Positions 1-64,000 of a stretch of DNA of 64,000 nucleotides are shown piece after piece; the first letter of the stretch is position 1, and each line of letters starts with the position of its first letter. Source of the DNA: Caldilineaceae bacterium SB0661_bin_32 (GTDB lineage: Bacteria; Chloroflexota; Anaerolineae; Caldilineales; Caldilineaceae). The notes under the pieces were generated by a model that searched no databases, was not told where the DNA came from, and was given only the letters and a program-made list of their open reading frames with translations. Where the stretch lies: contig VXMH01000055.1 in NCBI GenBank assembly GCA_009841235.1, positions 1-64,000 of the forward strand, in the 5' to 3' direction. Made by a program: the position numbers and the translations under genes.

Positions 1-150
1 GGGGGAGTCCCCCCAAAAAACCTGACAAAACCTGTCCAAATCCTTCAGCGCTCCCTCCCGCCACGCTCCTCTCCACTCTCTCCTTGCCTTGCACCCTGCA
101 CGGGCATATCCTGTGAGAACCGACAGCAGACGTGGTAGAATTCCGCGACT
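1..150. other. Intergenic region upstream of xseA with repeat remnant
   Basis: No gene is visible here. Positions about 64-90 resemble the pyrimidine-rich flanking block (block B) found beside the dispersed intergenic repeat elsewhere in the window, for example near 25080-25115 and 52845-52880. The far left end has short G, C and A runs that could belong to a terminator of a gene outside the window. I see no clear promoter for xseA. Confidence 0.4.
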
Positions 151-1461
151 ATGAACCCACTGACGATAACGCAACTGACGGCGCACGTAACTTCCCTGTT
201 CGAGCGAGACGAACTGCTCCGGGATGTCTGGGTCTTGGCCGAGGTCAGCCGGTGGACGAGAGCGGCCAGTGGTCACATCTATTTCAGCATGAAGGACAGC
301 GGCGCGGTCATCAATTCGGTGATGTGGCGGGGAAACGCCCACCGGCACACTTGGCTCCCGAATGAGGGCGACCAGGTCCTGGCCCACGGGCACGTGACCG
401 TCTATCCCGAGCGCGGCCAGTATCAATTCTACGCCGATGAGATCCGGCCTGCGGGACGGGGGCAGCTCTACGCGCAGTTCGAGGCCCTCAAGGAAAGGCT
501 CGCCGGCGAAGGCCTGTTCGAGCAGGCGCGCAAGCGTCCGATTCCGGGTGCGCCCCGCCGGTTGGGAATCGTAACAAGCCAGAGCGCGGCGGCGTTTCAG
601 GACGTGTTGCGCGTTCTGGGCCAGCGCTGGCCGCTGGCAGAGGCGGTCCTCTTTCCGACGCAGGTCCAGGGGGCGGAGGCGCCTGCCCAGATCGTCGCAG
701 CTCTCGCCGCTGCGAACGGATTCACACGTGCGGGATCTCCCGGTGCTTTCTCCGCAGAAGATCTCGCCGCATTGCCTCTGCTGGCCGCTGACAACGTGAG
801 CAGCTCTTTCGATTCGGCGGCAGCGGAGGCTGGACGCGGCGGCGGATTACTGGACACCATTCTGCTCGTACGCGGCGGCGGTTCCATCGAGGACCTGTGG
901 GCATTCAACGAGGAAGTCGTCGCCTATGCCGTCGCCGGCAGCAAAGTGCCGGTCGTGACCGGAATCGGCCACGAGACCGACTTCACGATTGCCGACTTTG
1001 TCGCCGACCTGCGGGCGCCGACGCCCACGGGAGCGGCGGTTGCGGCGACGCCCGATCGCTGGGAGATGCTGGAAGGGATCAAACAGACGCGCTTGTGGTT
1101 GCTCAGGACCGGCTCTGAAGAGGTCTCTGGTCGGAGAGTGCAGTGGCAGGAGCTGCGCCGCCGGCTGGTGCGAAGTGCACCCTTGCGGCAGATCGATCTT
1201 GCGCGGCAGCGGCTGGATGAAGTTGATGAACGGCTGAGGCGGGTCACGTCTGGTGAGATGCGCCGCCGGAAGGAGCAGCTGGAGTCCGGCAGAGCACGGC
1301 TCGAGGGCCTCAATCCTTCCGGCGTGCTGTCCCGCGGCTATAGCATCGTGCAGAAGAGCGGCGGGGCGGTCGTGAGTGCGCCTGGGCAGACAACTGTCGG
1401 TGAGCGGCTGCTGGTGCGCTCGGCGGGCGGAGCCTACCCGGTGCTGCGCGAGAGCGACTGA
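151..1461 (+). CDS. xseA: Exodeoxyribonuclease VII large subunit
   Basis: XseA is the catalytic subunit of exonuclease VII, which degrades single-stranded DNA from both ends in the cytoplasm. The 436-residue product has an N-terminal OB fold (about residues 5-100, with SGHIYFSMKD and a following MWRGNA stretch). The catalytic domain carries GIVTSQSAAAFQD, RGGGSIEDLWAFN near residue 241 and GHETDFTIADFVADLRAPTP, which are family hallmarks. The C-terminal coiled-coil region ends with the conserved LSRGYSIV. A stretch of about 45 residues (roughly 190-233) between the AAxQIVxAL helix and the RGGGS strand is longer than usual. The small subunit xseB is not found next to it, although the two are often adjacent. 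Confidence 0.95.
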   Translation: MNPLTITQLTAHVTSLFERDELLRDVWVLAEVSRWTRAASGHIYFSMKDSGAVINSVMWRGNAHRHTWLPNEGDQVLAHGHVTVYPERGQYQFYADEIRPAGRGQLYAQFEALKERLAGEGLFEQARKRPIPGAPRRLGIVTSQSAAAFQDVLRVLGQRWPLAEAVLFPTQVQGAEAPAQIVAALAAANGFTRAGSPGAFSAEDLAALPLLAADNVSSSFDSAAAEAGRGGGLLDTILLVRGGGSIEDLWAFNEEVVAYAVAGSKVPVVTGIGHETDFTIADFVADLRAPTPTGAAVAATPDRWEMLEGIKQTRLWLLRTGSEEVSGRRVQWQELRRRLVRSAPLRQIDLARQRLDEVDERLRRVTSGEMRRRKEQLESGRARLEGLNPSGVLSRGYSIVQKSGGAVVSAPGQTTVGERLLVRSAGGAYPVLRESD

Positions 1462-1486
1462 GCTGTCGGTGCCCCGGAATCCAATC

Positions 1487-1520
1487 AAAGCGATCCAGTG
1501 CGCTTGCTGCGCTTTATTTT
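1487..1520 (+). terminator. Possible terminator after xseA
   Basis: AAAGCG at 1487-1492 can pair with CGCTTT at 1510-1515, followed by a T-rich stretch (ATTTTT). It lies between the convergent ends of xseA and the PLP-enzyme gene. The loop is long, so this is only a modest terminator candidate. Confidence 0.3.
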
Positions 1521-1554
1521 TCCCATACAGTAAACAAGAAGAAACAAGCGGTAT

Positions 1555-2946
1555 TCAGGCGGCCTGCGTCAGCGCTCCCCGGATTTCGCCGATTGCGGGA
1601 TCGATCTCCTCGATCTTCCCGTACTCTTCATCCCAAAATACCTGGCTGGCCATCCGCTCGATCAGGCCGCTGCCGTAGCCGAAACGGGTCCACAGGTCAT
1701 GCTTCATCGTCTGCAGCCGCTCGTGTTCGCCGGGCCGGTTGAGATCGATGATCTCGCCAACTGACGCCCCCAGGAATACCGATTTGGCCCAGGACTCCAG
1801 CGTATCCACGTCCGGCCTGCCCCCGTGACGCGCGTAGAGGTCGGCGCTGACGGACGGATAGCGGTCGTAGCTGTCGGTGGCGATGGTGACGACGTTGTCC
1901 TGCGGGCCAAGACCAAGGTACTTGGCGGTCTTGATGGCGCCGATGATGTTGCAGATGCAACTGGGGCCGAACTTGCCCTGCAGCAGCTGTGCCGCCTGGC
2001 TCTCCAACCCGAGGCGGTCGACGAGAGCCTCTGTCCCTGATTGGGCCACTTCCATTCCCTGAACGGTCTCCTCGTCGTTGATGAGCATGAGCAGATCGGT
2101 GTTGTACACGTTGTGGATCAACGTAACCATCTTGTCGCCGATGCCCTCGATGCGGTGCTGGCCCTGACCGCCGTCGAATAGGGTCGAGCACTGGCGCGGT
2201 TCGAGGGCTACTATGCGCGCGTCGGGGTAGAGAGACTTGACGTGATCCCCGGCCGCGAGTGTGCCTGCGCTGCCGGGCGCGCTGACAAAGGCGGCAACCC
2301 GGCCGTTGCCCACGCTGGCAGCGGCCTTTTCAACCGCGTCGCCGGTGACGTGGCGGTGGAAGCGGTAGTTAGGCATCAACTCGAACTGTGCCAGGACAAC
2401 ATACTTTTCCGGCCTGCTTACATATTCGCTGTGTGTACGCTCCAGCGTCAGTATAACGTCTGACTCCGTACCGGGTGTCAGGTCAAGATCTCCGCCGTAC
2501 TTGCGGATGCGTTCGTAGCGCTCCTGGCTCATGGTGTCGGGCATTACGACGACCGCCTGGTAGCCCTTCAAAGCGCTGACGTAGGCTGTCCCTATGCCGA
2601 AATTGCCTGTGCTGGGGCCGATGATGCTGCGGTCGCCCGGTCGCAGACCGTTTAGGGCCTCCGCCTCTGCCAGGGTCGTGTAGGCCGGCCCCACCTTCAT
2701 CGAACCGCTGGGAAAGGTGCGCCCGCTGAGAACGATGACATTGGCCTGGACTCCGGTCAGTTCCTTCGGCAGGATGATGCGCTCCACCTCCGTGCCGGTG
2801 TTCTTCCAGTTGATGTTGAATAGGTTGAGCGGGGCCAGTTCGTCTGTGGCCAGGGCGGATACCGCTTCCTCCCGAACGCTGGTTGGGAGCCGGGTCGGGT
2901 CGCGCATCTCTTCGTAGGTTGGGCCGGGCACGATTGGTCGGGTCAC
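1555..2946 (-). CDS. Fold-type II PLP-dependent enzyme (cysteine synthase-like)
   Basis: The 463-residue product belongs to the tryptophan synthase beta / cysteine synthase superfamily. Lys84 in SGSMKVGPAY is the expected Schiff-base lysine. The glycine-rich GPSTGNFGIG at residues 110-119 is the cofactor/substrate loop typical of cysteine synthases. A second glycine-rich loop, SAPGSAGTLAAGD, is in the C-terminal half and would hold the PLP phosphate. The protein is about 150 residues longer than CysK, with an N-terminal lead and an extended C-terminus (after about residue 330). The exact reaction cannot be fixed; related proteins are annotated as PLP-dependent lyases or cysteine synthase family members. 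It is monocistronic, convergent with xseA. Confidence 0.85.
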   Translation of the reverse strand: MTRPIVPGPTYEEMRDPTRLPTSVREEAVSALATDELAPLNLFNINWKNTGTEVERIILPKELTGVQANVIVLSGRTFPSGSMKVGPAYTTLAEAEALNGLRPGDRSIIGPSTGNFGIGTAYVSALKGYQAVVVMPDTMSQERYERIRKYGGDLDLTPGTESDVILTLERTHSEYVSRPEKYVVLAQFELMPNYRFHRHVTGDAVEKAAASVGNGRVAAFVSAPGSAGTLAAGDHVKSLYPDARIVALEPRQCSTLFDGGQGQHRIEGIGDKMVTLIHNVYNTDLLMLINDEETVQGMEVAQSGTEALVDRLGLESQAAQLLQGKFGPSCICNIIGAIKTAKYLGLGPQDNVVTIATDSYDRYPSVSADLYARHGGRPDVDTLESWAKSVFLGASVGEIIDLNRPGEHERLQTMKHDLWTRFGYGSGLIERMASQVFWDEEYGKIEEIDPAIGEIRGALTQAA

Positions 2947-3310
2947 AGCGGATACTCCCCTTGTAGAAAACTGGGAGGCAGGTTGGCAAATAGTGGCTAA
3001 GCGTACGGTGTCATAATAGTAACAGAGCGGCTGCTGTCAGGCGAACCAACAGCAGCCTGGCCGCCGTGTTGGATTGCGACGGGCACAAGGCGCCATATCA
3101 GGAAAAAAGGGATCTGACGGCTTGACATTCCGCACAGATTTTAGTTACGTTGGGGGCGGGTTACTATGCAAAGGGCTGGCTCCTGTTCCGCGACTATGGC
3201 TGACACAGGGATATCCTCGGCGCGTTTTTTGGATGTCCTGACGGGCGCACGCGAGCCGGCCCGTACTCTGCCGCAGCGCTCCGCCGCTGTCCAACAAAAG
3301 GAATAGGCCA
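2947..3310. other. Divergent intergenic region
   Basis: This 364-base region separates the minus-strand PLP gene from the plus-strand lipoprotein gene. A perfect -35 hexamer TTGACA lies at 3122-3127 on the plus strand, but the -10 at the right distance (TTACGT at 3145-3150) is weak. On the minus strand a TATTAT-like box lies near 3012-3020, about 70 bases upstream of the PLP gene. No RNA gene or small ORF is convincing. Confidence 0.35.
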
Positions 3311-3772
3311 ATGTTCACGATTCGTTCTGTCGTTCTCGTTATCGCGCTGCTCATTTCGGGTTGTGCTCCCATTCCAACCAAGAGTGAGCCGGAAGCCTAC
3401 GCTCAGGCGCTCGTACAGGACGCCATCCGCTTCTATAAGCGGGAAGGCCTTCAAGCAGCTATCGACCGCTACAGTTCAAGTGCAAGTGTAGACGGGCAGT
3501 GGTATGTCACCATGACTGACGTAGCCAGTGGTACAACAATCGCCCACCCTGATACATCGTTAATAGGAGCCGATGCGACAGCCTACGTTGACATAACTGG
3601 CTACGAGTTTGGAAAGGAAGCAATTACAGTAGGGGAAGACGGAAAGTGGGTCAGCTACGTTTGGGAAAACCCGGAATCGGGTAAGGTCGAACGCAAGTAC
3701 ACATGGGTTGTACGTTATGACGGATTGATTTTTGGTTCAGGATGGTACGAATCAGTAGATGAGAGCCAGTGA
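3311..3772 (+). CDS. Lipoprotein with a single Cache-like sensor domain
   Basis: The 153-residue product starts with a lipoprotein signal peptide ending in the lipobox LISGC (Cys18). The remainder (about residues 40-150) matches the pattern of single Cache (sCache/dCache_3-like) extracytoplasmic ligand-binding domains: DGQWYVTMTDVASGTT, then an AHPD motif, a central aromatic-rich strand, a WVSY(V)WENPESGK strand and the closing DGLIFGSGWYE. Such domains usually sit on chemoreceptors or histidine kinases and bind small organic ligands. Here it is a free lipoprotein with no signalling partner beside it, so it may act as a ligand-binding accessory protein. The start gives an uninterrupted signal peptide. 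Confidence 0.75.
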   Translation: MFTIRSVVLVIALLISGCAPIPTKSEPEAYAQALVQDAIRFYKREGLQAAIDRYSSSASVDGQWYVTMTDVASGTTIAHPDTSLIGADATAYVDITGYEFGKEAITVGEDGKWVSYVWENPESGKVERKYTWVVRYDGLIFGSGWYESVDESQ

Positions 3773-3811
3773 AGAAACTGAATGACCTGTCTCCTCGTCA
3801 CGACTGACGTT

Positions 3812-4570
3812 TCAGCCCTCGCGCCAGTCCATCTTGCGATCAACCAGCCGGAAACTGATGAGAACGCAGCCAGCCAGTACGGCGAAGTCCAGCAGGAGAC
3901 GTGAGGTAAGAGGGCCCAGAACTACCTGGCGCAATGCAGACGCGGCATAGGTGGCTGGACTCAGGAATCCGAGCCAGACCAGCCAGTCAGGCAGGCGGTC
4001 CGGCGGGATCAGGACCGGGCCGATCGTCAACATCAGTATCGTCAGCAGCCGTCCCGCGGCCGAGGCTTCTTCCGGCGTTCGAAAACTGACGCCCAGCAGC
4101 GCGCCGATGCCTGCCAGCGGAAGGGCGCACAGCGGAACGACTGCGAAGGCCAGCGGATGAATGTGAAGTTCCAGCCGCAGAATCCAGGCTCCCCCGGCGA
4201 GGACAACGACCAGTGAAGGCAGAAAGAGGATGAAGAAAGCGGTAGACGCCGCAAGTATCAGAACGTTCTTACGAATAGGAAGTGTGGCGAAATAGTCCAG
4301 ACTGCCGGCCACTTTCATGTACGCGAAATGGCTGATCAACTTTCCCATGTGTTCAAAGAGCAGGGCCATGACCAGATTGCCGACCAGGACGAAGGAAAGC
4401 GCATAGGCGCCCAGCTCACGAGCAAATGAGCCGAGTAAAAGGATCCCAAACAAGGGAAGGACCGTGCCGGTAAGGGCAAGATTCCGCCACCCCCATCGCC
4501 AGTTGCTCAACTCGATTAGAAACAGGTCCCAGTACTGCAAATGCAGAGGCAGGGGCAGTCGAGTCTTCAT
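3812..4570 (-). CDS. ABC-2 type transporter permease
   Basis: The 252-residue product is a polytopic membrane protein with about six predicted helices, in the ABC-2 permease pattern (EHMGKLISHFAYMKVAGSLDYFATLP, and later LLGVSFRTPEEASAAGRLLTIL). The last conserved segment, FLSPATYAASALRQVVLGPL, is typical of the C-terminal half of ABC-2 exporters. Its start codon overlaps the stop of the upstream ATPase gene, so the two are translationally coupled and form one exporter. The substrate cannot be told; related pairs export drugs, lipids or polysaccharides. Confidence 0.87.
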   Translation of the reverse strand: MKTRLPLPLHLQYWDLFLIELSNWRWGWRNLALTGTVLPLFGILLLGSFARELGAYALSFVLVGNLVMALLFEHMGKLISHFAYMKVAGSLDYFATLPIRKNVLILAASTAFFILFLPSLVVVLAGGAWILRLELHIHPLAFAVVPLCALPLAGIGALLGVSFRTPEEASAAGRLLTILMLTIGPVLIPPDRLPDWLVWLGFLSPATYAASALRQVVLGPLTSRLLLDFAVLAGCVLISFRLVDRKMDWREG

Positions 4571-5484
4571 CAGGTGTAGTGCAGATAGAGGTCTTCCAGC
4601 GTCGCGGAGTGAAGCTGGAAGTCGTCGATTCGTGAGAAGTCCAGCCCCGACAGGGCGGCCTCGACCTGGTGCTGATCAAGTCGAACTATCCAGTGATCTT
4701 CTGAAAGCTTCTGCGGCTGTAGACCCAGGGGAAGGACAGGAGGCGATTCCGGCTGGAACCTCAGCTCCAGTCGCAGCTGTTGGTCCAACTGCTTCTTCAG
4801 GTCTGACGGTTTGCCTAGAGCCGCCAGCCGCCCTCTGCGCATGATGCCTACCTGCTGAATTATCTTCTCCGCCTCAATGGCGTCGTGGGTGATGAAAATG
4901 ATCGTCGTGCCCCGTTTGCTGTTTTCCGCGCGCAAGGTCTCCCAGACGTGCCTGCGCCTCTGCGGGGACAACTCATTGGTCGGTTCATCCAGAATGAGAA
5001 TCGGCGGCTGCCCGGCCATGGCCGCGGCCAGTTGCAGCAGGCGCTGCTGACCGCCCGAAAGCCGCGAACAGAGTTCAGTTCGAATGTCGTGGAGCTCCCA
5101 TAGTTGCACCAGCCGCTCCCGTTCGCAATTCGATTCCTGGCGACCGCAGCCTCGCAGGTGCGAAGTGAAGTACAGGGCCTCACTTACGGTCAGTGAGTTG
5201 AGCGTGCGAGCAGTCTGGGGCATGTAACCGACGAACCTGGGTACGAGCAAAGGCTCCTCCTGAACAGGTCGGCCGTAAAGATTGACGCTGCCCCTTGTAG
5301 GACGCACGAGGTTCGCCATCTGCTTTACGAGTGTACTCTTGCCTGCCCCGTTGTCTCCCAGCAGTCCAAAGATTTCGCCCTGCTGCACGTTAAAGCTGAT
5401 ATCGTCATTGGCCGGCGTATCCTTCCCTGGGTAGGTTTTCGTGAGTCGAGAGACCGAGTAGACGCTGTTGGATCTGTTCTTCAT
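4570..5484 (-). CDS. ABC-2 type transporter ATP-binding protein
   Basis: The 304-residue cytoplasmic ATPase powers the permease encoded just downstream. Walker A is GDNGAGKS at residues 43-50, the signature is LSGGQ at 142-146, and Walker B is ILILDEPTN at about 162-170, followed by an FITHDAIEAE H-loop region. The Q-loop is YMPQ. A C-terminal extension of about 80 residues resembles the DrrA/CcmA-type regulatory tail. The gene overlaps the permease gene end to start, indicating one bicistronic operon. Confidence 0.92.
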   Translation of the reverse strand: MKNRSNSVYSVSRLTKTYPGKDTPANDDISFNVQQGEIFGLLGDNGAGKSTLVKQMANLVRPTRGSVNLYGRPVQEEPLLVPRFVGYMPQTARTLNSLTVSEALYFTSHLRGCGRQESNCERERLVQLWELHDIRTELCSRLSGGQQRLLQLAAAMAGQPPILILDEPTNELSPQRRRHVWETLRAENSKRGTTIIFITHDAIEAEKIIQQVGIMRRGRLAALGKPSDLKKQLDQQLRLELRFQPESPPVLPLGLQPQKLSEDHWIVRLDQHQVEAALSGLDFSRIDDFQLHSATLEDLYLHYT

Positions 5485-5577
5485 GGCATTCTGCGTGGGT
5501 GGAAGGCAGGTCTGTAACGGTATAAAGGGCAGCTATTGAGCTGACTGCCGCCGAAAGGAGCCCGCGCAACCGCAGGC

Positions 5578-6930
5578 TCAGATCTTCAGATTCTCTGCTA
5601 CGGCATCTAACGAAGGTGGTACGACTTCCGGTTCCCCTGCGACGCGCATGGCGGCTGGCACGTCCTTCAGGCCGCTGCCTGTACTGATAACGACGACCGT
5701 TTCACCTGGTTCCACGAGTCCTTGACGCTGAGCTTGTTGAACGCCGGCGAGGGCGGTAGCGCCGGCCGGTTCTGCAAAGACACCCCCCAGGCGGGCGAGA
5801 GGTAAAATTGCCTGGAGTATCGCTTCGTCTTCGACAAGCAGAAAGGCCCCCCCGCTTGCCCGCACGGCACGCAGCGCCTTGGTGGCGTCGCGCGGTTCGT
5901 TCACGCTGATCGAGTCGGCGGCTGTCTCCGCCGTGACAGGCCGGGGCACTTCAAGATCGTCGCGCCAGGCGTTGTGAATGGCTGCGCTGGCCGTGGACTG
6001 CACGCCGAAAATGCGTGGCACGCGGTCGGTCCAACCGAGCCTCTTCAGTTCCCAGAAACCCTTGTAGACCCCGCCAATGATCGATCCGTCGCCCACCGAG
6101 ACGAAGACGGAGTCGGGCGGAACGAACTGAACGGCAGGACTGTCATTTTCCCCCCTGCTTGAGAGAGCCTTCGCCTCGGCGAGCTGGGCGGCGATCTCGA
6201 AGCTGACCGTCTTTTTCCCTTCCGTCATGAAAGGGTTGTAGCCGGTGTTGCGATTGTACCAGCCGAATTCTTCACAGGCGCGCACGCACAGATCGAAGGC
6301 GTCGTCATACGTGCCGTCGACGGCGAGGACCCGGCTGCCATAGACGAGAAGCTGTGCGATCTTTGCCTGCGGCGCGGAGCGGGGAACGAAGATAACCGAT
6401 TCGTGTGCGGCCGCGGCGCTCATCGCAGCCAGCGCGGCAGCCGCATTGCCTGTGCTGGCGGTGGCGACGACGTCGCGACCGGTTTCGCGGGCGCGGGCGA
6501 CGGCGACGGCGGAAGCCCGGTCCTTGAAGGAGCCGGATGGGTTGCGGCCGTCGTCCTTGATGTACAGACGTTGCAGGCCCAGGGCGTCAGCGAGCCGATT
6601 TGCGCGTAGCAACGGCGTATCTCCCACAGGCAGAGGCGGGAGAGATTCCGGCGCCACAGGCAGCAAAGGCCGCCAGCGTTCGATCGTACGAGTCGTGAAC
6701 TGTGATGAAGAAGCGGCTGGATTGATGCGGCTGGAGCCGGAGGGATCTGAGTGGTTGATTCGTATAGCGGCGAGCGCGTCGTAGTTGTAGAACGCGTCAA
6801 GGTGCCCCAGGTCGCTGCCCCTGTTGGGACGGCAGGGGCAGACGTAGTCGACCGCACCCGGCTGGAAGGTGCGTCCGCAGCGAAGACAGCGCAGACCTGC
6901 GAAAAAGGAGTCTGGGCGGGGTGTTGACAT
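5578..6930 (-). CDS. thrC: Threonine synthase
   Basis: Threonine synthase converts O-phosphohomoserine to threonine with PLP. The 450-residue product begins with a zinc-ribbon-like CxxC...CxC module (Cys15, Cys18, Cys31, Cys33), as in many bacterial class II enzymes. Lys136 in NPSGSFKDRA is the cofactor lysine. ATASTGNAAAALAA and SVGDGSIIGGVYKGF are the substrate/phosphate loops, and VISTGSGLKD closes the active site. Length and motif order agree with ThrC; threonine dehydratase is less likely because of the zinc ribbon and the DDGRNPSGSFKD context. It is single, with its own minus-strand promoter at 6976-7004. Confidence 0.9.
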   Translation of the reverse strand: MSTPRPDSFFAGLRCLRCGRTFQPGAVDYVCPCRPNRGSDLGHLDAFYNYDALAAIRINHSDPSGSSRINPAASSSQFTTRTIERWRPLLPVAPESLPPLPVGDTPLLRANRLADALGLQRLYIKDDGRNPSGSFKDRASAVAVARARETGRDVVATASTGNAAAALAAMSAAAAHESVIFVPRSAPQAKIAQLLVYGSRVLAVDGTYDDAFDLCVRACEEFGWYNRNTGYNPFMTEGKKTVSFEIAAQLAEAKALSSRGENDSPAVQFVPPDSVFVSVGDGSIIGGVYKGFWELKRLGWTDRVPRIFGVQSTASAAIHNAWRDDLEVPRPVTAETAADSISVNEPRDATKALRAVRASGGAFLLVEDEAILQAILPLARLGGVFAEPAGATALAGVQQAQRQGLVEPGETVVVISTGSGLKDVPAAMRVAGEPEVVPPSLDAVAENLKI

Positions 6931-6975
6931 CTCCCCCTTTCCTTTCCTATGGCTTTAACTTTCTTTCGATATGGT

Positions 6976-7004
6976 ATAGTAGGAGTCATGGATTCGTTTG
7001 GCAA
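6976..7004 (-). promoter_or_regulatory. Sigma-70-like promoter of thrC
   Basis: Read on the minus strand, a -35 box TTGCCA (6999-7004) is followed after 17 bases by a -10 box TACTAT (6976-6981). The thrC start lies about 45 bases downstream, a normal distance. Confidence 0.45.
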
Positions 7005-7199
7005 GTCGATATCAAACCCAAAGGAAATTGCAACATTCACCTTCCCGCAACGTAAACAGAAATGTAAGTATGGGAGGCTGTTGCCCAGCCGGTAGAATTC
7101 CTCTTGCTTGCTGGGAGCAGCAGGTTGCCGGGTTCAGAACCCCGCCCGCCGCAGATCTGTGGGCGCCGGCTTACTGGGAAGGAGTCGAATAGAAATCCA

Positions 7200-8336
7200 A
7201 TGCGAATCGCCCTCTTTAGCGACGTATACAAGCCCCACATAAACGGTGTCGTGAACCACGTGGGACTGTTGAAGGAACACTTCGATCGATGGGGTGAGCA
7301 GGTCTATCTCTTTGTTCCTGAACAGGACAAGAAGACGGTAGACGAGAACAACGTCATCCGCCTGCCCAGCATACCCATCGCTGACACCGGCTATCACCTG
7401 ACGGTGCGAGTCGACTCGCGCTGCCGGGACATTCTCAAGCGTATGGACGTGATTCACGTTCACCATCCCTTTATCAGCGGCAGCTTCGGTCTCAACTTTT
7501 CGCGGCGCTACGACGTTCCACTGGTCTTTACCAGCCATACCCGCTACGATCTGTACGTGCAGCAGCACCTGCCGCTGGTGCCGGACACACTCTCCGACAC
7601 GGCCCTGCACGCATTTTTCCAGCGGTTCAGCCAGCGATGTAGCGCAATCATCGCCCCGAGCCAGAGCGCCGCGGCGGTCATGCAGACATGGGGCATCCAG
7701 GGCCGCGTCGCCGTCATTCCGAACGGCATCGAGCTGGGGCAGTTTCAAACCCCGGAACAGGAGGCGACGCGCACCGAATTCAGGATCCCCGAGAACGCTG
7801 TTGTGGGCGTCTATGTCGGGCGTATCAGCCAGGAAAAGGCCGTAGACCGCCTCTTGGGCATATTCTCTGCCTTGAGAGAAGAGATCCCCACCCTCCATCT
7901 GCTTCTTGTCGGGGGCGGCCCCAGTCTGGATGATTGCCGTCAGCTTGCCCGCAATTCCGGGATGGAAGGGCGCGTGACGTTTACGGGGCCCATTTCATAC
8001 GAACGAATCGGGGGCGTGCTTGGCGTGGCCGACTTCTTCGTGTCCGCGAGTGTAAGCGAGGTGCATCCGCTGACATTCATCGAAGCCGCGGCCGCGGGCC
8101 TGCCCTCCATCGGCATCGATTCACCTGGCGTGGCGGACATGATCGTGGACGGAGAAACCGGTTTTCTGACAGACGATAACGATCTGAGCTTTGGCCTTCG
8201 CATAATGAAAATGGCGCAGGACGCTCAGTTGAGGCGCGAGATGGGCTGCGCGGCGCGAAAATACAGCCAGCGTTTTTCCGCCCACCACAACGCACGCGAA
8301 GTCCTGGGTCTCTATCAGTCATTACAGGAGCAGTAG
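7200..8336 (+). CDS. Glycosyltransferase family 4 (diacylglycerol glucosyltransferase-like)
   Basis: The 378-residue product has the GT-B fold of family 4. The N-terminus, MRIALFSDVYKPHINGVVNHV, carries the acceptor-domain pattern of MgtA/PimB-type lipid glycosyltransferases, and HVHHPFISGSFGL follows near residue 85. The C-terminal donor domain has VGRISQEKAVDRLLGIF, GGGPSLDDC and the E-x7-E type FVSASVSEVHPLTFIEAAAAGLP. The ATG at 7200 is chosen because homology starts exactly there and GGAAGGAG precedes it; an open frame reaches back to 7104 without family similarity. A role in membrane glycolipid synthesis is likely but the acceptor is not proven. Confidence 0.87.
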   Translation: MRIALFSDVYKPHINGVVNHVGLLKEHFDRWGEQVYLFVPEQDKKTVDENNVIRLPSIPIADTGYHLTVRVDSRCRDILKRMDVIHVHHPFISGSFGLNFSRRYDVPLVFTSHTRYDLYVQQHLPLVPDTLSDTALHAFFQRFSQRCSAIIAPSQSAAAVMQTWGIQGRVAVIPNGIELGQFQTPEQEATRTEFRIPENAVVGVYVGRISQEKAVDRLLGIFSALREEIPTLHLLLVGGGPSLDDCRQLARNSGMEGRVTFTGPISYERIGGVLGVADFFVSASVSEVHPLTFIEAAAAGLPSIGIDSPGVADMIVDGETGFLTDDNDLSFGLRIMKMAQDAQLRREMGCAARKYSQRFSAHHNAREVLGLYQSLQEQ

Positions 8337-8358
8337 CCCTGCCGGAAGGAAGATCAGA

Positions 8359-8379
8359 TGTCGATGCAGCGCATCGACA
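8359..8379. repeat. Perfect 9-bp stem-loop after the GT4 gene
   Basis: TGTCGATGC at 8359-8367 and GCATCGACA at 8371-8379 form a perfect inverted repeat with a 3-base loop, 22 bases after the glycosyltransferase stop. There is no T-run behind it, so it may be a 3' end-stabilising or factor-dependent terminator structure. Confidence 0.45.
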
Positions 8380-8449
8380 GGCGAAACTGAAACCGGCTTA
8401 CTCAAGTGGCTGCGCCGTTGCACTCATTTTCGGATAGAGAAATCCCGCA

Positions 8450-8478
8450 TTGCGCTCTATTTGGAGATGCTGTATTAT
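8450..8478 (+). promoter_or_regulatory. Promoter of the PIN/TRAM-cysS-rlmB cluster
   Basis: A -35 box TTGCGC (8450-8455) and a -10 box TATTAT (8473-8478) are separated by 17 bases and lie about 47 bases upstream of the PIN/TRAM gene start. Confidence 0.5.
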
Positions 8479-8525
8479 GAATTCATTGCGGTTTTTTCGA
8501 TTTGCTTCGTCAGGGGAGTTTGGAT

Positions 8526-9653
8526 ATGCGTTGGGCGTTGCTGCTAAGGGGTCTGGTCACCTTTGTTTTTATCCTGCTTGGATGGGAACTGGGCAGGCAA
8601 TTAACGGGTGTGGAGGCTCTTGAGAGTTTGACGCTCTCGTCAGCGCGCCTGATTGTTCCTCTCGCAATCTTCAGCGGTGTTGTTGGTCTTGTCGGCGCCC
8701 CGTGGCTGACGGTCAAGCCGGCGAACGCTCTGCGGTCGAGTTTGAGACAGATTCCCACTGTGCAACTCATGGCTGCGACTGCCGGCATGGCGATCGGGTT
8801 AGCCATCGCCGCGCTCCTGGCATATCCTCTCTCTCTGCTGCCCAATCCATTCGGTACAATTCTGCCCTTTGTCGGCGTCATCGTTATGGGCTATCTGGGC
8901 GTAACGATGATGGTGCTGCGCCATCGGGAGATTCTTAATTTCTTCCGGTTCCCAAATGGAGGGGAAGACGGCCGGGATCTGCCCAAGCTGCCTCTCTTCG
9001 CGAAGGGCGGCCGGCCGCAATATGCCGACACGATGCTATTGGACACCAGCGTAATCATCGATGGACGCATCGCCGATGTGGCCGAGACCGGCTTTCTTTG
9101 GGCTATCCTTGCGGTTCCGCGATTCATTCTCAATGAACTCCAATATATCGCGGATTCGGCGGAAGTTTTGCGCCGCAACCGCGGCAGGAGAGGCCTCGAA
9201 ATTCTTGACAGGCTCCAGAAGATCGAAGGCGTGAATATCGTCTTTCTGGACCAGGACCCCGCCGAAGCGCAACAGGTGGACGAAAAGCTGGTTTATCTCG
9301 CCCGCGAGATGAGGGCCGCCATCGTTACCAATGACTACAATCTGAATCGGGTGGCCAAACTGCAGGGCGTTCGCGTCTTGAACATTAACGAACTGGCCAA
9401 TGCCGTCAAATCTGTGGTTCTTCCCGGTGAAGAGATGACGATCCACGTGATTCAGGAAGGTAAGGAGATGAATCAGGGGGTCGGCTATCTCGATGACGGG
9501 ACGATGGTCGTCGTCGAACAGGGCAGGCGCCACATGGGGGCGCGCCTCTCTGTACGTGTCACGAAGGTCTTGCAGACCAACGCCGGCCGACTCATATTTG
9601 CCGTTCCGGAGGATGTACAGGAGCGCCGCAGGGCATACGAGTCTGTCCGCTGA
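8526..9653 (+). CDS. Membrane-anchored PIN/TRAM domain protein (YacL-like)
   Basis: The 375-residue product has four N-terminal membrane helices, a PIN nuclease domain and a C-terminal TRAM RNA-binding domain. The PIN domain begins at [15 protein letters not shown] (Asp173), followed by the conserved [12 protein letters not shown] and [12 protein letters not shown] acidic motifs. TRAM covers about residues 300-360 ([19 protein letters not shown]). This architecture is that of YacL/PilT-like integral membrane RNases of unknown target. The ATG at 8526 is chosen because AGGGGAG precedes it at the right spacing; an in-frame TTG lies at 8502. The gene heads a cluster with cysS and rlmB, the same order seen in Firmicutes. 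Confidence 0.9.
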
Positions 9654-9703
9654 ACAGGGGAGAAGCTACAAAACAACCGGGTGAGCCAACGACAGGGACA
9701 CCG

Positions 9704-11116
9704 ATGACGCTCAACATCTACAACACGCTGACTCGCCGGCGCGAACCGTTTGAAACTTTGGAAGAAGGACGTGTGCGCATGTACGTCTGTGGGCCTACTG
9801 TTTACGCTGACGCCCACATCGGCCACGCGATGAGCGCAATCGTCTTCGACATGATCCGGCGCTACCTGGAGTTCGCCGGTTATGAAGTAACCTACGTCAC
9901 AAACTTCACCGATGTGGATGACAAGATCATCATCCGGGCCCAGGAGACGGGTCAGGATCCCTTTGAGTTGGCGCAGTACTTTACGGACAAGTACTTGACG
10001 CATCTCAGTGATCTGAACATCAAGCCGGCAGACACCTATCCCCGCGTGACAAGCGAAATCACCAATATAATTCGCGCCATCGAGGACCTGGGCGAGGCGG
10101 ACTACGCTTACGCCGTGGACGGAAGTGTCTATTTTCGGGTCGACAGAGATGACGATTACGGAAAGCTCAGCCGGCGCCGTCAGGAGGATGCCGTTGCCGG
10201 AACACGCGTCGCCGGTGAAGAGGGCAAAGAAAATGAGGCGGACTTTGCCCTTTGGAAGGGGGCCAAGGAGGGCGAGCCGTCGTGGGAGAGCCCGTGGGGT
10301 CCCGGCCGTCCCGGGTGGCATATTGAGTGTTCGGTCATGTGCTTGCACCATCTTGGGGAGATGATCGACATTCACGGCGGCGGCAATGACCTGATTTTCC
10401 CGCATCACGAAAACGAAATTGCACAGAGCGAAAGTCTCACCGGGAAACCGTTTGCCCGTTACTGGGTCCACAATGGGATGCTCCAGCTGTCGGGCGAGAA
10501 GATGAGTAAGTCGATAGGAAACCTGGTCACCATCGACAGTTTTCTGCACCAGCACTCGGCCGACGCCCTGCGAATGCTGATCTTCTCGGGACACTATCGC
10601 AAGCCGGTCTCGTATTCGGATGAGTCGATCGAGGCGGCAGTGCGAAGCACCGCCCGCTTGAGAGGAGGACTGCGTCCGCCGACCGGAACCGTTGCGGTCG
10701 GTGACGAGGCCAACAATCTGCGAGAAGTGACCGAGTCCGCTCGCAGCGGTTTCTGTCAGGCCATGGACGATGATTTCAACACGAGCGCGGCTCTGTCGCA
10801 CCTGTTTGAGCTGGTGAGGGCGATCAATTCGGCGCGTGCGGCGGGTATCTCCGGTCCGTTTTTTCAGGCTGCCCAGGATACGCTGCGTGAGTTGGCGGGC
10901 GTCCTGGGCCTGTCGCTGACTGAGCAAGGCGGCCCCGAAGGCAACGTGCTGGCCGCCAAGCCGTTCATCGACCTGCTCGTTTCAGTGCGAACGGCGATGC
11001 GAGAGCAAAAACAGTGGGCGGTGGCGGACATGGTACGCGAAGGGTTGGCAGCCCACTCGGTCCAGCTGGAGGATACACCGAACGGAACGACCTGGCGTAT
11101 TGAGGACGCCAGGTGA
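9704..11116 (+). CDS. cysS: Cysteinyl-tRNA synthetase
   Basis: CysS charges tRNA-Cys in the cytoplasm. The 470-residue product is of normal length. The class I HIGH motif is at residues 38-41 within [16 protein letters not shown], with the zinc-ligand Cys29 just before it. The GWHIECSVM zinc/cysteine-recognition segment and [14 protein letters not shown] are intact, and KMSKS is at residues 266-270. Its stop overlaps the GTG start of rlmB, so the two are translationally coupled. Confidence 0.97.
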
Positions 11117-11883
11117 GCGAACTGCTCGTAGGTCGGCACGCCGTCCTGGAATCTTTGCGTGCACGACGCAGGCATTACTACCGGTTGTGGTTGGAAGGTG
11201 ACGGCCAATCCGCCCCCAGGGAAAGCCTCGCGGAGATTGTACGGCTTGCCCGGAAAATCAGCGTCCCGACGCGGCACGTGGAAGGCGGCATCTTCGACCG
11301 CATTCGACGCGCCCAGTTGAATCCCCAGGGCGTTGCGCTCGAGACCGGCCCCTTTCCCTACGCAGAACTGGAAGACATACTCTCCCTCGCAAGTCGGAAG
11401 TCGGAACCTTTGCTTCTCGTACTGGACCACCTGGAGGACCCGCGCAATCTTGGCACGCTGTTTCGCAGCGGCGAGGCGTTCGGCGTGGACGGCGTCATTC
11501 TGCCGGAACGCCGGGCGGCGGGGATCACGCCGGCGGTCAGCAACGCCTCCTCGGGGGCGGTTGAGCACATTCCCGTCGCCCAGGTGGGCAACGTCAACAG
11601 GACGATCGATCGACTCAAGAAGTCGAATATCTGGACAGTCGGGTTGGACCTGGGCCCGGATGCCATCCCGCTTCCCGATGCAGACTTGAGCGGGCCGCTG
11701 GCCGTCGTCGTCGGCAATGAGGGCAAGGGGCTAAGCCGGCTTGCGCGGGAGAAGTGCGATTTCTGCGTTACGATCCCGATGGCTGGCTCAGTGGAAAGTT
11801 TGAACGCGGCGATCGCGGGAAGCATAGTGCTATTCCAGGCATTTCAGGCGCGTTCGCCGGTGGAAACCGCGGCAAAACTGTAG
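11113..11883 (+). CDS. rlmB: 23S rRNA (guanosine-2'-O-)-methyltransferase RlmB (TrmH family)
   Basis: This 256-residue SPOUT methyltransferase 2'-O-methylates a guanosine, by family in 23S rRNA (G2251) . The N-terminal substrate-binding domain begins [22 protein letters not shown]. The SPOUT knot motifs are present: [18 protein letters not shown] (motif 1), [19 protein letters not shown] (motif 2) and [18 protein letters not shown] (motif 3). The GTG start overlaps the cysS stop by four bases. RlmB versus another TrmH-family paralogue cannot be separated by motifs alone, but the cysS neighbourhood supports RlmB. Confidence 0.88.
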
Positions 11884-11980
11884 GCAAATTCGTGTCTCTG
11901 GGGCGAGCTTGTTATTTCGCAGGCGGCGAGCCATCGGGAGATCCGTGCCGTCTCCGACCGAAAAACGCCTTCCGTGATGT

Positions 11981-12325
11981 TCAGCTGCGAAGCCATTCTT
12001 TCGGACGCCGGCCCGGCATCTCCTCTCTGCTTTGGGGCCAGCCTGCCGTCTCCTCGATTTTCCGCGCCAAACTGAAGTCCAGTTTCGTCAGTCCTCCGGC
12101 GTCATGGGTGGTCAGATAGACTTCAACTGAGCGATAGTTGAGGACCAGCCTCGGGTGGTGGTAGGCGGCCTCTGACAGGAAGCCGATAGCGTTGGCCGTC
12201 ATCAGCGTTACGCGCCAGTTGGCCGTTTCGAAACGCCGGTACAAACACTCCTCGCGAACCTCCCATTCTGGAAGGAGCTCTTCCAGCAACCGGCGAACCT
12301 CCTCACTGTTGATCCTGTCTTCCAC
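11981..12325 (-). CDS. 4a-hydroxytetrahydrobiopterin dehydratase (PCD family)
   Basis: Pterin-4a-carbinolamine dehydratase recycles the pterin cofactor of aromatic hydroxylases, and family members also occur without such hydroxylases. The 114-residue product has the family fingerprint: AYHHPRLVLNYRSVEVYLTT with the catalytic His pair, followed by HDAGGLTKLDFSLARKIEE. Length is typical. No aromatic amino acid hydroxylase is in the window, so its partner is unknown; some PCD proteins act in molybdopterin- or folate-related chemistry. Confidence 0.9.
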   Translation of the reverse strand: MEDRINSEEVRRLLEELLPEWEVREECLYRRFETANWRVTLMTANAIGFLSEAAYHHPRLVLNYRSVEVYLTTHDAGGLTKLDFSLARKIEETAGWPQSREEMPGRRPKEWLRS

Positions 12326-12486
12326 AGGTTCCCCCCTTTATGCGTTGCCCTGCTTTGACCAAGACCTGCACCGTAGTGACTTGCTGAAGTTCGACCACAT
12401 GCGGTTTCGAGTCATCCGTCCCCCTTCCGATTCGTGAAATCTGTTTCAAGCGGATTCCAAATGCGGCAAATAGCGTCGGCATGTTA

Positions 12487-12492
12487 TATAAT
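12487..12492 (+). promoter_or_regulatory. -10 box upstream of the cytochrome c lipoprotein gene
   Basis: A perfect TATAAT lies 72 bases upstream of the cytochrome gene start. No convincing -35 box sits 16-18 bases before it, so the promoter call rests on the -10 box only. Confidence 0.35.
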
Positions 12493-12564
12493 AGCGGCTG
12501 CATTTCCTGACATTCCTATTCACAGGTGCGGCAGTTTCGCTTCAGCTCTTGATGGAGACAGTGA

Positions 12565-13104
12565 ATGGTGCGTCGTAAGTCTTACCTGCTTGCCTTAGTC
12601 GGCTTTCTTCTTGCACTGGTTGTCGTCAGCGCATGTGCGCCCAACCCGCGCCTGCAGTTGATTTCGCCCAACATGGTTGTCCTGGCAGAGGGCGAGACCT
12701 TTGTGCCGCCTACGCCGACGCCGCGACCGCGTATCGCCGGTCTCAGCGATGAGGAGATTCTGGCGGGGTTGCCGGATGCTGTGGTTTCGCTGATTCCGGG
12801 CGATGCTGAAAGAGGTCTGGCCCTGACCGTACCCCATAACTGCATCGGCTGTCATGTAACGGACAACAGCCTGATAGATGTGGCGCCAACCTGGTTTGAA
12901 ATCGCCGATACCGCTGTCGGGCGTGCGCAGCAGTTGGGACTTGCCGGGCCGGCCATGTATCTCTACACCAGCATCATCAACCCGAATGACTACATCGTCA
13001 ACGACTATACTTCGGACGTGATGCCCGAAACATACGCCGAAGACCTTAGCGAGCAGGACCTTGCGGACCTTTTGACCTATCTGCTTTCGCTCCGAGCTGA
13101 GTAA
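12565..13104 (+). CDS. Class I cytochrome c lipoprotein
   Basis: The 179-residue product is a membrane-anchored monoheme cytochrome c for extracytoplasmic electron transfer. It has a lipobox VVVSAC (Cys24) after a hydrophobic signal segment, a proline/threonine-rich linker (PPTPTPRPR) and one heme site CIGCH at residue 93. The likely axial Met is Met153 in SDVMPETYAEDLSEQDLADLLTYL, the usual C-terminal pattern for class I cytochromes. There is no oxidase or reductase gene beside it, so its partners are unknown. Confidence 0.87.
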   Translation: MVRRKSYLLALVGFLLALVVVSACAPNPRLQLISPNMVVLAEGETFVPPTPTPRPRIAGLSDEEILAGLPDAVVSLIPGDAERGLALTVPHNCIGCHVTDNSLIDVAPTWFEIADTAVGRAQQLGLAGPAMYLYTSIINPNDYIVNDYTSDVMPETYAEDLSEQDLADLLTYLLSLRAE

Positions 13105-13127
13105 ACGCAAGCCGGCTGAAAACTGAA

Positions 13128-13360
13128 CCCCCTCAAACTACGGTAGGGGCAGGCCTTGTGCCTGCCCTCGCACCCCCTTCAAGCTCACTCCTCACTCCTC
13201 CCCTTTGTGCCCGCCCACCGCACGGTGTTACTCACACCTCTCTCCTCTTCACTCACTCCTCGCCGTTGTCCCCGCCCATCGTGGACCCTCTCGCTAACTT
13301 CGGCGATCTTGGCAAACCAGATCTGATGCAACTGCCCGGCGCCTTTCGAGTCACTGCCTG
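13128..13360 (+). repeat. Dispersed composite repeat, copy 1
   Basis: The core at 13128-13168 contains the conserved ACTACGGTAGGGGCAG and a perfect hairpin with stem GGGCAGGC, loop CTTGT and stem GCCTGCCC. It is followed to about 13290 by pyrimidine-rich sequence built from CTCCTC/CTCACTCC units like the flank of other copies. The region lies between the cytochrome gene and the convergent mmuM gene; no gene is seen in it. Confidence 0.75.
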
Positions 13361-14338
13361 TCAAACGAGAGCATCTGGCTTGCCGGACGGGAGGAGGCGT
13401 GCGCGCAGGGCCCGGATGTCGCCTGGAGAGGTGCGGCAACAGCCGCCAATGATACTGGCGCCGGCGGCTTTCCAGGAACGGGCCAATTCAGCCAGATGCT
13501 CCGGCCCGTTGCCGGCAGACCATGAGTGGGAGGCGCTGTCCCAAAGTTCCCCGCTATTGGGATAGCAGACGAGAGGCTTGTCGGTCTTCTCACGGGCCTT
13601 TTGCAGCAGCGGCTCTGCGAAGCGGGGCGCGGTACAGTTCAGGCCGACGGCAACGACAGCAGGACAGCTGTCGGCCAGTTCGGCGCAAGAGCCAAAATCC
13701 TCACCGCCGCACACCTCTTCCTCGTTGCGGCAGCTGAAGCTGAGCCAGGCCGGCCTGTCTCTGTATTCGTCCAGCAAGTCGACCAGGACCTCGCCTTCCT
13801 GCAAACAAGGGATCGTCTCACAGGCCAGAAGGTCCGGTTCGGCCGCAAGCAACGCTTCCAGTCGCGGGCGGTGCCACGCCTTCAGCTCCTGGTTGGAGAT
13901 GCCGTAGCTGCCGCGATACTCGGAGCCGTCGGCCAGGTAAGCGCCGAAGCTGCCGACAGACGCGGCGACCATGGGACGCTTGCGACCCGCTCTTGCGGCG
14001 GGAACTCGCAGTTCGTTCCAAAATCTGTCGCGCGCCTGCTGCGCGATGCGTACACTGCTTTGCAGCAGCTCTGCGCTCTCTTTTCGATTTAGACCCCTTC
14101 GGGCAAATCCCTCGAAGCTGGCCTGATAACTTGCGCTGATCGCGATGTCTGCGCCTGCCAGGAAGTAGTCAAGATGGAGCTGGCGGATCAGTTCAGGATC
14201 ATCGATGAGCAACTTGGCAGACCAAAGCGCATCGCGCAGGTCGGCGCCCCTTCGCTCCAATTCGGTCGCCAGCGCGCCATCGAGAATGACGACGCCCTGT
14301 TCTGCCAGGAAGGGCTCCAGAGGGTCGCCCAGGGTCAT
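13361..14338 (-). CDS. mmuM: Homocysteine S-methyltransferase
   Basis: The 325-residue enzyme transfers a methyl group (from S-methylmethionine or a similar donor) to homocysteine to give methionine. The N-terminal [17 protein letters not shown] and the zinc-cysteine motifs VGLNCT and [11 protein letters not shown] (Cys pair near residues 299-300) are intact, as is the NxxTASYQAS-like region (ISASYQAS). Length fits MmuM/BHMT2-like enzymes, not the long MetH. Its start overlaps the stop of the upstream aminopeptidase gene by four bases, so they form an operon. Confidence 0.9.
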
Positions 14339-15651
14339 GCCAGTACTGCCGCCGTGTAGCGGCCCTGGCGCATGATTTCGAGCTCGGATCCGTCGCTGAG
14401 ATGGCCGGTGACGTCGAGCGTGGCCGTGCCGATCATGACGTCCAGGTGAAGTTCGGAACTGTTTACGCCGGCTTCGAGAAGCGCCTCCTCTGAGAGCTCG
14501 GCGCCGCCTTCGAGCCCTATCGGGTAGGCCTTGCCAAAGGCGACGTGGCAGGCGGCGTTTTCATCGAAGAGCGTGCTGTAGTATGTAAGGCCGCTGCGGA
14601 AAATGGGCGAGGAAACGTCGACGAGGGCGACTTCGCCAAGATAGCGAGTGCCTTTGACTGCGAAGAACTGTTCGTATGTTTCCTGGTCATCGCCGGCCGA
14701 GAAGTCGACCACCTGGCCCTCCTCGAAGCGGAAGAAGACCTCTTTCACTTCGCGGCGGAAGGGAAAGCTGGGGCGGGATGTGCGCGTCCAGCCGTTGACG
14801 CGCAGGCGGTGCGGTGTGGTGAACAGCTCTTCTGTAGGAATGTTGGGAAGAAAGACGGGAACGCCGGAACTCTCGTTCTCCTCTCCAGCTGGCAAATCCT
14901 GGTCTGCCTCCGCGCCCAGGCCGCTGGTCCCGCCGGCCCAGTGAGGCCGGTCGGTCAGACCGATGGTCAGGTCGGTTGAGGGTTTGCCGTCGGGGCCCGG
15001 CGCCGGGTCGTAGAAATGGAGGGCGCGAACCTGCCTGGCTTGGAGCGTGTCGCGCGCCTTTGCCAGATTCGCGAGATGAGTCTCCCAGGCGTCGAGCGGG
15101 TCTTCTGCGTCCAGGCGGATGATGCGGCGGATCTCGTCCCAGAAACGGGCCAGAGCCTGGTCTGCAGGAAGGTCGGGGAAGACCTTTTGCGCCCATGCGG
15201 GCGTTGGCAGGGCGGCCACGTTCCACTGCTGCTTCATCTCCATCATGGAGGACCGCCACGCCGTCGTCGCGCGGTATTCGGCCGTCTGTAGGATGCGCAG
15301 CTTGTTGGGGTCGATCTGCGCGGGCAGCCCGGGATCTTCCTCTCCGACCAGGCTGATGGCGGCCCACTTGTCTTCCTTTCGCTCACCCGCGATGGCTTCA
15401 ACGTAGGCGGGAAGATGCGCCAGCTGTTCCTCGGAACACTTGCGGGCGCGAATGCTTTGCAGGCGCATGTCGTTATATTCAATGGCGACGAACTGTGCCC
15501 CGGCGTCGTATGCAGCCGATGCCAGTGCCAGGGCGAACTCGCGGTGAACGGGCTCCGTGCGGATGTCGAGTGATTGGCCCGGCTGCAGATTGACGCCCAG
15601 CCGGATCAGGAGGTTGGCGTACTGTTCGATGTCCCTTTCGGAATATGTCAT
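14335..15651 (-). CDS. Aminopeptidase, M29 family (AmpS/PepS/aminopeptidase T)
   Basis: The 438-residue product is a cobalt/zinc metallo-aminopeptidase of family M29, acting on short peptides in the cytoplasm. The N-terminal [19 protein letters not shown] is a hallmark, and [24 protein letters not shown] and [19 protein letters not shown] contain the family metal-binding Glu, His and Asp positions. CHVAFGKAY is the typical late motif. Length is slightly above the usual 410. It is co-transcribed with mmuM through a 4-base overlap. Confidence 0.9.
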
Positions 15652-15758
15652 GTGAGCCCTTGGTCCTGTGTACTGTGTGAAATGGCAACTTGCAACGAAA
15701 TGATTGGCGATGAACTTGACAATCCGGTAGCGCCTATCTACAATGTGGTCTGGCTAAA

Positions 15759-15831
15759 GGCCCACTAGCTCAACTGGCAGAGCAGCGGACTCTTAATCCG
15801 CGGGTTCGGGGTTCGAATCCCTGGTGGGTCA
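15759..15831 (+). tRNA. tRNA-Lys (anticodon CTT)
   Basis: The 73-base sequence folds into a full cloverleaf. The acceptor stem GGCCCAC pairs with GTGGGTC (one G-T), the D stem is GCTC/GAGC, the anticodon stem GCGGA/TCCGC encloses the loop CTCTTAA, and the T arm CGGGG-TTCGAAT-CCCTG is canonical. The discriminator base is A and CCA is not encoded. Confidence 0.95.
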
Positions 15832-15838
15832 CTCCAGA

Positions 15839-15870
15839 GCGGGCGGACCCGAACGGGTCCCCGCTTTTTT
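15839..15870 (+). terminator. Intrinsic terminator after tRNA-Lys
   Basis: GGACCC pairs with GGGTCC around a GAAC loop, extended by GCGG with CCGC across a two-base bulge, and is followed directly by six T residues. It lies eight bases downstream of the tRNA. Confidence 0.85.
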
Positions 15871-16044
15871 CTTGGGAATGACCTGGAGATTCCGAAAAGA
15901 GAAAGAGCCTGCGGACTCCATATCCGTATACAGATCAGAAACCCGCTGCTCTGAAATCTGCTGGCAGCGGGTTTCAAATTGCATCTGGTTGGTAAACCGG
16001 GAACTGTGTCGCGACGCGGTCAGGTCAACACCTCGGCAGCGTTG

Positions 16045-16206
16045 TCACCTTGTTTCCCGGTAAACGACGTGCTTTCGCAGGACCGGATCGTATTTCTTCA
16101 GTTCCAGCCTCTTGTCGTTGTTTCGGCGGTTCTTCGATGTCAGATAGAGATGATGGCTCTCCGTGCTCCGCATCTTCACTAGCTGACGTGGTCCTTTCTT
16201 GGCCAT
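16045..16206 (-). CDS. rpmG: 50S ribosomal protein L33
   Basis: This 53-residue ORF is shorter than usual gene-finding cut-offs. It begins [17 protein letters not shown] and continues with [18 protein letters not shown] and [15 protein letters not shown], the standard L33 pattern of the large ribosomal subunit. The Cys-x2-Cys zinc motif of some L33 forms is absent, so it is a zinc-independent (C-) type. It lies downstream of, and convergent with, the tRNA-Lys terminator. Confidence 0.95.
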
Positions 16207-16738
16207 TTTCGACTCCGATTCACTTCCTGAGAATGTTGTTTGCGCCGCCCCTTCGGGCAGAGCGGAACGAACTTCCCAATATCCAGCCCAAAGCGCCGCC
16301 TGTTCCGAGACAGTTCGGGAAAAAGGGAATGGCGCGGCAGGTTGCCTCTTTCACGCTAAACCACTGTCGCACGAGATTATAGATGTTTCGAGCACTGTTG
16401 GCAAATCTCCACCCCTTATGCAGTTCCGCCTTGTGCCTGCCCTCGTCCGGCCAACCTCGCCGGCGGCTCCAAATCCCCCTCAAACTACGGTAGGGGCAGG
16501 CCTTGTGCCTGCCCTTTCTCCTCGCCTTTCTTCCCACCCCAAATCTGAGACGCACCCCAACTTATCCATGCTGGACAATTTTCCTGAAATTCAGGCGTTG
16601 CCCCGTCGCGGCTTTGCGCTACAATGGAAAGCGTTCGAAAATGCCTGCAGCAACTGCCAGGGCAATTTGCCCCGGCAAAGAATCGACTAGTGCCGGGAAA
16701 CCGGTGTATCAAAATGGAATAGAGATAGAGGAGCTGCA
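16207..16738 (+). repeat. Intergenic region with dispersed repeat, copies 2a and 2b
   Basis: A partial copy of the repeat core (CCTTGTGCCTGCCCT) is at 16429-16443. A complete core follows at 16475-16515 with the ACTACGGTAGGGGCAG box and the 8-bp hairpin. The flanking block B (TCCTCGCCTTTCTTCCCACC and the following CCAAATCTGAG) continues to about 16557. The rest, between rpmG and the Gfo/Idh gene, shows no convincing gene or RNA. Confidence 0.75.
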
Positions 16739-17890
16739 ATGACTGTACCGGTGCGCGTCGCCCTGATGGGACTTGGGCAGCGGGGGCTGCAACATTTGAA
16801 CTCTCTTTGGGCTCTCCAGGAGGAGGGCCTGGTCCGGCTGACGGTCTTGGCTGACGCATTTGCCGGGAATCTGGAGACAAATAAGATTCGCAACTATGTG
16901 GGTGGCTTTCGGCCCGAAGGCATATTGCACACAACCAGTTTTAAGGAGCTTCTCGGCCGCGAACAGGATGCTCTCTACGTCTGCATTCCCCCAAATGTCC
17001 ACTCGGGAGAGGTTGTACGCGCGGCCCGGGCAGGGCTGCATCTGTTCGTAGAGAAACCGATGAGCCTCTATCTGGATGAGGCGCTGGACATGGAGGCGGC
17101 GATTACTGAGGCAGGAGTGCTCTGTACGGCTGGGTTCCAGCAGCGTTTTGACGGTCGACACGAAGCTCTCCACCGCCATCTGCGCGAGGGCAGGCGGCCG
17201 CTGATGGCCTGCTACACCTATCATGGGGCGCTTGAAGGCCACAATGTCAAGCATCATCGTACCGAGTTGCACGGGGGGCCGGGTAACCGGGTATGGACGG
17301 CGAACCGGGCCTGGAGCGGAATGACTGTGGTCGAAGGCGGAATCCATCTGCTCGATCTCTGGCGCTACTGGTTCGGCGACGTTGAGTGGGTGCAGGCCCA
17401 CTACCAGCACCGCTCGGAGGAAGATATATTCGAGGAGGCCGACAATCCCTACACCTACAGCGCTCTTTTTGGCTTTGCCGGAGGATCGGTAGGGACGATG
17501 ACGCTATCGCGTTTGCGGAAAGTATTTGCCGACCACATGGACCACCAGGTGCTGTGGACTGAGGGACGCGCGGAGATCTTCTGGGAGGGCGTTACCACCT
17601 ACGAATATCAGGGCGCCTACCCTCCGACGCAGCCGCCGCCTGAGGATGCCGTCACGAAAACGCTCTTCGCAGGGCGGGGCGGCGACGATACGTTTGCCAT
17701 CAGTCAGGTCTTCGTGCAGGCGATCGCAGAGGGCCGCCCGGAGTTGATCCGCTCGCCTTTCGGCGATGCCATGAACAGCCTGGCCGCCGTTATCGGGGCG
17801 AACGTTTCGGATGAGTTGGGCGGCGAGAGAGTAGACGTCCACCGGTTGTTGAACGACGACAGGTTCGCAGCATTCAGGCAAAAGCCGTAG
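16739..17890 (+). CDS. Gfo/Idh/MocA family oxidoreductase
   Basis: The 383-residue cytoplasmic product has an N-terminal Rossmann fold (VALMGLGQRGLQHL, residues 8-20) and the family EKPMSL motif (Glu105, Lys106, Pro107), where the lysine is catalytic. The C-terminal alpha/beta domain includes VVEGGIHLLDLWRYWFGD with the conserved His-Asp pair. Such enzymes oxidise or reduce sugars, inositols or their derivatives with NAD(P). GAGGAG precedes the ATG. It is followed after 16 bases by a D-2-hydroxyacid dehydrogenase gene, suggesting a two-gene catabolic or modification operon. The substrate is not evident. Confidence 0.9.
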   Translation: MTVPVRVALMGLGQRGLQHLNSLWALQEEGLVRLTVLADAFAGNLETNKIRNYVGGFRPEGILHTTSFKELLGREQDALYVCIPPNVHSGEVVRAARAGLHLFVEKPMSLYLDEALDMEAAITEAGVLCTAGFQQRFDGRHEALHRHLREGRRPLMACYTYHGALEGHNVKHHRTELHGGPGNRVWTANRAWSGMTVVEGGIHLLDLWRYWFGDVEWVQAHYQHRSEEDIFEEADNPYTYSALFGFAGGSVGTMTLSRLRKVFADHMDHQVLWTEGRAEIFWEGVTTYEYQGAYPPTQPPPEDAVTKTLFAGRGGDDTFAISQVFVQAIAEGRPELIRSPFGDAMNSLAAVIGANVSDELGGERVDVHRLLNDDRFAAFRQKP

Positions 17891-17906
17891 TAGCCAACAG
17901 AGAGGA

Positions 17907-18860
17907 ATGACATCGATGAACTTTCTCATCTACCCCCCGCTTACTCCGGACGAACTTGAGCAGGTGCAGGCGGTCTCCCCGGATCTGGAGATCGTCAACG
18001 CCCTGACCGAAGAGGATGCGCTCGCCGCCATTCCCCAGGCCGTCGGCATGTACGGTGACCTCACCCCGGCACTGCTGGAACGGGCCGAAAGCCTGCGCTG
18101 GCTGCAGACCCCGATCGCAGGGCTGGAGCACTACATGTTCCCGGAGCTCGCGGAAAGCGACGTCGTGGTCAGCAACATGGCGAAAATCTACAGTGACATG
18201 ATCGCTGACCATGCCTTCTGCTTTATCCTGATGTTCGCCCGGGGCATACATCTCTACATGCGCCGCCAGGTCCGGGGCGAGTGGCGCAAGGGGACGCCGG
18301 TCCGTCACCTGGGAGATTGCACGCTCGGCGTCATCGGGCTGGGGGGCATCGGTTCAGAGCTGGCCCGGCGAGGTAAGGCGCACGATATGCGGGTGATCGC
18401 AGTTGATGCGCGGCCGCACGCGGCGCCGGTCCAGGGCCTGGATGCGCTGTGGCCGCAGGAACGGCTGCACGATCTGATGGCAGAAGCGGATTTCGCGGTC
18501 AGCTGCGTGCCGCAGACGCCGGAGACGGTCGGCCTGATCGGCGCCGCTGAAATCGGGCGGATGAAACCGTCGGCCTATCTGATCAACATCAGCCGCGGGG
18601 TCGTGGTCAAACTCGACGCCCTGGTTGCGGCGCTGGAGTCCGATAAAATTGCGGGCGCTGCCCTGGATGTCTACGAGACGGAGCCGCTGCCGGCGGAGCA
18701 TCCGCTGTGGAAAATGGAGAACGTCATCCTGACCCCGCATGTCGCTGCCGACAATCCCCACGTGCCCCAGCGCCGCATCGACACGCTGCGGGACAACCTG
18801 CGCCGCTATCTGGCTGGAGAACCGCCTCGAAACATCGTGGACAAGCGCCGGCTGTTCTAG
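17907..18860 (+). CDS. D-isomer-specific 2-hydroxyacid dehydrogenase family protein
   Basis: The 317-residue product is an NAD(P)-dependent 2-hydroxyacid dehydrogenase. The cofactor motif is GVIGLGGIGSELARRGKAHD (around residues 140-160). Catalytic Arg is in INISRGVVVKLDALVAAL, Glu follows in DVYETEPLPAEHPLW, and the acid-base His is in LTPHVAADN. Length and a short N-terminal substrate domain resemble GhrA/phosphoglycerate-dehydrogenase-like members. It is co-directional with the Gfo/Idh gene 16 bases upstream. A second in-frame ATG at 17916 is an alternative start. Confidence 0.88.
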   Translation: MTSMNFLIYPPLTPDELEQVQAVSPDLEIVNALTEEDALAAIPQAVGMYGDLTPALLERAESLRWLQTPIAGLEHYMFPELAESDVVVSNMAKIYSDMIADHAFCFILMFARGIHLYMRRQVRGEWRKGTPVRHLGDCTLGVIGLGGIGSELARRGKAHDMRVIAVDARPHAAPVQGLDALWPQERLHDLMAEADFAVSCVPQTPETVGLIGAAEIGRMKPSAYLINISRGVVVKLDALVAALESDKIAGAALDVYETEPLPAEHPLWKMENVILTPHVAADNPHVPQRRIDTLRDNLRRYLAGEPPRNIVDKRRLF

Positions 18861-18911
18861 CCCCGGTCTCCCCGGATCTCTGTTCCGGTCCGGGTGGGCC
18901 GCGCCCTTTCG

Positions 18912-19664
18912 TCAGATGCCGAGATATGCTTCGGCTACCTGCGGGTCGGCCAGGAGGTCCCGTGCTGCGCCGCTCAGAACGATGTTTCCGGTTTCGAGGA
19001 CGTAACCGCGGTTGGCAACCTGCAGCGCTGCCTGGGCGTTCTGTTCCACCAGCAGAATGGTTGTACCCTGGGCGTTGATCTCGCGGATAATCTGGAAGAT
19101 CTGCTGCACGAGGAGTGGGGCCAATCCCATTGAGGGCTCGTCGAGGAGCAGGATGCGGGGACTGCTCATGAGGGCGCGTCCAATGGCCAGCATCTGCTGT
19201 TCGCCGCCGGAAAGCGTGCCGCCGGGCTGAGTGAGGCGTTCCTGCAGGCGGGGGAACAGTTCGAGCACGCGTTCGAGATCACTGCTGATGCCATCCTGGT
19301 CTGTACGGGCGAAAGCGCCCATCGCGAGGTTTTCCTGTACCGAGAGGCGGGCGAAGATCTTCCTCCCTTCCGGTGATTGCGAGACGCCCAGCCTGGCGAC
19401 TTCATGGGCAGGCAGCCGGTCCAGACGTATGCCATGGTCGCCGCCGGTTGACTGACCGCGCCCGTTGCGGTCGCTGTCCTGAAGGTAAATCCCCCCCCCG
19501 CCGCGGGCAGACAGAACACCGCTGATCGTATTGAGCGTCGTCGTTTTCCCCGCCCCGTTCGAGCCGATCAGCGTGACGATTTCGCCTTCATTCACGGTCA
19601 GTGATATACCCTTGAGCGCGTGAATGTGGCCGTAGTACGTGTGGACCGATTCCAGAATCAGCAT
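18912..19664 (-). CDS. livF: Branched-chain amino acid ABC transporter ATPase LivF
   Basis: LivF is one of two ATPases of a LIV-type importer. The 250-residue product has Walker A GSNGAGKT, signature LSGGEQQMLAIGRAL, Walker B ILLLDEPSMGLAP and the diagnostic PEGRKIFARLSVQENL segment. The coding strand contains a run of nine G residues (plus-strand C run at 19491-19499) inside a slightly long Gly-rich loop, before HEVARLGVSQSPEGR. It lies three bases after livG in a five-gene operon livK-H-M-G-F. Confidence 0.93.
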   Translation of the reverse strand: MLILESVHTYYGHIHALKGISLTVNEGEIVTLIGSNGAGKTTTLNTISGVLSARGGGGIYLQDSDRNGRGQSTGGDHGIRLDRLPAHEVARLGVSQSPEGRKIFARLSVQENLAMGAFARTDQDGISSDLERVLELFPRLQERLTQPGGTLSGGEQQMLAIGRALMSSPRILLLDEPSMGLAPLLVQQIFQIIREINAQGTTILLVEQNAQAALQVANRGYVLETGNIVLSGAARDLLADPQVAEAYLGI

Positions 19665-19667
19665 GGT

Positions 19668-20468
19668 CTATTGGATGGCGTTCCCGGCTGCTTCCTGCAC
19701 AGCCACCTCCGGGCCCAGGTAGGCCTCTATCACCCTCGCGTTTGAGCGGACCTCCTCGGGCGTGCCTTCGGCGATCTTCTCGCCGTAATCCAGGACCGCC
19801 ACACTTTCTGAGATGCTCATCACGACCTTCATGTCATGTTCGATCAGGAAGACGGTAACTCCCTTCTCGTCGCGCAGCCTGTGGACGAGATCCATCATGC
19901 GGTCGGTCTCGCTGGGATTCATGCCGGCAGCCGGCTCGTCTAGGAGAAGCAATAGGGGGCGGCTCCCGAGGGCCCGGGCGACCTCAAGCAACCTCTGGTC
20001 CCCGTATGGCAGATTGGTGGAGACGACCTCTTCGCGACCGCCCAGGCCGACGAAATCGAGCAGCTCGCGCCCGAATTCCCGCGCGGCCCGTTCCTCCGCC
20101 TGCTGGCGGGACGTCCGCAGAACCGCGCTCCAGTGGGATGCCTGCAGCCGCAAATGCTGCCCGACGAGGACGTTTTCGAGCGCGGTCATTCTGCCAAAGA
20201 GGCGGATGTTCTGATAGGTGCGTGCTACGCCCCGGTCGGTGATCTCATCGGGCCGCAGGCCGATCAATGAGCGTCCGCTGAACAGTATCTCGCCGGCTTC
20301 AGGTCGGTGCAGTCCGGTGAGGCAGTTGAAGAGAGTCGTCTTGCCTGCCCCGTTGGGGCCGATCAGCGAGCTGATCGAACGCTCGGCGATCTCCAGATCG
20401 ACACTGTCGACGGCGGTCAGGCCCCCGAAGACCTTGGTAACCTGCTGAATGCTGAGCAGGGCCGTCAC
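19668..20468 (-). CDS. livG: Branched-chain amino acid ABC transporter ATPase LivG
   Basis: The 266-residue ATPase is the LivG partner of the same importer. Walker A is GPNGAGKTTLFNCLTG, the LivG-specific GVARTYQNIRLFGRMTALENV segment is present, and Walker B LLLLDEPAAGMNPSE and the H-loop VFLIEHDMKVVM are intact. The signature region is degenerate (NLPYGDQRLLEVARAL), which is normal for LivG. Its start overlaps the livM stop by four bases. Confidence 0.94.
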   Translation of the reverse strand: MTALLSIQQVTKVFGGLTAVDSVDLEIAERSISSLIGPNGAGKTTLFNCLTGLHRPEAGEILFSGRSLIGLRPDEITDRGVARTYQNIRLFGRMTALENVLVGQHLRLQASHWSAVLRTSRQQAEERAAREFGRELLDFVGLGGREEVVSTNLPYGDQRLLEVARALGSRPLLLLLDEPAAGMNPSETDRMMDLVHRLRDEKGVTVFLIEHDMKVVMSISESVAVLDYGEKIAEGTPEEVRSNARVIEAYLGPEVAVQEAAGNAIQ

Positions 20469-22387
20469 TGCTCCTCCCTTCCGCCGCTGCCGTCTGCAAA
20501 AGCGTCCCCGTTCACTGTCAAACCCGGTTCTTCCTCCCGTGTTTCCGGATCGCTGTCCATACCTGGCTCATCGGGATCCGCCAACTGAATGCGGCGGCGG
20601 GCGGACGGCAGGATCCCGTCAGGGCGCACAATCATCATGATAACAAGAAGGGCTGCGAAGGTGACGATCCGGTACTCGTCAACGCCCCGCAGAACCTCCG
20701 GCAGCCCTTTGAGCGCCAGAGCTCCTAATACGATGCCGGCGGGGCTGCCGATGCCGCCGACAATGATGAGCGCCAGGGCGTCGATTGAGACAAAGAGCGA
20801 GAAATTCTCCGGGAAGATATTGATCTGCCTTGCGGCGTACAGCTGCCCCGCCATGCCGGCAAAAGTAGCGCCGATGGCGAAGGCCAGCAGTTTGGTGCGC
20901 ACGAGATGGACCCCGGTGGCCTCGGCGACGTCTTCGTCCTCCTGCATGGCAAACCAGGCGCGCCCGAGCCGGGATTCGTTCAGGCGAATCGCGACAAAGG
21001 CGACCAGGGCTGAACTGATCAGGGCCAGCAGGAAGATCCAGCCCTGCGAGCTGAGTAAACCGAATGTGACGTCAACTGGTGTAAGGCCAAACAGCGCCGG
21101 CTGGGAGATTTCGAGGATTCCGCGGGGGCCGTTGGTCAGCTCGCCCAGATTCAGCATGAAGAGGCGGATGATTTCGCCGAAGCCAAGCGTTACGATTGCA
21201 AGATAATCGCCCCGCATGCGCAGGACAGGTATGCCCAGAAGTATGCCTCCCACGGCGGCCGTCAACATGGCAACCGGCAGCGCCATCCAATAGCCGAGCA
21301 GGGGACTCTCGGGCGAGATGCCCAGGAGGGTGAGCAGGCCGCTGATGTAGGGCGAGGAAAAGGGGGCCGAGAGGAAGGCATAAGTGTACGCGCCGATGGC
21401 AAAGAAGGCCACATAACCCAGGTCCAGCAGCCCTGCGTAGCCGACCACAATGTTTAGTCCGAGGCCCATCATCACGAAGATGAAAACAAGGCCCATCACG
21501 GAGTTCTGAAACTGATCGAGGATGAAGGGCATCGTGACTACGCCGAGGCCGAGCAAGACCGCCACCGCCAGCTGTTCCCGCCCCGGTCGGGACAGGCGCA
21601 GCGCGAAGAGCCCGCTGCCGGTGGCAATTAGGGTTAGCAGCAGTCGGACAGTCCCCTCATTCGTGCCGAAAGCAGTTACCCCCGGAAGTCCAAGCCACGC
21701 GATGTAAGCGAGCAGGACAAAAGGTAAGGCAATGCCGGCGTAGCGGCCGGCGGAAGTTAGCGTCGGGCCGGATAAATGCCTTGTGAGGCGGCCGACTGGC
21801 GCTGCGTGTGTCAGATCGCTGCTCCCCGCGGTCACCGCCAGGGCGGCAAGAATGCCGGCGCCTGTGAACAAGAGGACCTGCAAGAGGAATCGAGCGAACG
21901 AGACGTCTGCTTGGGCAATCTGTCCCGGACTTACGCCGATCAAGGCGGCGGCATTGAGGGGGACAATCTTGTCCAAAACAGGTTGGATGGCAATGCCGTT
22001 GCCCATGGCGGCGGCAATGATGCCGCTCACTATTGCGATAAGCAGACCGGTTGTCAGACCTGCCAGCAGGCCCTTTAGGACAAGAGCTGTGCCGGTGTGA
22101 GAGGACAGAAGTTCACGGACGCGTGACCCGTTTGAAGCCGCCTGCGGGCCAATCTCCCAGCCCGGTTTTCCCTCGAAACCGTCCTGTCCTCTTCCTGTTG
22201 CCTCTTTGGACGGTTCGATGGATTCACGGCGCAATTTAACCCAGAAGAACAGCGCGGCAATTAGCGCCATTACGGGCAACGCCGGGCCGCCTATGCGTCC
22301 GGGAATGCCGATGAGGATCAGGTAGCTCAAGAAGGCGAAGGCGACGAGTCCGGTTCTGACGGCTCTTGTTGCAGATTCGAGAGGCAT
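20465..22387 (-). CDS. livM: Branched-chain amino acid ABC transporter permease LivM, N-terminally extended
   Basis: The C-terminal half (from about residue 290) is a standard LivM permease, with VFIFVMMGLGLNIVVGYAG, LGYVAFFAIGAYTYA, RGDYLAIVTLGFGEIIRL and IVGGIGSPAGIVLGA. The 640-residue length is about twice that of a usual LivM. The first 290 residues hold additional hydrophobic helices (about six) without obvious family motifs, separated by a polar loop near residues 55-90. The last residues form a charged cytoplasmic tail. It is coupled to livH and livG by stop-start overlaps. Confidence 0.88.
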   Translation of the reverse strand: MPLESATRAVRTGLVAFAFLSYLILIGIPGRIGGPALPVMALIAALFFWVKLRRESIEPSKEATGRGQDGFEGKPGWEIGPQAASNGSRVRELLSSHTGTALVLKGLLAGLTTGLLIAIVSGIIAAAMGNGIAIQPVLDKIVPLNAAALIGVSPGQIAQADVSFARFLLQVLLFTGAGILAALAVTAGSSDLTHAAPVGRLTRHLSGPTLTSAGRYAGIALPFVLLAYIAWLGLPGVTAFGTNEGTVRLLLTLIATGSGLFALRLSRPGREQLAVAVLLGLGVVTMPFILDQFQNSVMGLVFIFVMMGLGLNIVVGYAGLLDLGYVAFFAIGAYTYAFLSAPFSSPYISGLLTLLGISPESPLLGYWMALPVAMLTAAVGGILLGIPVLRMRGDYLAIVTLGFGEIIRLFMLNLGELTNGPRGILEISQPALFGLTPVDVTFGLLSSQGWIFLLALISSALVAFVAIRLNESRLGRAWFAMQEDEDVAEATGVHLVRTKLLAFAIGATFAGMAGQLYAARQINIFPENFSLFVSIDALALIIVGGIGSPAGIVLGALALKGLPEVLRGVDEYRIVTFAALLVIMMIVRPDGILPSARRRIQLADPDEPGMDSDPETREEEPGLTVNGDAFADGSGGREEQ

Positions 22388-23460
22388 CAGGCTTTTTTCT
22401 CGCTCAGTACTTCACCGAACAGACCGGTAGGCCGGAAGATAAGGATCAGCACGAGCATTGTAAAGGCGATGACGTCCTTGTACTCTGTTGGGATGCCCAG
22501 GGCGCTAGGCCCGATCGCCTCGATCAGGCCGAGGATGAGCGCGCCGAACATGGCCCCGGGGATGTTGCCGATTCCGCCGAGAACGGCGGCCGTGAAGGCT
22601 TTCAGACCCGGAATGAAGCCGCTGTTGAACTTTACAACCGTGTTGTGAAAGCCGAGCATGACGCCCGCAGCGCCTGCAAGCGCCGACCCCAGCATGAACG
22701 TCACGACGATGACCGCGTTGACGTCGACGCCCATCAGTGAAGCGGTGGAGCGATCTTCAGCGACCGCGCGCATGGCGCGTCCCAACTTTGTTCGCTGGAT
22801 GATGAAATACAGGGCCAGCATCAGGAGGATGGAGGTGATGAAGATTATGGCCCCGGTGTAAGGAATGAACACGTCGCCCAGCCGCAGACCCCCCGAGATG
22901 AGAGCCGGTTTGCGATAGCTGTGCGGACTGACGCCGAAGATCAGGAGTACCGAGTATTGCAGGAAAAGCGAGGCGCCGATTGCGCTGATTAGGGGGACCA
23001 GCCGCGGGGCCTGGCGCAGGGGGCGGTAGGCCAGGCGTTCCAGCGTGACCCCGATCAGGACCGAGGCCGCCATACCAATGAACATGATCAAGAGCAAGGC
23101 AACGACGACCACCGGCCACGGTCCTTCCATCCAGCCGCGTGCCTGTGCAAATTGGAGGGCGAAAAAGCCGGTGATGCCGCCGATCATCATGACTTCGCCG
23201 TGGGCGAAGTTGATCATGAAGAGGATGCCGTATACGAGCGTATAGCCCAATGCCACCAGGGCGTAGACCCCGCCCAGAACCAGGCCGTTAAGGGCCTGGG
23301 AAATCCAGAAGGAGGCCGGGTAGCCCTCCGCCAGCCCGACTGTGGTCACCCTCCAGATCACCAGAACAACGATGGCGGCGCCAAGAGCCCGGGTAAACTG
23401 TTTCAGGGAGGCCCGGCCGTCCCTACCTGCCGCCTGCGCCTTCACCGGGCTGGAAGTCAT
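22387..23460 (-). CDS. livH: Branched-chain amino acid ABC transporter permease LivH
   Basis: The 357-residue permease has the LivH pattern: SQALNGLVLGGVYALVALGYTLVYGI, MINFAHGEVMMIGG, VTLERLAYRPLR and GGIGNIPGAMFGALILGL. An open frame extends upstream to 23634, but it would overlap livK coding sequence, and its N-terminal residues are a low-complexity Arg-rich stretch. The ATG at 23460 gives a normal start with a short cytoplasmic tail, 77 bases after the livK stop. Confidence 0.92.
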   Translation of the reverse strand: MTSSPVKAQAAGRDGRASLKQFTRALGAAIVVLVIWRVTTVGLAEGYPASFWISQALNGLVLGGVYALVALGYTLVYGILFMINFAHGEVMMIGGITGFFALQFAQARGWMEGPWPVVVVALLLIMFIGMAASVLIGVTLERLAYRPLRQAPRLVPLISAIGASLFLQYSVLLIFGVSPHSYRKPALISGGLRLGDVFIPYTGAIIFITSILLMLALYFIIQRTKLGRAMRAVAEDRSTASLMGVDVNAVIVVTFMLGSALAGAAGVMLGFHNTVVKFNSGFIPGLKAFTAAVLGGIGNIPGAMFGALILGLIEAIGPSALGIPTEYKDVIAFTMLVLILIFRPTGLFGEVLSEKKA

Positions 23461-23537
23461 TAGTCGTTTTCGAGGAGTTGATGGAGAGTCAAGCGGAGAG
23501 GGAACGTGAAAGTCCCCTCTCCGCCAGGTTTGAAGAA

Positions 23538-24794
23538 CTACTCCATGCCGAAACCCGAGACCTGATTGAAACTGCCGTCCATGACCTGGAAGATCTGGAC
23601 GCCGCCGGCGCCGCATTCTCCCATGCCGTCGCACTTGATTGTGCCGGTCAAGCCTTCGAACGCATCGACGGAGCGGATGGCGGAGATCAGCTCTTCTCTG
23701 TCAATCACCAGGTTTCCGCTGTCGTCGACCGAGGCAACCGCCGCTATGGCGGCCGCGATCAGCTTCACGGAGTCGTAGCTCTGGCTGTGGAACGGCCCGA
23801 GCTCGTCGGGGCTGACACCGTACTTCTCCATGTACTTTGCGTCGAAATCAGCGTTCATCTCTTCGGAGTCGGCGCCGGCAACGAAGGAAATGTATGTGCC
23901 TTCAGCCGCGCCGCCTGCGGCTTCGAGATACTGCTGCGTGTAGGCGCCGTCAACGCTCATGAATGCCGTCTCCTCGAGGCCGGGCGTTTCCGTCATCTGT
24001 TGGGCGATGAGGCCCGCTTCGGTGGAATACCCGCCGAAGAAGATGACCTGCGGCCCGTCGGCGCCAACTTTAGCCAGCATGGCGCGAAAATCGGTATCGC
24101 CCACCTGCACGCCTTCAAAGCTGGATACTTCGCCTCCCAGATCCATGACGTTGCTCTGGAAGATTTCGGCCAGGCCCTTGCCGTAGTCGGAATTGTCGTG
24201 GACGACGGCGATTGAGGTTATGCCAAGGTCGCTGACGATAAAGGCGGCATCGGTGGCGCCCTGAAGGGCGTCGCTCAAGGCAACGCGGTTACAGACGTCG
24301 CAGTCCGCCGAGGTAATGTCCGGATTGGTCGCGCTGGGGCTGACGAAGGGAATCCGCGCCTCCTGCAGGATCGGCATGAGGCCGAATGTCTCCCCGGAGC
24401 AGGTGCCGCCGGTTACGGCGACAATGGTCTCGTCGGCCGCGAACTTGTTGCCCACGTTGGTGCCCTGCGTACCGTCGCAGGCGCCGTCTTCAGCGACCAG
24501 CTCGAACATGAAGCCCTCGAGCCCTCCCATCGCATTCAGGTCATCGATGGCGAGTTCCGCCCCGTGGCGGATATTCAGGCCGGGGTCGGGAATCGGGCCG
24601 GTAAGCGCAAAGGATCCGCCGATTCGGATCATGCCGCCTGAGGCGATTACCACCTTTCCGCTCATGTCGGCGGGGGCCTCCTCCATGGGCGCCTCTTCTG
24701 CCGGAGCCTCTGCGGCCGGTGGCGCGGCCGCACATGCGGCCAGCATCAATGCCGCAACCAGGAACAGACTGAGAATTGCGAGTTTCTTGGGCAT
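23538..24794 (-). CDS. livK: Branched-chain amino acid ABC transporter substrate-binding lipoprotein
   Basis: The 418-residue lipoprotein is the extracytoplasmic receptor of the livKHMGF importer. It has a signal peptide with lipobox LMLAAC (Cys21), an Ala/Glu/Pro-rich linker, and a periplasmic-binding-protein type 1 domain (IRIGGSFALTGPIPDPGLNIRHG, VVHDNSDYGKGLAEIF). Ligand specificity in this family ranges from branched-chain amino acids to urea and amides, so the amino acid call is by family. The ATG at 24794 is preceded by a strong AAGGAGG; an upstream frame to 24869 is not needed. Confidence 0.92.
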   Translation of the reverse strand: MPKKLAILSLFLVAALMLAACAAAPPAAEAPAEEAPMEEAPADMSGKVVIASGGMIRIGGSFALTGPIPDPGLNIRHGAELAIDDLNAMGGLEGFMFELVAEDGACDGTQGTNVGNKFAADETIVAVTGGTCSGETFGLMPILQEARIPFVSPSATNPDITSADCDVCNRVALSDALQGATDAAFIVSDLGITSIAVVHDNSDYGKGLAEIFQSNVMDLGGEVSSFEGVQVGDTDFRAMLAKVGADGPQVIFFGGYSTEAGLIAQQMTETPGLEETAFMSVDGAYTQQYLEAAGGAAEGTYISFVAGADSEEMNADFDAKYMEKYGVSPDELGPFHSQSYDSVKLIAAAIAAVASVDDSGNLVIDREELISAIRSVDAFEGLTGTIKCDGMGECGAGGVQIFQVMDGSFNQVSGFGME

Positions 24795-25283
24795 TTGAAC
24801 CTCCTTGGTCAAGCTGCGCTCTAAGTGAATTGAAGCTCTGCTCTGGGCTTCCGAACGCAAGAACAGCATCGGGACCGGAATGTACCAAAAGCGGGACTTC
24901 TGAAAAGTAATTATAGTTTAGTCGAATGAAATCGGGCAAAGCCCCGATTCCAGGGCGGTGCATCCCGGATTCTTCGCGGTGATCACGCAAACCGTCGTGA
25001 TTTCACCCCCGGCAGCAGAAGCGCCGCCTCCACCCTCCCCCTCAAACTCCGGTAGGGGCAGGCCTTGTGCCTGCCCTCGCTCTCTCCTCTCCACTCTCCA
25101 CTCCCTCCTCGCCTTTTGAGACCGCTTTATCTGCGGCAGGAATCGTCCAAAAGGCGAAAATGTGATACAATCCGCCTGCGTAGCCAGACTGTAATCCAAT
25201 CCAATTGGCTGAGGAAGTCGATCTTGGACGAGAAATCGGTTTGGCGTCTCTGTGCCGTTCTACAACGTTGCCTTACCCTTCGC
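24795..25283 (+). repeat. Intergenic region with dispersed repeat, copy 3
   Basis: The repeat core lies at about 25036-25077 (ACTCCGGTAGGGGCAG, one base different from the other copies, then the perfect GGGCAGGC/GCCTGCCC hairpin). Block B-like CTCTCCTCTCCACTCTCCAC follows to about 25120. The remainder includes the livK promoter region and the leader of the ABC-F gene. No gene is seen. Confidence 0.7.
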
Positions 25284-27416
25284 ATGAGTCTCCTGGTTGC
25301 CAACGAAATCTCCAAGAACTACGGCGATCTCGACGTGCTCGAGGACGTGACTGTCCGTATCGAGTACGGGGACAGGATCGGTCTGGTCGGACATAACGGC
25401 GCGGGCAAGACAAGCCTGCTCAGGGCGCTGGGCCGGTTTGACACGACCGTCGGCGGCGAGCTCTTCATCGCGCAAGGCACGCGCATCGGCTACCTTTCAC
25501 AAGACCCGCCGCCAGCCGGAAATCTCACCCTTTTCGAAGACCTGAAATCCGTTTTCGCCGACCTGCTGGCCCAAGGGGAACAGCTTCGCCTCCTGGAAGC
25601 AAAAATGACCGACCTGGCTCAGAGCGATCAGGAGCTGGCGGGTCTGATTTCGCGCTATGGCCTGCAACAGGAGGCGTTTGAACGGGCCGGCGGCTACGCC
25701 GTCGACCAGCGGATTCGCTTCGTCCTTAGCGGCCTCGGCCTGCAGGAGTCTCTCTGGCAGGCGCCGTTGTCCCACCTCAGCGGCGGCCAGCGGACGCGAG
25801 CATGTCTGGGCCGCCTGCTCTTGGAGGAGCCGGACCTGCTACTTCTGGACGAGCCTACCAATCACCTGGATGTGCGGTCAATGGCTTGGCTGGAAGGCGT
25901 TCTGACCGCGTGGAAGGGTGCGCTCGTTGTTGTCTCGCACGACAGGTATTTCCTCGATGCGGTTGCGACCAGGATATGGGACCTTGCGTTCCGCCGGGTG
26001 GAAGCGTACCGGGGCAACTACAGCCACTACCGCTTGCAGCGTGAGGAGCGCCGGGCCCGTTGGCGAAAGGAATATGACCGCCAGCAGGAGTTCATTCGCG
26101 AGACACAGGCCTTTGTGCGCCGCTACAAGGCAGGCCAGCGGACCAGGGAAGCCCAGGGAAGGGAGACGAGGCTGAAGAGGTTCCTCGAAGAAGAAGCCCT
26201 GCCGCCGCCTCCGACCGACCAGTTTATCCGGCTCCCTCTGCGTGCGGACGCCCGCGGCGGGGACCTGGTAATGCGGACGCGTAAGTTAATCGCCGGGTAT
26301 ATGAATGGCTCCCTTGAACCGGGTACCGGTCCCGACAGTTCACAGCGCCAGGCCCCGGGCCGCTCGGGAGCCGGAGAAGGGCAAACCCCGTCGGTTGAAC
26401 CGGAAGCGGGGCATCCCCGGTCAAAGGGCCTCCAGCCTGGGCAACACGTTCGTCAGGGCCGTTTGCGGCCCATGCGCAGCCTCTCCCCGACCGACTCTCC
26501 GATTCTGAATGTACCCGATCTCGACCTCTATCGAGGACAGGTTGCAGCTCTCATCGGCCCTAACGGCGCGGGCAAGACGACGTTCGTGCGTACCATTCTG
26601 GAGGAGCTGGAACCTCTCGGTGGCAGGGTGGAGTTGGGCGCTTCGGTTGATGTAGGGTATCTTGCCCAACGACATATCGGCAGCGGCTACGGGTTGATGA
26701 AGGGCGGCCAGACCGTGCTGGACGCCCTGCTCGAGATTAAGCGGCTTCCCACGGAGAGGGCGCGGACCTTCTTGGGCCAGTTTCTCTTCAAAGGGGATGA
26801 CGTCTACCAGAGCATCGAGAGCCTTTCAGGAGGACAGCGCAGCCGCATCGCGCTTGCGCGGCTGACACTGCAGGGCGCCAACTTCCTGCTTCTGGACGAA
26901 CCGACCAATCATCTGGACCTGGACAGCCAGGAGATTCTTCAGGACGCTCTGCGTCAGTTTGACGGGACCATTCTGCTCGTCACCCATGACCGTGCCCTCA
27001 TTGACGCTCTGGCCACGCAGATTTGGCAGGTGACACCTGGAACAAAGGGCAGGCCAGGGCAACTGGATCTGTTCAAAGGCACGTGGAGGCAGTGGCAAGC
27101 GGAGAGGCTTTACGTTGAAAAGAAGGACTCTCCTGACCCGGGCGAGGTCGTGCCGACCGCTGCAGAAGAGGAGTGGAACCGGCAAAGAGAGGCCCGCCGC
27201 CGGCGGCGGCGAGCGGAACGTCATGAACAGGCTGTCGCCGAAACGGAGGAACGGGTCTCGCGCATGGAAAGCAGGTTGAAGGATATTGAGGAGAGCATGG
27301 CTCAGGCGAGTGCATCTCAGGATTTCAAAGAGTTGCGGGCGTTGCAGGACCGGCACAGGGCGGTCTCTCGGCGGCTGGAGGAGCTCATGGAGGAATGGGC
27401 TGCCCTGGCAGCATGA
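25284..27416 (+). CDS. ABC-F family ATPase
   Basis: The 710-residue protein has two ABC ATPase domains and no membrane segment, as in ABC-F ribosome-associated factors that rescue or protect translating ribosomes. Walker A 1 is GHNGAGKT (residues 36-43), and signature LSGGQRTRACLGRLLLEEP leads to LLLLDEPTNHLDVRS. Walker A 2 is GPNGAGKTTF, with LSGGQRSRIALARLTLQGA and LLLDEPTNHLDLDS. The arginine-rich helical linker (EYDRQQEFIRETQAFVRRYK) and a C-terminal coiled coil are present. A Pro/Gly/Ser-rich stretch of about 60 residues precedes the second domain and is unusual. The start at 25284 is where homology begins. Confidence 0.93.
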   Translation: MSLLVANEISKNYGDLDVLEDVTVRIEYGDRIGLVGHNGAGKTSLLRALGRFDTTVGGELFIAQGTRIGYLSQDPPPAGNLTLFEDLKSVFADLLAQGEQLRLLEAKMTDLAQSDQELAGLISRYGLQQEAFERAGGYAVDQRIRFVLSGLGLQESLWQAPLSHLSGGQRTRACLGRLLLEEPDLLLLDEPTNHLDVRSMAWLEGVLTAWKGALVVVSHDRYFLDAVATRIWDLAFRRVEAYRGNYSHYRLQREERRARWRKEYDRQQEFIRETQAFVRRYKAGQRTREAQGRETRLKRFLEEEALPPPPTDQFIRLPLRADARGGDLVMRTRKLIAGYMNGSLEPGTGPDSSQRQAPGRSGAGEGQTPSVEPEAGHPRSKGLQPGQHVRQGRLRPMRSLSPTDSPILNVPDLDLYRGQVAALIGPNGAGKTTFVRTILEELEPLGGRVELGASVDVGYLAQRHIGSGYGLMKGGQTVLDALLEIKRLPTERARTFLGQFLFKGDDVYQSIESLSGGQRSRIALARLTLQGANFLLLDEPTNHLDLDSQEILQDALRQFDGTILLVTHDRALIDALATQIWQVTPGTKGRPGQLDLFKGTWRQWQAERLYVEKKDSPDPGEVVPTAAEEEWNRQREARRRRRRAERHEQAVAETEERVSRMESRLKDIEESMAQASASQDFKELRALQDRHRAVSRRLEELMEEWAALAA

Positions 27417-27494
27417 CCGGCTTGTCATCAGTCCGGGCTTTCAGCTAAAATAGGGCTCAATCGGGACAACCAATTGCAAAGGGCTTAATCGGAA

Positions 27495-28127
27495 ATGTCG
27501 CGAAGATCGCTGGTTATTGGGCTGACGGGAAATATCGCCACCGGCAAAAGCACGATTCTCAACTATCTGATGGAGAAATGTGCCTTTATCATTGATGCTG
27601 ACAAACTGGGCCACCGCGTGATCGAGCCGGGCGGCCAGGCCTACGATGCGGTCGTGCGCACTTTCGGCCGGGAGATCCTGCGGGAAGACGGCGCCATCGA
27701 TCGCAAGAAACTTGGCAAAATCGTCTTCTCCAATCCCATAGACCTGGGCAGACTGGAAAAAATCGTCCACCCGAAGATCTTTGATCTGGGAAAGCAGGAA
27801 ATCGACGAAAACGACTCGCCCGTGATCGTGCTGGAAGCCATCAAGCTGCTTGAGGCCGGGTTGATGTCGACCCTTTGCGATGAAATCTGGGTGGTCACGT
27901 CAAGCCTGACGACGCAGCTGCGCCGTCTTCTGGAGGCCCGGCGTATGGAAGAGACCCAAGCCCGGCGCATGATCGATCTGCAGCCCCCGCAGGCGGCCAA
28001 GGTGAACCAGGCCGATCGCGTCATCGAGAACGACGGCAGTCTTGCGGAGCTGCACGCCCAGCTGGACGCCATCTGGGAAGACCTGAAACAAAGGTATCCG
28101 CGGCGCATGACGACACTGGCGCGATAA
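27495..28127 (+). CDS. coaE: Dephospho-CoA kinase
   Basis: CoaE phosphorylates dephospho-CoA in the last step of coenzyme A synthesis. The 210-residue product has the P-loop GLTGNIATGKST at its N-terminus, the DADKLGHRVIEPGGQAY lid/substrate motif, and the IVHPKI and IVLEAIKLLEAGL segments of the family. A P-loop with Asn-Ile in place of Gly-Ile is a minor variation. A small membrane protein gene and dnaJ follow in the same direction. Confidence 0.95.
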   Translation: MSRRSLVIGLTGNIATGKSTILNYLMEKCAFIIDADKLGHRVIEPGGQAYDAVVRTFGREILREDGAIDRKKLGKIVFSNPIDLGRLEKIVHPKIFDLGKQEIDENDSPVIVLEAIKLLEAGLMSTLCDEIWVVTSSLTTQLRRLLEARRMEETQARRMIDLQPPQAAKVNQADRVIENDGSLAELHAQLDAIWEDLKQRYPRRMTTLAR

Positions 28128-28143
28128 AGGAGTCCAAACGAAT

Positions 28144-28335
28144 ATGGACTTTCTGAGGCGATTCTGGGCCGACCACACAGTCTTGTCCAACTGGGCTGTA
28201 CTCGCAGTCGGCTTTGTGGTGATTCTGCTGTTCAGCGCGCGCGGCGTTGGCTTTGACGGCGCGCAATGGGCAGCCCTGATCGGAGTAACCGTTGGCCTGG
28301 CCGGACTGTGCGCCTGGATCATAAGTTGGGAATAG
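28144..28335 (+). CDS. Small two-helix membrane protein
   Basis: The 63-residue product has two hydrophobic helices (about residues 15-31 and 42-60) around a short polar turn, and no family motif that I recognise. It sits 16 bases after coaE and 4 bases before dnaJ, with AAAGGAG upstream, so it is probably translated as part of a coaE-dnaJ operon. Function is unknown. Confidence 0.65.
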
Positions 28336-28339
28336 CTTC

Positions 28340-29461
28340 ATGAGCGAAAAGCGCGACTATTACGAAGTGCTTGGCATTGAGCGGGGCGCTGATGAACAGA
28401 CGCTCAAACGGGCCTTCCGCAAGCTGGCACAGCGGTATCACCCGGACGTCAATCCTGATCCGGATGCAGAGACCAGGTTCAAGGAGATTAACGAAGCCTA
28501 TCAGGTCTTGAGCGATCCGCAGAAGAGAGCAGTCTATGACCGCTTTGGACATTCCGGCCTGGGCGGATCGGGAGGGTTCAGCGATTTCAACCAGGGATTT
28601 GGCGACCTGGGCAGCATTTTCGAGGAGGTCTTCGGATTCGGCGGCATGGGGCGCGGGAATCGGCGCGCGCCCCGTCGCGGGGCGGACTTGCGGGTAGATG
28701 TCAGAATAAGCTTTGAGGACGCTGTCTTCGGTACCCAGGAGGAGATTGAAGTGCCGCGCATGGAGGACTGCGATTCTTGTCAGGGCAGCGGCGCGGAGCC
28801 AGGCACAACGCCCGTACGATGTTCGACCTGCGGCGGCAGCGGCGAGGTCCAGCGGCGTCAGCAGAGTCCTCTTTTTGGAACGATCGTTACCGCAACGACT
28901 TGCCCAACCTGCCATGGTGCTGGCGAAGTCGTTTCCACGGCCTGCAGCCGGTGCAACGGCCGCAAACGCGTTCAGGTGTCCCGCACGATCAAAGTCAATG
29001 TACCCGCGGGCGTCGACAACGGAACGCGTATCCGCCTGGCCGGGGAGGGCGAGGCCGGCATGTTAGGCGGGCCGCGCGGCAACCTCTACGTTGTCATCAG
29101 CGTCGAGGACCATCCGGAATTCGTGCGCGATGAGTTTGATATTCATCTGGAACTGCCCATCACTATCGCTCAGGCAACTCTCGGTGCAACGGTAGAAATC
29201 CCAACTTTGGGCGGCGCGGTGGAAAGTTTCGACATTCCTGCCGGAACGCAGACCGGGAAGAGTTTTCGCAAAGCGGGGATGGGAATTGCCCGGCTGCAAC
29301 GCAGCGGGCGCGGAGACATGATCGTAACGGTGAAGCTGGTGACGCCGACCGACCTGACGGAAGAGCAGGAGATGCTGGTGCGCCAACTGGCCGAAAGCCT
29401 GGGAGATGAAGTGAATGAGCCGCGCCGCGGACTTCTGGACCGGATCCTGAGGCCGGAATAG
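28340..29461 (+). CDS. dnaJ: Chaperone protein DnaJ (type I Hsp40)
   Basis: The 373-residue co-chaperone stimulates DnaK ATPase activity and binds unfolded protein. The J domain is at residues 4-70 with the HPD motif in YHPDVNPD. A Gly/Phe-rich region follows ([15 protein letters not shown]). The zinc-finger region has four CxxCxGxG-type repeats ([32 protein letters not shown]), the last lacking its final Gly. The C-terminal substrate-binding domain ends normally. No dnaK or grpE is adjacent. Confidence 0.97.
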
Positions 29462-29511
29462 GACGGGGCCCGTGTGCCTCGGAAGGCTCTTCCTCGGCAA
29501 GGACCCTCGCT

Positions 29512-30420
29512 TCAAACGTCGGGGGCCCGGGAGCGGGATGCTTCGGCCAGTTTGGGCCAGGATTGGAGCAGAATTCCGAACACGATGAGTATCAATCCCG
29601 ATACTGCCGACGCTTGCACCGGTTCATTCAGGAACAGCCTGACAAGCGGCAGGGAGAGTGCGGGCGTGAGATAGAGCAGATTGGAGACGGCAAACGTGTC
29701 CCCATGTTCCAGCGCTCTGAACCAGAACAAGTAGCTGACCCCGTTTACCAGCAGCCCGTTGTAAAGAATCCAGCCCCAGACGGAGAGAGAAGGCAGCGGC
29801 AGCTGCCCAACTATGAAGATGGTTGCTCCGGCGCAGACAAGAGCGGAGCAGAAGTAGAAAAAAGCCGCAATGGTCAGGTCGTAGTCTGCCCGTCTGCCCA
29901 GTATTGAGAACAGAGCGAAAACGAGAGCCCCGCAAAGGGCCAGCAGGTTTCCCGCCAGGTTCTCCGTCTGAAACGCCAACATCCGCCCCCGGGTAACGAT
30001 CATTACGACGCCGCCGAAACTGATTGCGATCGCAATCAGCCGTAGGGCCGATAGCTTCTGGCCCAAGAGCGGCGCGGCCAGCAGACTGACCAGGATCGGC
30101 CACGTGTAGGCCAGAACAAAACCTTCGGCGGCGGATGTACGCGCAAATGCCCCGTAAAGCAGCACGTAGTACAGAAATGCGCCCAAAAAGCCCAGCCAGC
30201 CCATGTGAGCGTACTCACGCAAAGAATACCGAAACAGGCTGGCGCCTTTGCCTTGCCCCGCGACCAGCGCCCCCAGCGCAAGAGCCGAAAAGACCGTACT
30301 GTAGAACAGCATTTGCAGATTGTTCAGCTCTGCCAATATCTTCTTCGAAGCAACCGGGATAGATGCCCAGAACAGAATGCAAAGAACGAGGTTGAGGTAT
30401 GAATAGGCGCGCGAGCTCAT
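29512..30420 (-). CDS. EamA/DMT superfamily transporter
   Basis: The 302-residue protein has ten predicted membrane helices in two EamA repeats, as in drug/metabolite transporters (10 TMS DMT). Repeat one includes SIPVASKKILAELNN and FLGAFLYYVLLYGAFARTSAAEGFVLAYTWPIL; repeat two includes WGWILYNGLLVNGVSYLFWFRALEHG and LTPALSLPLVRLFLNEP. Substrate is unknown. The ATG at 30420 gives the natural start, preceded by a short extension to 30444 that is not required. It is the only minus-strand gene in the dnaJ-prmA-rsmE region, so it is transcribed alone. Confidence 0.88.
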   Translation of the reverse strand: MSSRAYSYLNLVLCILFWASIPVASKKILAELNNLQMLFYSTVFSALALGALVAGQGKGASLFRYSLREYAHMGWLGFLGAFLYYVLLYGAFARTSAAEGFVLAYTWPILVSLLAAPLLGQKLSALRLIAIAISFGGVVMIVTRGRMLAFQTENLAGNLLALCGALVFALFSILGRRADYDLTIAAFFYFCSALVCAGATIFIVGQLPLPSLSVWGWILYNGLLVNGVSYLFWFRALEHGDTFAVSNLLYLTPALSLPLVRLFLNEPVQASAVSGLILIVFGILLQSWPKLAEASRSRAPDV

Positions 30421-30555
30421 AACTTCAGACCCATGGTTGTGCAAGGTTCACGTTGGGAGCGGAAAAAGAGGTGAACCCCGGTTCCCGCCAGGTTGAGGCA
30501 GTATAGCGTATCTGCATTTGCGCCGGGAACTGCAAGCGGTCGAAAGCAACTCTGA

Positions 30556-31533
30556 ATGAATCAGGATGAGCTGGTCGAGATTGCGATAGAGGTCGATGGC
30601 GAAGCGGCTGAAGCGGTCGTTGAACTGTTCAACCGCTGCAACGGCGGCGACTGGGTCGAGGACAGTGCCGCCGGTGAGGCTTCCGGCGGCGGCGCGGTAC
30701 TGGAGTCGACCGGCTATGATGATCTCGGGAACCCGCTGGCAGGCGAGTACAGGATGGTGGTGAAGACCTACCTGAAGCCGGGCCCCCGCGGGAGAAGGAT
30801 TCAGAGGAAGATTGAAGAGGGGCTGTGGCATCTGCGCCTTCTCTATCCCATGCCCGAACCGGTTGCGAGGATCGTAAAGGAGGAGGACTGGGCGCACGCC
30901 TGGAAGCGGCACTACAAGCCGATGCGCATTGGGCGGCGCGTGCTCCTGACCCCGGCATGGGAGAAGCCGGAGCCGCTGCCCGATGACCTGGTGGTGCGGC
31001 TTGAGCCGGGCATGGCATTCGGCACAGGGCTGCACCCGACGACGCGGCTCTGTGTGGCCGCGCTTGAGGAGTGGATTCAGCCGGGGGATTCGTTTCTGGA
31101 TGTCGGTACGGGTAGCGGCGTTCTTGCCATCGTAGCGGCTAAGCTTGGCGCGAGGCCCGTATGGGCGACCGACATCGACCCGCTGGCGATTCGCGCCGCG
31201 AGCGAAAACGCGTTGAGAAACGGGATCGCTCTTGCTCCCGAGATCCTGCACATCCAGCAAGGGTCGATTCCGGCGGGGCAGCCCGGACGCTTCCAGGTAG
31301 TTGCGGCCAACATCCTTGCGGAGGTCCTGGTCGGACTGTTCGATGGGACATATGATACTGTTTCTCTTGCCGAGCCCCTGGCGCCGGGTGGCCGCCTCAT
31401 TCTCTCGGGCATCCTGGAGGAGAAGTCGGAGATCGTTCTTTCGGCTGCGGCCCGTTACGGTTTGAAAGAGGTGGAGCGCACACAGGAGGCGGATTGGGTC
31501 GCTCTGGTTGTGCGAAGAGAAAATGCCGAGTGA
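30556..31533 (+). CDS. prmA: Ribosomal protein L11 methyltransferase
   Basis: PrmA trimethylates ribosomal protein L11 using SAM. The 325-residue product has the N-terminal substrate-recognition domain, the PrmA signature FGTGLHPTTRLCVAALE and the SAM motif FLDVGTGSGVLAIVAAKLGA. VVAANILAEVL is the catalytic NILA motif. Its 3' end overlaps rsmE by 11 to 26 bases, depending on the start chosen for rsmE. The dnaJ-prmA-rsmE order is common in bacteria. Confidence 0.93.
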   Translation: MNQDELVEIAIEVDGEAAEAVVELFNRCNGGDWVEDSAAGEASGGGAVLESTGYDDLGNPLAGEYRMVVKTYLKPGPRGRRIQRKIEEGLWHLRLLYPMPEPVARIVKEEDWAHAWKRHYKPMRIGRRVLLTPAWEKPEPLPDDLVVRLEPGMAFGTGLHPTTRLCVAALEEWIQPGDSFLDVGTGSGVLAIVAAKLGARPVWATDIDPLAIRAASENALRNGIALAPEILHIQQGSIPAGQPGRFQVVAANILAEVLVGLFDGTYDTVSLAEPLAPGGRLILSGILEEKSEIVLSAAARYGLKEVERTQEADWVALVVRRENAE

Positions 31534-32284
31534 AGAGTGCGGCGAAGCCGGCGGCAAACACCGGTTCTTCCTGGCGGGCGTGCGCGCCGAGCCGGGTCGG
31601 CAAGTCGACCTGTCGCCAATTTCCTACCAGTTGCGCAACGTCCTGCGCCTGGAGCGGGGCAGCGTGATCACGCTGCTCGACGGCAGCGGCGCGGCCTATC
31701 CAACCCGAATCGAGTCCCTGGTTGCCGGTGACGCGACGGGTCGCGTCCTGGCAAAGCAATTGGTGCGGAGTGAGCCTGGCATGGAGTTGACCCTATTCCA
31801 GTGCGTACTGAAACGGGAGCGGTTCGAGTGGGTCCTGCAGAAGGGCACGGAGCTGGGTGTGAGCCGGTTCGTGCCGGTGATCAGCAGTCGAACGGTGGTG
31901 CGCCCGGCGGCAAGGCTGTTGTCAAAGTACGAACGCTGGCGCGCCATAGTTCGCGAGGCGGCTGAGCAGAGCCGCCGCGGCCGGCTTCCCGCCATCGAAG
32001 ATCCGCTTCCCTGGGATGAATCCCTGGATCAGGGCGCTGGCCTCGGGCTGTTGGCGTGGGAAGAGGCGCGCGGCAACAACTCCGGCCTCTACCCCAAAAT
32101 CGCGGACGCAAGCGAAATCTCGCTCCTGGTGGGGCCGGAAGGCGGCATCAGTCATGCAGAAGCAGCTGCTGCAACTGAGCGCGGCTGGCGCCCAATCTCT
32201 CTCGGACCGCGAGTCCTGCGCGCTGAGACTGCCGCCGTCGCCGCCGCGACCATCGTCCTGCACCTTGCCGGCGCCTTGGGTTGA
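31508..32284 (+). CDS. rsmE: 16S rRNA (uracil(1498)-N(3))-methyltransferase
   Basis: RsmE methylates U1498 of 16S rRNA. The 258-residue SPOUT enzyme has a PUA-like N-terminal domain (HRFFLAGVRAEPG, then LRNVLRLERGSVITLLDGSG) and the SPOUT knot LLVGPEGGISHAEAA and ISLGPRVLRAETAAVAAATIV, which is diagnostic. A GTG at 31508 and an ATG at 31523 are both possible starts; either overlaps prmA. Confidence 0.94.
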   Translation: MCEEKMPSEECGEAGGKHRFFLAGVRAEPGRQVDLSPISYQLRNVLRLERGSVITLLDGSGAAYPTRIESLVAGDATGRVLAKQLVRSEPGMELTLFQCVLKRERFEWVLQKGTELGVSRFVPVISSRTVVRPAARLLSKYERWRAIVREAAEQSRRGRLPAIEDPLPWDESLDQGAGLGLLAWEEARGNNSGLYPKIADASEISLLVGPEGGISHAEAAAATERGWRPISLGPRVLRAETAAVAAATIVLHLAGALG

Positions 32285-32778
32285 CTCTCTGCCGCCCCGC
32301 CAGGCCCACCACACTCTCCACCCCCCCTTCAAACTACGGTAGGGCGTGCGCCTGTTGCAGCCCTATCGCGGCGGTCCTCACCACACACTCCAACCCCCCT
32401 TCAAACTACGGTAGGGGCAGGCCTTGTGCCTGCCCTCTCTCCTCGCCCTTGTTCCCACCCAAAATCTGGGATGCACCCCCCTTGATTCAGGTTCTTGACA
32501 GGCCCGTTGCTTTCATCGTACACTTGCCCCGTCCAAACAGGTGGTCAACCAGGTCAGATGCCGGAAGCAATCCGATTCGAAACTCTGAGTCCCTTCAGTC
32601 GAAAAATTGGACGGGCGACGCGCGCACGCCCCCGGCTGTTCCGGTAAGCTTTGCCGAACTTGACACTGTAACTCTACGGCCTTGCAGCCAGACGACACTG
32701 ACTTCAGAGCACGGTCGGCAGAAAAAGGACTGTTGAGCTGCTCTTATTTCCCATCAACCAGGACAAAGGAGAGGTACG
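32285..32778 (+). repeat. Intergenic region with dispersed repeat, copies 4 and 5
   Basis: Two repeat copies occur in tandem. The first (32321-32364) has the ACTACGGTAGGG box but a degenerate hairpin arm. The second (32395-32437) is complete with the GGGCAGGC/GCCTGCCC hairpin and is followed by block B (CTCCTCGCCCTTGTTCCCAC, then AAAATCTGGGATGC) to about 32480. The remaining 300 bases up to the sugar-binding lipoprotein gene hold no gene and would contain its promoter. Confidence 0.75.
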
Positions 32779-33882
32779 ATGAAGAGCAAGAGGTATCTGT
32801 GGGCGGCCTTGGTTTTGGCGCTTGCCGTAACTGTTATGACGGCGTGCGAAACCCAGACCGTTGAAGTTGAGGTGACGCGAGTCGTGGACGTCACGGCGAC
32901 GCCCAGGGCCGTCACCTTCCATGAAGCGTCGGCAATCGAGGAAATGACTGCGCCGCACCAGTGCAAGCCCTTGGCAGCATTGCCCACCGAATTCTCCCAG
33001 CCCTGGCGACTGGGATTCATCAATCCCAACCTGGCGCATCCATTCTTCGGTGAGTGGTCGGGCGCGATGAAGACGGCTGCCGAATTCTACGGCGTAGAAT
33101 TCTTCGAGTCGGACGCGGCCGGAGACTATTCGACTGAGCCGGACCTGCTGGAAACGCTGCTGCTGAACGACCTGAGCATCGTAGGCGCGCACGGCCCCAA
33201 CGTATATGAAGGCCTCGCACTGCGTGCGCTCGACGAAGGCATTCAGTTTATCGGCATCGACAACGGTCCCAGCGAATACACGCCTATCGTATACGGTATC
33301 CCTGACGGGATCGCAGGCATGAGAGGCGCGGAGTTGCTGGTCGAGGGCGTTAGGAAGCGCCAGCAGGAAGATTGGGCCGGCCATGAGCTCTTCTTCATCG
33401 AGTTGACCCACGGCGGCATCCCTGCCTGCGTCACGCGCACCGGTTCGGCTGCATCCACCTTCCAGGAAGCGATGGGACTGGACGACGACCATGTCCTGAT
33501 GGCCGACCTGACCACGGGCCGCTCGGCTGAAGACATGGTGAACGATGCCATGACGGCCAATCCTGACGGCGTCTTCGCCATGATTCCCTGCTGGGACGGC
33601 CTCGGCATCGGCCCCTACAATGCCGTAGCCGAAGCCGGTAATGAGGCGCACGTCATGCTCGTTACGCTGGGCGGCGATGAACCCCCGGCCAAATTCCTGA
33701 AGACGCGGCCGATGGGCTACTACGGCTTCATCGAATTCCAGCCCTACTGCGAGGGTTGGGGCTGGGTCGAAGTGGCGCTTGCCACACTGGAAGGTCTGCC
33801 CTTCGAGACCTACCAGGTACGCAAGGCGATCACCCAGGAAACCGTCGATCAGCGCTACGCAGAGCTCTACGAGTCTGAGTAG
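32779..33882 (+). CDS. Sugar-type ABC transporter substrate-binding lipoprotein
   Basis: The 367-residue product is an extracytoplasmic receptor of the RbsB/PBP1 fold. It has a signal peptide with lipobox VMTAC (Cys23), the WRLGFINPNLAHPFFGEWSGAM opening strand, and the type 1 PBP core (GIQFIGIDNGP, DGVFAMIPCWDG). A VEVTRVV repeat-like stretch follows the lipid anchor. It heads an operon with two permeases and an ATPase. A stem-loop at 33909-33937 follows it, which may favour higher production of the receptor than the membrane parts. The sugar is not known. Confidence 0.9.
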   Translation: MKSKRYLWAALVLALAVTVMTACETQTVEVEVTRVVDVTATPRAVTFHEASAIEEMTAPHQCKPLAALPTEFSQPWRLGFINPNLAHPFFGEWSGAMKTAAEFYGVEFFESDAAGDYSTEPDLLETLLLNDLSIVGAHGPNVYEGLALRALDEGIQFIGIDNGPSEYTPIVYGIPDGIAGMRGAELLVEGVRKRQQEDWAGHELFFIELTHGGIPACVTRTGSAASTFQEAMGLDDDHVLMADLTTGRSAEDMVNDAMTANPDGVFAMIPCWDGLGIGPYNAVAEAGNEAHVMLVTLGGDEPPAKFLKTRPMGYYGFIEFQPYCEGWGWVEVALATLEGLPFETYQVRKAITQETVDQRYAELYESE

Positions 33883-33908
33883 GAGCGGCGCTGACCGGTC
33901 AGGAAATC

Positions 33909-33937
33909 GAGGGTGGGGCTGGTTCGGCCTCACCCTC
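33909..33937 (+). terminator. Intercistronic stem-loop after the binding-protein gene
   Basis: GAGGGTG at 33909-33915 pairs with CACCCTC at 33931-33937 around a GC-rich, partly paired interior; TCTCTATTT follows. It sits in the 106-base gap between the receptor and permease genes, a usual place for attenuating or mRNA-stabilising hairpins. Confidence 0.5.
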
Positions 33938-33988
33938 TCTCTATTTGAACCGAACTTCATCTTTCGGCGCATGGGGTAGCGGAAGGAC

Positions 33989-35005
33989 ATGGCTTCGGGA
34001 ACTCCGGCACAGCGGGCTGGTTCTCAAATCGCCGGCGGCGACGGCAGGAGCCGCCGCAAACTGATCATCCAGTTTCTGTTGGACAATGGACTGTTCATTG
34101 CCTTCGTACTGGAGTTGATTCTGTTTGCCGTGGCGGCCCCCGATCTCTTCATCAGGTCGAGAACGCTGGAGGCGATCCTGCGGCTGAGCGGGCCGGCGGG
34201 CATCGTGCTGGCCTCATACACGATTACGCTGATCTCCGGCCAGATCGATCTGTCTACGGCGCAGGTCGGAGGCATGGCCTCCCTGATGTTCGCGGCCGTT
34301 TTCCAGCTGCTGGAGTGGCCGCTCGGAGTTGCGCTGGCCCTCACCGTCGTCCTCTCGATCGCGGTCGGCCTCCTGAGCAGCTACCTCATCAAGCAGGGCA
34401 TTCCCTCTTTTGTATCCACGCTGGCCGTCGGCGTCGTCTGCGGGGGAATCGGCTTTCTCATTATCAATCTGACCAAACAGCCGGGCATGATCCGGTTGGT
34501 CCGCCCGCCGTTGCGCGACATCGCCAACTTCGAGATCATTGGCGTCCCCTTCGTCATTCCACTGATGTTTGTCGCCTACGCAATCGGCTGGGTCGTATTG
34601 AACCAGACCCGGTTCGGCGCGCACATCTATGCCATGGGCGGGAATCCGGCTGCGGCGGCTCTCAACGGCATCAATGCCATCCGGATTGCGCGGATTGTGT
34701 TGGTAACGAATGCTGTCATCACCGGCATGGCCGGGATTCTCATAGCGGGCCGCCAGCTGGCCGCGCAGCCAGGCGTTGAGGGACTGGGTCAGTCGCTGAC
34801 GGCCGCGCTGTTCGCGGGGGTGGCGCTGTCCGGGGGCAGCGGCAAGATTGAGCGTACCCTGATCGGTCTCCTGTTCTTGTCTACCTTGACGATAGGCTTG
34901 GGCATCCTCAACGTTGCGGCTCCCGTGCGGCAGCTGATATTCGGCTCGGCCTTTGTTTTCGCCATACTGCTGGACAGCATCCGCCAGCAGCTGGCATCGC
35001 GATAG
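33989..35005 (+). CDS. Sugar-type ABC transporter permease 1
   Basis: The 338-residue protein is a RbsC/BPD_transp_2 family permease with about 9-10 helices. Family segments include LRLSGPAGIVLASYTITLISGQIDLS, NQTRFGAHIYAMGGNPAAAALNGI and AALFAGVALSGGSGKIERTLIGLL. It pairs with the second permease 12 bases downstream, forming a heterodimeric channel. Confidence 0.92.
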   Translation: MASGTPAQRAGSQIAGGDGRSRRKLIIQFLLDNGLFIAFVLELILFAVAAPDLFIRSRTLEAILRLSGPAGIVLASYTITLISGQIDLSTAQVGGMASLMFAAVFQLLEWPLGVALALTVVLSIAVGLLSSYLIKQGIPSFVSTLAVGVVCGGIGFLIINLTKQPGMIRLVRPPLRDIANFEIIGVPFVIPLMFVAYAIGWVVLNQTRFGAHIYAMGGNPAAAALNGINAIRIARIVLVTNAVITGMAGILIAGRQLAAQPGVEGLGQSLTAALFAGVALSGGSGKIERTLIGLLFLSTLTIGLGILNVAAPVRQLIFGSAFVFAILLDSIRQQLASR

Positions 35006-35016
35006 GGGACGGTCAC

Positions 35017-36012
35017 GTGTTAGGTCGACTCGCCCATGGCGAACTTGCGATAACGGGACGGAGGCGGGAGCGCCTCCTGTTCCTGATGGACAACGGCATC
35101 TACGTCGTAACGGTCCTCCTGTTCATCGTATTCGTCTTTCTTGCGCCCTACTTCTTCACCCCCCGCAACCTGGTCAACATCCTGATCAGCGCCTCGCTGG
35201 CCGGCATCGTTACGGCGGGCTACACGGTGGCGATCCTGGCTGGGCAGATCGATACGTCGACGCAGGGTGTGCTGGCGGTCGCCACGGTAACGACGGCTCT
35301 CCTGTTCGAGGAACTGGGCTTTTCGCTCCCCATGACGGTGCTCTTCGCGCTCCTGGCCGGCATCGCCGCAGGGCTCTTCAACGGGTTAATCGTCGTCAAT
35401 GGCAAAATCGTAGCCTTCGTGGCAACCCTGGCCACGCAAGGAGTGATGCTGGCGATCGCGCTGTTTCTCAGCGGGGGCCAGACAATTACGATCGCCCGCG
35501 AGGGGTTGCAGGAAGCGGTTTTCATTCGCGTGTTCGGGATCCCTTCCTCAGTCTGGATCATGTTTTTCTGCTATATTGTCGGCTATGTCCTGTTGACGCA
35601 GACAAAGTTGGGCGCTCACATCTACGCCACTGGGGCCGACTATCGAGCCTCACTCCTGAGCGGTGTTCCGGTAGATAGGGTGATCCGAATCGCCCTCGTG
35701 ATTTCGGCCCTGACCGCGGCGCTGACTGCCGTCCTGGTAACGGCCAGGGCCAAGCAGTCAGCCATGTTTGGGTTGGCCATTGCAGGCAGCGTGGATTTCG
35801 TCACCGCTCTCACGGCCGTGCTGCTGGGCGGCTTCAGCCTCTTTGGCGGTGTTGGGCGCATTGAACGAAACCTTGTGGCCGTCATGTTTTTGACGATTCT
35901 GGGCAACGGTCTGCAGCTGATGAACGTGCCTACCGGAATCATTCTGATCGTCCGCGGGTTCGCGCTGGTCCTGGCCGTCATCCTCAGTGTGCTGCGGGCG
36001 CGCATGACCTGA
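35017..36012 (+). CDS. Sugar-type ABC transporter permease 2
   Basis: This 331-residue RbsC-like permease is the second membrane subunit of the same importer. Diagnostic segments are NILISASLAGIVTAGYTVAILAGQID, TQTKLGAHIYATGADYRASLLSG and TAVLLGGFSLFGGVGRIERNLVAVMF. The start is a GTG at 35017; AGGGGA precedes it in the 11-base gap. Confidence 0.92.
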   Translation: MLGRLAHGELAITGRRRERLLFLMDNGIYVVTVLLFIVFVFLAPYFFTPRNLVNILISASLAGIVTAGYTVAILAGQIDTSTQGVLAVATVTTALLFEELGFSLPMTVLFALLAGIAAGLFNGLIVVNGKIVAFVATLATQGVMLAIALFLSGGQTITIAREGLQEAVFIRVFGIPSSVWIMFFCYIVGYVLLTQTKLGAHIYATGADYRASLLSGVPVDRVIRIALVISALTAALTAVLVTARAKQSAMFGLAIAGSVDFVTALTAVLLGGFSLFGGVGRIERNLVAVMFLTILGNGLQLMNVPTGIILIVRGFALVLAVILSVLRARMT

Positions 36013-36046
36013 ATCCCGGTTGCCGGCATCCAATACGGAGTAGCGC

Positions 36047-36796
36047 ATGGCGAGCGACGAAGTAATTCTGGAAACGATCGATCTCGACAAATCGTTTGGC
36101 GCAGTGCATGCCGTTCGAACGGTCAGCTGGAAGGTATATGCAGGGCGCGTAAACGCTCTGGTCGGCGACAACGGCGCCGGCAAGTCCACTCTGATCAAAC
36201 TGATCAGCGGCGCCCTGCAGCCGAATGGCGGGGGATTTCGCGTGCGCGGCCAGGAGACCCGCATTGGGGGACCCGCCGGCGCGTTCGGACTTGGCATCGC
36301 CGCCGTCTACCAGGACCTGGCCCTCGTTGAAAACCGGGACGTGGTGATGAACATGTTTCTGGGCAGTGAGCTGACCCGCGGGCCGGGGCAGATCTTTCTG
36401 GACCACAAGGGCATGCTGCGGCAGGCGCACCAGGTCCTCGACGACATTCACGCCCGCATCCCGAATGTTCGTGAAATGGTTCGCAACCTGTCCGGCGGCC
36501 AGCGCCAGGCGGTCGCGGTCGGTCGCGCCCTGATACGCGGCGGCGAAATCATCATCATGGACGAGCCGACGGCTGCCCTGGGCGTGGAGCAGACCCAGGA
36601 AGTCCTGCAGCTTATCGACACGTTGCGGGCCCAGGGCAAGACGATCATTCTCATCAGCCACAACATTCAACAGGTCTTCGAAATTGCCGATTTCATTTCA
36701 GTTATGTTTCACGGTGAGCTCCTGGGAACCCGTTCCAGAGATGAGGCGACGGAAGCCGAAGTCGTCGCCATGATTATGGGAAAACGCTCGCCATAG
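36047..36796 (+). CDS. Sugar-type ABC transporter ATPase, single domain
   Basis: The 249-residue ATPase has Walker A GDNGAGKS (residues 40-47), the Q-loop AVYQDLALVENRDV, signature LSGGQRQAVAVGRAL, Walker B IIIMDEPTAALGVEQ and the switch histidine ILISHNIQQV. Sugar importers of the Rbs type normally have one ATPase protein with two fused domains; here there is only one domain, so it must act as a homodimer, as in FrcA-like systems. Confidence 0.92.
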   Translation: MASDEVILETIDLDKSFGAVHAVRTVSWKVYAGRVNALVGDNGAGKSTLIKLISGALQPNGGGFRVRGQETRIGGPAGAFGLGIAAVYQDLALVENRDVVMNMFLGSELTRGPGQIFLDHKGMLRQAHQVLDDIHARIPNVREMVRNLSGGQRQAVAVGRALIRGGEIIIMDEPTAALGVEQTQEVLQLIDTLRAQGKTIILISHNIQQVFEIADFISVMFHGELLGTRSRDEATEAEVVAMIMGKRSP

Positions 36797-36808
36797 GATG
36801 TCAGTGTC

Positions 36809-36836
36809 GAGGCGGCCATGTTGAGGCGGCCATGTT
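36809..36836 (+). repeat. 14-bp tandem duplication over the start region of the FtsX-like gene
   Basis: GAGGCGGCCATGTT occurs twice in perfect tandem (36809-36822 and 36823-36836). Each copy contains an ATG; the ATG of the first copy opens a six-codon frame ending at TAA (36836-36838), while the second (36832) opens the long gene. Confidence 0.9.
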
Positions 36837-39801
36837 AAGGCGAATGTGGGCACAGTTCTCCAGGCAAATCGGCCCGGCGCTCAGTCCCGTTTTGCTGGCC
36901 GCCAGGCGACTGAAAGCCGAAGCCTGGCTGGCAGCGGCAATCTCAATCGGGCTCCTGGCCGCCGTCGCCTTCACCACCAGCATACCCACATACAGCAACG
37001 CCGTGTATGTCCGCCTGTTGCGAAAGGAGTTACACGAAAAGACCAGGAACTATCCTCCCTTCGCATTCATGTTTCACTTTCTTGGCGCCAAACATGGATA
37101 CGCCGAATGGGATGATGTTCGCTCGGTTGACAGTTTTCTGACCAAGCAGGCGGCAGGCGATTTGGGGCTGCCCCGAACTGTCGACGTCCGGTTTTTCCAG
37201 ACGGTACCCTTCTCCATCTTTCCCCGGGACGCAGAGACAAGAGCGATCGCGCACTTGCCCACTGCGGATCTGAGTTTCGCCTTTCAGAGTGACCTCGAAC
37301 AGAAGATAACAATACTGGAAGGCCGGTTTCCTGCAGGCGGGGGTCTCTTTTCCAGCGGCGCCGATCCGGTTGAGGTCGTCATAAACATCAATCTGGCCGA
37401 AAAGATGGGCTGGCAGGTCGGCGAGACATTTGTCGCCTTTTCGAAGGAGGGCGCCGGCTCCGAAAATCCGCCAATCCAGATTCCATTCCTGGTCGTGGGC
37501 GTCTGGCAGATGACGGACCGGCACGATGAGTACTGGTTCTATAACCCCTTCGCCCTCATCCGCAGTCAGCTGCTTGTGTCGGAGGAGACCTTCTCCAGGC
37601 AGATAGGCTCCTACTTGAAAGGAGAGATTGCAGTCGGCGCCTGGTACATGGTCCTCGATGGAGAATCGTTTGAAGTCAGAGAGGCCGGCGCGTTTCTGGA
37701 GAGGCTGCGGCGAGTCGACCAGGGGGCGGCCGCGTTGCTGACCGGTACGTCCCTGCTGGTTGCGCCCAGCAGCTCCGGACTGCAACGGTACCAGCGGGCT
37801 GCGCAGGCGATGACGCAATCGTTGTTTGTCATTGCCCTGCCGATTTTCGGTTCGATCGCGGCCTATCTCTGGCTCGTGGCCGGGGTCTATGTCGAGAGGC
37901 GGAGAGCGGAGATTTCACTGTTGCGCAGTCGCGGCGCGTCGGCAAGCCAGATCTCCGTTATGGTCGTATTGGAGGGGCTGGCAATGGGCGGAATCGCCTG
38001 GGCCGGCGGCGTGCCGCTCGGCAGCAGAGTAGCCCAGGTTATCGACAGAACGCAAGGGTTTCTTGAATTCGGCGGCGCGTCGACGTCCCCCATGACGATC
38101 ACGCCGTCGGTCGAACGCATCGCCATTGTCACGGTCGCGTTGGCGCTGCTCTTCATCCTGGTGCCCACATTGGGCGCGACCCGTCACACGCTGGCTTCCT
38201 ACCGGCGAGAGCGCGCTCGCGGACGCTGGAAATGGCGGCACGGCCTGGGCCTCGACCTGCTCATTTTTCTGGCTGCCGGTTACGGAATGTACAGACTCCG
38301 CAGCGAGGGCGGGCTCGTATCGCCGGGAACGGACGACGCCGAGGCCATCGGACCGGTGCTCGATCCTCTGCTCTTTATCACTCCCGTGCTCTGGCTGCTT
38401 GGATTCGCCCTGTTGGGTGTGCGCTTCCTGACGCCCCTCATGCTTACGATATCCTGGCTTTCCAGGCGGCTGGAGGGACTGGGGCTGCTGCTCGCTGTGC
38501 GCCGGCTGGCCCGTTCAACCGGCAGCTACCGGATTCCGCTGCTGCTTCTCATTCTGACGCTGAGCCTGGCGGTGTTCACGGCTTCGCTGGCTCAGACGAT
38601 GAGCAGGCAGATTGTTGCAGAAATCCGTTACCGCTTCGGGGCCGACATGCGTTTGACGGAAGTGGGAGAAAGCATTGAAATAGATCCCCTGGGGCTCTCG
38701 TCCGCAGGCGGCGCCGGGAATGCAGATTCGGAAAACGTCCGGCAGGAATCAACATCCGCGGAAGGATACACTTCGTGGTCCTTTCTGCCGGTCGCTGAAC
38801 ACCGGGACGCGCCTGGTGTGCAGGCTGTTGCAAGAGTTGGGAGATACAAGGCGCTCGCCGAGGTGGGTCAGTGGAGACAGGAAGGCCATTTCATTGGGAT
38901 TGACCGGACCGACTTTCCCCAAGTCGTCTTCTGGCGAACTGATTTTGCGCGCAGCAGCCTGGGATCCCTGATGAACGCCCTGGCAATGGCGCCAAACGGC
39001 GTGCTGGTCCCCAACAGTTTCCTGCGCCGGATGGTTCTTGAAGAGGGAGACGACCTGCGAGTCGTTGTGTCTATCCCGGAGCAGCGGAAGGAGTTGACGT
39101 GGGTGGAGGCGCCGCTTAACTTTCGGATCGTCGGCAGCTTCGACAGGTTTCCATCCTGGGAACCTGAACATGGGCCTGCCATTGTGGGCAACCTGGACTA
39201 CGTATTCGAGAGCGCGGGAGGACAGTTTCCGTTCGATGTCTGGCTGAGGACCGAACCTGATCCGGACTACCTGCTGATCGAACGGGAGCTGAAAGACAAG
39301 GGGTTTCGTATACTGGGTTGGGAAGCGCCGGGTCCCCGGGTTTTGCAGGCGCTGCGCCGGCCTGAATTTCAAGGTGTCGTTGGCCTGCTCTCAATCGGAT
39401 TCGCTGCCTGCACTTTGCTGACCGTTCTGGGCTTTGCCCTTTTCACCGTGTCGTCGTTTCGTGAACGGGCAATCGAGACAGGTGTTTTGCGCGCCCTCGG
39501 GTTCACGCCCCAGGAAGTTATTTCGCTTATGGGGTGGGAGCTGATCGTCCTGCTCCTGTTTGGATTGACAGTTGGCACGGGGATCGGAATCTGGACCAGC
39601 GGCGTTTTCATACCCCTTCTGCAGAGCGGCATCGACCCCATGCCGACGCTTCTGCCTCTGGCGCCGCAGATCGCCTGGCCCCGTGTTTACCAGGTCTATC
39701 TGGTATTGGGGATTCTCTACATCTGCTCAACGGCTCTACTGACAATATCGCTGATGCGTTCGCAGGTTACACAGGCCATCAAAATGGGTGAGACTATCTG
39801 A
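36832..39801 (+). CDS. Large FtsX-like ABC transporter permease
   Basis: The 989-residue membrane protein has an N-terminal helix (about residues 26-50), a large extracytoplasmic domain (about 60-330), four central helices with an FtsX/MacB-type core (LFVIALPIFGSIAAYLWLVA, then ERRRAEISLLRSRGAS), a second extracytoplasmic domain and a C-terminal FtsX core (GFALFTVSSFRERAIETGVLRALG). This matches the two-FtsX-domain permeases of lipoprotein-release or cell-surface systems. No dedicated MacB/LolD-like ATPase is next to it; the sugar-type ATPase gene ends 35 bases upstream but belongs to another class. Its start lies within a tandem duplication. Confidence 0.82.
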   Translation: MLRRMWAQFSRQIGPALSPVLLAARRLKAEAWLAAAISIGLLAAVAFTTSIPTYSNAVYVRLLRKELHEKTRNYPPFAFMFHFLGAKHGYAEWDDVRSVDSFLTKQAAGDLGLPRTVDVRFFQTVPFSIFPRDAETRAIAHLPTADLSFAFQSDLEQKITILEGRFPAGGGLFSSGADPVEVVININLAEKMGWQVGETFVAFSKEGAGSENPPIQIPFLVVGVWQMTDRHDEYWFYNPFALIRSQLLVSEETFSRQIGSYLKGEIAVGAWYMVLDGESFEVREAGAFLERLRRVDQGAAALLTGTSLLVAPSSSGLQRYQRAAQAMTQSLFVIALPIFGSIAAYLWLVAGVYVERRRAEISLLRSRGASASQISVMVVLEGLAMGGIAWAGGVPLGSRVAQVIDRTQGFLEFGGASTSPMTITPSVERIAIVTVALALLFILVPTLGATRHTLASYRRERARGRWKWRHGLGLDLLIFLAAGYGMYRLRSEGGLVSPGTDDAEAIGPVLDPLLFITPVLWLLGFALLGVRFLTPLMLTISWLSRRLEGLGLLLAVRRLARSTGSYRIPLLLLILTLSLAVFTASLAQTMSRQIVAEIRYRFGADMRLTEVGESIEIDPLGLSSAGGAGNADSENVRQESTSAEGYTSWSFLPVAEHRDAPGVQAVARVGRYKALAEVGQWRQEGHFIGIDRTDFPQVVFWRTDFARSSLGSLMNALAMAPNGVLVPNSFLRRMVLEEGDDLRVVVSIPEQRKELTWVEAPLNFRIVGSFDRFPSWEPEHGPAIVGNLDYVFESAGGQFPFDVWLRTEPDPDYLLIERELKDKGFRILGWEAPGPRVLQALRRPEFQGVVGLLSIGFAACTLLTVLGFALFTVSSFRERAIETGVLRALGFTPQEVISLMGWELIVLLLFGLTVGTGIGIWTSGVFIPLLQSGIDPMPTLLPLAPQIAWPRVYQVYLVLGILYICSTALLTISLMRSQVTQAIKMGETI

Positions 39802-39813
39802 AGACACTGCACT

Positions 39814-40809
39814 ATGCAAGAAATCGTAATTCAGACGCCGGCCCGCCTCCACTTCGGCCTTCTTGACCTGCACGGCGGTCTGGGAAGAATCGACGGCGGC
39901 ATCGGTCTGGCTCTCGAACAACCCAGGACGGTCATCTCTGTCAAACGCAGCCGGGACTGTGAGGCGCTCTGCCCGATGGAGCCAGGATTCGAAGAACGCT
40001 TGCAGGCAGCGACTCGCGCCGTCTGCGGACACTATGGCTTTCCAGGCGCGTCGGTTTCCATCAAGGAAAGGGCGCGGGCCCACTCAGGCCTGGGCAGCGC
40101 CTCCCAAACGCTGGTGGGCGCAGGGATTGCTGTCTGCGCGCTTCACGGTCTGCGTCCGGGGGCAGCGGAGATTGCGGGGCTGGTTGGGCGGGGAGGGACC
40201 TCCGGTATCGGCATTGGGGCCATCGAGCGCGGCGGGTTCATATTGGATGGGGGGCACCGCTTTCGGCGGGGAGAGGGAAGCAAGTCCGGGTACTCGCCCT
40301 CGTCAGCCTCTGTCGGTGTGCCGCCGCCGCCTCTGTTGGCACGCTATGAGTTTCCTCCTTGGGACATTCTGATCGTCATTCCCCAGGGGGAAGGCGCAAG
40401 CGGAAACCGCGAGCGGGACCTGTTTGAGGAAGCCTGCCCGGTTCCGGCCGGCGACGTGGAGAAGATGTGCCGGATTCTGCTTTCGCAGATGCTGCCAGCG
40501 GTTCTGGAAGCGGATCTGCAAACATTCGCGGCCGCGATGGAGGCCTACCAGCGGTACGGATTCAAGGTGTTTGAAGCGGAGACGCAGGGCCCTCTGATCG
40601 CGGCGTGCGCCGAACTCCTGCGTTCCGGCGGAGGCCGGGGCGTCGGCATGAGCAGCTGGGGCCCAACCCTCTACGCCTTCGGAGACGATCTCTCGCCTCT
40701 GCGGGACGGCGCCGAACGCTGGTTGGCGTCCAATGGCGGGGGCGAGGTCATTTTGACCAGGGCGAACAATGCTGGTTTCAGAATCCTGAGAGAATCGGGA
40801 GACGCTTGA
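39814..40809 (+). CDS. Beta-ribofuranosylaminobenzene 5'-phosphate synthase-like (GHMP superfamily)
   Basis: The 331-residue product follows the MptG/beta-RFAPS pattern: TPARLHFGLLDLHG near the N-terminus, RIDGGIGLALEQP, HSGLGSASQTLVGAG (glycine-rich PRPP/ATP-type loop), GRGGTSGIGIGAIERGGFILDGGH and, near the C-terminus, GRGVGMSSWGPTLYAF. In archaea and methylotrophs this enzyme joins PRPP with an aromatic carboxylate to make a ribosyl precursor of methanopterin. In this organism the product is unknown, since no other methanopterin gene is in the window. It is followed by a TrpF-like gene, whose start is 100 bases away. Confidence 0.82.
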   Translation: MQEIVIQTPARLHFGLLDLHGGLGRIDGGIGLALEQPRTVISVKRSRDCEALCPMEPGFEERLQAATRAVCGHYGFPGASVSIKERARAHSGLGSASQTLVGAGIAVCALHGLRPGAAEIAGLVGRGGTSGIGIGAIERGGFILDGGHRFRRGEGSKSGYSPSSASVGVPPPPLLARYEFPPWDILIVIPQGEGASGNRERDLFEEACPVPAGDVEKMCRILLSQMLPAVLEADLQTFAAAMEAYQRYGFKVFEAETQGPLIAACAELLRSGGGRGVGMSSWGPTLYAFGDDLSPLRDGAERWLASNGGGEVILTRANNAGFRILRESGDA

Positions 40810-40909
40810 AGACCACCGCGCGGCAAGCACAGCATATCGGATGCCTGCGGCTTTGGAACGGGACAGGAAGACAATCGGTGAGGAGTCCGGGGAAGGCGGG
40901 GCGAGGGAG

Positions 40910-41590
40910 ATGACGGTCCTCAAACTATGCGGGACGACAAGCGCGGGGGATGCTCAACTGGCGCGTGGGGCAGACTTCTGCGGTATGCTGGTTGGCGTGG
41001 ATTGGTCGGAACGTAGCCTGACTTTGGAGCAGGCCAAGCGAGTGGCAGAGGCTTCGAGCGTGAAAAACGTCATTTTGCTGTGTAATCCGAGCGCGGCGTT
41101 TGCAGAGAAAGTAGCCAAAGCCCTGCGCCCGCACGCATTGCAGCTTCATTGCCGCGAACGACCGGCACTGGTTTCGGAGTTGAAGGAACTGTTGCCTTGC
41201 GAGATTTGGAAAACCGTTCATCTGCCGTTGCTGGACGGGCAGGCCGCGCCTGAGGCGTTCGCCGAAGCCGGCGCAGATGCCCTTCTGGTGGATTCGGTTG
41301 ACGTGAGCGAGGGCTTTGAGCGGCTGGGGGGGACAGGGAAGGTCGGAGACTGGGCCGCGGTTGCTGCGCTAAAAGAAAAAATCGACACTCCTCTCTTTCT
41401 GGCAGGCGGGATCGGCCCGGAAAACGTCGCCGACGCGGTCCGGTCGGTACGGCCGCACGGCATCGACCTTTGCAGCGGCGTGGAGATGCGGCGGGGACGA
41501 AGGGATCCCGAGAAAGTGAAAAAGCTGGTGCGCAGATTCCGGGAGGCGGTGGCGGAAATCTCTGAAATGCCTGGTCAGGAGGAGGAGTAA
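40910..41590 (+). CDS. Phosphoribosylanthranilate isomerase-like protein (TrpF family)
   Basis: The 226-residue product has the TrpF fold (TIM barrel). Catalytic Cys7 (VLKLCGTT) and Asp128 (LLVDS) are conserved, followed by GGTGK at residues 140-144, a DW motif, and late GGIGPENVADAV and GIDLCSGVEMRRGRRDPEKV phosphate-binding segments. The typical GLQLHG(D/N) segment is altered to LQLHCRE. TrpF isomerises N-phosphoribosyl-anthranilate in tryptophan synthesis. Here no trp genes are adjacent and the partner is a beta-RFAPS-like gene, so a related phosphoribosyl-aryl substrate is possible. The ATG at 40910 is used since homology starts there; an open frame begins at 40841. Confidence 0.8.
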   Translation: MTVLKLCGTTSAGDAQLARGADFCGMLVGVDWSERSLTLEQAKRVAEASSVKNVILLCNPSAAFAEKVAKALRPHALQLHCRERPALVSELKELLPCEIWKTVHLPLLDGQAAPEAFAEAGADALLVDSVDVSEGFERLGGTGKVGDWAAVAALKEKIDTPLFLAGGIGPENVADAVRSVRPHGIDLCSGVEMRRGRRDPEKVKKLVRRFREAVAEISEMPGQEEE

Positions 41591-41614
41591 TCGGAGGAAA
41601 AGTAGAGCATAAGG

Positions 41615-42427
41615 TCAATTCTGCCGTTGCAGTTCAAAACCTTCGCCGGTTGTTCGCCGTGCTAATGGTAGGCGGCCTGCCATGTCATGGAATGTAGGGT
41701 CGGGGAGACTCTGGCCTTCAGCTAGGAGCTGCTCTGCAATTGTGCGCATCCCGCGCTGGCTGGTAATCAACGCCTGGTGCCGAAGCGTCCACACTGCAAT
41801 GTCTGTGGCGACCGGCATGCGAGAGCTATGGGGCGGCAGGATCATAAGGTCGAAGGGGCTCCAAATGGAAACGAACGGTATGCTGGCGAGGCTATCGGCG
41901 TCGGCATTCAGGTCGCGAAGAAACTCGCTGTTGGGGCGCAGCTGTACGGCTGCGGGTAGTCTGCTGGCGAACGCCATCAATGTGCCGTGATGGGGTGCAG
42001 CTACGGTCAGCAGGCGGCTGGTACGGGCCAGTCCTCCCATGCGCTGAATATAGTAGCGTGCTACGATGCCGCCAAGGCTGAACGCGACGAAGTCCAGTTT
42101 CTGATACGAGATAAAACTCCTGTCAATGAAATCTGCCAGCTGCTGGGCAAGCGTTTCCAGTGGAACGCTGCAATCGCTTGGCGCAAGTGTTACCGCATGG
42201 GGCTCCAGCCCCAGGTCGGACAGGTATGAGGCAAGAGGGCTGAAGACCGATGCTTCATCCTTATAGCCGTGAACCAGAACGGTGCGGTTTCGACGCTGCT
42301 GGTCCAGGGGGGAAACTGGCGGCGCCTGTGCCGCTTCCTCGAAGCTCTGACCCGCGGGCGGCAGTTCCCATACGGACTGGGCGGCTTTCTGGTACTGCTG
42401 CCACAAGCGGTTGCGAATCTGCGACAT
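41615..42427 (-). CDS. Lipase/esterase of the alpha/beta hydrolase fold
   Basis: The 270-residue product has the alpha/beta hydrolase core: the VLVHGYKDEASVF oxyanion segment near residue 50, the nucleophile elbow DFVAFSLGGIVARYY with Ala-x-Ser-x-Gly (as in Bacillus lipases), and TVAAPHHGTLMAF. The family position of the catalytic Asp would be PFVSIWSPFDLMILP, and a late His is HQALITSQRGM. No signal peptide is visible, so it acts in the cytoplasm or is exported by another way. Substrate is not known. Confidence 0.84.
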   Translation of the reverse strand: MSQIRNRLWQQYQKAAQSVWELPPAGQSFEEAAQAPPVSPLDQQRRNRTVLVHGYKDEASVFSPLASYLSDLGLEPHAVTLAPSDCSVPLETLAQQLADFIDRSFISYQKLDFVAFSLGGIVARYYIQRMGGLARTSRLLTVAAPHHGTLMAFASRLPAAVQLRPNSEFLRDLNADADSLASIPFVSIWSPFDLMILPPHSSRMPVATDIAVWTLRHQALITSQRGMRTIAEQLLAEGQSLPDPTFHDMAGRLPLARRTTGEGFELQRQN

Positions 42428-42698
42428 TTTGATTGCTGCTCCTGTGAAACTGTTCTGTCCGGTCCTGAACTTCTACTGTAACATAGTTCTTTCCAGAAGC
42501 TGAAACAGCCGGTTTCCATGCAATTCCGGAGGAGTGGGCCTTTAGCATTTCCTCTCTATCGGTTAGAATACGAGCCTGACCGGCTGCAGCATTGGCGTCC
42601 GCGTCCGGTTGAAAGTGGTATCGATCACGCGCCGCCTCTTTTGCGGCGAAGCCAAATAATCAGGAAATCGAGAAAGTAGACTTTAGGGAGAAAAAACG

Positions 42699-43160
42699 AT
42701 GACTGAACTTAAAGCCGGCTCCCCCGCCCCAACCTTTGAGGCCAAGACCGACAGCGGCGGCACAGTCAATCTGGCGGACTATCGAGGACAGAAAGTCGTA
42801 ATCTACTTCTACCCCAAGGACGACACGCCAGGTTGTACTACGCAGTCCTGCGGATTCCGTGACATACATGCGGAGTTTGACGAGAAGAACGCGGTCGTCT
42901 TCGGCATCAGCCCCGACGGACAGGAAAGCCACGAAAAGTTTCGAACAAAGTTCGATCTGCCCTTTTCTTTGTTGGTGGATGAGGACCACTCTATTGCCGA
43001 AGCCTACGGCGTTTGGGGCGAGCGAACGATGTACGGGCGTACTTTTATGGGAATCATTCGGAGTCACTTTGTGATCGACGAAAAAGGAGACCTGATCGAG
43101 GCTTCATACAATGTCGCCCCTGCCGACAGTCCGACCGGGGCACTCCTTTCAGTGTCGTAG
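42699..43160 (+). CDS. bcp: Peroxiredoxin, Bcp/PrxQ type
   Basis: The 153-residue thiol peroxidase reduces hydroperoxides in the cytoplasm. Peroxidatic Cys46 in PKDDTPGCTTQSC is followed by resolving Cys51, the five-residue spacing typical of BCP. VVFGISPDGQESHEKF and a conserved late Arg (ERTMYGRTF) complete the active site. AGGGAGAA precedes the ATG. It is single; its regulation is not apparent. Confidence 0.95.
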   Translation: MTELKAGSPAPTFEAKTDSGGTVNLADYRGQKVVIYFYPKDDTPGCTTQSCGFRDIHAEFDEKNAVVFGISPDGQESHEKFRTKFDLPFSLLVDEDHSIAEAYGVWGERTMYGRTFMGIIRSHFVIDEKGDLIEASYNVAPADSPTGALLSVS

Positions 43161-43277
43161 GAGAAAAGGGGGCCCGCTATGCAGGCGGACGGACGGCCTC
43201 CGTCCCCGTTGGAGCGCCGCCTTCCCGCCAGCTCTTTCCTGGCGGCTGTACGCGGCGGCCGGATGCCGCGGAACGCC

Positions 43278-43460
43278 TCAACCGCCGTAGGCCCTCCACA
43301 GGCCGTACGCAAAATAGATGGCGACGACGATCACCAACAGGGTCAGGATCGTATTCCACTGACCCCGAATTCGCTTGAACTCTGACCAGACCGTTTTGGG
43401 TTTTATCAGGACGATAAGGACGAGAAGAAGGAGTACCAGCAGAATTCGTCGGAAGGTCAC
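43278..43460 (-). CDS. Small membrane protein, two helices
   Basis: The 60-residue product begins MTFRRILLVLLLLVLIVLIK, a strong hydrophobic segment, and has a second hydrophobic helix (ILTLLVIVVAIYFAYGLW) near the C-terminus, with a charged middle. No family is recognised. It lies between bcp and a divergent hypothetical membrane protein gene, so it is likely transcribed alone from the minus strand. Small size makes this a tentative call. Confidence 0.55.
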   Translation of the reverse strand: MTFRRILLVLLLLVLIVLIKPKTVWSEFKRIRGQWNTILTLLVIVVAIYFAYGLWRAYGG

Positions 43461-43488
43461 GGGAGTTCGGTCTCGCTAATATCCAATA

Positions 43489-44163
43489 ATGGTTGGTCCG
43501 TGGCTATTAGAGCAATTGACTGCGAGTCCGACGCGTGCGGGTCTCTGGCTTGCGCTGAGCTTCATGTTGTCCGGCGCGGCAACGCTTGTTACTCGACTGA
43601 TCGCGCCGGAACTGGAACGGCCTGTTCGGGTGGTGCGCTGGGTCCAAATCCCGTACGTGGGGCTGATCCTGGGGGGCTTATCGCCCCGCCTGATGGGGCT
43701 GACAGACATAGGATGGGATTCGCGATACATCGGAGGCGTGGTCGTTTTAGCGGGTCTCCTGGTCCTCCTGCTCCTGATTCGCATATGGTTGCACACTGAA
43801 GCAAGCCAAACCGCCGCCATCGCACTGACTGGCCGCTCCTGGAGTCCGTCGCTCATTGAAAGTTGCGCCCAGGAGTTTCATTGGTGCTTTCTGCGGGGAG
43901 CGGTGTGGGACTTCCTGCTCTTTTCCGCATCTGCCTCGCTATCCCCCCACTACTGGGCGGTATGGGTCGGAGCTGCCATCTCCCTGCCCGGAATCTACGT
44001 TCAGCCCCTTCCTCTCTCGGACCGGCTCTTGACGACTGTGGTTCTTGTAACAACCTCGAGCCTTTTCCTCATTACGCAAAGCTTCTGGCTGTGTTGCCTT
44101 CTTCACTTGGGAATACGGATTATCCTTCTGTGGAGCCAGCCTGCCCGGCAAGGGGCACTGTGA
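43489..44163 (+). CDS. Hypothetical multi-pass membrane protein
   Basis: The 224-residue product has six to seven hydrophobic helices (for example LWLALSFMLSGAATLVTRLI, YIGGVVVLAGLLVLLLLIRI and LLTTVVLVTTSSLFLITQSF). A short motif ESCAQEFHWCFLRGAVWDFL follows helix 3; the Glu and His-Trp-Cys positions recall membrane-embedded proteases but do not fit a family I can name. Nothing adjacent explains the function. The minus-strand gene ending at 44201 is convergent. Confidence 0.6.
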   Translation: MVGPWLLEQLTASPTRAGLWLALSFMLSGAATLVTRLIAPELERPVRVVRWVQIPYVGLILGGLSPRLMGLTDIGWDSRYIGGVVVLAGLLVLLLLIRIWLHTEASQTAAIALTGRSWSPSLIESCAQEFHWCFLRGAVWDFLLFSASASLSPHYWAVWVGAAISLPGIYVQPLPLSDRLLTTVVLVTTSSLFLITQSFWLCCLLHLGIRIILLWSQPARQGAL

Positions 44164-44200
44164 TCTGGATCTGCCGCTGAGGATGGTCCGGATGCAGCCG

Positions 44201-44491
44201 CTAGAGGAACAGCCCTACCAGCAGCATCAACACAAAGAGCGCCGCTGAGACGATCAACAGCTGCTTCAGGTCCGAAAAAACCCGACCATACTCTACGTTC
44301 CAGTCGGCCTGACCTTTGGTGGACTGACCCGGCGCCGCCAGGGAAGGTTGATCCGGCGTAGCGGGTTCACCGGAAGGCTGAGCCGCCGCAGTGGTTTCCT
44401 CGTCCCGTTCACGACCGGCGCGCAGTTCGCTGAAGCTGCGGGGGTTGGCTTTGCTGGGGCTGTGGCGGCGTCTACGACTGCGTCGTGCCAT
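44201..44491 (-). CDS. Single-pass membrane protein with basic N-terminus
   Basis: The 96-residue product starts MARRSRRRRHSPSKANPRSF, then a low-complexity Ala/Pro/Gln-rich middle, and ends in one hydrophobic helix (LLIVSAALFVLMLLVGLFL) near the C-terminus, a tail-anchored layout. The ATG at 44491 is chosen; upstream frame to 44620 lacks similarity to protein. Such Arg-rich, tail-anchored proteins occur in Chloroflexota genomes without known function. Confidence 0.6.
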   Translation of the reverse strand: MARRSRRRRHSPSKANPRSFSELRAGRERDEETTAAAQPSGEPATPDQPSLAAPGQSTKGQADWNVEYGRVFSDLKQLLIVSAALFVLMLLVGLFL

Positions 44492-44849
44492 CTGTTCTTG
44501 TCCTTCTTGTGCTCGGATTGGGCAACGCTGCTTCCAAGCCGTCATTATACCGTAGTTTATTTTGCATATCCCAACTTCAGGAGGAATGGTCAGGTCAATA
44601 GCACCTTGTGCAAATCGCACTCTCCACCTTCCTCCTTAAACTACGGTAGGGGCAGGCCTTGTGCCTGCCCTCGTGTAGGCTCTATGTCTGTTCCTCGCGA
44701 ATGCCCTTCGTCGACCCTCTTGCCAACTTTGGCCATGTTGGCAATCCTGACTGGATGCGATTGCCCTGAAGGAAAGGTATGCATCTGCTTTCCCTGCGAC
44801 CCGAAGAGGAGCGTTCGATTTTCAGCCCCTCGTCTTCCTGAATCCATAG
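44492..44849 (+). repeat. Intergenic region with dispersed repeat, copy 6
   Basis: The repeat core lies at about 44631-44671 with ACTACGGTAGGGGCAG and the perfect GGGCAGGC/GCCTGCCC hairpin. A CTTCCTCCTTAAA variant replaces the usual CCCCTTCAAA just before it. The remainder contains no gene that I can support; the region ends at the phosphopantetheinyl transferase stop codon. Confidence 0.7.
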
Positions 44850-45650
44850 TCAATCGAGGAAACAGTAGCAGATCTCCAGCAACTTCTGTCGGGTGGCCAG
44901 GGAACCGACGTATCCTTCAGGCAAAGCCAGTTGGTGAAGGTGACACCCCCTCTTTCGGTGGGCGCTGGCTTCGTCTGAGTCGTGTGCCTGGAGGACGGCA
45001 AGGTCGTCCAAATCGACCTTGCCCGAAAGTAGCTGCAGACCGGCGCCTTCAGCCTTGGCCGTGGCTTCACGTCGTGTCCACGCCCTGAGGAACTCATGGC
45101 TGAGCTCGGGCTCGGCTACGCGTTCGAAATTCTCCACCTCGCGCGGCGGCAAGTCGTGGGATTCCCTCCCGCCCGCAAGCGGGATGGGCCTCAGCCGTTC
45201 GATGTCGATGCCTGGAGGTTCTCCAATGCCGACTCCGAGTACCGCCAGGACGCCCGAATCGGAGAGGCTGAAATGCAGGTCCGTGGAGATTTCGGGGGCG
45301 AGGAGTGGTTTGCCGTGCGGGTTGTATACGAATCTGACATCTTGCGGAGGCTGGTCCAGGTACTGGCCGAGGATACACCGCAGCATGCCGCGTCGGACGA
45401 TGAAGCGGCGTGCCGGCAAGTGCGAAGCGTAGCGCCTGACCCGCCTCCATTCTTCAGTGGACAGCACCTCTTCATATCGGGAGAGGCGCCTCTGATCGAC
45501 ATCCAGGTTCCAGGTCCAGACGTGCAGCACCGTCCCGTCCAGCGGCGGCGCGCCGCAATCTGACCATATGCAGTGCCTCGTTTCCGTGCGAATTAAGGGA
45601 CTGCGCGGCGCCCTTTCCACAGAGGCCCTCCATATCGCCAGTGCCACCAC
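44850..45650 (-). CDS. 4'-phosphopantetheinyl transferase, Sfp type
   Basis: The enzyme attaches phosphopantetheine from CoA to acyl or peptidyl carrier proteins. Motifs present are RFIVRRGMLRCILGQYL, KPLLAPEISTDLHFSLSDSG, GIDIERLRP (Mg-binding Asp-x-Glu) and FLRAWTRREATAKAEGAGL (variant WxxKEA). The ATG at 45650 gives 266 residues and a 58-base overlap with the glycosyltransferase gene. A GTG at 45530 gives 226 residues, nearer to usual PPTase length and beginning just before VLHVWTWNL; it may be the true start. It ends the carotenoid operon. Its carrier protein is not in the window. Confidence 0.88.
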   Translation of the reverse strand: MVALAIWRASVERAPRSPLIRTETRHCIWSDCGAPPLDGTVLHVWTWNLDVDQRRLSRYEEVLSTEEWRRVRRYASHLPARRFIVRRGMLRCILGQYLDQPPQDVRFVYNPHGKPLLAPEISTDLHFSLSDSGVLAVLGVGIGEPPGIDIERLRPIPLAGGRESHDLPPREVENFERVAEPELSHEFLRAWTRREATAKAEGAGLQLLSGKVDLDDLAVLQAHDSDEASAHRKRGCHLHQLALPEGYVGSLATRQKLLEICYCFLD

Positions 45651-46723
45651 AAGGACTGGGCAGCGATAGCGGTCATCAGTAACACCGCAATAGGCAACAG
45701 CGGCGCGTCACCGACGCGTTGCCCCGTGCGCCACGCCGTCAGAGCGCGCACAATGATGCCGGCGCAAACGAGAATCAGCGCCCAGTAAGGATGCCAGGGA
45801 ACGGCCGCGCCCGTGAAGCCAAGCCCGAGCAGTCCCCACGGGACAAGGAAAACGGCCCAGTGGAACACAGTCGCGGCAATCAGGCCGGCGGCGCCGCCAA
45901 AGCCGGCGAGGATGTTCTTCGCATAACCTTCGCGCACAGTGCGCCAGTCGGCGTACATTCGACAGGTGATGAGCCCGTTCGCCTCCGCCATCCGCAGAGA
46001 CAGGCCGACCCCTTTCGCTCGCCGAGCCAGTCCGATGTCATCCAGAATACTGTCTCGCACCGAGGCGTGTCCTCCCAGACTGTTATAGGCGGTTCGGCGA
46101 AATGCGATGCACTGGCCATTGGCCGCTGCCAGCAGGGGGTAACGTGTGCGGTGGACTGCCACCGCCGGCAGGTAGGCGTGGATAGCGAAAGCCATCAGCG
46201 GTACGCAGAGGCGTTCAGGCCAGGAGACCGTCTCCTGGCTTGGCATGATGGCAAGCATATCGGCGCCGGAGCGCCACAATTCGCATAGCAGAGCGGCCAG
46301 GGCGCGAGGGCGCCAGCGCACGTCGGCATCAGCGAAGATGATAATCTCTCCGCTTGCCTCTCCGGCCAGCTGGTGACATGCCCAGTTCTTTGCCAGCCAG
46401 CCGCCGGGTATGGGCTGGCCTTTGAAAACCCGCAGCCGGTTGTCGTTCCCCGAGGCTTCCAATGCAGCTCTGTCAGTGCCGTCTTCAGAACTGTCGTCCA
46501 GGATCAGGATCTCCAGGCAAGGATGGGACTGCTGTAACAGGCTCCTTACCGTTGGTCCAATGACGGCGGCTTCATTTCGCGCCGGGACCAACACAGATAC
46601 GCTGGCAACGATGCCGGAGGCGTTGGAATCCCGTAGATCAGGGAATGTCAGCAGATTTGTCAGCAGGATCACTATCATTCCACAGAGCGCGGCGGAGGCA
46701 AGCAAAAGAAGCAAAGCTGTCAT
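45593..46723 (-). CDS. Glycosyltransferase family 2, CruG/CrtQ-like (carotenoid glycosylation)
   Basis: The 376-residue product is a membrane-associated GT2. It has an N-terminal helix, the GT-A core VSVLVPARNEAAVIGPTVRS, EILILDDSSEDGTDRAAL, the DxD motif IIIFADADVRWRP and C-terminal helices (about four). This layout is shared by CruG of cyanobacteria and CrtQ-type carotenoid glycosyltransferases. Its neighbour cruF and the rest of the locus support addition of a sugar to a hydroxylated carotenoid. It overlaps plsY by four bases at its 5' end. Confidence 0.85.
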   Translation of the reverse strand: MTALLLLLASAALCGMIVILLTNLLTFPDLRDSNASGIVASVSVLVPARNEAAVIGPTVRSLLQQSHPCLEILILDDSSEDGTDRAALEASGNDNRLRVFKGQPIPGGWLAKNWACHQLAGEASGEIIIFADADVRWRPRALAALLCELWRSGADMLAIMPSQETVSWPERLCVPLMAFAIHAYLPAVAVHRTRYPLLAAANGQCIAFRRTAYNSLGGHASVRDSILDDIGLARRAKGVGLSLRMAEANGLITCRMYADWRTVREGYAKNILAGFGGAAGLIAATVFHWAVFLVPWGLLGLGFTGAAVPWHPYWALILVCAGIIVRALTAWRTGQRVGDAPLLPIAVLLMTAIAAQSLWWHWRYGGPLWKGRRAVP

Positions 46724-47307
46724 TGCAGGAAAGGAAGCCGAATCTCAGGTCGTTGGGCAAGGTCGAGGCGGTGCTTCCAGGCGAGAATCAGGCCGTTGCC
46801 AATCCAGACAGGCAGAATAGCCCCTGGCGAACCGCTCACTGCCAGGAACACCAGCAGCCCGCAGAAGGCGCCGATTACTGCCCAGCCGTCTATCGAAATC
46901 GTAAAGTAGGCGAGCAGCAGCAGCGCCCCAAGAACGAAGAGCGAACTCCACCCGGTCAATCCAGCCCAGATGCCGAAGGTTACGGCCACCGCCTTTCCTC
47001 CCCGGAAGCGAAGAAAAATGGAGAAAGCATGTCCTGCCACCGCGGCCACAGCCGCGCCCGCCAGCGCCGAATCGGGCAGGTCCCCGAGCCTCTGCGCGGC
47101 AAGCACAGGCAGGTAGCCCTTCAGCCCGTCGAGAACGATGACCGTTACACCCAGCGCTCTGCTTCCGGCGCGAATCACATTCGTGCCGCCGGGATTGCCG
47201 TCGCCAAAATGTCGAATCTCCTTTCCCAGGAGCAGACCGCCCAGCCAGACGGAAAAGGGTAAACTGCCGCAAAGATAGGCGGTCAGAAGCCAGAGAATGA
47301 CATTCAT
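46720..47307 (-). CDS. plsY: Acyl-phosphate:glycerol-3-phosphate acyltransferase PlsY
   Basis: PlsY makes lysophosphatidic acid from glycerol-3-phosphate and acyl-phosphate at the membrane. The 195-residue polytopic protein has the conserved AYLCGSLPFSVWLG motif, GDGNPGGTNVIRAGSRALGV and GHAFSIFLRFRGGKAVA, with intact glycerol-phosphate and acyl-phosphate loops. The ATG at 47307 is chosen because the frame upstream to 47595 overlaps cruF and has no family match. It is embedded between cruF and the glycosyltransferase with four-base overlaps on both sides, an odd place for a phospholipid gene. Confidence 0.9.
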   Translation of the reverse strand: MNVILWLLTAYLCGSLPFSVWLGGLLLGKEIRHFGDGNPGGTNVIRAGSRALGVTVIVLDGLKGYLPVLAAQRLGDLPDSALAGAAVAAVAGHAFSIFLRFRGGKAVAVTFGIWAGLTGWSSLFVLGALLLLAYFTISIDGWAVIGAFCGLLVFLAVSGSPGAILPVWIGNGLILAWKHRLDLAQRPEIRLPFLQ

Positions 47308-48080
47308 TCGTGAGAGGCGAGCGCTTGCCGCCATGCCAGGGCAGCAAAGAGTCCCATTCCCATGAAGCCGGCTGCAGCCGCGCCGGGCAGTTCGAAGTAC
47401 AGCCCCAACCCCACTGAATTCAGCAACCAGACGGTCGTATAGACAAGGAGAAGGGCTTCTGCTGGAAGCGCCCTGGTTGGGGCGAAGGACGAAAGACCGA
47501 ATATGACAGCGGCAGCAACTGAGATCCAGCCAAGGAAGTTGATGATGGGGATGCCCAGGTAGATACCCGGCGATTCCCATCGCCAGAGATTCCATTCCAC
47601 CATCTGCGGATCAAGAAAAAGGTCCCAAGCTGCAAAGGCCAGCCCTGAAGTTAGCGATGATGCTGCCCTGTGTGTCCACGCGCGGGAGTGGTCGGCGCCG
47701 CGGATTCTCGAACAAATAAGCGTTCCAACAGCCCAGGCGGGGGGTATCATCATAAGCCACGCAACGGGTACTTGCACGGGTACGCTACCGATCTGGGGTT
47801 GGAGAGCCTCTGTGTAGGAATAGTTGCCGAATGGCAATCCGGTATTGTGGCCGGTAAATTCGGCCAGCCACGCCGCCGCGAAAACGAAGAGGCCGGTCTT
47901 GAGAGTCACCCGTCCTCCCAGGGCAGGGAACAGCAGGTTGAGAACCAGCCCAACCTGAACCAGGATAGAGAGTGACAGCGCGATCAGTAGGGTAGGCCGG
48001 TTGCCCTGGCGAACAATGTGGGGAATCAGAATCATCAGGAACAACCACAGGCAGTACAGAATACGACTGGACAGTTTCAT
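47304..48080 (-). CDS. cruF: Carotenoid 1',2'-hydratase CruF-like (DUF422)
   Basis: The 258-residue membrane protein matches the CruF/bisanhydrobacterioruberin hydratase family: LAEFTGHNTGLPFGNYSYTEAL, PVAWLMMIPPAW, SGLAFAAWDLFLDPQM and GIPIINFLGWISVA. CruF hydrates the end of lycopene- or gamma-carotene-type chains to give 1'-hydroxy carotenoids in cyanobacteria and Chloroflexi. The ATG at 48080 is preferred to an upstream frame at 48176 lacking similarity. It overlaps plsY by four bases (ATGA). Confidence 0.87.
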   Translation of the reverse strand: MKLSSRILYCLWLFLMILIPHIVRQGNRPTLLIALSLSILVQVGLVLNLLFPALGGRVTLKTGLFVFAAAWLAEFTGHNTGLPFGNYSYTEALQPQIGSVPVQVPVAWLMMIPPAWAVGTLICSRIRGADHSRAWTHRAASSLTSGLAFAAWDLFLDPQMVEWNLWRWESPGIYLGIPIINFLGWISVAAAVIFGLSSFAPTRALPAEALLLVYTTVWLLNSVGLGLYFELPGAAAAGFMGMGLFAALAWRQALASHE

Positions 48081-48166
48081 CTGGCTCCTCAACGCGTTGA
48101 GGAGCAGGACAGTTCTGGCGGGAAACGGTCCTGAAGGGTCGCAGCCGGAAAGACGCCGCGGACAAC

Positions 48167-48949
48167 TCACTGGCAAAGTTCACTCTCCCCAAAAAGGAAA
48201 GCCAGAAGCCGTGTGAGCCACGAACAGCGCGGCGCCGATTGTCCGGCTCCAGCAGAATCTGAAAGTGAAGGCTGAGGCTCTTGGGTAGGATCAGTGAGGG
48301 CGGTATCAGGACTGTCGGACTCAGCCGATGGCTGTAGTATTACCGGTGTCCAATACTCTTTCAACTTGCGAGCGAAGGCTGGGTCTCCTCCTGAGACTTC
48401 CCGTTGGCCGACAACGAGAGCGTACCGGCCAGCGGATCCCTGGGGGTGCCAGACGACTACCTTGACTTCGCCCTGGACAGGGAAGGTGATTCGACGGCGT
48501 TGCCGCTGCCAATAGGCGGTACGGCTGAATGGTTCGAAAAAGATCGTAGCGTCAGCCGCCTCCAACACGATGGCTCCTTCTTGGCCGGAGACGAGCGCGC
48601 GGGCGTCGGCTGGCAATCCCGGGTTAGTATCTCCCTCCAGTCCAGAAGCAATCACGCCAATGTAGGGCGCGAACTGGTCCTGTCCCTCGATCTGAGGGAT
48701 GGTCATGCCGATTTCTACGGTCTGACGGGCGGAAACGCTGAAGGTAAAAAAATCGACGTCTCCGGGCCTTTCCAGGGTGGAAAACAGCGCTGTCGAAATC
48801 TCAGGATCGCTGACCGGCATCGGCGTGCCGGCGGTACTGTCCGTGTCCTCGAAAAAAGGTTGGTGTGCCAGGACGGCTTCATAAGAGAATAAGGCGGTGA
48901 ACAGAGTCAACAACAGGATAAGATACCGGGGCGCGGCTGTGACATTCAT
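48167..48949 (-). CDS. Secreted protein of unknown function in the carotenoid operon
   Basis: The 260-residue product has a signal peptide (about residues 1-25, ending FSYEAVLAH). The mature part begins with a DVDFFTFSVSARQTVEIGM strand pattern that recalls bacterial pre-peptidase C-terminal or lectin-like beta domains, then GLEGDTNPGLPADARALV, a further strand WHPQGSAGRYALVVGQREV and a Pro/Ser/Asp-rich tail ending in a hydrophobic segment WLTRLLAFLFG. No enzyme motif is seen. Its start overlaps the lycopene cyclase stop by four bases, so it belongs to the operon. The function is unknown. Confidence 0.7.
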   Translation of the reverse strand: MNVTAAPRYLILLLTLFTALFSYEAVLAHQPFFEDTDSTAGTPMPVSDPEISTALFSTLERPGDVDFFTFSVSARQTVEIGMTIPQIEGQDQFAPYIGVIASGLEGDTNPGLPADARALVSGQEGAIVLEAADATIFFEPFSRTAYWQRQRRRITFPVQGEVKVVVWHPQGSAGRYALVVGQREVSGGDPAFARKLKEYWTPVILQPSAESDSPDTALTDPTQEPQPSLSDSAGAGQSAPRCSWLTRLLAFLFGESELCQ

Positions 48950-49737
48950 TCGACCCTCCTTAGACTGGACGGGATCCATCGGACCCGCCGGTGGCTCTGT
49001 CTGGCGATCACAAGAGTCACGCCAAATACGACCATCGCTGCTGTTAAGAGAAAAAAGACGAACTCTTCCAGCGGAAGAATCCCGCCAAATACGACGCCGA
49101 GCGACTGCTGCGGGTCAATCGTCCAGGTCCCGGTGTGGATGGCAATGGCGTCCGCCAGGGACAAGAAGAGAGTTCCCGCCAGAACTGTCCATAGGACCGG
49201 CCTCCGGTAGAACCAGAGAATGTCGGCGCCGAAAGCCAGCTGAATTGAAAGTGGAACTATCCCCCAGGCCAGTTCCAGCCCCAGGTATCTGCTCTGGGGG
49301 CTTCCTGCGCCCAGCAAGATCAAGGCGTACAGCCAGATGGCCAGAGCCAACCCGGCTGAACCCAGGCGGAGCCGCGGACGCGAACGAAAAGCAAGCTCTG
49401 AAGGCGGCATCAGGCGGGCCGCCGCCAGAAGCGCCAGGCCCAGGAGCACCGTCTGTCCTGCAAAAAACAGGTACTCCTCGAGCGGCACATAGCCGAAAGT
49501 GATGCCGAGTACGAGGTCCGGATCGTACCACCAGACCTTGGTGGCGACGAGAAAGTTGTCCCAGGGCGAGGTGTAGAGAAGTGCCAGCAGCACGTGTGCC
49601 CCGACGACTGGCGTGGCAGGCCATGCCCGCAGCGAAGAGGGAAGCGGCGCCCCTTTTCTGCGAAGCAATGCGTTCAGAACTGCAAAGAAGAGGGCGGGAA
49701 TGCCGATAAAGATTGAGAGGAATGCTAAGTAGGCCAT
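48946..49737 (-). CDS. Lycopene cyclase, fused CrtYc-CrtYd type
   Basis: The 263-residue membrane protein contains two copies of the lycopene cyclase domain: GYVPLEEYLFFAGQTVLLG in the first half and GGILPLEEFVFFLLTAAMVV in the second, both with the Pro-Leu-Glu-Glu motif. Two-domain fusions of the CrtYc and CrtYd subunits are typical of archaea, fungi and some bacteria. The enzyme forms beta-ionone rings on lycopene to give gamma- or beta-carotene. The ATG at 49737 matches the start of the domain; upstream residues to 49863 are extraneous. Confidence 0.88.
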   Translation of the reverse strand: MAYLAFLSIFIGIPALFFAVLNALLRRKGAPLPSSLRAWPATPVVGAHVLLALLYTSPWDNFLVATKVWWYDPDLVLGITFGYVPLEEYLFFAGQTVLLGLALLAAARLMPPSELAFRSRPRLRLGSAGLALAIWLYALILLGAGSPQSRYLGLELAWGIVPLSIQLAFGADILWFYRRPVLWTVLAGTLFLSLADAIAIHTGTWTIDPQQSLGVVFGGILPLEEFVFFLLTAAMVVFGVTLVIARQSHRRVRWIPSSLRRVE

Positions 49738-49825
49738 CCTCGCCTGGTGGCCGGTGCAGGGTCGGGGATGAGGTCTGATAGCCCATGACTGGCCAGGACT
49801 GGTCCAAATCCCAAACCTGTCCGGT

Positions 49826-51193
49826 CTAGCGCTCGCTGTAACACTGCCGCACGTCCCTGCCAAGAGTCTCCAACATGCTGACGATGGGGTAGCCTTCGAC
49901 GCCGAGAACCGTCTGGACTGCAGAGATGCCTAGATTCAGATAATCTTCCAGCATCGCCAGAGGGATGCTTCGGGACTCCAGAAAGGTACTAATCCATTCA
50001 GCTTCCAATGAGACCAGCGTAGGGTCGCCTAAACGCAGCGCTGACATCATCGCGCTGTTGATGCTGTAGGAAGGCCGACCCAGCCTCGCCCATTCGAGAG
50101 GCGTTCCCCGCTCCGAATTTAATACGAGTGCCGAGATTCTATGCAGGTGGGCTCGATAGCTGGAAATAAGGTCTTCGAATCTGTTTATCGGAGGCGCTGT
50201 GCTGGCTAGGTGGCCCGGTATTGCCAGCAAGGATTCGACTCTGCTTCCGGCCTGAAGAAGATCGGGCCCCAGAAAATTCCCGGGAACATTGCGCCGGATG
50301 ACTTCAGAGAGATTGAATATGCGTCCTCCAAATGCAACGGGAACACTTTGCCGGTTAATCAACTCGCTCATTTCCATCAGATTCCCCGCTGACCGAAGTT
50401 GCTGGGAAACGAGCACGACGAGGTCGGGCCGGATTCTGGAAAGCGTTACTTCCATCTCGCTCAGTGAGAGATTCTCTCCCAGAAAGACGGTCCCAAACCC
50501 CTTCCGTTTGAGGATGAGTTGAAGTAGCGCCAAGCCGAAAGTGTGATGCTCTCCATGCGGACAAGCCATCAATACGAGACCGGGTCTTGTGGGGGGAGGG
50601 CAAGCGCCCAGCAGGACCTTGATGCGTTGCATCGCCTGGGAGGTGGCAAAGGAAACCTGCTGAGTGGTCACTCTGTCGGCGTGCCACTCCTCTCCCAGCT
50701 GGCGTAGTCCACTGCAGAGAACGTGAATGCAGACGGTTTCGACGGGAAATCGGGCAAAAGCCTGGGTAAGAATGCGCTGTGCTCCAAATTCATCGAACCC
50801 GGTGCACGCCGATGTCCACTCAGAGCAGGCAGCTGTAACCTGGTCGTCGACAAAATCGCTTTCCCCGCCTTCGACAAGCGCGGCTTCCGACCAAAGGTTT
50901 CCATAAAAGTACTGGTCAGAAGCAATTTCTTGCTCCTGGAGAGGGTCTCTCCCCTCACTCTCCAATGTCTGCCAGCGTTCAGCGGCCCGGCTGATACTGA
51001 GGCCCTCCAACCGGCGCTGTTTCAACCAGCGGAGAGTGTCGATGTCACGCCGTGAGTAGAGGCGGTGCCCGCCGGAACTGCGTGCCGGACGGGGAATACC
51101 GTATCGGCGTTCCCAAGCCCGTAAAGTCTCCGCCTTTATGCCCGTCTCGCGGACAACGGCTTTCAGATTGAAGGACGGCGATTCCGTACTCAT
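49826..51193 (-). CDS. MerR family regulator with B12-binding domain, CarH/LitR-like
   Basis: The 455-residue protein has an N-terminal MerR helix-turn-helix (residues 8-75, TGIKAETLRAWERRYGIP). A B12-binding unit follows (about residues 95-325): Trp170-His171 (EEWH), and the cobalamin motif E215-H-H217-x-x-G220, then GG at 289-290. In CarH a Glu-His pair follows the Trp after nine residues (Wx9EH); here those positions (180-181) are Val-Ser. About 130 residues after the B12 domain (326-455) are an extra helical region not found in CarH. By context it regulates carotenoid genes by light or cobalamin. The ATG at 51193 fits homology. Confidence 0.87.
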   Translation of the reverse strand: MSTESPSFNLKAVVRETGIKAETLRAWERRYGIPRPARSSGGHRLYSRRDIDTLRWLKQRRLEGLSISRAAERWQTLESEGRDPLQEQEIASDQYFYGNLWSEAALVEGGESDFVDDQVTAACSEWTSACTGFDEFGAQRILTQAFARFPVETVCIHVLCSGLRQLGEEWHADRVTTQQVSFATSQAMQRIKVLLGACPPPTRPGLVLMACPHGEHHTFGLALLQLILKRKGFGTVFLGENLSLSEMEVTLSRIRPDLVVLVSQQLRSAGNLMEMSELINRQSVPVAFGGRIFNLSEVIRRNVPGNFLGPDLLQAGSRVESLLAIPGHLASTAPPINRFEDLISSYRAHLHRISALVLNSERGTPLEWARLGRPSYSINSAMMSALRLGDPTLVSLEAEWISTFLESRSIPLAMLEDYLNLGISAVQTVLGVEGYPIVSMLETLGRDVRQCYSER

Positions 51194-51221
51194 TTGTACA
51201 TGTACTCCCTCGTACTTGTAC
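51186..51221. promoter_or_regulatory. GTAC repeat array, candidate CarH operator
   Basis: GTAC tetramers occur at 51186, 51196, 51202, 51212 and 51218. The pairs at 51196/51202 and 51212/51218 form two copies of GTACnTGTAC exactly 16 bases apart. They overlap the 5' end and upstream of the carH-like gene, as expected for an autoregulated MerR operator. This is inferred from the pattern only. Confidence 0.5.
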
Positions 51222-51352
51222 GCCGCGTTATCTGCAGGCGCGGTGTCTAACAATAAAACTATGATATACTACGCACTTCTTACCAGAAAAACAAATTCCA
51301 AAAGTTCAACGTCAATGACATTCGTCCGGCGGCTTAAATCTATGCAAAATCT

Positions 51353-51363
51353 ATACAATGTAT
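51353..51363. promoter_or_regulatory. Palindrome upstream of the distal crtB promoter
   Basis: ATACAATGTAT is a perfect 11-base inverted repeat (ATACA-A-TGTAT). It lies 20 bases upstream of the TTGCCA box at 51384 and shares the TGTA half-site with the GTAC array, so it may be another operator half of the regulator. Confidence 0.4.
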
Positions 51364-51383
51364 CGATAAATAATTTGCAGAAA

Positions 51384-51412
51384 TTGCCAATGTCAGGACT
51401 GTAGGTTATACT
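51384..51412 (+). promoter_or_regulatory. Distal promoter toward crtB
   Basis: TTGCCA (51384-51389), a 17-base spacer and TATACT (51407-51412) make a good sigma-70-like promoter on the plus strand. A transcript from it would carry a leader of about 360 bases before crtB. Confidence 0.5.
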
Positions 51413-51514
51413 CGACGCCGAGTGGAATAAAGAGAACAAATGAGAAGGAAAGTCTCAACCAGGGCGAGAGCTTTGCGGCCCGGACACTACCGAAGCCTGT
51501 TGCGTTCCCCGACA

Positions 51515-51578
51515 GCTCAATTGACCGCTGCCGCTTGCTGAGGCAGTAGCGCGGTCAGATGAAATTGAACTGAGGCGA
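51515..51578 (+). ncRNA. Possible structured leader RNA before crtB
   Basis: Nested complementary segments fold into one long hairpin: TCAATT (51517-51522) with AATTGA (51563-51568), GACCGC (51523-51528) with GCGGTC (51551-51556), and TGCC (51529-51532) with GGCA (51542-51545). GCTC before it can pair with GAGC near 51576-51579. There is no family match that I know. It lies between the two crtB promoters, so it would be in the longer transcript. Confidence 0.35.
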
Positions 51579-51698
51579 GCTTCCCGTATCGTACGCCCGC
51601 TTATCTCTCACTTGGACACTCAAAGGGCTGCCTCCGCCTTGCTTGTAAGGACAAAAGGAGCAAGTCGAACGGTGAGTCTGCCGATATCGGGAAGTCCC

Positions 51699-51727
51699 TT
51701 GACTCGAGTGGCTTGATGCAGTATTTT
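51699..51727 (+). promoter_or_regulatory. Proximal promoter of crtB
   Basis: TTGACT (51699-51704), a 17-base spacer and TATTTT (51722-51727) lie 54 bases upstream of the GTG start of crtB at 51781. Confidence 0.5.
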
Positions 51728-51780
51728 TGGGACTGTAAGAGCCGTTTTTGACTGATGAGTCGTTGAAGGGACTCTTTTCT

Positions 51781-52791
51781 GTGAGCAAAGGCGCTCTGAT
51801 GACTCTGAAGATCCGCGACTGGGAGCGTCCTCTGCTCTCACTCGCGTATGAAGCCGGGCAGGTGTATGGTCCACTACCGCTTCCCAAGGTCAGGGACAAG
51901 AAGGAGTTGGACAAGGCCTACGAGTTCTGTGAAGCGGTAACTGCGGTGAACAGCCGTTCCTTCTTTACCGCCTCTCGTTTCCTCCCACGGGAGAAGCGAA
52001 GGTCGGTGCGAGCCCTCTACGCATTTTGTCGCAAGAGCGACGACATAGTCGACAAGCCGCCCAGCGGGCGCGGCGACCCTGATGCTGTGCGTGACGCACT
52101 TGCATCCTGGCAGTCGCGCTCTCTCGCGCAGAAGGCTGACGGAAAGGATCCCGTGATCTTGGCGTGGTCTGACGCCCGGCGGCAGCATGGTATTCCGCCG
52201 CGCTACGCCGAGCAGCTCATCCAGGGTGTCGCCCGGGACATTACTGTCAGGCGCTACCAGACGTTCGCGGACTTGACCAGCTATTGCTACGGCGTTGCTG
52301 TAACCGTTGGGCTTATGAGCATGCACATCGTTGGCTTCACCGGTGTTGATGCCATTCCCTACGCGCTCAAGTTGGGCGTGGCGTTGCAGTTGACGAATGT
52401 CCTCAGAGATGTGGGGGAGGATTGGGAGGCCGGGCGGCTCTATCTTCCTCTGGACGAATTACGCAAATTCGGCCTCGACGAGAAGGACATAGAGGCTGGC
52501 GTCGTTGACGATCGCTGGCGGGCGTTTATGCGGTTCCAGATTGGGCGGACTCGTCAACTCTATAGCGAAGCCTGGCCGGGGATTGCGCTGCTTCACGCGG
52601 ACGGCCGTTTCGCAATAGCCGCTGCAGCCGGACTCTACCGTGCAATTCTCGCTGATATCGAAGCGCACGATTACGATGTCTTTTCCAGGCGCGCCCATGT
52701 CAGTACGTGGGGCAAGCTGAGACGGCTTCCGGCGATCTGGTGGAGCAGCAAGACGATTCGTGGCCCAATGACGAACAGCGGGGCTGTGTAG
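51781..52791 (+). CDS. crtB: Phytoene synthase
   Basis: CrtB condenses two geranylgeranyl diphosphates to phytoene, the first carotenoid step. The product (336 residues from the GTG at 51781) has the squalene/phytoene synthase motifs: [24 protein letters not shown] (first Asp-rich motif), [12 protein letters not shown] and [22 protein letters not shown] (second Asp-rich motif). The GTG has GAAGGGA upstream; an ATG at 51799 and a TTG at 51748 are alternatives. It is divergent from the carH-like gene. Phytoene desaturase (crtI) is not in the window. Confidence 0.93.
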
Positions 52792-53224
52792 AAATCAACA
52801 GCAGCACTGGCCCTCCTTGTTCAATTATGGGTCAGACCGGCAACTCTCACGCCTCGCTCCTCTCCACTCGCTCCTCGCCTTTGTTCCCACCCCAAATCTG
52901 GGATGCCCTCAACGCGAGGTGCCGGCCTTTGACGGCGCAAACTTCACATGGAGGTCGGATTACAAATCGATTTGCGCTGACTGCAATGCCTGCAACTCGC
53001 AGACCCCGAAAATTGACAACTGCCCCTGCAGTCGCTACAATTCTCCCGCTTCCGGCCTGTAAGCGCGGCCTGCGCTGGCGATCCGGCGTTGATCACTGAG
53101 GTAAATCAGACAGTTTGGCGAAACCTTCCCCCCTTCGTCGCTGGTCTTGGCCGGGCCTGCCTCACCTTCGTTTCACTCTCATTTCTTCCCGCAGGCTCAC
53201 ACGCCGGTGGGCAAGAGCAAATTT
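52792..53224 (+). repeat. Intergenic region with block B of the dispersed repeat
   Basis: The hairpin core is missing, but block B is present at about 52845-52910 (CGCTCCTCTCCACTCGCTCC, then TCCCACCCCAAATCTGGGAT), matching the flank of copies 2 and 5. Other small frames here are not supported. The end of the region contains the promoter and leader of the oppD-like gene. Confidence 0.65.
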
Positions 53225-54271
53225 ATGACCTTGAGTCGGCAGGCGCCGCCGCACGCGGCGGCGAAAGATAATGGCGACGCGGACGACACCATCCTCGAAC
53301 TGCGAGCCCTGAAAACATACTTCTTTCTTGAACGGGGCGTTGTCAAGGCAGTCGACGGTGTAAATGTCTCCGTAGGACGCAGAAAAACCCTTGGTGTTGT
53401 CGGCGAGAGCGGGTGCGGAAAGAGCGTCACCTTTCGCTCGGTGATGCGGCTGATTCAGTCGCCGCCGGGCAGGATCGTAGACGGTGAGATCCTCCTTCAT
53501 CGCAAAGACGGCGACACTGTCGATATCGTCAAATTGGATCCCGGCAGCCGCCGGTTGCGCGACATTCGCGGCGCCGAAATCGCCATGATCTTTCAGGAGC
53601 CGATGACGTCGCTCAACCCCCTGCATCCGGTAGGAAAGCAGATCTCGGAGTCGGTCCTGCTGCATCAGAGCCTGACGCGCCGGGCCGCGTTGGAGCGCGC
53701 CGAAGAGATGCTGAACAGGGTCCACATCGCCGACCCCGGCCGCCGCATAGGTGAATACCCCCATCAGCTGAGTGGAGGCATGCGTCAGCGAGTCATGATC
53801 GCGCTGGCGCTGAGCTGCAATCCGTCGATCCTGATTGCGGATGAGCCGACGACTGCGCTGGACGTAACGGTCCAGGCACAGATCCTGGATCTGATGCGAG
53901 AATTGCAGGATGACTTCGATTCAGCGATCGTGCTCATCACGCATAACCTCGGCGTCGTTTCGCAGATGGCCGACCACGTGGCGGTCATGTACCTGGGGCG
54001 GGTTGTAGAGTACGCGCCGGTCTACGAAATCTTCCACAACCCCAGGCATCCCTATACGATCGGGCTTCTCAACTCGGTGCCGGTACTGGGAAGAAAGGAG
54101 GCGAATCGGCTGGTCCCGATCACGGGAATGGTGCCAAGCCCGATGGAGGAAATACGCGGTTGCGCGTTTGCTGAGCGATGTCCGGAGGCGATGGAGATCT
54201 GCTGGCAGCAGACGCCGGAATTCAATGAGCATGAGCCCGGGCATTTTGCTGCCTGCTGGCTGCACGACTGA
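53225..54271 (+). CDS. Dipeptide/oligopeptide ABC transporter ATPase, OppD/DppD-like
   Basis: The 348-residue ATPase energises peptide import. Walker A is GESGCGKS at residues 60-67, the signature is LSGGMRQRVMIALALSCNP, and Walker B is ILIADEPTTALDVTVQ. The C-terminal oligopeptide ABC extension contains NPRHPYTIGLLNSVP and a Cys cluster (CAFAERCPEAMEIC...CW). The ATG at 53225 is used; the frame to 53147 lacks similarity. It is the first gene of the transporter operon; the OppF partner is not seen. Confidence 0.92.
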   Translation: MTLSRQAPPHAAAKDNGDADDTILELRALKTYFFLERGVVKAVDGVNVSVGRRKTLGVVGESGCGKSVTFRSVMRLIQSPPGRIVDGEILLHRKDGDTVDIVKLDPGSRRLRDIRGAEIAMIFQEPMTSLNPLHPVGKQISESVLLHQSLTRRAALERAEEMLNRVHIADPGRRIGEYPHQLSGGMRQRVMIALALSCNPSILIADEPTTALDVTVQAQILDLMRELQDDFDSAIVLITHNLGVVSQMADHVAVMYLGRVVEYAPVYEIFHNPRHPYTIGLLNSVPVLGRKEANRLVPITGMVPSPMEEIRGCAFAERCPEAMEICWQQTPEFNEHEPGHFAACWLHD

Positions 54272-54426
54272 CTTGGAGTCCCTTCTGGCTTTTCCAGGGT
54301 GTATGGCGCCGCAGAAAACAACGATTCCGAAGGCGCCAGTCTGGAACTGCCATCCGGTTGCCATGTCGCGTCGCTGCTGGCGCGAACTGGCCATTTTCTA
54401 TAAACACACCTTAAGGAGGCAAGTGA
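54272..54426 (+). other. Intercistronic gap with strong Shine-Dalgarno
   Basis: TAAGGAGG at 54412-54419, seven bases before the binding-protein start at 54427, is a perfect anti-Shine-Dalgarno match and suggests high expression. No gene or hairpin is obvious in the gap. Confidence 0.6.
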
Positions 54427-56607
54427 ATGTCTGGAAGTCGAAAGAGGATGATCTTCTTCATGCTTTCGCTCTTGCTCGTCACGGCAATGCTCGTCAACGC
54501 CTGTGGCGGTGGAGACAGCGAACCGGCAGCCGCTGAGGCGCCGGCGGAAGAAGAAGCCGCGCCGGCCGCTGCTGAGGCTGAAGCGGAAGAAGAAGACACG
54601 GAAGAGGCCATGGCGGAGGTTGACCTTTCTCCGTCCGAGTATCCTGAGCCGCAGCTGATCGTCGGCAGCCGTGAAGTGCAGAAGCTGCCATTGGACCAGA
54701 TCCTGACCTACAAAGCTCTGGATTCCTACAACGAACCTGAATGGGTGAGCGAGCTTGTGGCCGCAGGCGCACTTCCTCCGGTCGAAGAGCGCCTGCCGGT
54801 TGAGCCGCGCGTGATTCTTGAGAGCGGCATGGCCGACGGGATCGGCGTCTACGGCGGTGTCTGGCGCGACTTCTCCGCCTGCCCGACCGAGGGCTACAAC
54901 CGCGGCGCAGGACAGAGCGCCGGCTGGTTCGGTATTGAGGCCGCGGCCTTCGCGTCGCTGCTCAAATCCGGCCCCATCTATCGCCGCTCCGATTCGCTCG
55001 AACCGTTGCCCTACCTGGCCAAGAGCTGGGAATGGAGTGAAGACGGTTATGAGCTGACCATGAATATAATCGAAGGCGCCAAGTGGTCGGACGGACATCC
55101 ATTCACCACGGCAGACGTACAGTTCACTTGGGAAGACATGATTGTCGACCCCAATGTGCAGTCTCCCAAGGGCGCGTCCGCCTGGATCTTCGAGGACCAG
55201 ATGACGGAGCTCGTAGTGATTGACGACTACTCCTTCAAGTTCGTCTTTCCTGTCGCCTTCCCAGTTCAGTCCCTCTTCCAGATGGACGAAGGTGACTTCC
55301 ACATCTCGCCGGCCCATATCCTCAAGCCGATCCACCCGAAGTACAACAGCGATATGGACTACGTCGACTTTGAAGCTTCGATGCCCCCGGACAAGACACC
55401 GGTCGTCCTGGGCGAGTTTGTACCGGTTGAGTACATCACCGACGAGTTGATGATTCTGCGCCGCAACCCCTACTACTGGGGTGTCGACGAAGCAGGCAAC
55501 CAGCTTCCCTATCTGGATGAGGTTGTCTTTGAAAAAGGGCCGTCTGGCGTTGGGCGAACGCTCAGTACGCTCGCCGGCTCGGCTGACCACTCCAACCTGG
55601 AGAATCCCAGCACCTTCATCGAGACGCTGAAGCGAGCTGAAGAAGATGACGCCCACTTCTATGTCGAATGGGGTCCGGAGACTCTGGGATTCAGCATCAA
55701 GCTGAACCTCTCGACCACCCTTGGCGTGAAGGATGACCGCGACGCGGCCGTGCGCGAACTGTTCCGCGACGTTCGCTTCCGCAAGGCCCTGAGTTTCGCC
55801 CTGGATCGCGAAGGCATTTCGCAATCGATCCTGCGCGGGCCATTCCTGCGAGGTTGGGCGGGCGGTCTGTTCCCCGGCTCTTCCTACTTCGATCGCAGTA
55901 CTGTAGCCTATTACAACCACAACCCTGAAGCTGCAGCCGCGCTGCTGGCCGACCTGGGCTTTGAGGACACCGACGGCGACGGCACTCTGAACTGGCCGGC
56001 CGACCGCCTTGCCAGCGGAGAGAACCTGGTGCTGGCGCTGGTCACCAGTGAAGATGCCGAAGAGACGCAGACCGTGGGTGATGCCGCCGTAACGCTGCTC
56101 GGCGACCTGGGCGTGCAGATAAACGTCCGCCCGCTGAACAGTGCGGCCCGTCGCGAGATGAACGAGGCTGGTGAGTGGGAGCTGAGAGTCGACCGCGACA
56201 GCCAGACCTTCGCCGTTCCCTTCACTCGCTGCCGCGAGTTGGCGCCGATCGAGCGAGAGTTCAGCTTCCACCGGGAAGGCTCCGAACCGCGTGAGCTTCT
56301 GGACTTCGAGCAGGAGCTGGTCGACATCGCGCTCGCTTTCTGCGTGGAGCCCAATACCGATGTGCGTAAGGATCTGATGGCCGAATACAACCGCATCTCG
56401 ACAGAGAACGTGCACTTTGTGGGCGTATTTGTCGGTCGTTACGGACTGGCCGCGGCCAAGCGCTTCAAGAACGTTCCTGCTGGCATGCCCGTGTTCATGT
56501 ACAACTGGACCTGGGAAAATGTCATGCCCGAGCAGGTCTGGGTTGACCCCGAGGAGCAGATCGAACAGCTTCGCCCGGGCGTGATTCCGACCTACGAGAG
56601 CGAATAG
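54427..56607 (+). CDS. Peptide ABC transporter substrate-binding lipoprotein (SBP family 5)
   Basis: The 726-residue protein is the extracytoplasmic receptor of the importer. It has a signal peptide with lipobox MLVNAC (Cys26), a Glu/Ala-rich linker (residues 27-60) and an SBP_5 domain including PYLAKSWEWSEDGYELTMNI, AKWSDGHPFTTADVQFTWED and FRDVRFRKALSFALDREGIS. The length is somewhat above OppA (about 540), due to the linker and inserts. Around residue 511 is GFEDTDGDGTLNWP, a calcium-like Asp-rich segment that recurs in the downstream toxin gene. A 15-bp hairpin follows the gene. Confidence 0.92.
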   Translation: MSGSRKRMIFFMLSLLLVTAMLVNACGGGDSEPAAAEAPAEEEAAPAAAEAEAEEEDTEEAMAEVDLSPSEYPEPQLIVGSREVQKLPLDQILTYKALDSYNEPEWVSELVAAGALPPVEERLPVEPRVILESGMADGIGVYGGVWRDFSACPTEGYNRGAGQSAGWFGIEAAAFASLLKSGPIYRRSDSLEPLPYLAKSWEWSEDGYELTMNIIEGAKWSDGHPFTTADVQFTWEDMIVDPNVQSPKGASAWIFEDQMTELVVIDDYSFKFVFPVAFPVQSLFQMDEGDFHISPAHILKPIHPKYNSDMDYVDFEASMPPDKTPVVLGEFVPVEYITDELMILRRNPYYWGVDEAGNQLPYLDEVVFEKGPSGVGRTLSTLAGSADHSNLENPSTFIETLKRAEEDDAHFYVEWGPETLGFSIKLNLSTTLGVKDDRDAAVRELFRDVRFRKALSFALDREGISQSILRGPFLRGWAGGLFPGSSYFDRSTVAYYNHNPEAAAALLADLGFEDTDGDGTLNWPADRLASGENLVLALVTSEDAEETQTVGDAAVTLLGDLGVQINVRPLNSAARREMNEAGEWELRVDRDSQTFAVPFTRCRELAPIEREFSFHREGSEPRELLDFEQELVDIALAFCVEPNTDVRKDLMAEYNRISTENVHFVGVFVGRYGLAAAKRFKNVPAGMPVFMYNWTWENVMPEQVWVDPEEQIEQLRPGVIPTYESE

Positions 56608-56630
56608 CTCTTTTAGTAGAGAATAGAGAG

Positions 56631-56665
56631 GAGAGAGGAGTGAGAGGATTTCTCGCTCCTTTCTC
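56631..56665 (+). terminator. 15-bp intercistronic hairpin after the binding-protein gene
   Basis: GAGAGAGGAGTGAGA (56631-56645) pairs with TCTCGCTCCTTTCTC (56651-56665) over 15 positions, with two G-T pairs, around a five-base loop. No T-run follows, so it may stabilise the upstream message or reduce read-through into the permease gene. Confidence 0.55.
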
Positions 56666-56714
56666 TTCACTCCTTCAGCGCAAACTATCCTGAGACTTTC
56701 TTCATTCTCATCAA

Positions 56715-57743
56715 ATGATCGGTTTCATTGTTCGTCGTTTTTCCGTCTCGGTTGCCGTAGTTCTGGGCATTGCACTGGTCAGCTTTATCGTGATCCAGTT
56801 GCCGCCGGGCGACTATGCTGACGGCTATGAGTCGTTCCTGATCGAGCAGGGCGGCGCAACCGAAGCGGAGGCCGAAAGGCAGGCAAACCTGTTCCGCAAG
56901 CGTTATGGACTGGACAGGCCGCTCCCGGTCCAGTTCTATGTCTGGATTCGGGACATGGTGACGAAGGGGAGTTTCGGCTTCTCTTTCGCCTACAAACGTG
57001 ACGTTGGCGAGCTCATCGCCGAGAGATTGCCGCGCACCTTGTTGTTGGCGGTGCTGGCCCATCTGACGTCAACTGCGGTCGGTATCGTTGCCGGTATATT
57101 TGTCGCCCCTAGGCAATACTCGATTGCGGACAATGTGGCGGCCTTTCTTGCATTTATCCTGTCCGCGCTGCCCCGGTTTTGGATCGCGCTTGCAATCATG
57201 TTTTTTCTTGTCTTCACGTTGGAACAGGAGCATGTGACCGCTTTCCACTCGCCGCAGTATGTGGTGGTGCCGTGGGCATTTGGCAGCGTTGCCGAGGCGC
57301 GCGAGAGCTGGGCCAAGTTGATCGACCTGCTCCAGCACATCTGGCCGGTCGTGGTCATTGCCGGGCTTGGCGGCGTGGCCCGCAACATGCGCGTCATGCG
57401 CGGCAACATGCTGGACGAGCTGAACGCGCAGTACGTCACGACGGCCCGCTCCAAAGGGCTCACCGACGGTCAGGTTATGCGCCGGCATGCCGTCCCGAAC
57501 GCGCTGCATCCAATCATCATGTACCAGGGGACGGTGCTCCCCTATATGTTGCAGGGCGAGCTGCAGGCGTCGATCGTACTCGGCCTGCCTACGATCGGCA
57601 CACTGCTGCTGACCTCCCTGCGCAACGAAGACATTTACATCGCCGCGAGTTGTCTGTTGATCTACGGCGTTCTCCTGGTGGCGGGCAATCTGATTGCCGA
57701 TATATCGCTGGCGGTACTGGACCCGCGTGTGCGGTTCTCTTAG
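56715..57743 (+). CDS. Dipeptide/oligopeptide ABC transporter permease, DppB/OppB-like
   Basis: The 342-residue permease has the OppB N-terminal FIVRRFSVSVAVVLGIALVSF motif, RKRYGLDRPLPVQFYVWI, and the EAA-loop segment VTTARSKGLTDGQVMRRHAVPNAL in the cytoplasmic loop. Six membrane helices are predicted. It pairs with the DppC-like permease at 61072, but a toxin-immunity cassette separates the two genes. Its stop at 57743 is followed by the cassette 75 bases later. Confidence 0.92.
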   Translation: MIGFIVRRFSVSVAVVLGIALVSFIVIQLPPGDYADGYESFLIEQGGATEAEAERQANLFRKRYGLDRPLPVQFYVWIRDMVTKGSFGFSFAYKRDVGELIAERLPRTLLLAVLAHLTSTAVGIVAGIFVAPRQYSIADNVAAFLAFILSALPRFWIALAIMFFLVFTLEQEHVTAFHSPQYVVVPWAFGSVAEARESWAKLIDLLQHIWPVVVIAGLGGVARNMRVMRGNMLDELNAQYVTTARSKGLTDGQVMRRHAVPNALHPIIMYQGTVLPYMLQGELQASIVLGLPTIGTLLLTSLRNEDIYIAASCLLIYGVLLVAGNLIADISLAVLDPRVRFS

Positions 57744-57818
57744 ATTGTATTGAAATGCTTATTGTGTTCACTTGGGACCCTAGAGAACAACCACTCTAAA
57801 CCGAGAAAGCGCCTGATA

Positions 57819-58976
57819 ATGAAGAGGTCGTCAATTCTTGGGAAAAGAAAACTCGCAATAGTTCTTGCTGTTTTCATCGTGATGTCCCTGATCTTTAACT
57901 CAGGTATTGTCGTAGCTGCCTCGAAATACGATGACGGTGAGGAGCCGGAAGAGTGCCCAGCTTCTCTGGTGAGGCTTGGCGAAGATCTCTGGGCTCATGT
58001 GCCGGAGTTACCCAGTCTGGATTGGGATTTTAGCCTCGCCGACAAAGCCAACCTGCTCTGGAGATCTTTCCTCCTCCTACTCGACTCCATCCTTCCCGGA
58101 ATCTCAAGGGTTTTTCCGAAACTACCCGATTTTGAATGGCTACTTGCCTGGCTGCCGGCGAACTGGTTTGAGAGTGATAGCTTGACTACAGTGCCGGTCA
58201 TAAGCCAGGCATCAGGCGTAGTTCTTGGTCTTGTACCGGTTGTTGGGCCGATGCTTGATGGAACAGCAATTGTGACGGCCAAGGACCAAATAACAGGAGA
58301 GTGCATTTCGCGGATGGGTCAAGGAGTTCTCCTCGCAAGTGCTGGGGCGACAATGGTATTCCCCGCTCTGCTTGCAGTAAAGGGAGGGCTGAAAGTAGGA
58401 AAGCCACTAGCAAAAGTTCTTCCAGATATTCCACTGGCTAGCGCTTCAAGTGACTTACTTAGAGTAGTGGAAGACTTCAGAGGTCGGATAGGGTGGAAAG
58501 TTCCTAGACTTACAAAGGTTAACAGTGTTGCTAAGGCTTACCGCGGGATGCGTAGGGTCGTGGGCAATGGTGCAACTTCGCCCGGCGAATTGGCCGAGAA
58601 GATGGGTCTTCAAGGCTTTACGGATAGCAACTACCGCGAGGGTTTGTTACGTCTGACAGGTCGTACCAGTGAGGAAGTTCAGGGACTCGAAGCGCATCAC
58701 CTATTTCCCCAGAAATTCGAACAAAAGTTCCGCAGCGCAGGAGTAGAGACCATTCATGATCCAAGGCTTCTTGTTTGGGTAGACGAGGTAGAACACAAGA
58801 GTTGGAGCAATGCTTACAATGAGGCGTGGCAAACTTTCTTTAATGAACACCCCAATGCAACAGTTGAGGAGATACTCGAAGAAGGGAAGATGCTCGCAGA
58901 TGAGTTCGGTTACCAAGTGCTTTACCAGACTCCAGGAAATCGGCTGACCGAGTGGTTTCGCTTGTTATTGCGGTAA
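57819..58976 (+). CDS. Secreted polymorphic toxin-like protein with C-terminal HNH/SitA-type domain (toxin 1)
   Basis: The 385-residue product has a Sec signal peptide (KRKLAIVLAVFIVMSLIFNS, about residues 8-30) without a lipobox. A conserved ECPASL segment follows. Residues about 132-163 (GLVPVVGPMLDGTAIVTAKD, then QITGECIS) match pretoxin PT-TG-type linkers of polymorphic toxins. The C-terminal part (from about 255) has LEAHHLFPQKFE with His293-His294, IHDPRLLVWVDEVEH and YNEAW, as in SitA/DUF2380-like and HNH-type toxin domains. Chosen start is ATG 57819; upstream TTG 57750 is not needed. It is a paralogue of the next gene. The cargo reading is inferred from motifs. Confidence 0.6.
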   Translation: MKRSSILGKRKLAIVLAVFIVMSLIFNSGIVVAASKYDDGEEPEECPASLVRLGEDLWAHVPELPSLDWDFSLADKANLLWRSFLLLLDSILPGISRVFPKLPDFEWLLAWLPANWFESDSLTTVPVISQASGVVLGLVPVVGPMLDGTAIVTAKDQITGECISRMGQGVLLASAGATMVFPALLAVKGGLKVGKPLAKVLPDIPLASASSDLLRVVEDFRGRIGWKVPRLTKVNSVAKAYRGMRRVVGNGATSPGELAEKMGLQGFTDSNYREGLLRLTGRTSEEVQGLEAHHLFPQKFEQKFRSAGVETIHDPRLLVWVDEVEHKSWSNAYNEAWQTFFNEHPNATVEEILEEGKMLADEFGYQVLYQTPGNRLTEWFRLLLR

Positions 58977-59027
58977 GAAATTCGACCACTTGAATCTGTG
59001 TATGCCTTTTTGAACAAATACTGCGCT

Positions 59028-60395
59028 ATGAACTCCCTACTGTGCCTTAAGAAGACTTCTCTCTCGTTGACGTTGACCCTGACGCTAGCTCTTTCCTTAC
59101 TTGTCAACTCAGGTGTCGTCGCTGCCGCGCCCATCTCGCAAGATGGGGAGATAGTCAGTGAGTGCCCCGAATCCTTGTTACTAAAGGGAAGAGATGTCCT
59201 GGAACAGTCGCCTAGTGTAGCGGCCTCGTTCCTTGAAAGAGACGCGCCTGAGAAAGAAACGAATCAGCAGTTTTGGGAATCGCTCGATCTTCCAGGTGGG
59301 CCGTTAGAGTGGCTTTTTCCAGGATTGGGTCCCCTGAAGAGGCTCGTTTCAAAGAACGAGTCAGGCGTGATAGACCGTTTGAGGGGATTAGGTGAATCTG
59401 TAGACATTCTCTCCGACAGCGGGTCGGACAATTGGGCCGACGAATGGACGGAAAAAGCGGAAGCGTTACTAAAGTCGCACGGTTTCAAGGATACAGATGA
59501 CGACGGCCAGTTGAATTGGCCGGATGACAGCCCTCTGGTTGGCGGTCAGAATTTCGACATAGTTGTGATAGCAACGAAGTCTTCGGGCGTTGTCATTGGT
59601 TTCGTCCCAGTTGCTGGAGATGCAGTAGATGTAATCGCCATCGTTATAGCAAAGGACCCAATAACTGGTGAGTGCCTTTCCAAGACAGATCAACTCCTTT
59701 TCGCACTCAGTTTATTGCTTGTAATTCCTATTTCTGCAGGCACTCTGAAGTTAATTGGCAGGCAGATTGGCAAGTCTGAAGTAGATTTGCCCAAAGTAGA
59801 TTTGCCCAAAGTATGGGGAGCCATTCAGGGCACTCCGGATGAACTGGACTTCGAAACTCATGCTTGGGTTAGTAGGCTAGACAATAGTATCTCTTGGACG
59901 TTTAGAAATGTCAAGAGCCTCAGGAAATTCAATCGGGTCGCCCCAGAATTTAGAAAGTATCGCGTTGTCTTGGGAAGCGGAGCAACCTCATCTTCCAAAT
60001 TGGCTACCGAGCTCGGCTACAGGTCAACGAGGTTTTCAAAATCAAATTATCGCGATTCGTTGATAGCATTCACGGGCAGAAATAAAGATGAAGTCACAGG
60101 GCTTGAAGCGCACCATATTTTGCCGCAAGATTTGGAGAGTAAATTCTTAGAAAGCGGCTTTGAGACAATTCACGACCCGCGACTGCTTGTGTGGGTGGAC
60201 CCCGCAGAACATCATGGTTGGAGTAAGAGCTATAACAAGGCGTGGGAGACGTTTTTCGAAGAGAATCCAAGACCGACCCAATTGGAAATTCTGGAAGAGG
60301 CGCAGGCATTGGCGAAGGACTTTGGATATGACGTGCTCTTTAAGACTTCCAGCTGGAACCCCTTTTGGCAGGTTCGCTGGCCGTTTGGTTCCTAA
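59028..60395 (+). CDS. Secreted polymorphic toxin-like protein with C-terminal HNH/SitA-type domain (toxin 2)
   Basis: The 455-residue product shares the layout of toxin 1: signal peptide (TSLSLTLTLTLALSLLVNSG), ECPESL segment, pretoxin segment (about residues 185-218; GFVPVAGDAVDVIAIVIAKD, then PITGECLS) and the C-terminal LEAHHILPQ (His362-His363), IHDPRLLVWVDPAEHH and YNKAW. It is longer by about 70 residues. Residues 162-177 (GFKDTDDDGQLNWPDD) have an EF-hand-like Asp-rich motif similar to the operon's binding protein. It also has a perfect tandem repeat VDLPK-VDLPK. The ATG at 59028 is preferred to GTG 58998. It lies 51 bases after toxin 1 and 16 bases before the immunity-like gene. Confidence 0.6.
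   Translation: MNSLLCLKKTSLSLTLTLTLALSLLVNSGVVAAAPISQDGEIVSECPESLLLKGRDVLEQSPSVAASFLERDAPEKETNQQFWESLDLPGGPLEWLFPGLGPLKRLVSKNESGVIDRLRGLGESVDILSDSGSDNWADEWTEKAEALLKSHGFKDTDDDGQLNWPDDSPLVGGQNFDIVVIATKSSGVVIGFVPVAGDAVDVIAIVIAKDPITGECLSKTDQLLFALSLLLVIPISAGTLKLIGRQIGKSEVDLPKVDLPKVWGAIQGTPDELDFETHAWVSRLDNSISWTFRNVKSLRKFNRVAPEFRKYRVVLGSGATSSSKLATELGYRSTRFSKSNYRDSLIAFTGRNKDEVTGLEAHHILPQDLESKFLESGFETIHDPRLLVWVDPAEHHGWSKSYNKAWETFFEENPRPTQLEILEEAQALAKDFGYDVLFKTSSWNPFWQVRWPFGS
59781..59810 (+). repeat. 15-bp tandem duplication in toxin 2
   Basis: GTAGATTTGCCCAAA occurs twice in perfect tandem (59781-59795 and 59796-59810), encoding VDLPK twice in frame. It sits between the pretoxin segment and the C-terminal toxin domain. 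Confidence 0.9.
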
Positions 60396-60411
60396 TTGAG
60401 TGGACAGATCG

Positions 60412-61032
60412 ATGTCTTTATCGAAAAAACTTGACTACAGCACACTCTTCGAACTGTCCGATCCAATGGCAATAGAGCCATTTCGATTGAGAAGTCGACT
60501 TCCTAGCGATTCTAGCCAAGGTGGGTTGGATTTGGACAGGTTGTCACAGGGAGCCATTCAAGTGAGTGATCCAATTCAATTTGATGTCGCTCAAGGATCA
60601 GGGATTTGTGACTTTTTGTGGACTCAGCTAGTAACACCTGTTTGCATATCTAAACGTGTAGTTCGACTTCTACAGAAGAGTGATGTGAGCGGTTGGTCAA
60701 CTTATCCTGTTGAGGTCATAGACGATAAGGGCAGATTGCTGGCCGACTACCATGGGCTTGTTGTTTCGGGTGCAATCTGTCTTGCTGATTACACACGTAG
60801 CAATGTCGTCACGAAACCTCCTCCTGCGCCGCGCGGTCGGAGCTATGACGTCTACAGGGGACTATATTTCGACGCAGATGAATGGGATGGTAGTGATATG
60901 TTCTGGGTGGGAAGAGTCCGAGTTGTAGTGGAAAAAGTAAAGAAAATTTTCGAGCAAAACGATGTCAAGAACGTGTGCTTTACCCGACTTTCTGAGCGTG
61001 AAATCCGAGTCAGGCATGTACAGGGCAACTGA
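60412..61032 (+). CDS. Immunity protein-like, Imm11/DUF1629-type
   Basis: The 206-residue cytoplasmic product has no signal peptide. The middle part (about residues 60-115) reads DFLWTQLVTPVCISKRVVRLLQ, SDVSGWSTYPVEVIDDKG and LLADYHGLVVSGAI, which resembles the DFVWxxxxxLLVSxRVxxLL and WxxxPVxV pattern of the Imm11/DUF1629 immunity family. It begins 16 bases after toxin 2, the usual position for a cognate immunity gene. GTG at 60400 is an alternative start. Whether it protects against toxin 1, toxin 2 or both cannot be told. Confidence 0.55.
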   Translation: MSLSKKLDYSTLFELSDPMAIEPFRLRSRLPSDSSQGGLDLDRLSQGAIQVSDPIQFDVAQGSGICDFLWTQLVTPVCISKRVVRLLQKSDVSGWSTYPVEVIDDKGRLLADYHGLVVSGAICLADYTRSNVVTKPPPAPRGRSYDVYRGLYFDADEWDGSDMFWVGRVRVVVEKVKKIFEQNDVKNVCFTRLSEREIRVRHVQGN

Positions 61033-61071
61033 AATCGCAGAACAGGATAAGTAAGTGCTGAACTGAGAGAT

Positions 61072-62217
61072 ATGGAAACGCAGAACAGCGAAACCTCAAT
61101 CCAAGTTGGTCTTCCAGACCTGAATATGGACGAAGAGCAACACGAGTCCTACTTCCAGCTCGTATGGCAGCGGTTCAGAAAGAGCCGCCCGGCCATCGCC
61201 GGTGGACTCATGGTGCTCTCCCTGATTATCCTGGCAATCTTCGCCGAATTCTTCGCGCCCATTGACCCTACCGACGCCAACCTGCAGGACAGCTTTATCC
61301 CTCCCACCAGAATCCGCCTCATCGATGTAGATGGCAATTTCCACCTCCGTCCCTTCGTCTACAATCAGGTCGTGACCATCGATCCCAAGACGTTCGAGCC
61401 ACTGTGGGAGGAGGATCCCGAGCAGCGTTATGACATACAGTTCTTCGTCAAAAGCTGGGAATGGAAAATCCTTGGCCTGATCCCCACGCGCTATCATCTT
61501 TTCGGCGTGGGCGAGGGGGGCAAAATCCACCTGCTTGGAACGGAGAAGCAGGGCAGGGACCTGTGGGGACGAGCCTGCACCGCAGGGCGCATTTCGCTGT
61601 CGTTGAGCCTGTTTGCAACGATCGTCAGCATCGTTGTCGGCGCGGTCGTCGGCATCGTCTCCGGCTACTATGGCGGCATAATCGACAACGTCATTCAACG
61701 GTTCGTGGAGTTCGTTGCCTCATTTCCGCAGCTACCGCTGTGGCTGGCGCTGGCCGCGATCATCCCGCGTACCTGGGACTCGCTGCAGGTCTTCATCATC
61801 ATGGTGATCATCTTCTCGCTTCTCTCGTGGACGCTACTGGCACGCGAGGTGCGGGGAAAGGTGCTGGCCTTCCGCGAAACCGATTTCATCCTGGCCGCCA
61901 AGGAGATGGGCGCCTCCGACGCCCGCATTATCTTTCTCCACCTCTTCCCCAATTCGATCAGCCACATTATCGTCGTACTTACGCTTACGATCCCTCAGAT
62001 TATCCTTGCTGAGGCGTTTCTCAGTTTCCTGGGCATCGGCATTCAGGAACCGCTTGTGAGTTGGGGCTTCCTGATGCGGGACGCGCAGAACCTGCAGACG
62101 CTCGGCACCCACACCTGGATCATGACGCCGGTCATCTTCATCATCGTTGCCGTGTTGGGATTCAACTTTTTGGGGGACGGTCTGCGTGACGCGGCCGACC
62201 CCTATTCAATCGTCTGA
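61072..62217 (+). CDS. Dipeptide/oligopeptide ABC transporter permease, DppC/OppC-like
   Basis: The 381-residue permease has the OppC N-terminal helix ([23 protein letters not shown]), an extracytoplasmic loop longer than usual (about residues 75-150), the [23 protein letters not shown] segment and the EAA loop [31 protein letters not shown]. It is the partner of the DppB-like permease, from which it is separated by the toxin-immunity cassette. Confidence 0.92.
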
Positions 62218-62237
62218 GAATGTGATGGAGAGCGGAG

Positions 62238-64000
62238 TTGGGCAGGGGTAGGTCTTTTCAAGTCGGGGGCAATGCTTTTGCCGTTGTGCTTCGGGCCTGG
62301 GCGCGGCCCATTTTTCTTATCCTGCTCCTGCTCATTCTGTTCATATTCGGTACAGTGATCGCCGTCTTCGCATGGCCGCAACAGGCTACCGCCTCCGTCA
62401 GCGGCATCGTCACCGACGTCGATGGGCCGGTCGCCGGCGCCCTTGTCAGAGTGCAGACGACCGCAAATCATACCTATACGGACGAAGACGGCGGGTTCAC
62501 GCTCCAGGGCATTCCTACCGCTGAGAGCGTTACACTGGTGGCATGGGCGGAGGGCTACATTTTTGGCTGGACCGAGGCAATCGGCGGCGACGAGGAAGTC
62601 GGTATCGAGCTGCATCCCCACAACCGGGTCGACAACTCTGTCTACGACTGGGAGCCTTCCGAGAACTGTGGTGAATGCCACCCGTCTTATTCCGAGTGGC
62701 AGCGCGACGCGCACAGCCAGTCTGCGGTCAACGTCCGCTTTCTGACGATGTACAACGGCACCGACGTCGAAGGAAACCGCAGCCGCAACAGCAACTACTA
62801 TACCGGTCTGCCGCGCACTCGCGACCCTGACGACCCTTACTTCGGTCCCGGCTTCAAAGTGGACTTTCCGAAACGTGACGGAAACTGCGCGGCCTGCCAT
62901 ACGCCGATGGCCTCCAAGCTCGACGCCGACAACAGCTGCGGCTGGAACGGTTGCCATATGCAGGAGACGAGCGATGCCAGCGACGAACTGCCCGACGGTG
63001 TAAGCCCGAACGAAGCAGTTGGCGTGGCCGCTGAAGGGATCTCATGTGATTTCTGCCACAAGATCGGCGCCGTGACATTCTATACCGACACTGTTCTGCC
63101 GGACCCGGCAATGCCTGGGATACTCTCCCTGACCCTCTACCGGCCCAAGTCAGGAGAGGACCTCCTGATGGGAACCGTCGATGACGTCGCCCGCCCAAAG
63201 GACAGCTTCAACCAGCTGCACCGGGAGAGTGCGTTCTGCGCGTCCTGTCACTATGGTGTCAATGACACGACTGAAATCTACAACTCCTACGGGGAGTGGC
63301 TTGAGAGCCCGTACAGTGATCCTGATACAGGCCAGACCTGCCAAAACTGTCACATGCCCGAGGCGCCGCGGCTGACATCCGGTATGGAGAGCCTGGTGCA
63401 GACGGCGGCCTGGCTGGAAAAGACCAGTGGCCGCACCCTGCCGGCCGCCCTGGGCAAGCTGGCTGAGCGGTCGCAGCGCAGCTATTTCGTCTACCCCGAA
63501 AAGGGTGGCCTGTTCCGCAATCTGGACCAGATCCACCTGCACCAGATGCCCGGCGCCAACGACGAACAGTTCCTGAGAAGCGCGATCTCGCTGGAAGTGG
63601 CTGCCGAATTCGAGGGGACAGAGCTTGTCGTGAACACGGAAGTGAGCAATACCGGTGCAGGCCATCACTATCCTACCGGTTCGCCGCTGCGCCAGGTGCT
63701 CCTTGTCGTGCGGGCCACTGACAACGGCGGGGAGGAGCTGGCACTGGTCGCGGGGGAAGTGCTGCCTGAGTGGGCTGGCGACGTGGCAGGACTCGCCGGC
63801 CAGGGTTACGCCAAGATCCTGCGCGACACTTTGACCGGCGAAGAACCGACCTTCTCCCACTGGCGCATGGTGGAGTTGGTGGAGGACAGCCGTATTCCGG
63901 CGCTGTCTTCAAGGAAAGGGATGTTCCGCTTTGCCCTTCCAAATGGAGAGAGCGCTCAGGGCAGTGACGAGATCAACATCGAGGTGCAGCTCATTTACCG
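62238..64000 (+). CDS. Multiheme cytochrome c, partial at the window end
   Basis: This open frame runs past the window, so at least 587 residues are seen. It has an N-terminal membrane anchor (RPIFLILLLLILFIFGTVIA), a carboxypeptidase regulatory-like beta domain (about residues 50-120; GGFTLQGIPTAESVTLVAW) and six heme-type sites: CGECH (144), CAACH (217), CGWNGCH (234, with four spacers), CDFCH (270), CASCH (334) and CQNCH (368). A late NTGAGHHYPTG segment is a common C-terminal feature of multiheme cytochromes. The start is likely TTG 62238 with GGAG before it; GTG 62286 is an alternative. It lies 20 bases after the peptide-permease gene. Confidence 0.85.
   Translation, partial: MGRGRSFQVGGNAFAVVLRAWARPIFLILLLLILFIFGTVIAVFAWPQQATASVSGIVTDVDGPVAGALVRVQTTANHTYTDEDGGFTLQGIPTAESVTLVAWAEGYIFGWTEAIGGDEEVGIELHPHNRVDNSVYDWEPSENCGECHPSYSEWQRDAHSQSAVNVRFLTMYNGTDVEGNRSRNSNYYTGLPRTRDPDDPYFGPGFKVDFPKRDGNCAACHTPMASKLDADNSCGWNGCHMQETSDASDELPDGVSPNEAVGVAAEGISCDFCHKIGAVTFYTDTVLPDPAMPGILSLTLYRPKSGEDLLMGTVDDVARPKDSFNQLHRESAFCASCHYGVNDTTEIYNSYGEWLESPYSDPDTGQTCQNCHMPEAPRLTSGMESLVQTAAWLEKTSGRTLPAALGKLAERSQRSYFVYPEKGGLFRNLDQIHLHQMPGANDEQFLRSAISLEVAAEFEGTELVVNTEVSNTGAGHHYPTGSPLRQVLLVVRATDNGGEELALVAGEVLPEWAGDVAGLAGQGYAKILRDTLTGEEPTFSHWRMVELVEDSRIPALSSRKGMFRFALPNGESAQGSDEINIEVQLIY

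What the first reader, a model, noticed from the sequence alone, without database searches (positions are those of the whole stretch)
49826..51193. CarH-like regulator lacking the Glu-His of Wx9EH and with a C-terminal extension
Trp170-His171 and the cobalamin ExHxxG (215-220) are kept, but the Glu-His nine residues after Trp is Val-Ser. In CarH those residues help hold and shield adenosylcobalamin in the light-sensing state. About 130 extra residues follow the B12 domain. The regulator may use another cobalamin form, respond differently to light, or sense a further signal.
Basis: partly seen in the sequence, partly recalled or inferred. Interest (0 to 1): 0.6.

Follow-up and report, generated by a model that had tools for sequence, protein, structure and literature searches.

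The report
Carotenoid regulator with altered vitamin-B12 pocket
This gene encodes a CarH-like DNA-binding regulator next to carotenoid genes that has lost, across its whole bacterial genus, the two residues that hold light-sensitive coenzyme B12, and that carries an extra tail shaped like the pigment-binding proteins of cyanobacteria, so it probably senses something other than what textbook CarH senses.

Summary
The 455-residue protein (window 49826-51193, minus strand) aligns without gaps to Thermus CarH across the motif. Trp170-His171 and the B12 motif E215-x-H217-x2-G220 are kept, but Glu-His is Val180-Ser181. The loss is real and lineage-specific: all 15 copies found among the 17 genomes of its genus lack the Glu (14 have V+S/A/T, one has VH). 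All 29 relatives outside the genus in the tree, both the long form and the canonical CarH length, keep EH. One change on the tree explains it.

It is a phycobiliprotein/photoglobin-type globin, as in the photocobilins (SasPcob, AbDPcob). The protein is therefore a MerR + CarH-type B12 module + globin, divergent from crtB and first in a carotenoid operon.

Two features set it apart. Val180 is what methionine synthase has at that position (Val718). The bilin-anchoring Asp of SasPcob is absent, and no canonical heme oxygenase was found in 61 relatives.

Most likely it is a repressor-type carotenoid regulator that still binds cobalamin through His217 but no longer uses the adenosyl group as CarH does. 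Ligand and light response are untested. New variant of a known kind.

The parts
49826..51193 (-). Regulator CDS, 455 aa: MerR HTH + CarH-type B12 module + phycobiliprotein-like globin
50963..51172 (-). MerR-type winged-helix DNA-binding domain (residues 8-77), with the RxWERRY recognition helix
   Evidence: Pfam MerR_1 E=1.6e-13; CarH/CarA alignments
50603..50860 (-). Four-helix bundle, B12-binding_2 (residues 112-197)
   Evidence: Pfam PF02607 E=4.3e-6
50651..50686 (-). Former Wx9EH motif: W170-H171 ... V180-S181
50219..50581 (-). Rossmann B12-binding domain (residues 205-325)
   Evidence: Pfam PF02310 E=5.5e-8
50534..50551 (-). Lower-axial B12 motif E215-x-H217-x2-G220, kept in all 15 genus copies
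49829..50188 (-). C-terminal phycobiliprotein/photoglobin-like globin domain (residues 336-455)
   Evidence: AlphaFold pLDDT 87, pTM 0.83; top matches allophycocyanin Z 13.3, SasPcob photocobilin Z 11.3; profile hits
49994..49996 (-). W400 codon, aligned with SasPcob globin Trp296 (which contacts the corrin ring and BV ring D)
   Evidence: PMC10979010
51195..51221 (-). Candidate autoregulatory operator GTACAAGTAC-N6-GTACATGTAC(A), an inverted repeat at -28 to -2 of the ATG; kept in 14 genus members, only complete copy in the genome
51266..51295 (-). Putative promoter of the regulator operon: TTTGTT-18-TAGTAT, the best conserved upstream block besides the operator; seen by eye, not reported by the promoter scan
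   Evidence: conservation; one search does not list it
51784..52791 (+). crtB, phytoene synthase, divergent from the regulator (start codon uncertain)
   Evidence: Pfam SQS_PSY E=6.7e-76; NCBIfam CrtB E=2.4e-74, below its cut-off
48946..49737 (-). Fused CarR-type lycopene cyclase (two cyclase domains), directly downstream of the regulator
   Evidence: TIGR03462 E=8.8e-33, PF18916
47304..48176 (-). CruF-like carotenoid hydratase
   Evidence: PF04240 E=1.5e-34; TIGR03460 below its cut-off
45593..46723 (-). CruG/HpnB-like glycosyltransferase
   Evidence: both NCBIfam matches are below their cut-offs

Best explanation
It is a MerR-family carotenoid regulator of photocobilin-like architecture (DNA-binding domain, CarH-type cobalamin module, phycobiliprotein-like globin). 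SHOWN by sequence or model: architecture, genomic position, conserved inverted repeat at its own start codon, loss of the Glu-His cap once at the base of the genus, retention of the B12-coordinating motif. INFERRED: the protein still binds a cobalamin base-off/His-on through His217, but the adenosyl group of coenzyme B12 is no longer the specific ligand or switch. The Glu that contacts the adenosyl group in CarH-type modules is replaced by the valine that methionine synthase has at this place, and the His by a small residue. The pocket therefore suits a small or no upper ligand (methyl-, aquo/hydroxo-, or a bis-His form through His171). The protein binds its palindromic operator as a dimer, more like CarA than like tetrameric CarH on direct repeats, and represses its own carotenoid operon. 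Cobalamin state, and possibly a ligand or light at the globin packed on the corrin through Trp400, sets the activity.
For: Gapless EH-to-VS, fixed in all 15 genus copies, one change on the tree. E215, H217, G220, G289, G290 and W170 kept in the genus. MetH F708-x9-V718 is in gapless register with W170-x9-V180. C-domain: the only PDB profile hit at E<=10 is photocobilin 8J2Y (weak, E=1.1); the larger profile aligns in order through the globin of 8J2Y and, as a weak second stretch, of 8J2W/X; AlphaFold model pLDDT 87 matches allophycocyanin (Z 13.3), smURFP (12.7) and SasPcob (11.3). Corrinoid adenosyltransferase family present in all 17 genus genomes, so cobalamin is handled. Synteny with the carotenoid genes. 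Inverted-repeat operator. MeCbl binds Thermus CarH but leaves it largely monomeric (PMC8221060), so upper-ligand identity can decide oligomer state.
Against: No binding data. The E-to-V match with MetH is one residue. The full-length AlphaFold model was poor (pLDDT 54.7), so the B12 pocket was not modelled. EH loss could be relaxation rather than retuning. The operator is inferred from conservation only and overlaps the ribosome-binding site; its role could be translational. The GTAC element is missing upstream of the VH copy (L015). His171, the candidate bis-His ligand, is Leu in two genus copies (L013, L014).
Confidence: 0.42

Rival explanations
1. CarA-like degeneration: the B12 module is now only a dimerisation scaffold. 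The protein represses without cobalamin, and derepression comes from a partner protein or from a ligand of the globin domain.
For: Myxococcus CarA is the precedent: it keeps the B12 motif, has a damaged Wx9EH, is a dimer on inverted repeats and works without B12 (PMC8156234, PMC9304148). The operator here is an inverted repeat.
Against: W170, E215, H217, G220 and the GG pair are kept and Val180 is invariant across 15 species with sequence identity down to about 51%, which suggests a working pocket. No CarS-like partner was sought.
Confidence: 0.28
2. Still an AdoCbl green-light photoreceptor: the globin domain shields the corrin edge, as in photocobilins, and makes up for the lost Glu-His.
For: In photocobilins the globin covers the corrin edge (PMC10979010). 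W400 matches the corrin-contacting Trp296, and W170 stays.
Against: Both characterised photocobilins keep EH (PMC10979010), and so do the long-form relatives outside this genus. Having the globin does not by itself make EH dispensable.
Confidence: 0.17
3. The globin now carries the light sensing by a bilin, and the B12 module is secondary.
For: Phycobiliprotein fold, with matches to BV-bound smURFP and SasPcob.
Against: No heme oxygenase PF01126 in 61 relatives and no bilin reductase PF05996 in the own genome. The SasPcob Asp270 position is not a conserved Asp in the family. Bilin could still come from neighbours or from another enzyme family; not tested.
Confidence: 0.1

Closest known systems
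Photocobilins SasPcob (8J2W/8J2X) and AbDPcob/AbPcob (8J2Y), PMC10979010
   Same: CarH-type B12 module followed by a phycobiliprotein-like globin in the same order; Trp of Wx9EH and lower-axial His kept; globin Trp296 matched by W400
   Different: Those keep Glu-His and act alone or with a diguanylate cyclase; this one has an N-terminal MerR DNA-binding domain, lacks Glu-His, and lacks the BV-anchoring Asp (also lost, to His, in AbDPcob)
Thermus CarH (5C8D, 3WHP)
   Same: MerR domain, B12 module, W131-H132, H177, carotenoid context
   Different: No Glu-His, extra globin domain, palindromic rather than tandem direct-repeat operator, R176-D201 dimer salt-bridge pair not kept (H216, N241)
Myxococcus CarA, PMC8156234 and PMC9304148
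   Same: Degenerate Wx9EH with intact B12 motif; carotenoid repressor; inverted-repeat operator
   Different: CarA lost the Trp and kept EH; here the Trp is kept and EH lost. No globin domain is described for CarA
Methionine synthase cap/cobalamin domains (E. coli MetH)
   Same: F708-x9-V718 is in register with W170-x9-V180
   Different: Enzyme, not a regulator; otherwise distant

Membership tests
CarH (AdoCbl photoreceptor-repressor) | MerR DNA-binding domain with RxWERRY | tested here: met
   LRAWERRYG
CarH (AdoCbl photoreceptor-repressor) | B12 motif D/ExHx2G ... SxT/V ... GG | tested here: met
   E215-x-H217-x2-G220 and GG289-290 present; the SxT/V part is S263-Q-Q, so only partly matched
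CarH (AdoCbl photoreceptor-repressor) | Intact Wx9EH | tested here: not met
   W170-x9-V180-S181
CarH (AdoCbl photoreceptor-repressor) | NCBIfam CarH equivalog NF052513 at cut-off | tested here: not met
   117.6 bits against a cut-off of 400; this cut-off may be narrow
CarH (AdoCbl photoreceptor-repressor) | AdoCbl-dependent oligomerisation reversed by light | not testable with these tools
   needs purified protein
Photocobilin | CarH-type B12 module fused to a photoglobin/phycobiliprotein-like globin | tested here: met
Photocobilin | Trp-EH cap (as in SasPcob and AbDPcob) | tested here: not met
Photocobilin | BV-anchoring Asp (SasPcob Asp270) | tested here: inconclusive
   no conserved Asp at the aligned position or close to it (P374/S375 in this protein, exact register uncertain by about 2); AbDPcob itself has His there and binds BV weakly
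Photocobilin | Binds AdoCbl and biliverdin | not testable with these tools
   no canonical heme oxygenase in 61 relatives, which argues against but does not exclude BV
[quoted passage not shown]
   the opposite pattern is seen

The most novel reading that the evidence does not exclude
A transcription-factor photocobilin in which the adenosyl-sensing cap has been replaced by a methionine-synthase-like cap. Carotenoid genes would then be controlled by methyl- or hydroxocobalamin (or by a bilin/B12 pair) instead of by coenzyme B12 photolysis. This would be a second way for the CarH fold to read cobalamin.
Probability: 0.3. Interest if true: 0.75.

Novelty: new variant of a known kind. Interest (0 to 1): 0.52.

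Why it matters
CarH is the reference B12 photoreceptor, and its Wx9EH motif is used to define and mine such sensors, so proteins like this one fall outside those searches. A whole genus that lost only the Glu-His cap while keeping the rest of the B12-binding motif, beside sister lineages that keep it, is a natural experiment on what the cap does and on how a light sensor can change its ligand. It also gives MerR-type transcription factors with a photocobilin core, next to carotenoid genes, to test in the laboratory.

Tried and rejected
(1) Indel-shifted EH: rejected, gapless in all copies. (2) Sequencing or assembly error: rejected, fixed in 15 separate assemblies. (4) Pfam on the C-terminal domain: nothing credible. 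(5) phmmer with the single C-terminal sequence: nothing credible; only profiles and the fold model worked. (6) hhalign of the C-domain profile against two photocobilin fragments: 41% probability over 49 columns, supportive only. (7) A bilin source: no canonical heme oxygenase or bilin reductase found. (8) The operator as part of a wider regulon: no second complete copy in the genome; matches with 3 mismatches are no more frequent than in the control pattern. (9) The photoglobin paper (PMC8717448) is not held and could not be read, so whether MerR-B12-photoglobin fusions were listed there is not known to me first hand. (10) The R176-D201 dimer pair is also not kept in the EH-bearing relatives, so it says nothing specific about the EH loss.

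Full report
WHAT IT IS. The window comes from a Caldilineaceae genome (Chloroflexota): the closest named records found are Caldilineaceae metagenome-assembled genomes. The ORF at 49826-51193, minus strand, encodes 455 aa with Pfam MerR, B12-binding_2 and B12-binding domains. Thermus CarH is the best single-sequence match in the PDB. NCBIfam's CarH model matches far below its cut-off (117.6 against 400 bits).

THE OBSERVATION. CarH W131-x9-E141-H142 aligns without gaps to W170-x9-V180-S181. I collected relatives from 61 genomes, and later from the 46 held genomes of the order. In the genus, 15 of 17 genomes have the gene, one full-length copy each; all 15 have Val at the Glu position, followed by Ser (11), Ala (2), Thr (1) or His (1). 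Relatives outside the genus, long form and canonical length alike, read EH; the exceptions are one decayed paralogue (L055) and one fragment without this region (L054), both left out of the tree. On a tree built with these two columns masked, 'EH' against 'not EH' needs one change, on a branch with 100% SH-aLRT. The VH copy (L015) branches first within the genus, which fits Glu being lost before His. Of the two genus genomes without the gene, one also lacks crtB, and the other has crtB with an internal TAG.

THE EXTENSION. The C-terminal ~130 residues are conserved in the genus and, more loosely, in the relatives outside it. A profile of this domain alone has one match in the whole PDB at E<=10: the globin part of photocobilin AbPcob, 8J2Y (E=1.1). 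A profile of B12 module plus extension has photocobilins as its three best PDB hits; it aligns continuously through the globin of 8J2Y (E=3.6e-22 for the whole) and picks up the same part of 8J2W/X as a weak second stretch. An AlphaFold model of the domain (13 genus sequences) has pLDDT 87 and pTM 0.83. Its structural neighbours are allophycocyanins (Z up to 13.3), BV-binding smURFP (12.7) and SasPcob (11.3, highest sequence identity of the rows shown, 16%); Foldseek gives phycobiliproteins and other globins with weak E-values (0.12 and above) but probabilities near 1 for the phycobiliproteins. Helical domains often give middling Z, so the fold call rests on the agreement of fold, profile and domain order. 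Photocobilins are described in PMC10979010: B12 module plus photoglobin, both chromophores touching, Trp296 of the globin bonded to the corrin, Asp270 anchoring biliverdin. In this family Trp296 matches W400 (nearly invariant), while no Asp is conserved at or near the Asp270 position.

CONTEXT. The regulator is divergent from crtB and precedes a lycopene cyclase, a conserved protein of unknown function (48167-48979), a CruF-like hydratase, an acyltransferase-like gene (46720 on; named by eye only), a CruG/HpnB-like glycosyltransferase and a phosphopantetheinyl transferase. The order is the same in the genus loci where enough DNA was held, and crtB lies close to the gene in about half of the outside relatives examined. 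Directly before the start codon lies GTACAAGTAC-N6-GTACATGTAC, a 26-bp inverted repeat kept in 14 genus members while much of the DNA upstream of it drifts; it has no second complete copy in the genome. It contains TGTACA, in line with the TnnACA core of CarH repeats (PMC9304148), but is an inverted rather than a tandem repeat. It covers the ribosome-binding site, so a role in translation is not excluded. A conserved TTTGTT-18-TAGTAT upstream may be the promoter; the promoter scan did not report it.

HOW IT MAY WORK. Wx9EH caps the adenosyl group in CarH and is said to be absolutely conserved in the CarH proteins studied (PMC8156234). MeCbl binds Thermus CarH but leaves it largely monomeric (PMC8221060), so the upper ligand decides the oligomer. 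Here Glu is replaced by Val. In E. coli MetH, F708-x9-V718 lies in gapless register with W170-x9-V180; from memory, not checked, these MetH residues face the upper side of methylcobalamin. All 17 genus genomes carry a corrinoid adenosyltransferase family member, so cobalamin is in use. The most economical reading is a cobalamin-binding regulator that no longer depends on the adenosyl group. The CarA precedent (B12-independent repressor, PMC8156234) is the main rival. A bilin at the globin is not excluded, but no PF01126 heme oxygenase was found in 61 relatives and no PF05996 bilin reductase in the own genome.

MEMBERSHIP. It is not a CarH by the accepted definition, because Wx9EH was tested and not met. 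It has the photocobilin architecture but departs from both characterised photocobilins in lacking Glu-His. I file it as a new variant: a MerR-photocobilin-like regulator with a remodelled upper pocket.

LIMITS. The relatives are genome assemblies without experiments. The full-length model failed, so no pocket geometry is claimed. Only loci of the permitted kinds were sent to structure prediction. The photoglobin paper was not readable here.

Noticed in passing
L055 (G018:C196:19281-19994): A canonical-length CarH-like paralogue that has lost the Trp, the Glu-His and the lower-axial His: a decayed CarH in a related genus.
   Followed up: no
G003:C1:4882871-4883851: crtB with an internal TAG in a 99%-complete single-contig genome of the same genus that has no copy of the regulator; possibly a decaying carotenoid locus.
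   Followed up: partly
window 44850-45650 (-): A 4'-phosphopantetheinyl transferase gene ends the carotenoid operon in the genus; its link to carotenoid glycosides is unexplained.
   Followed up: no
window 48167-48979 (-): A conserved protein of unknown function lies between the lycopene cyclase and CruF-like genes in the genus loci examined and beside the regulator in some outside relatives.
   Followed up: no
window 51195-51221: The conserved inverted repeat overlaps the ribosome-binding site and could also fold in the mRNA; a translational role is possible.
   Followed up: no
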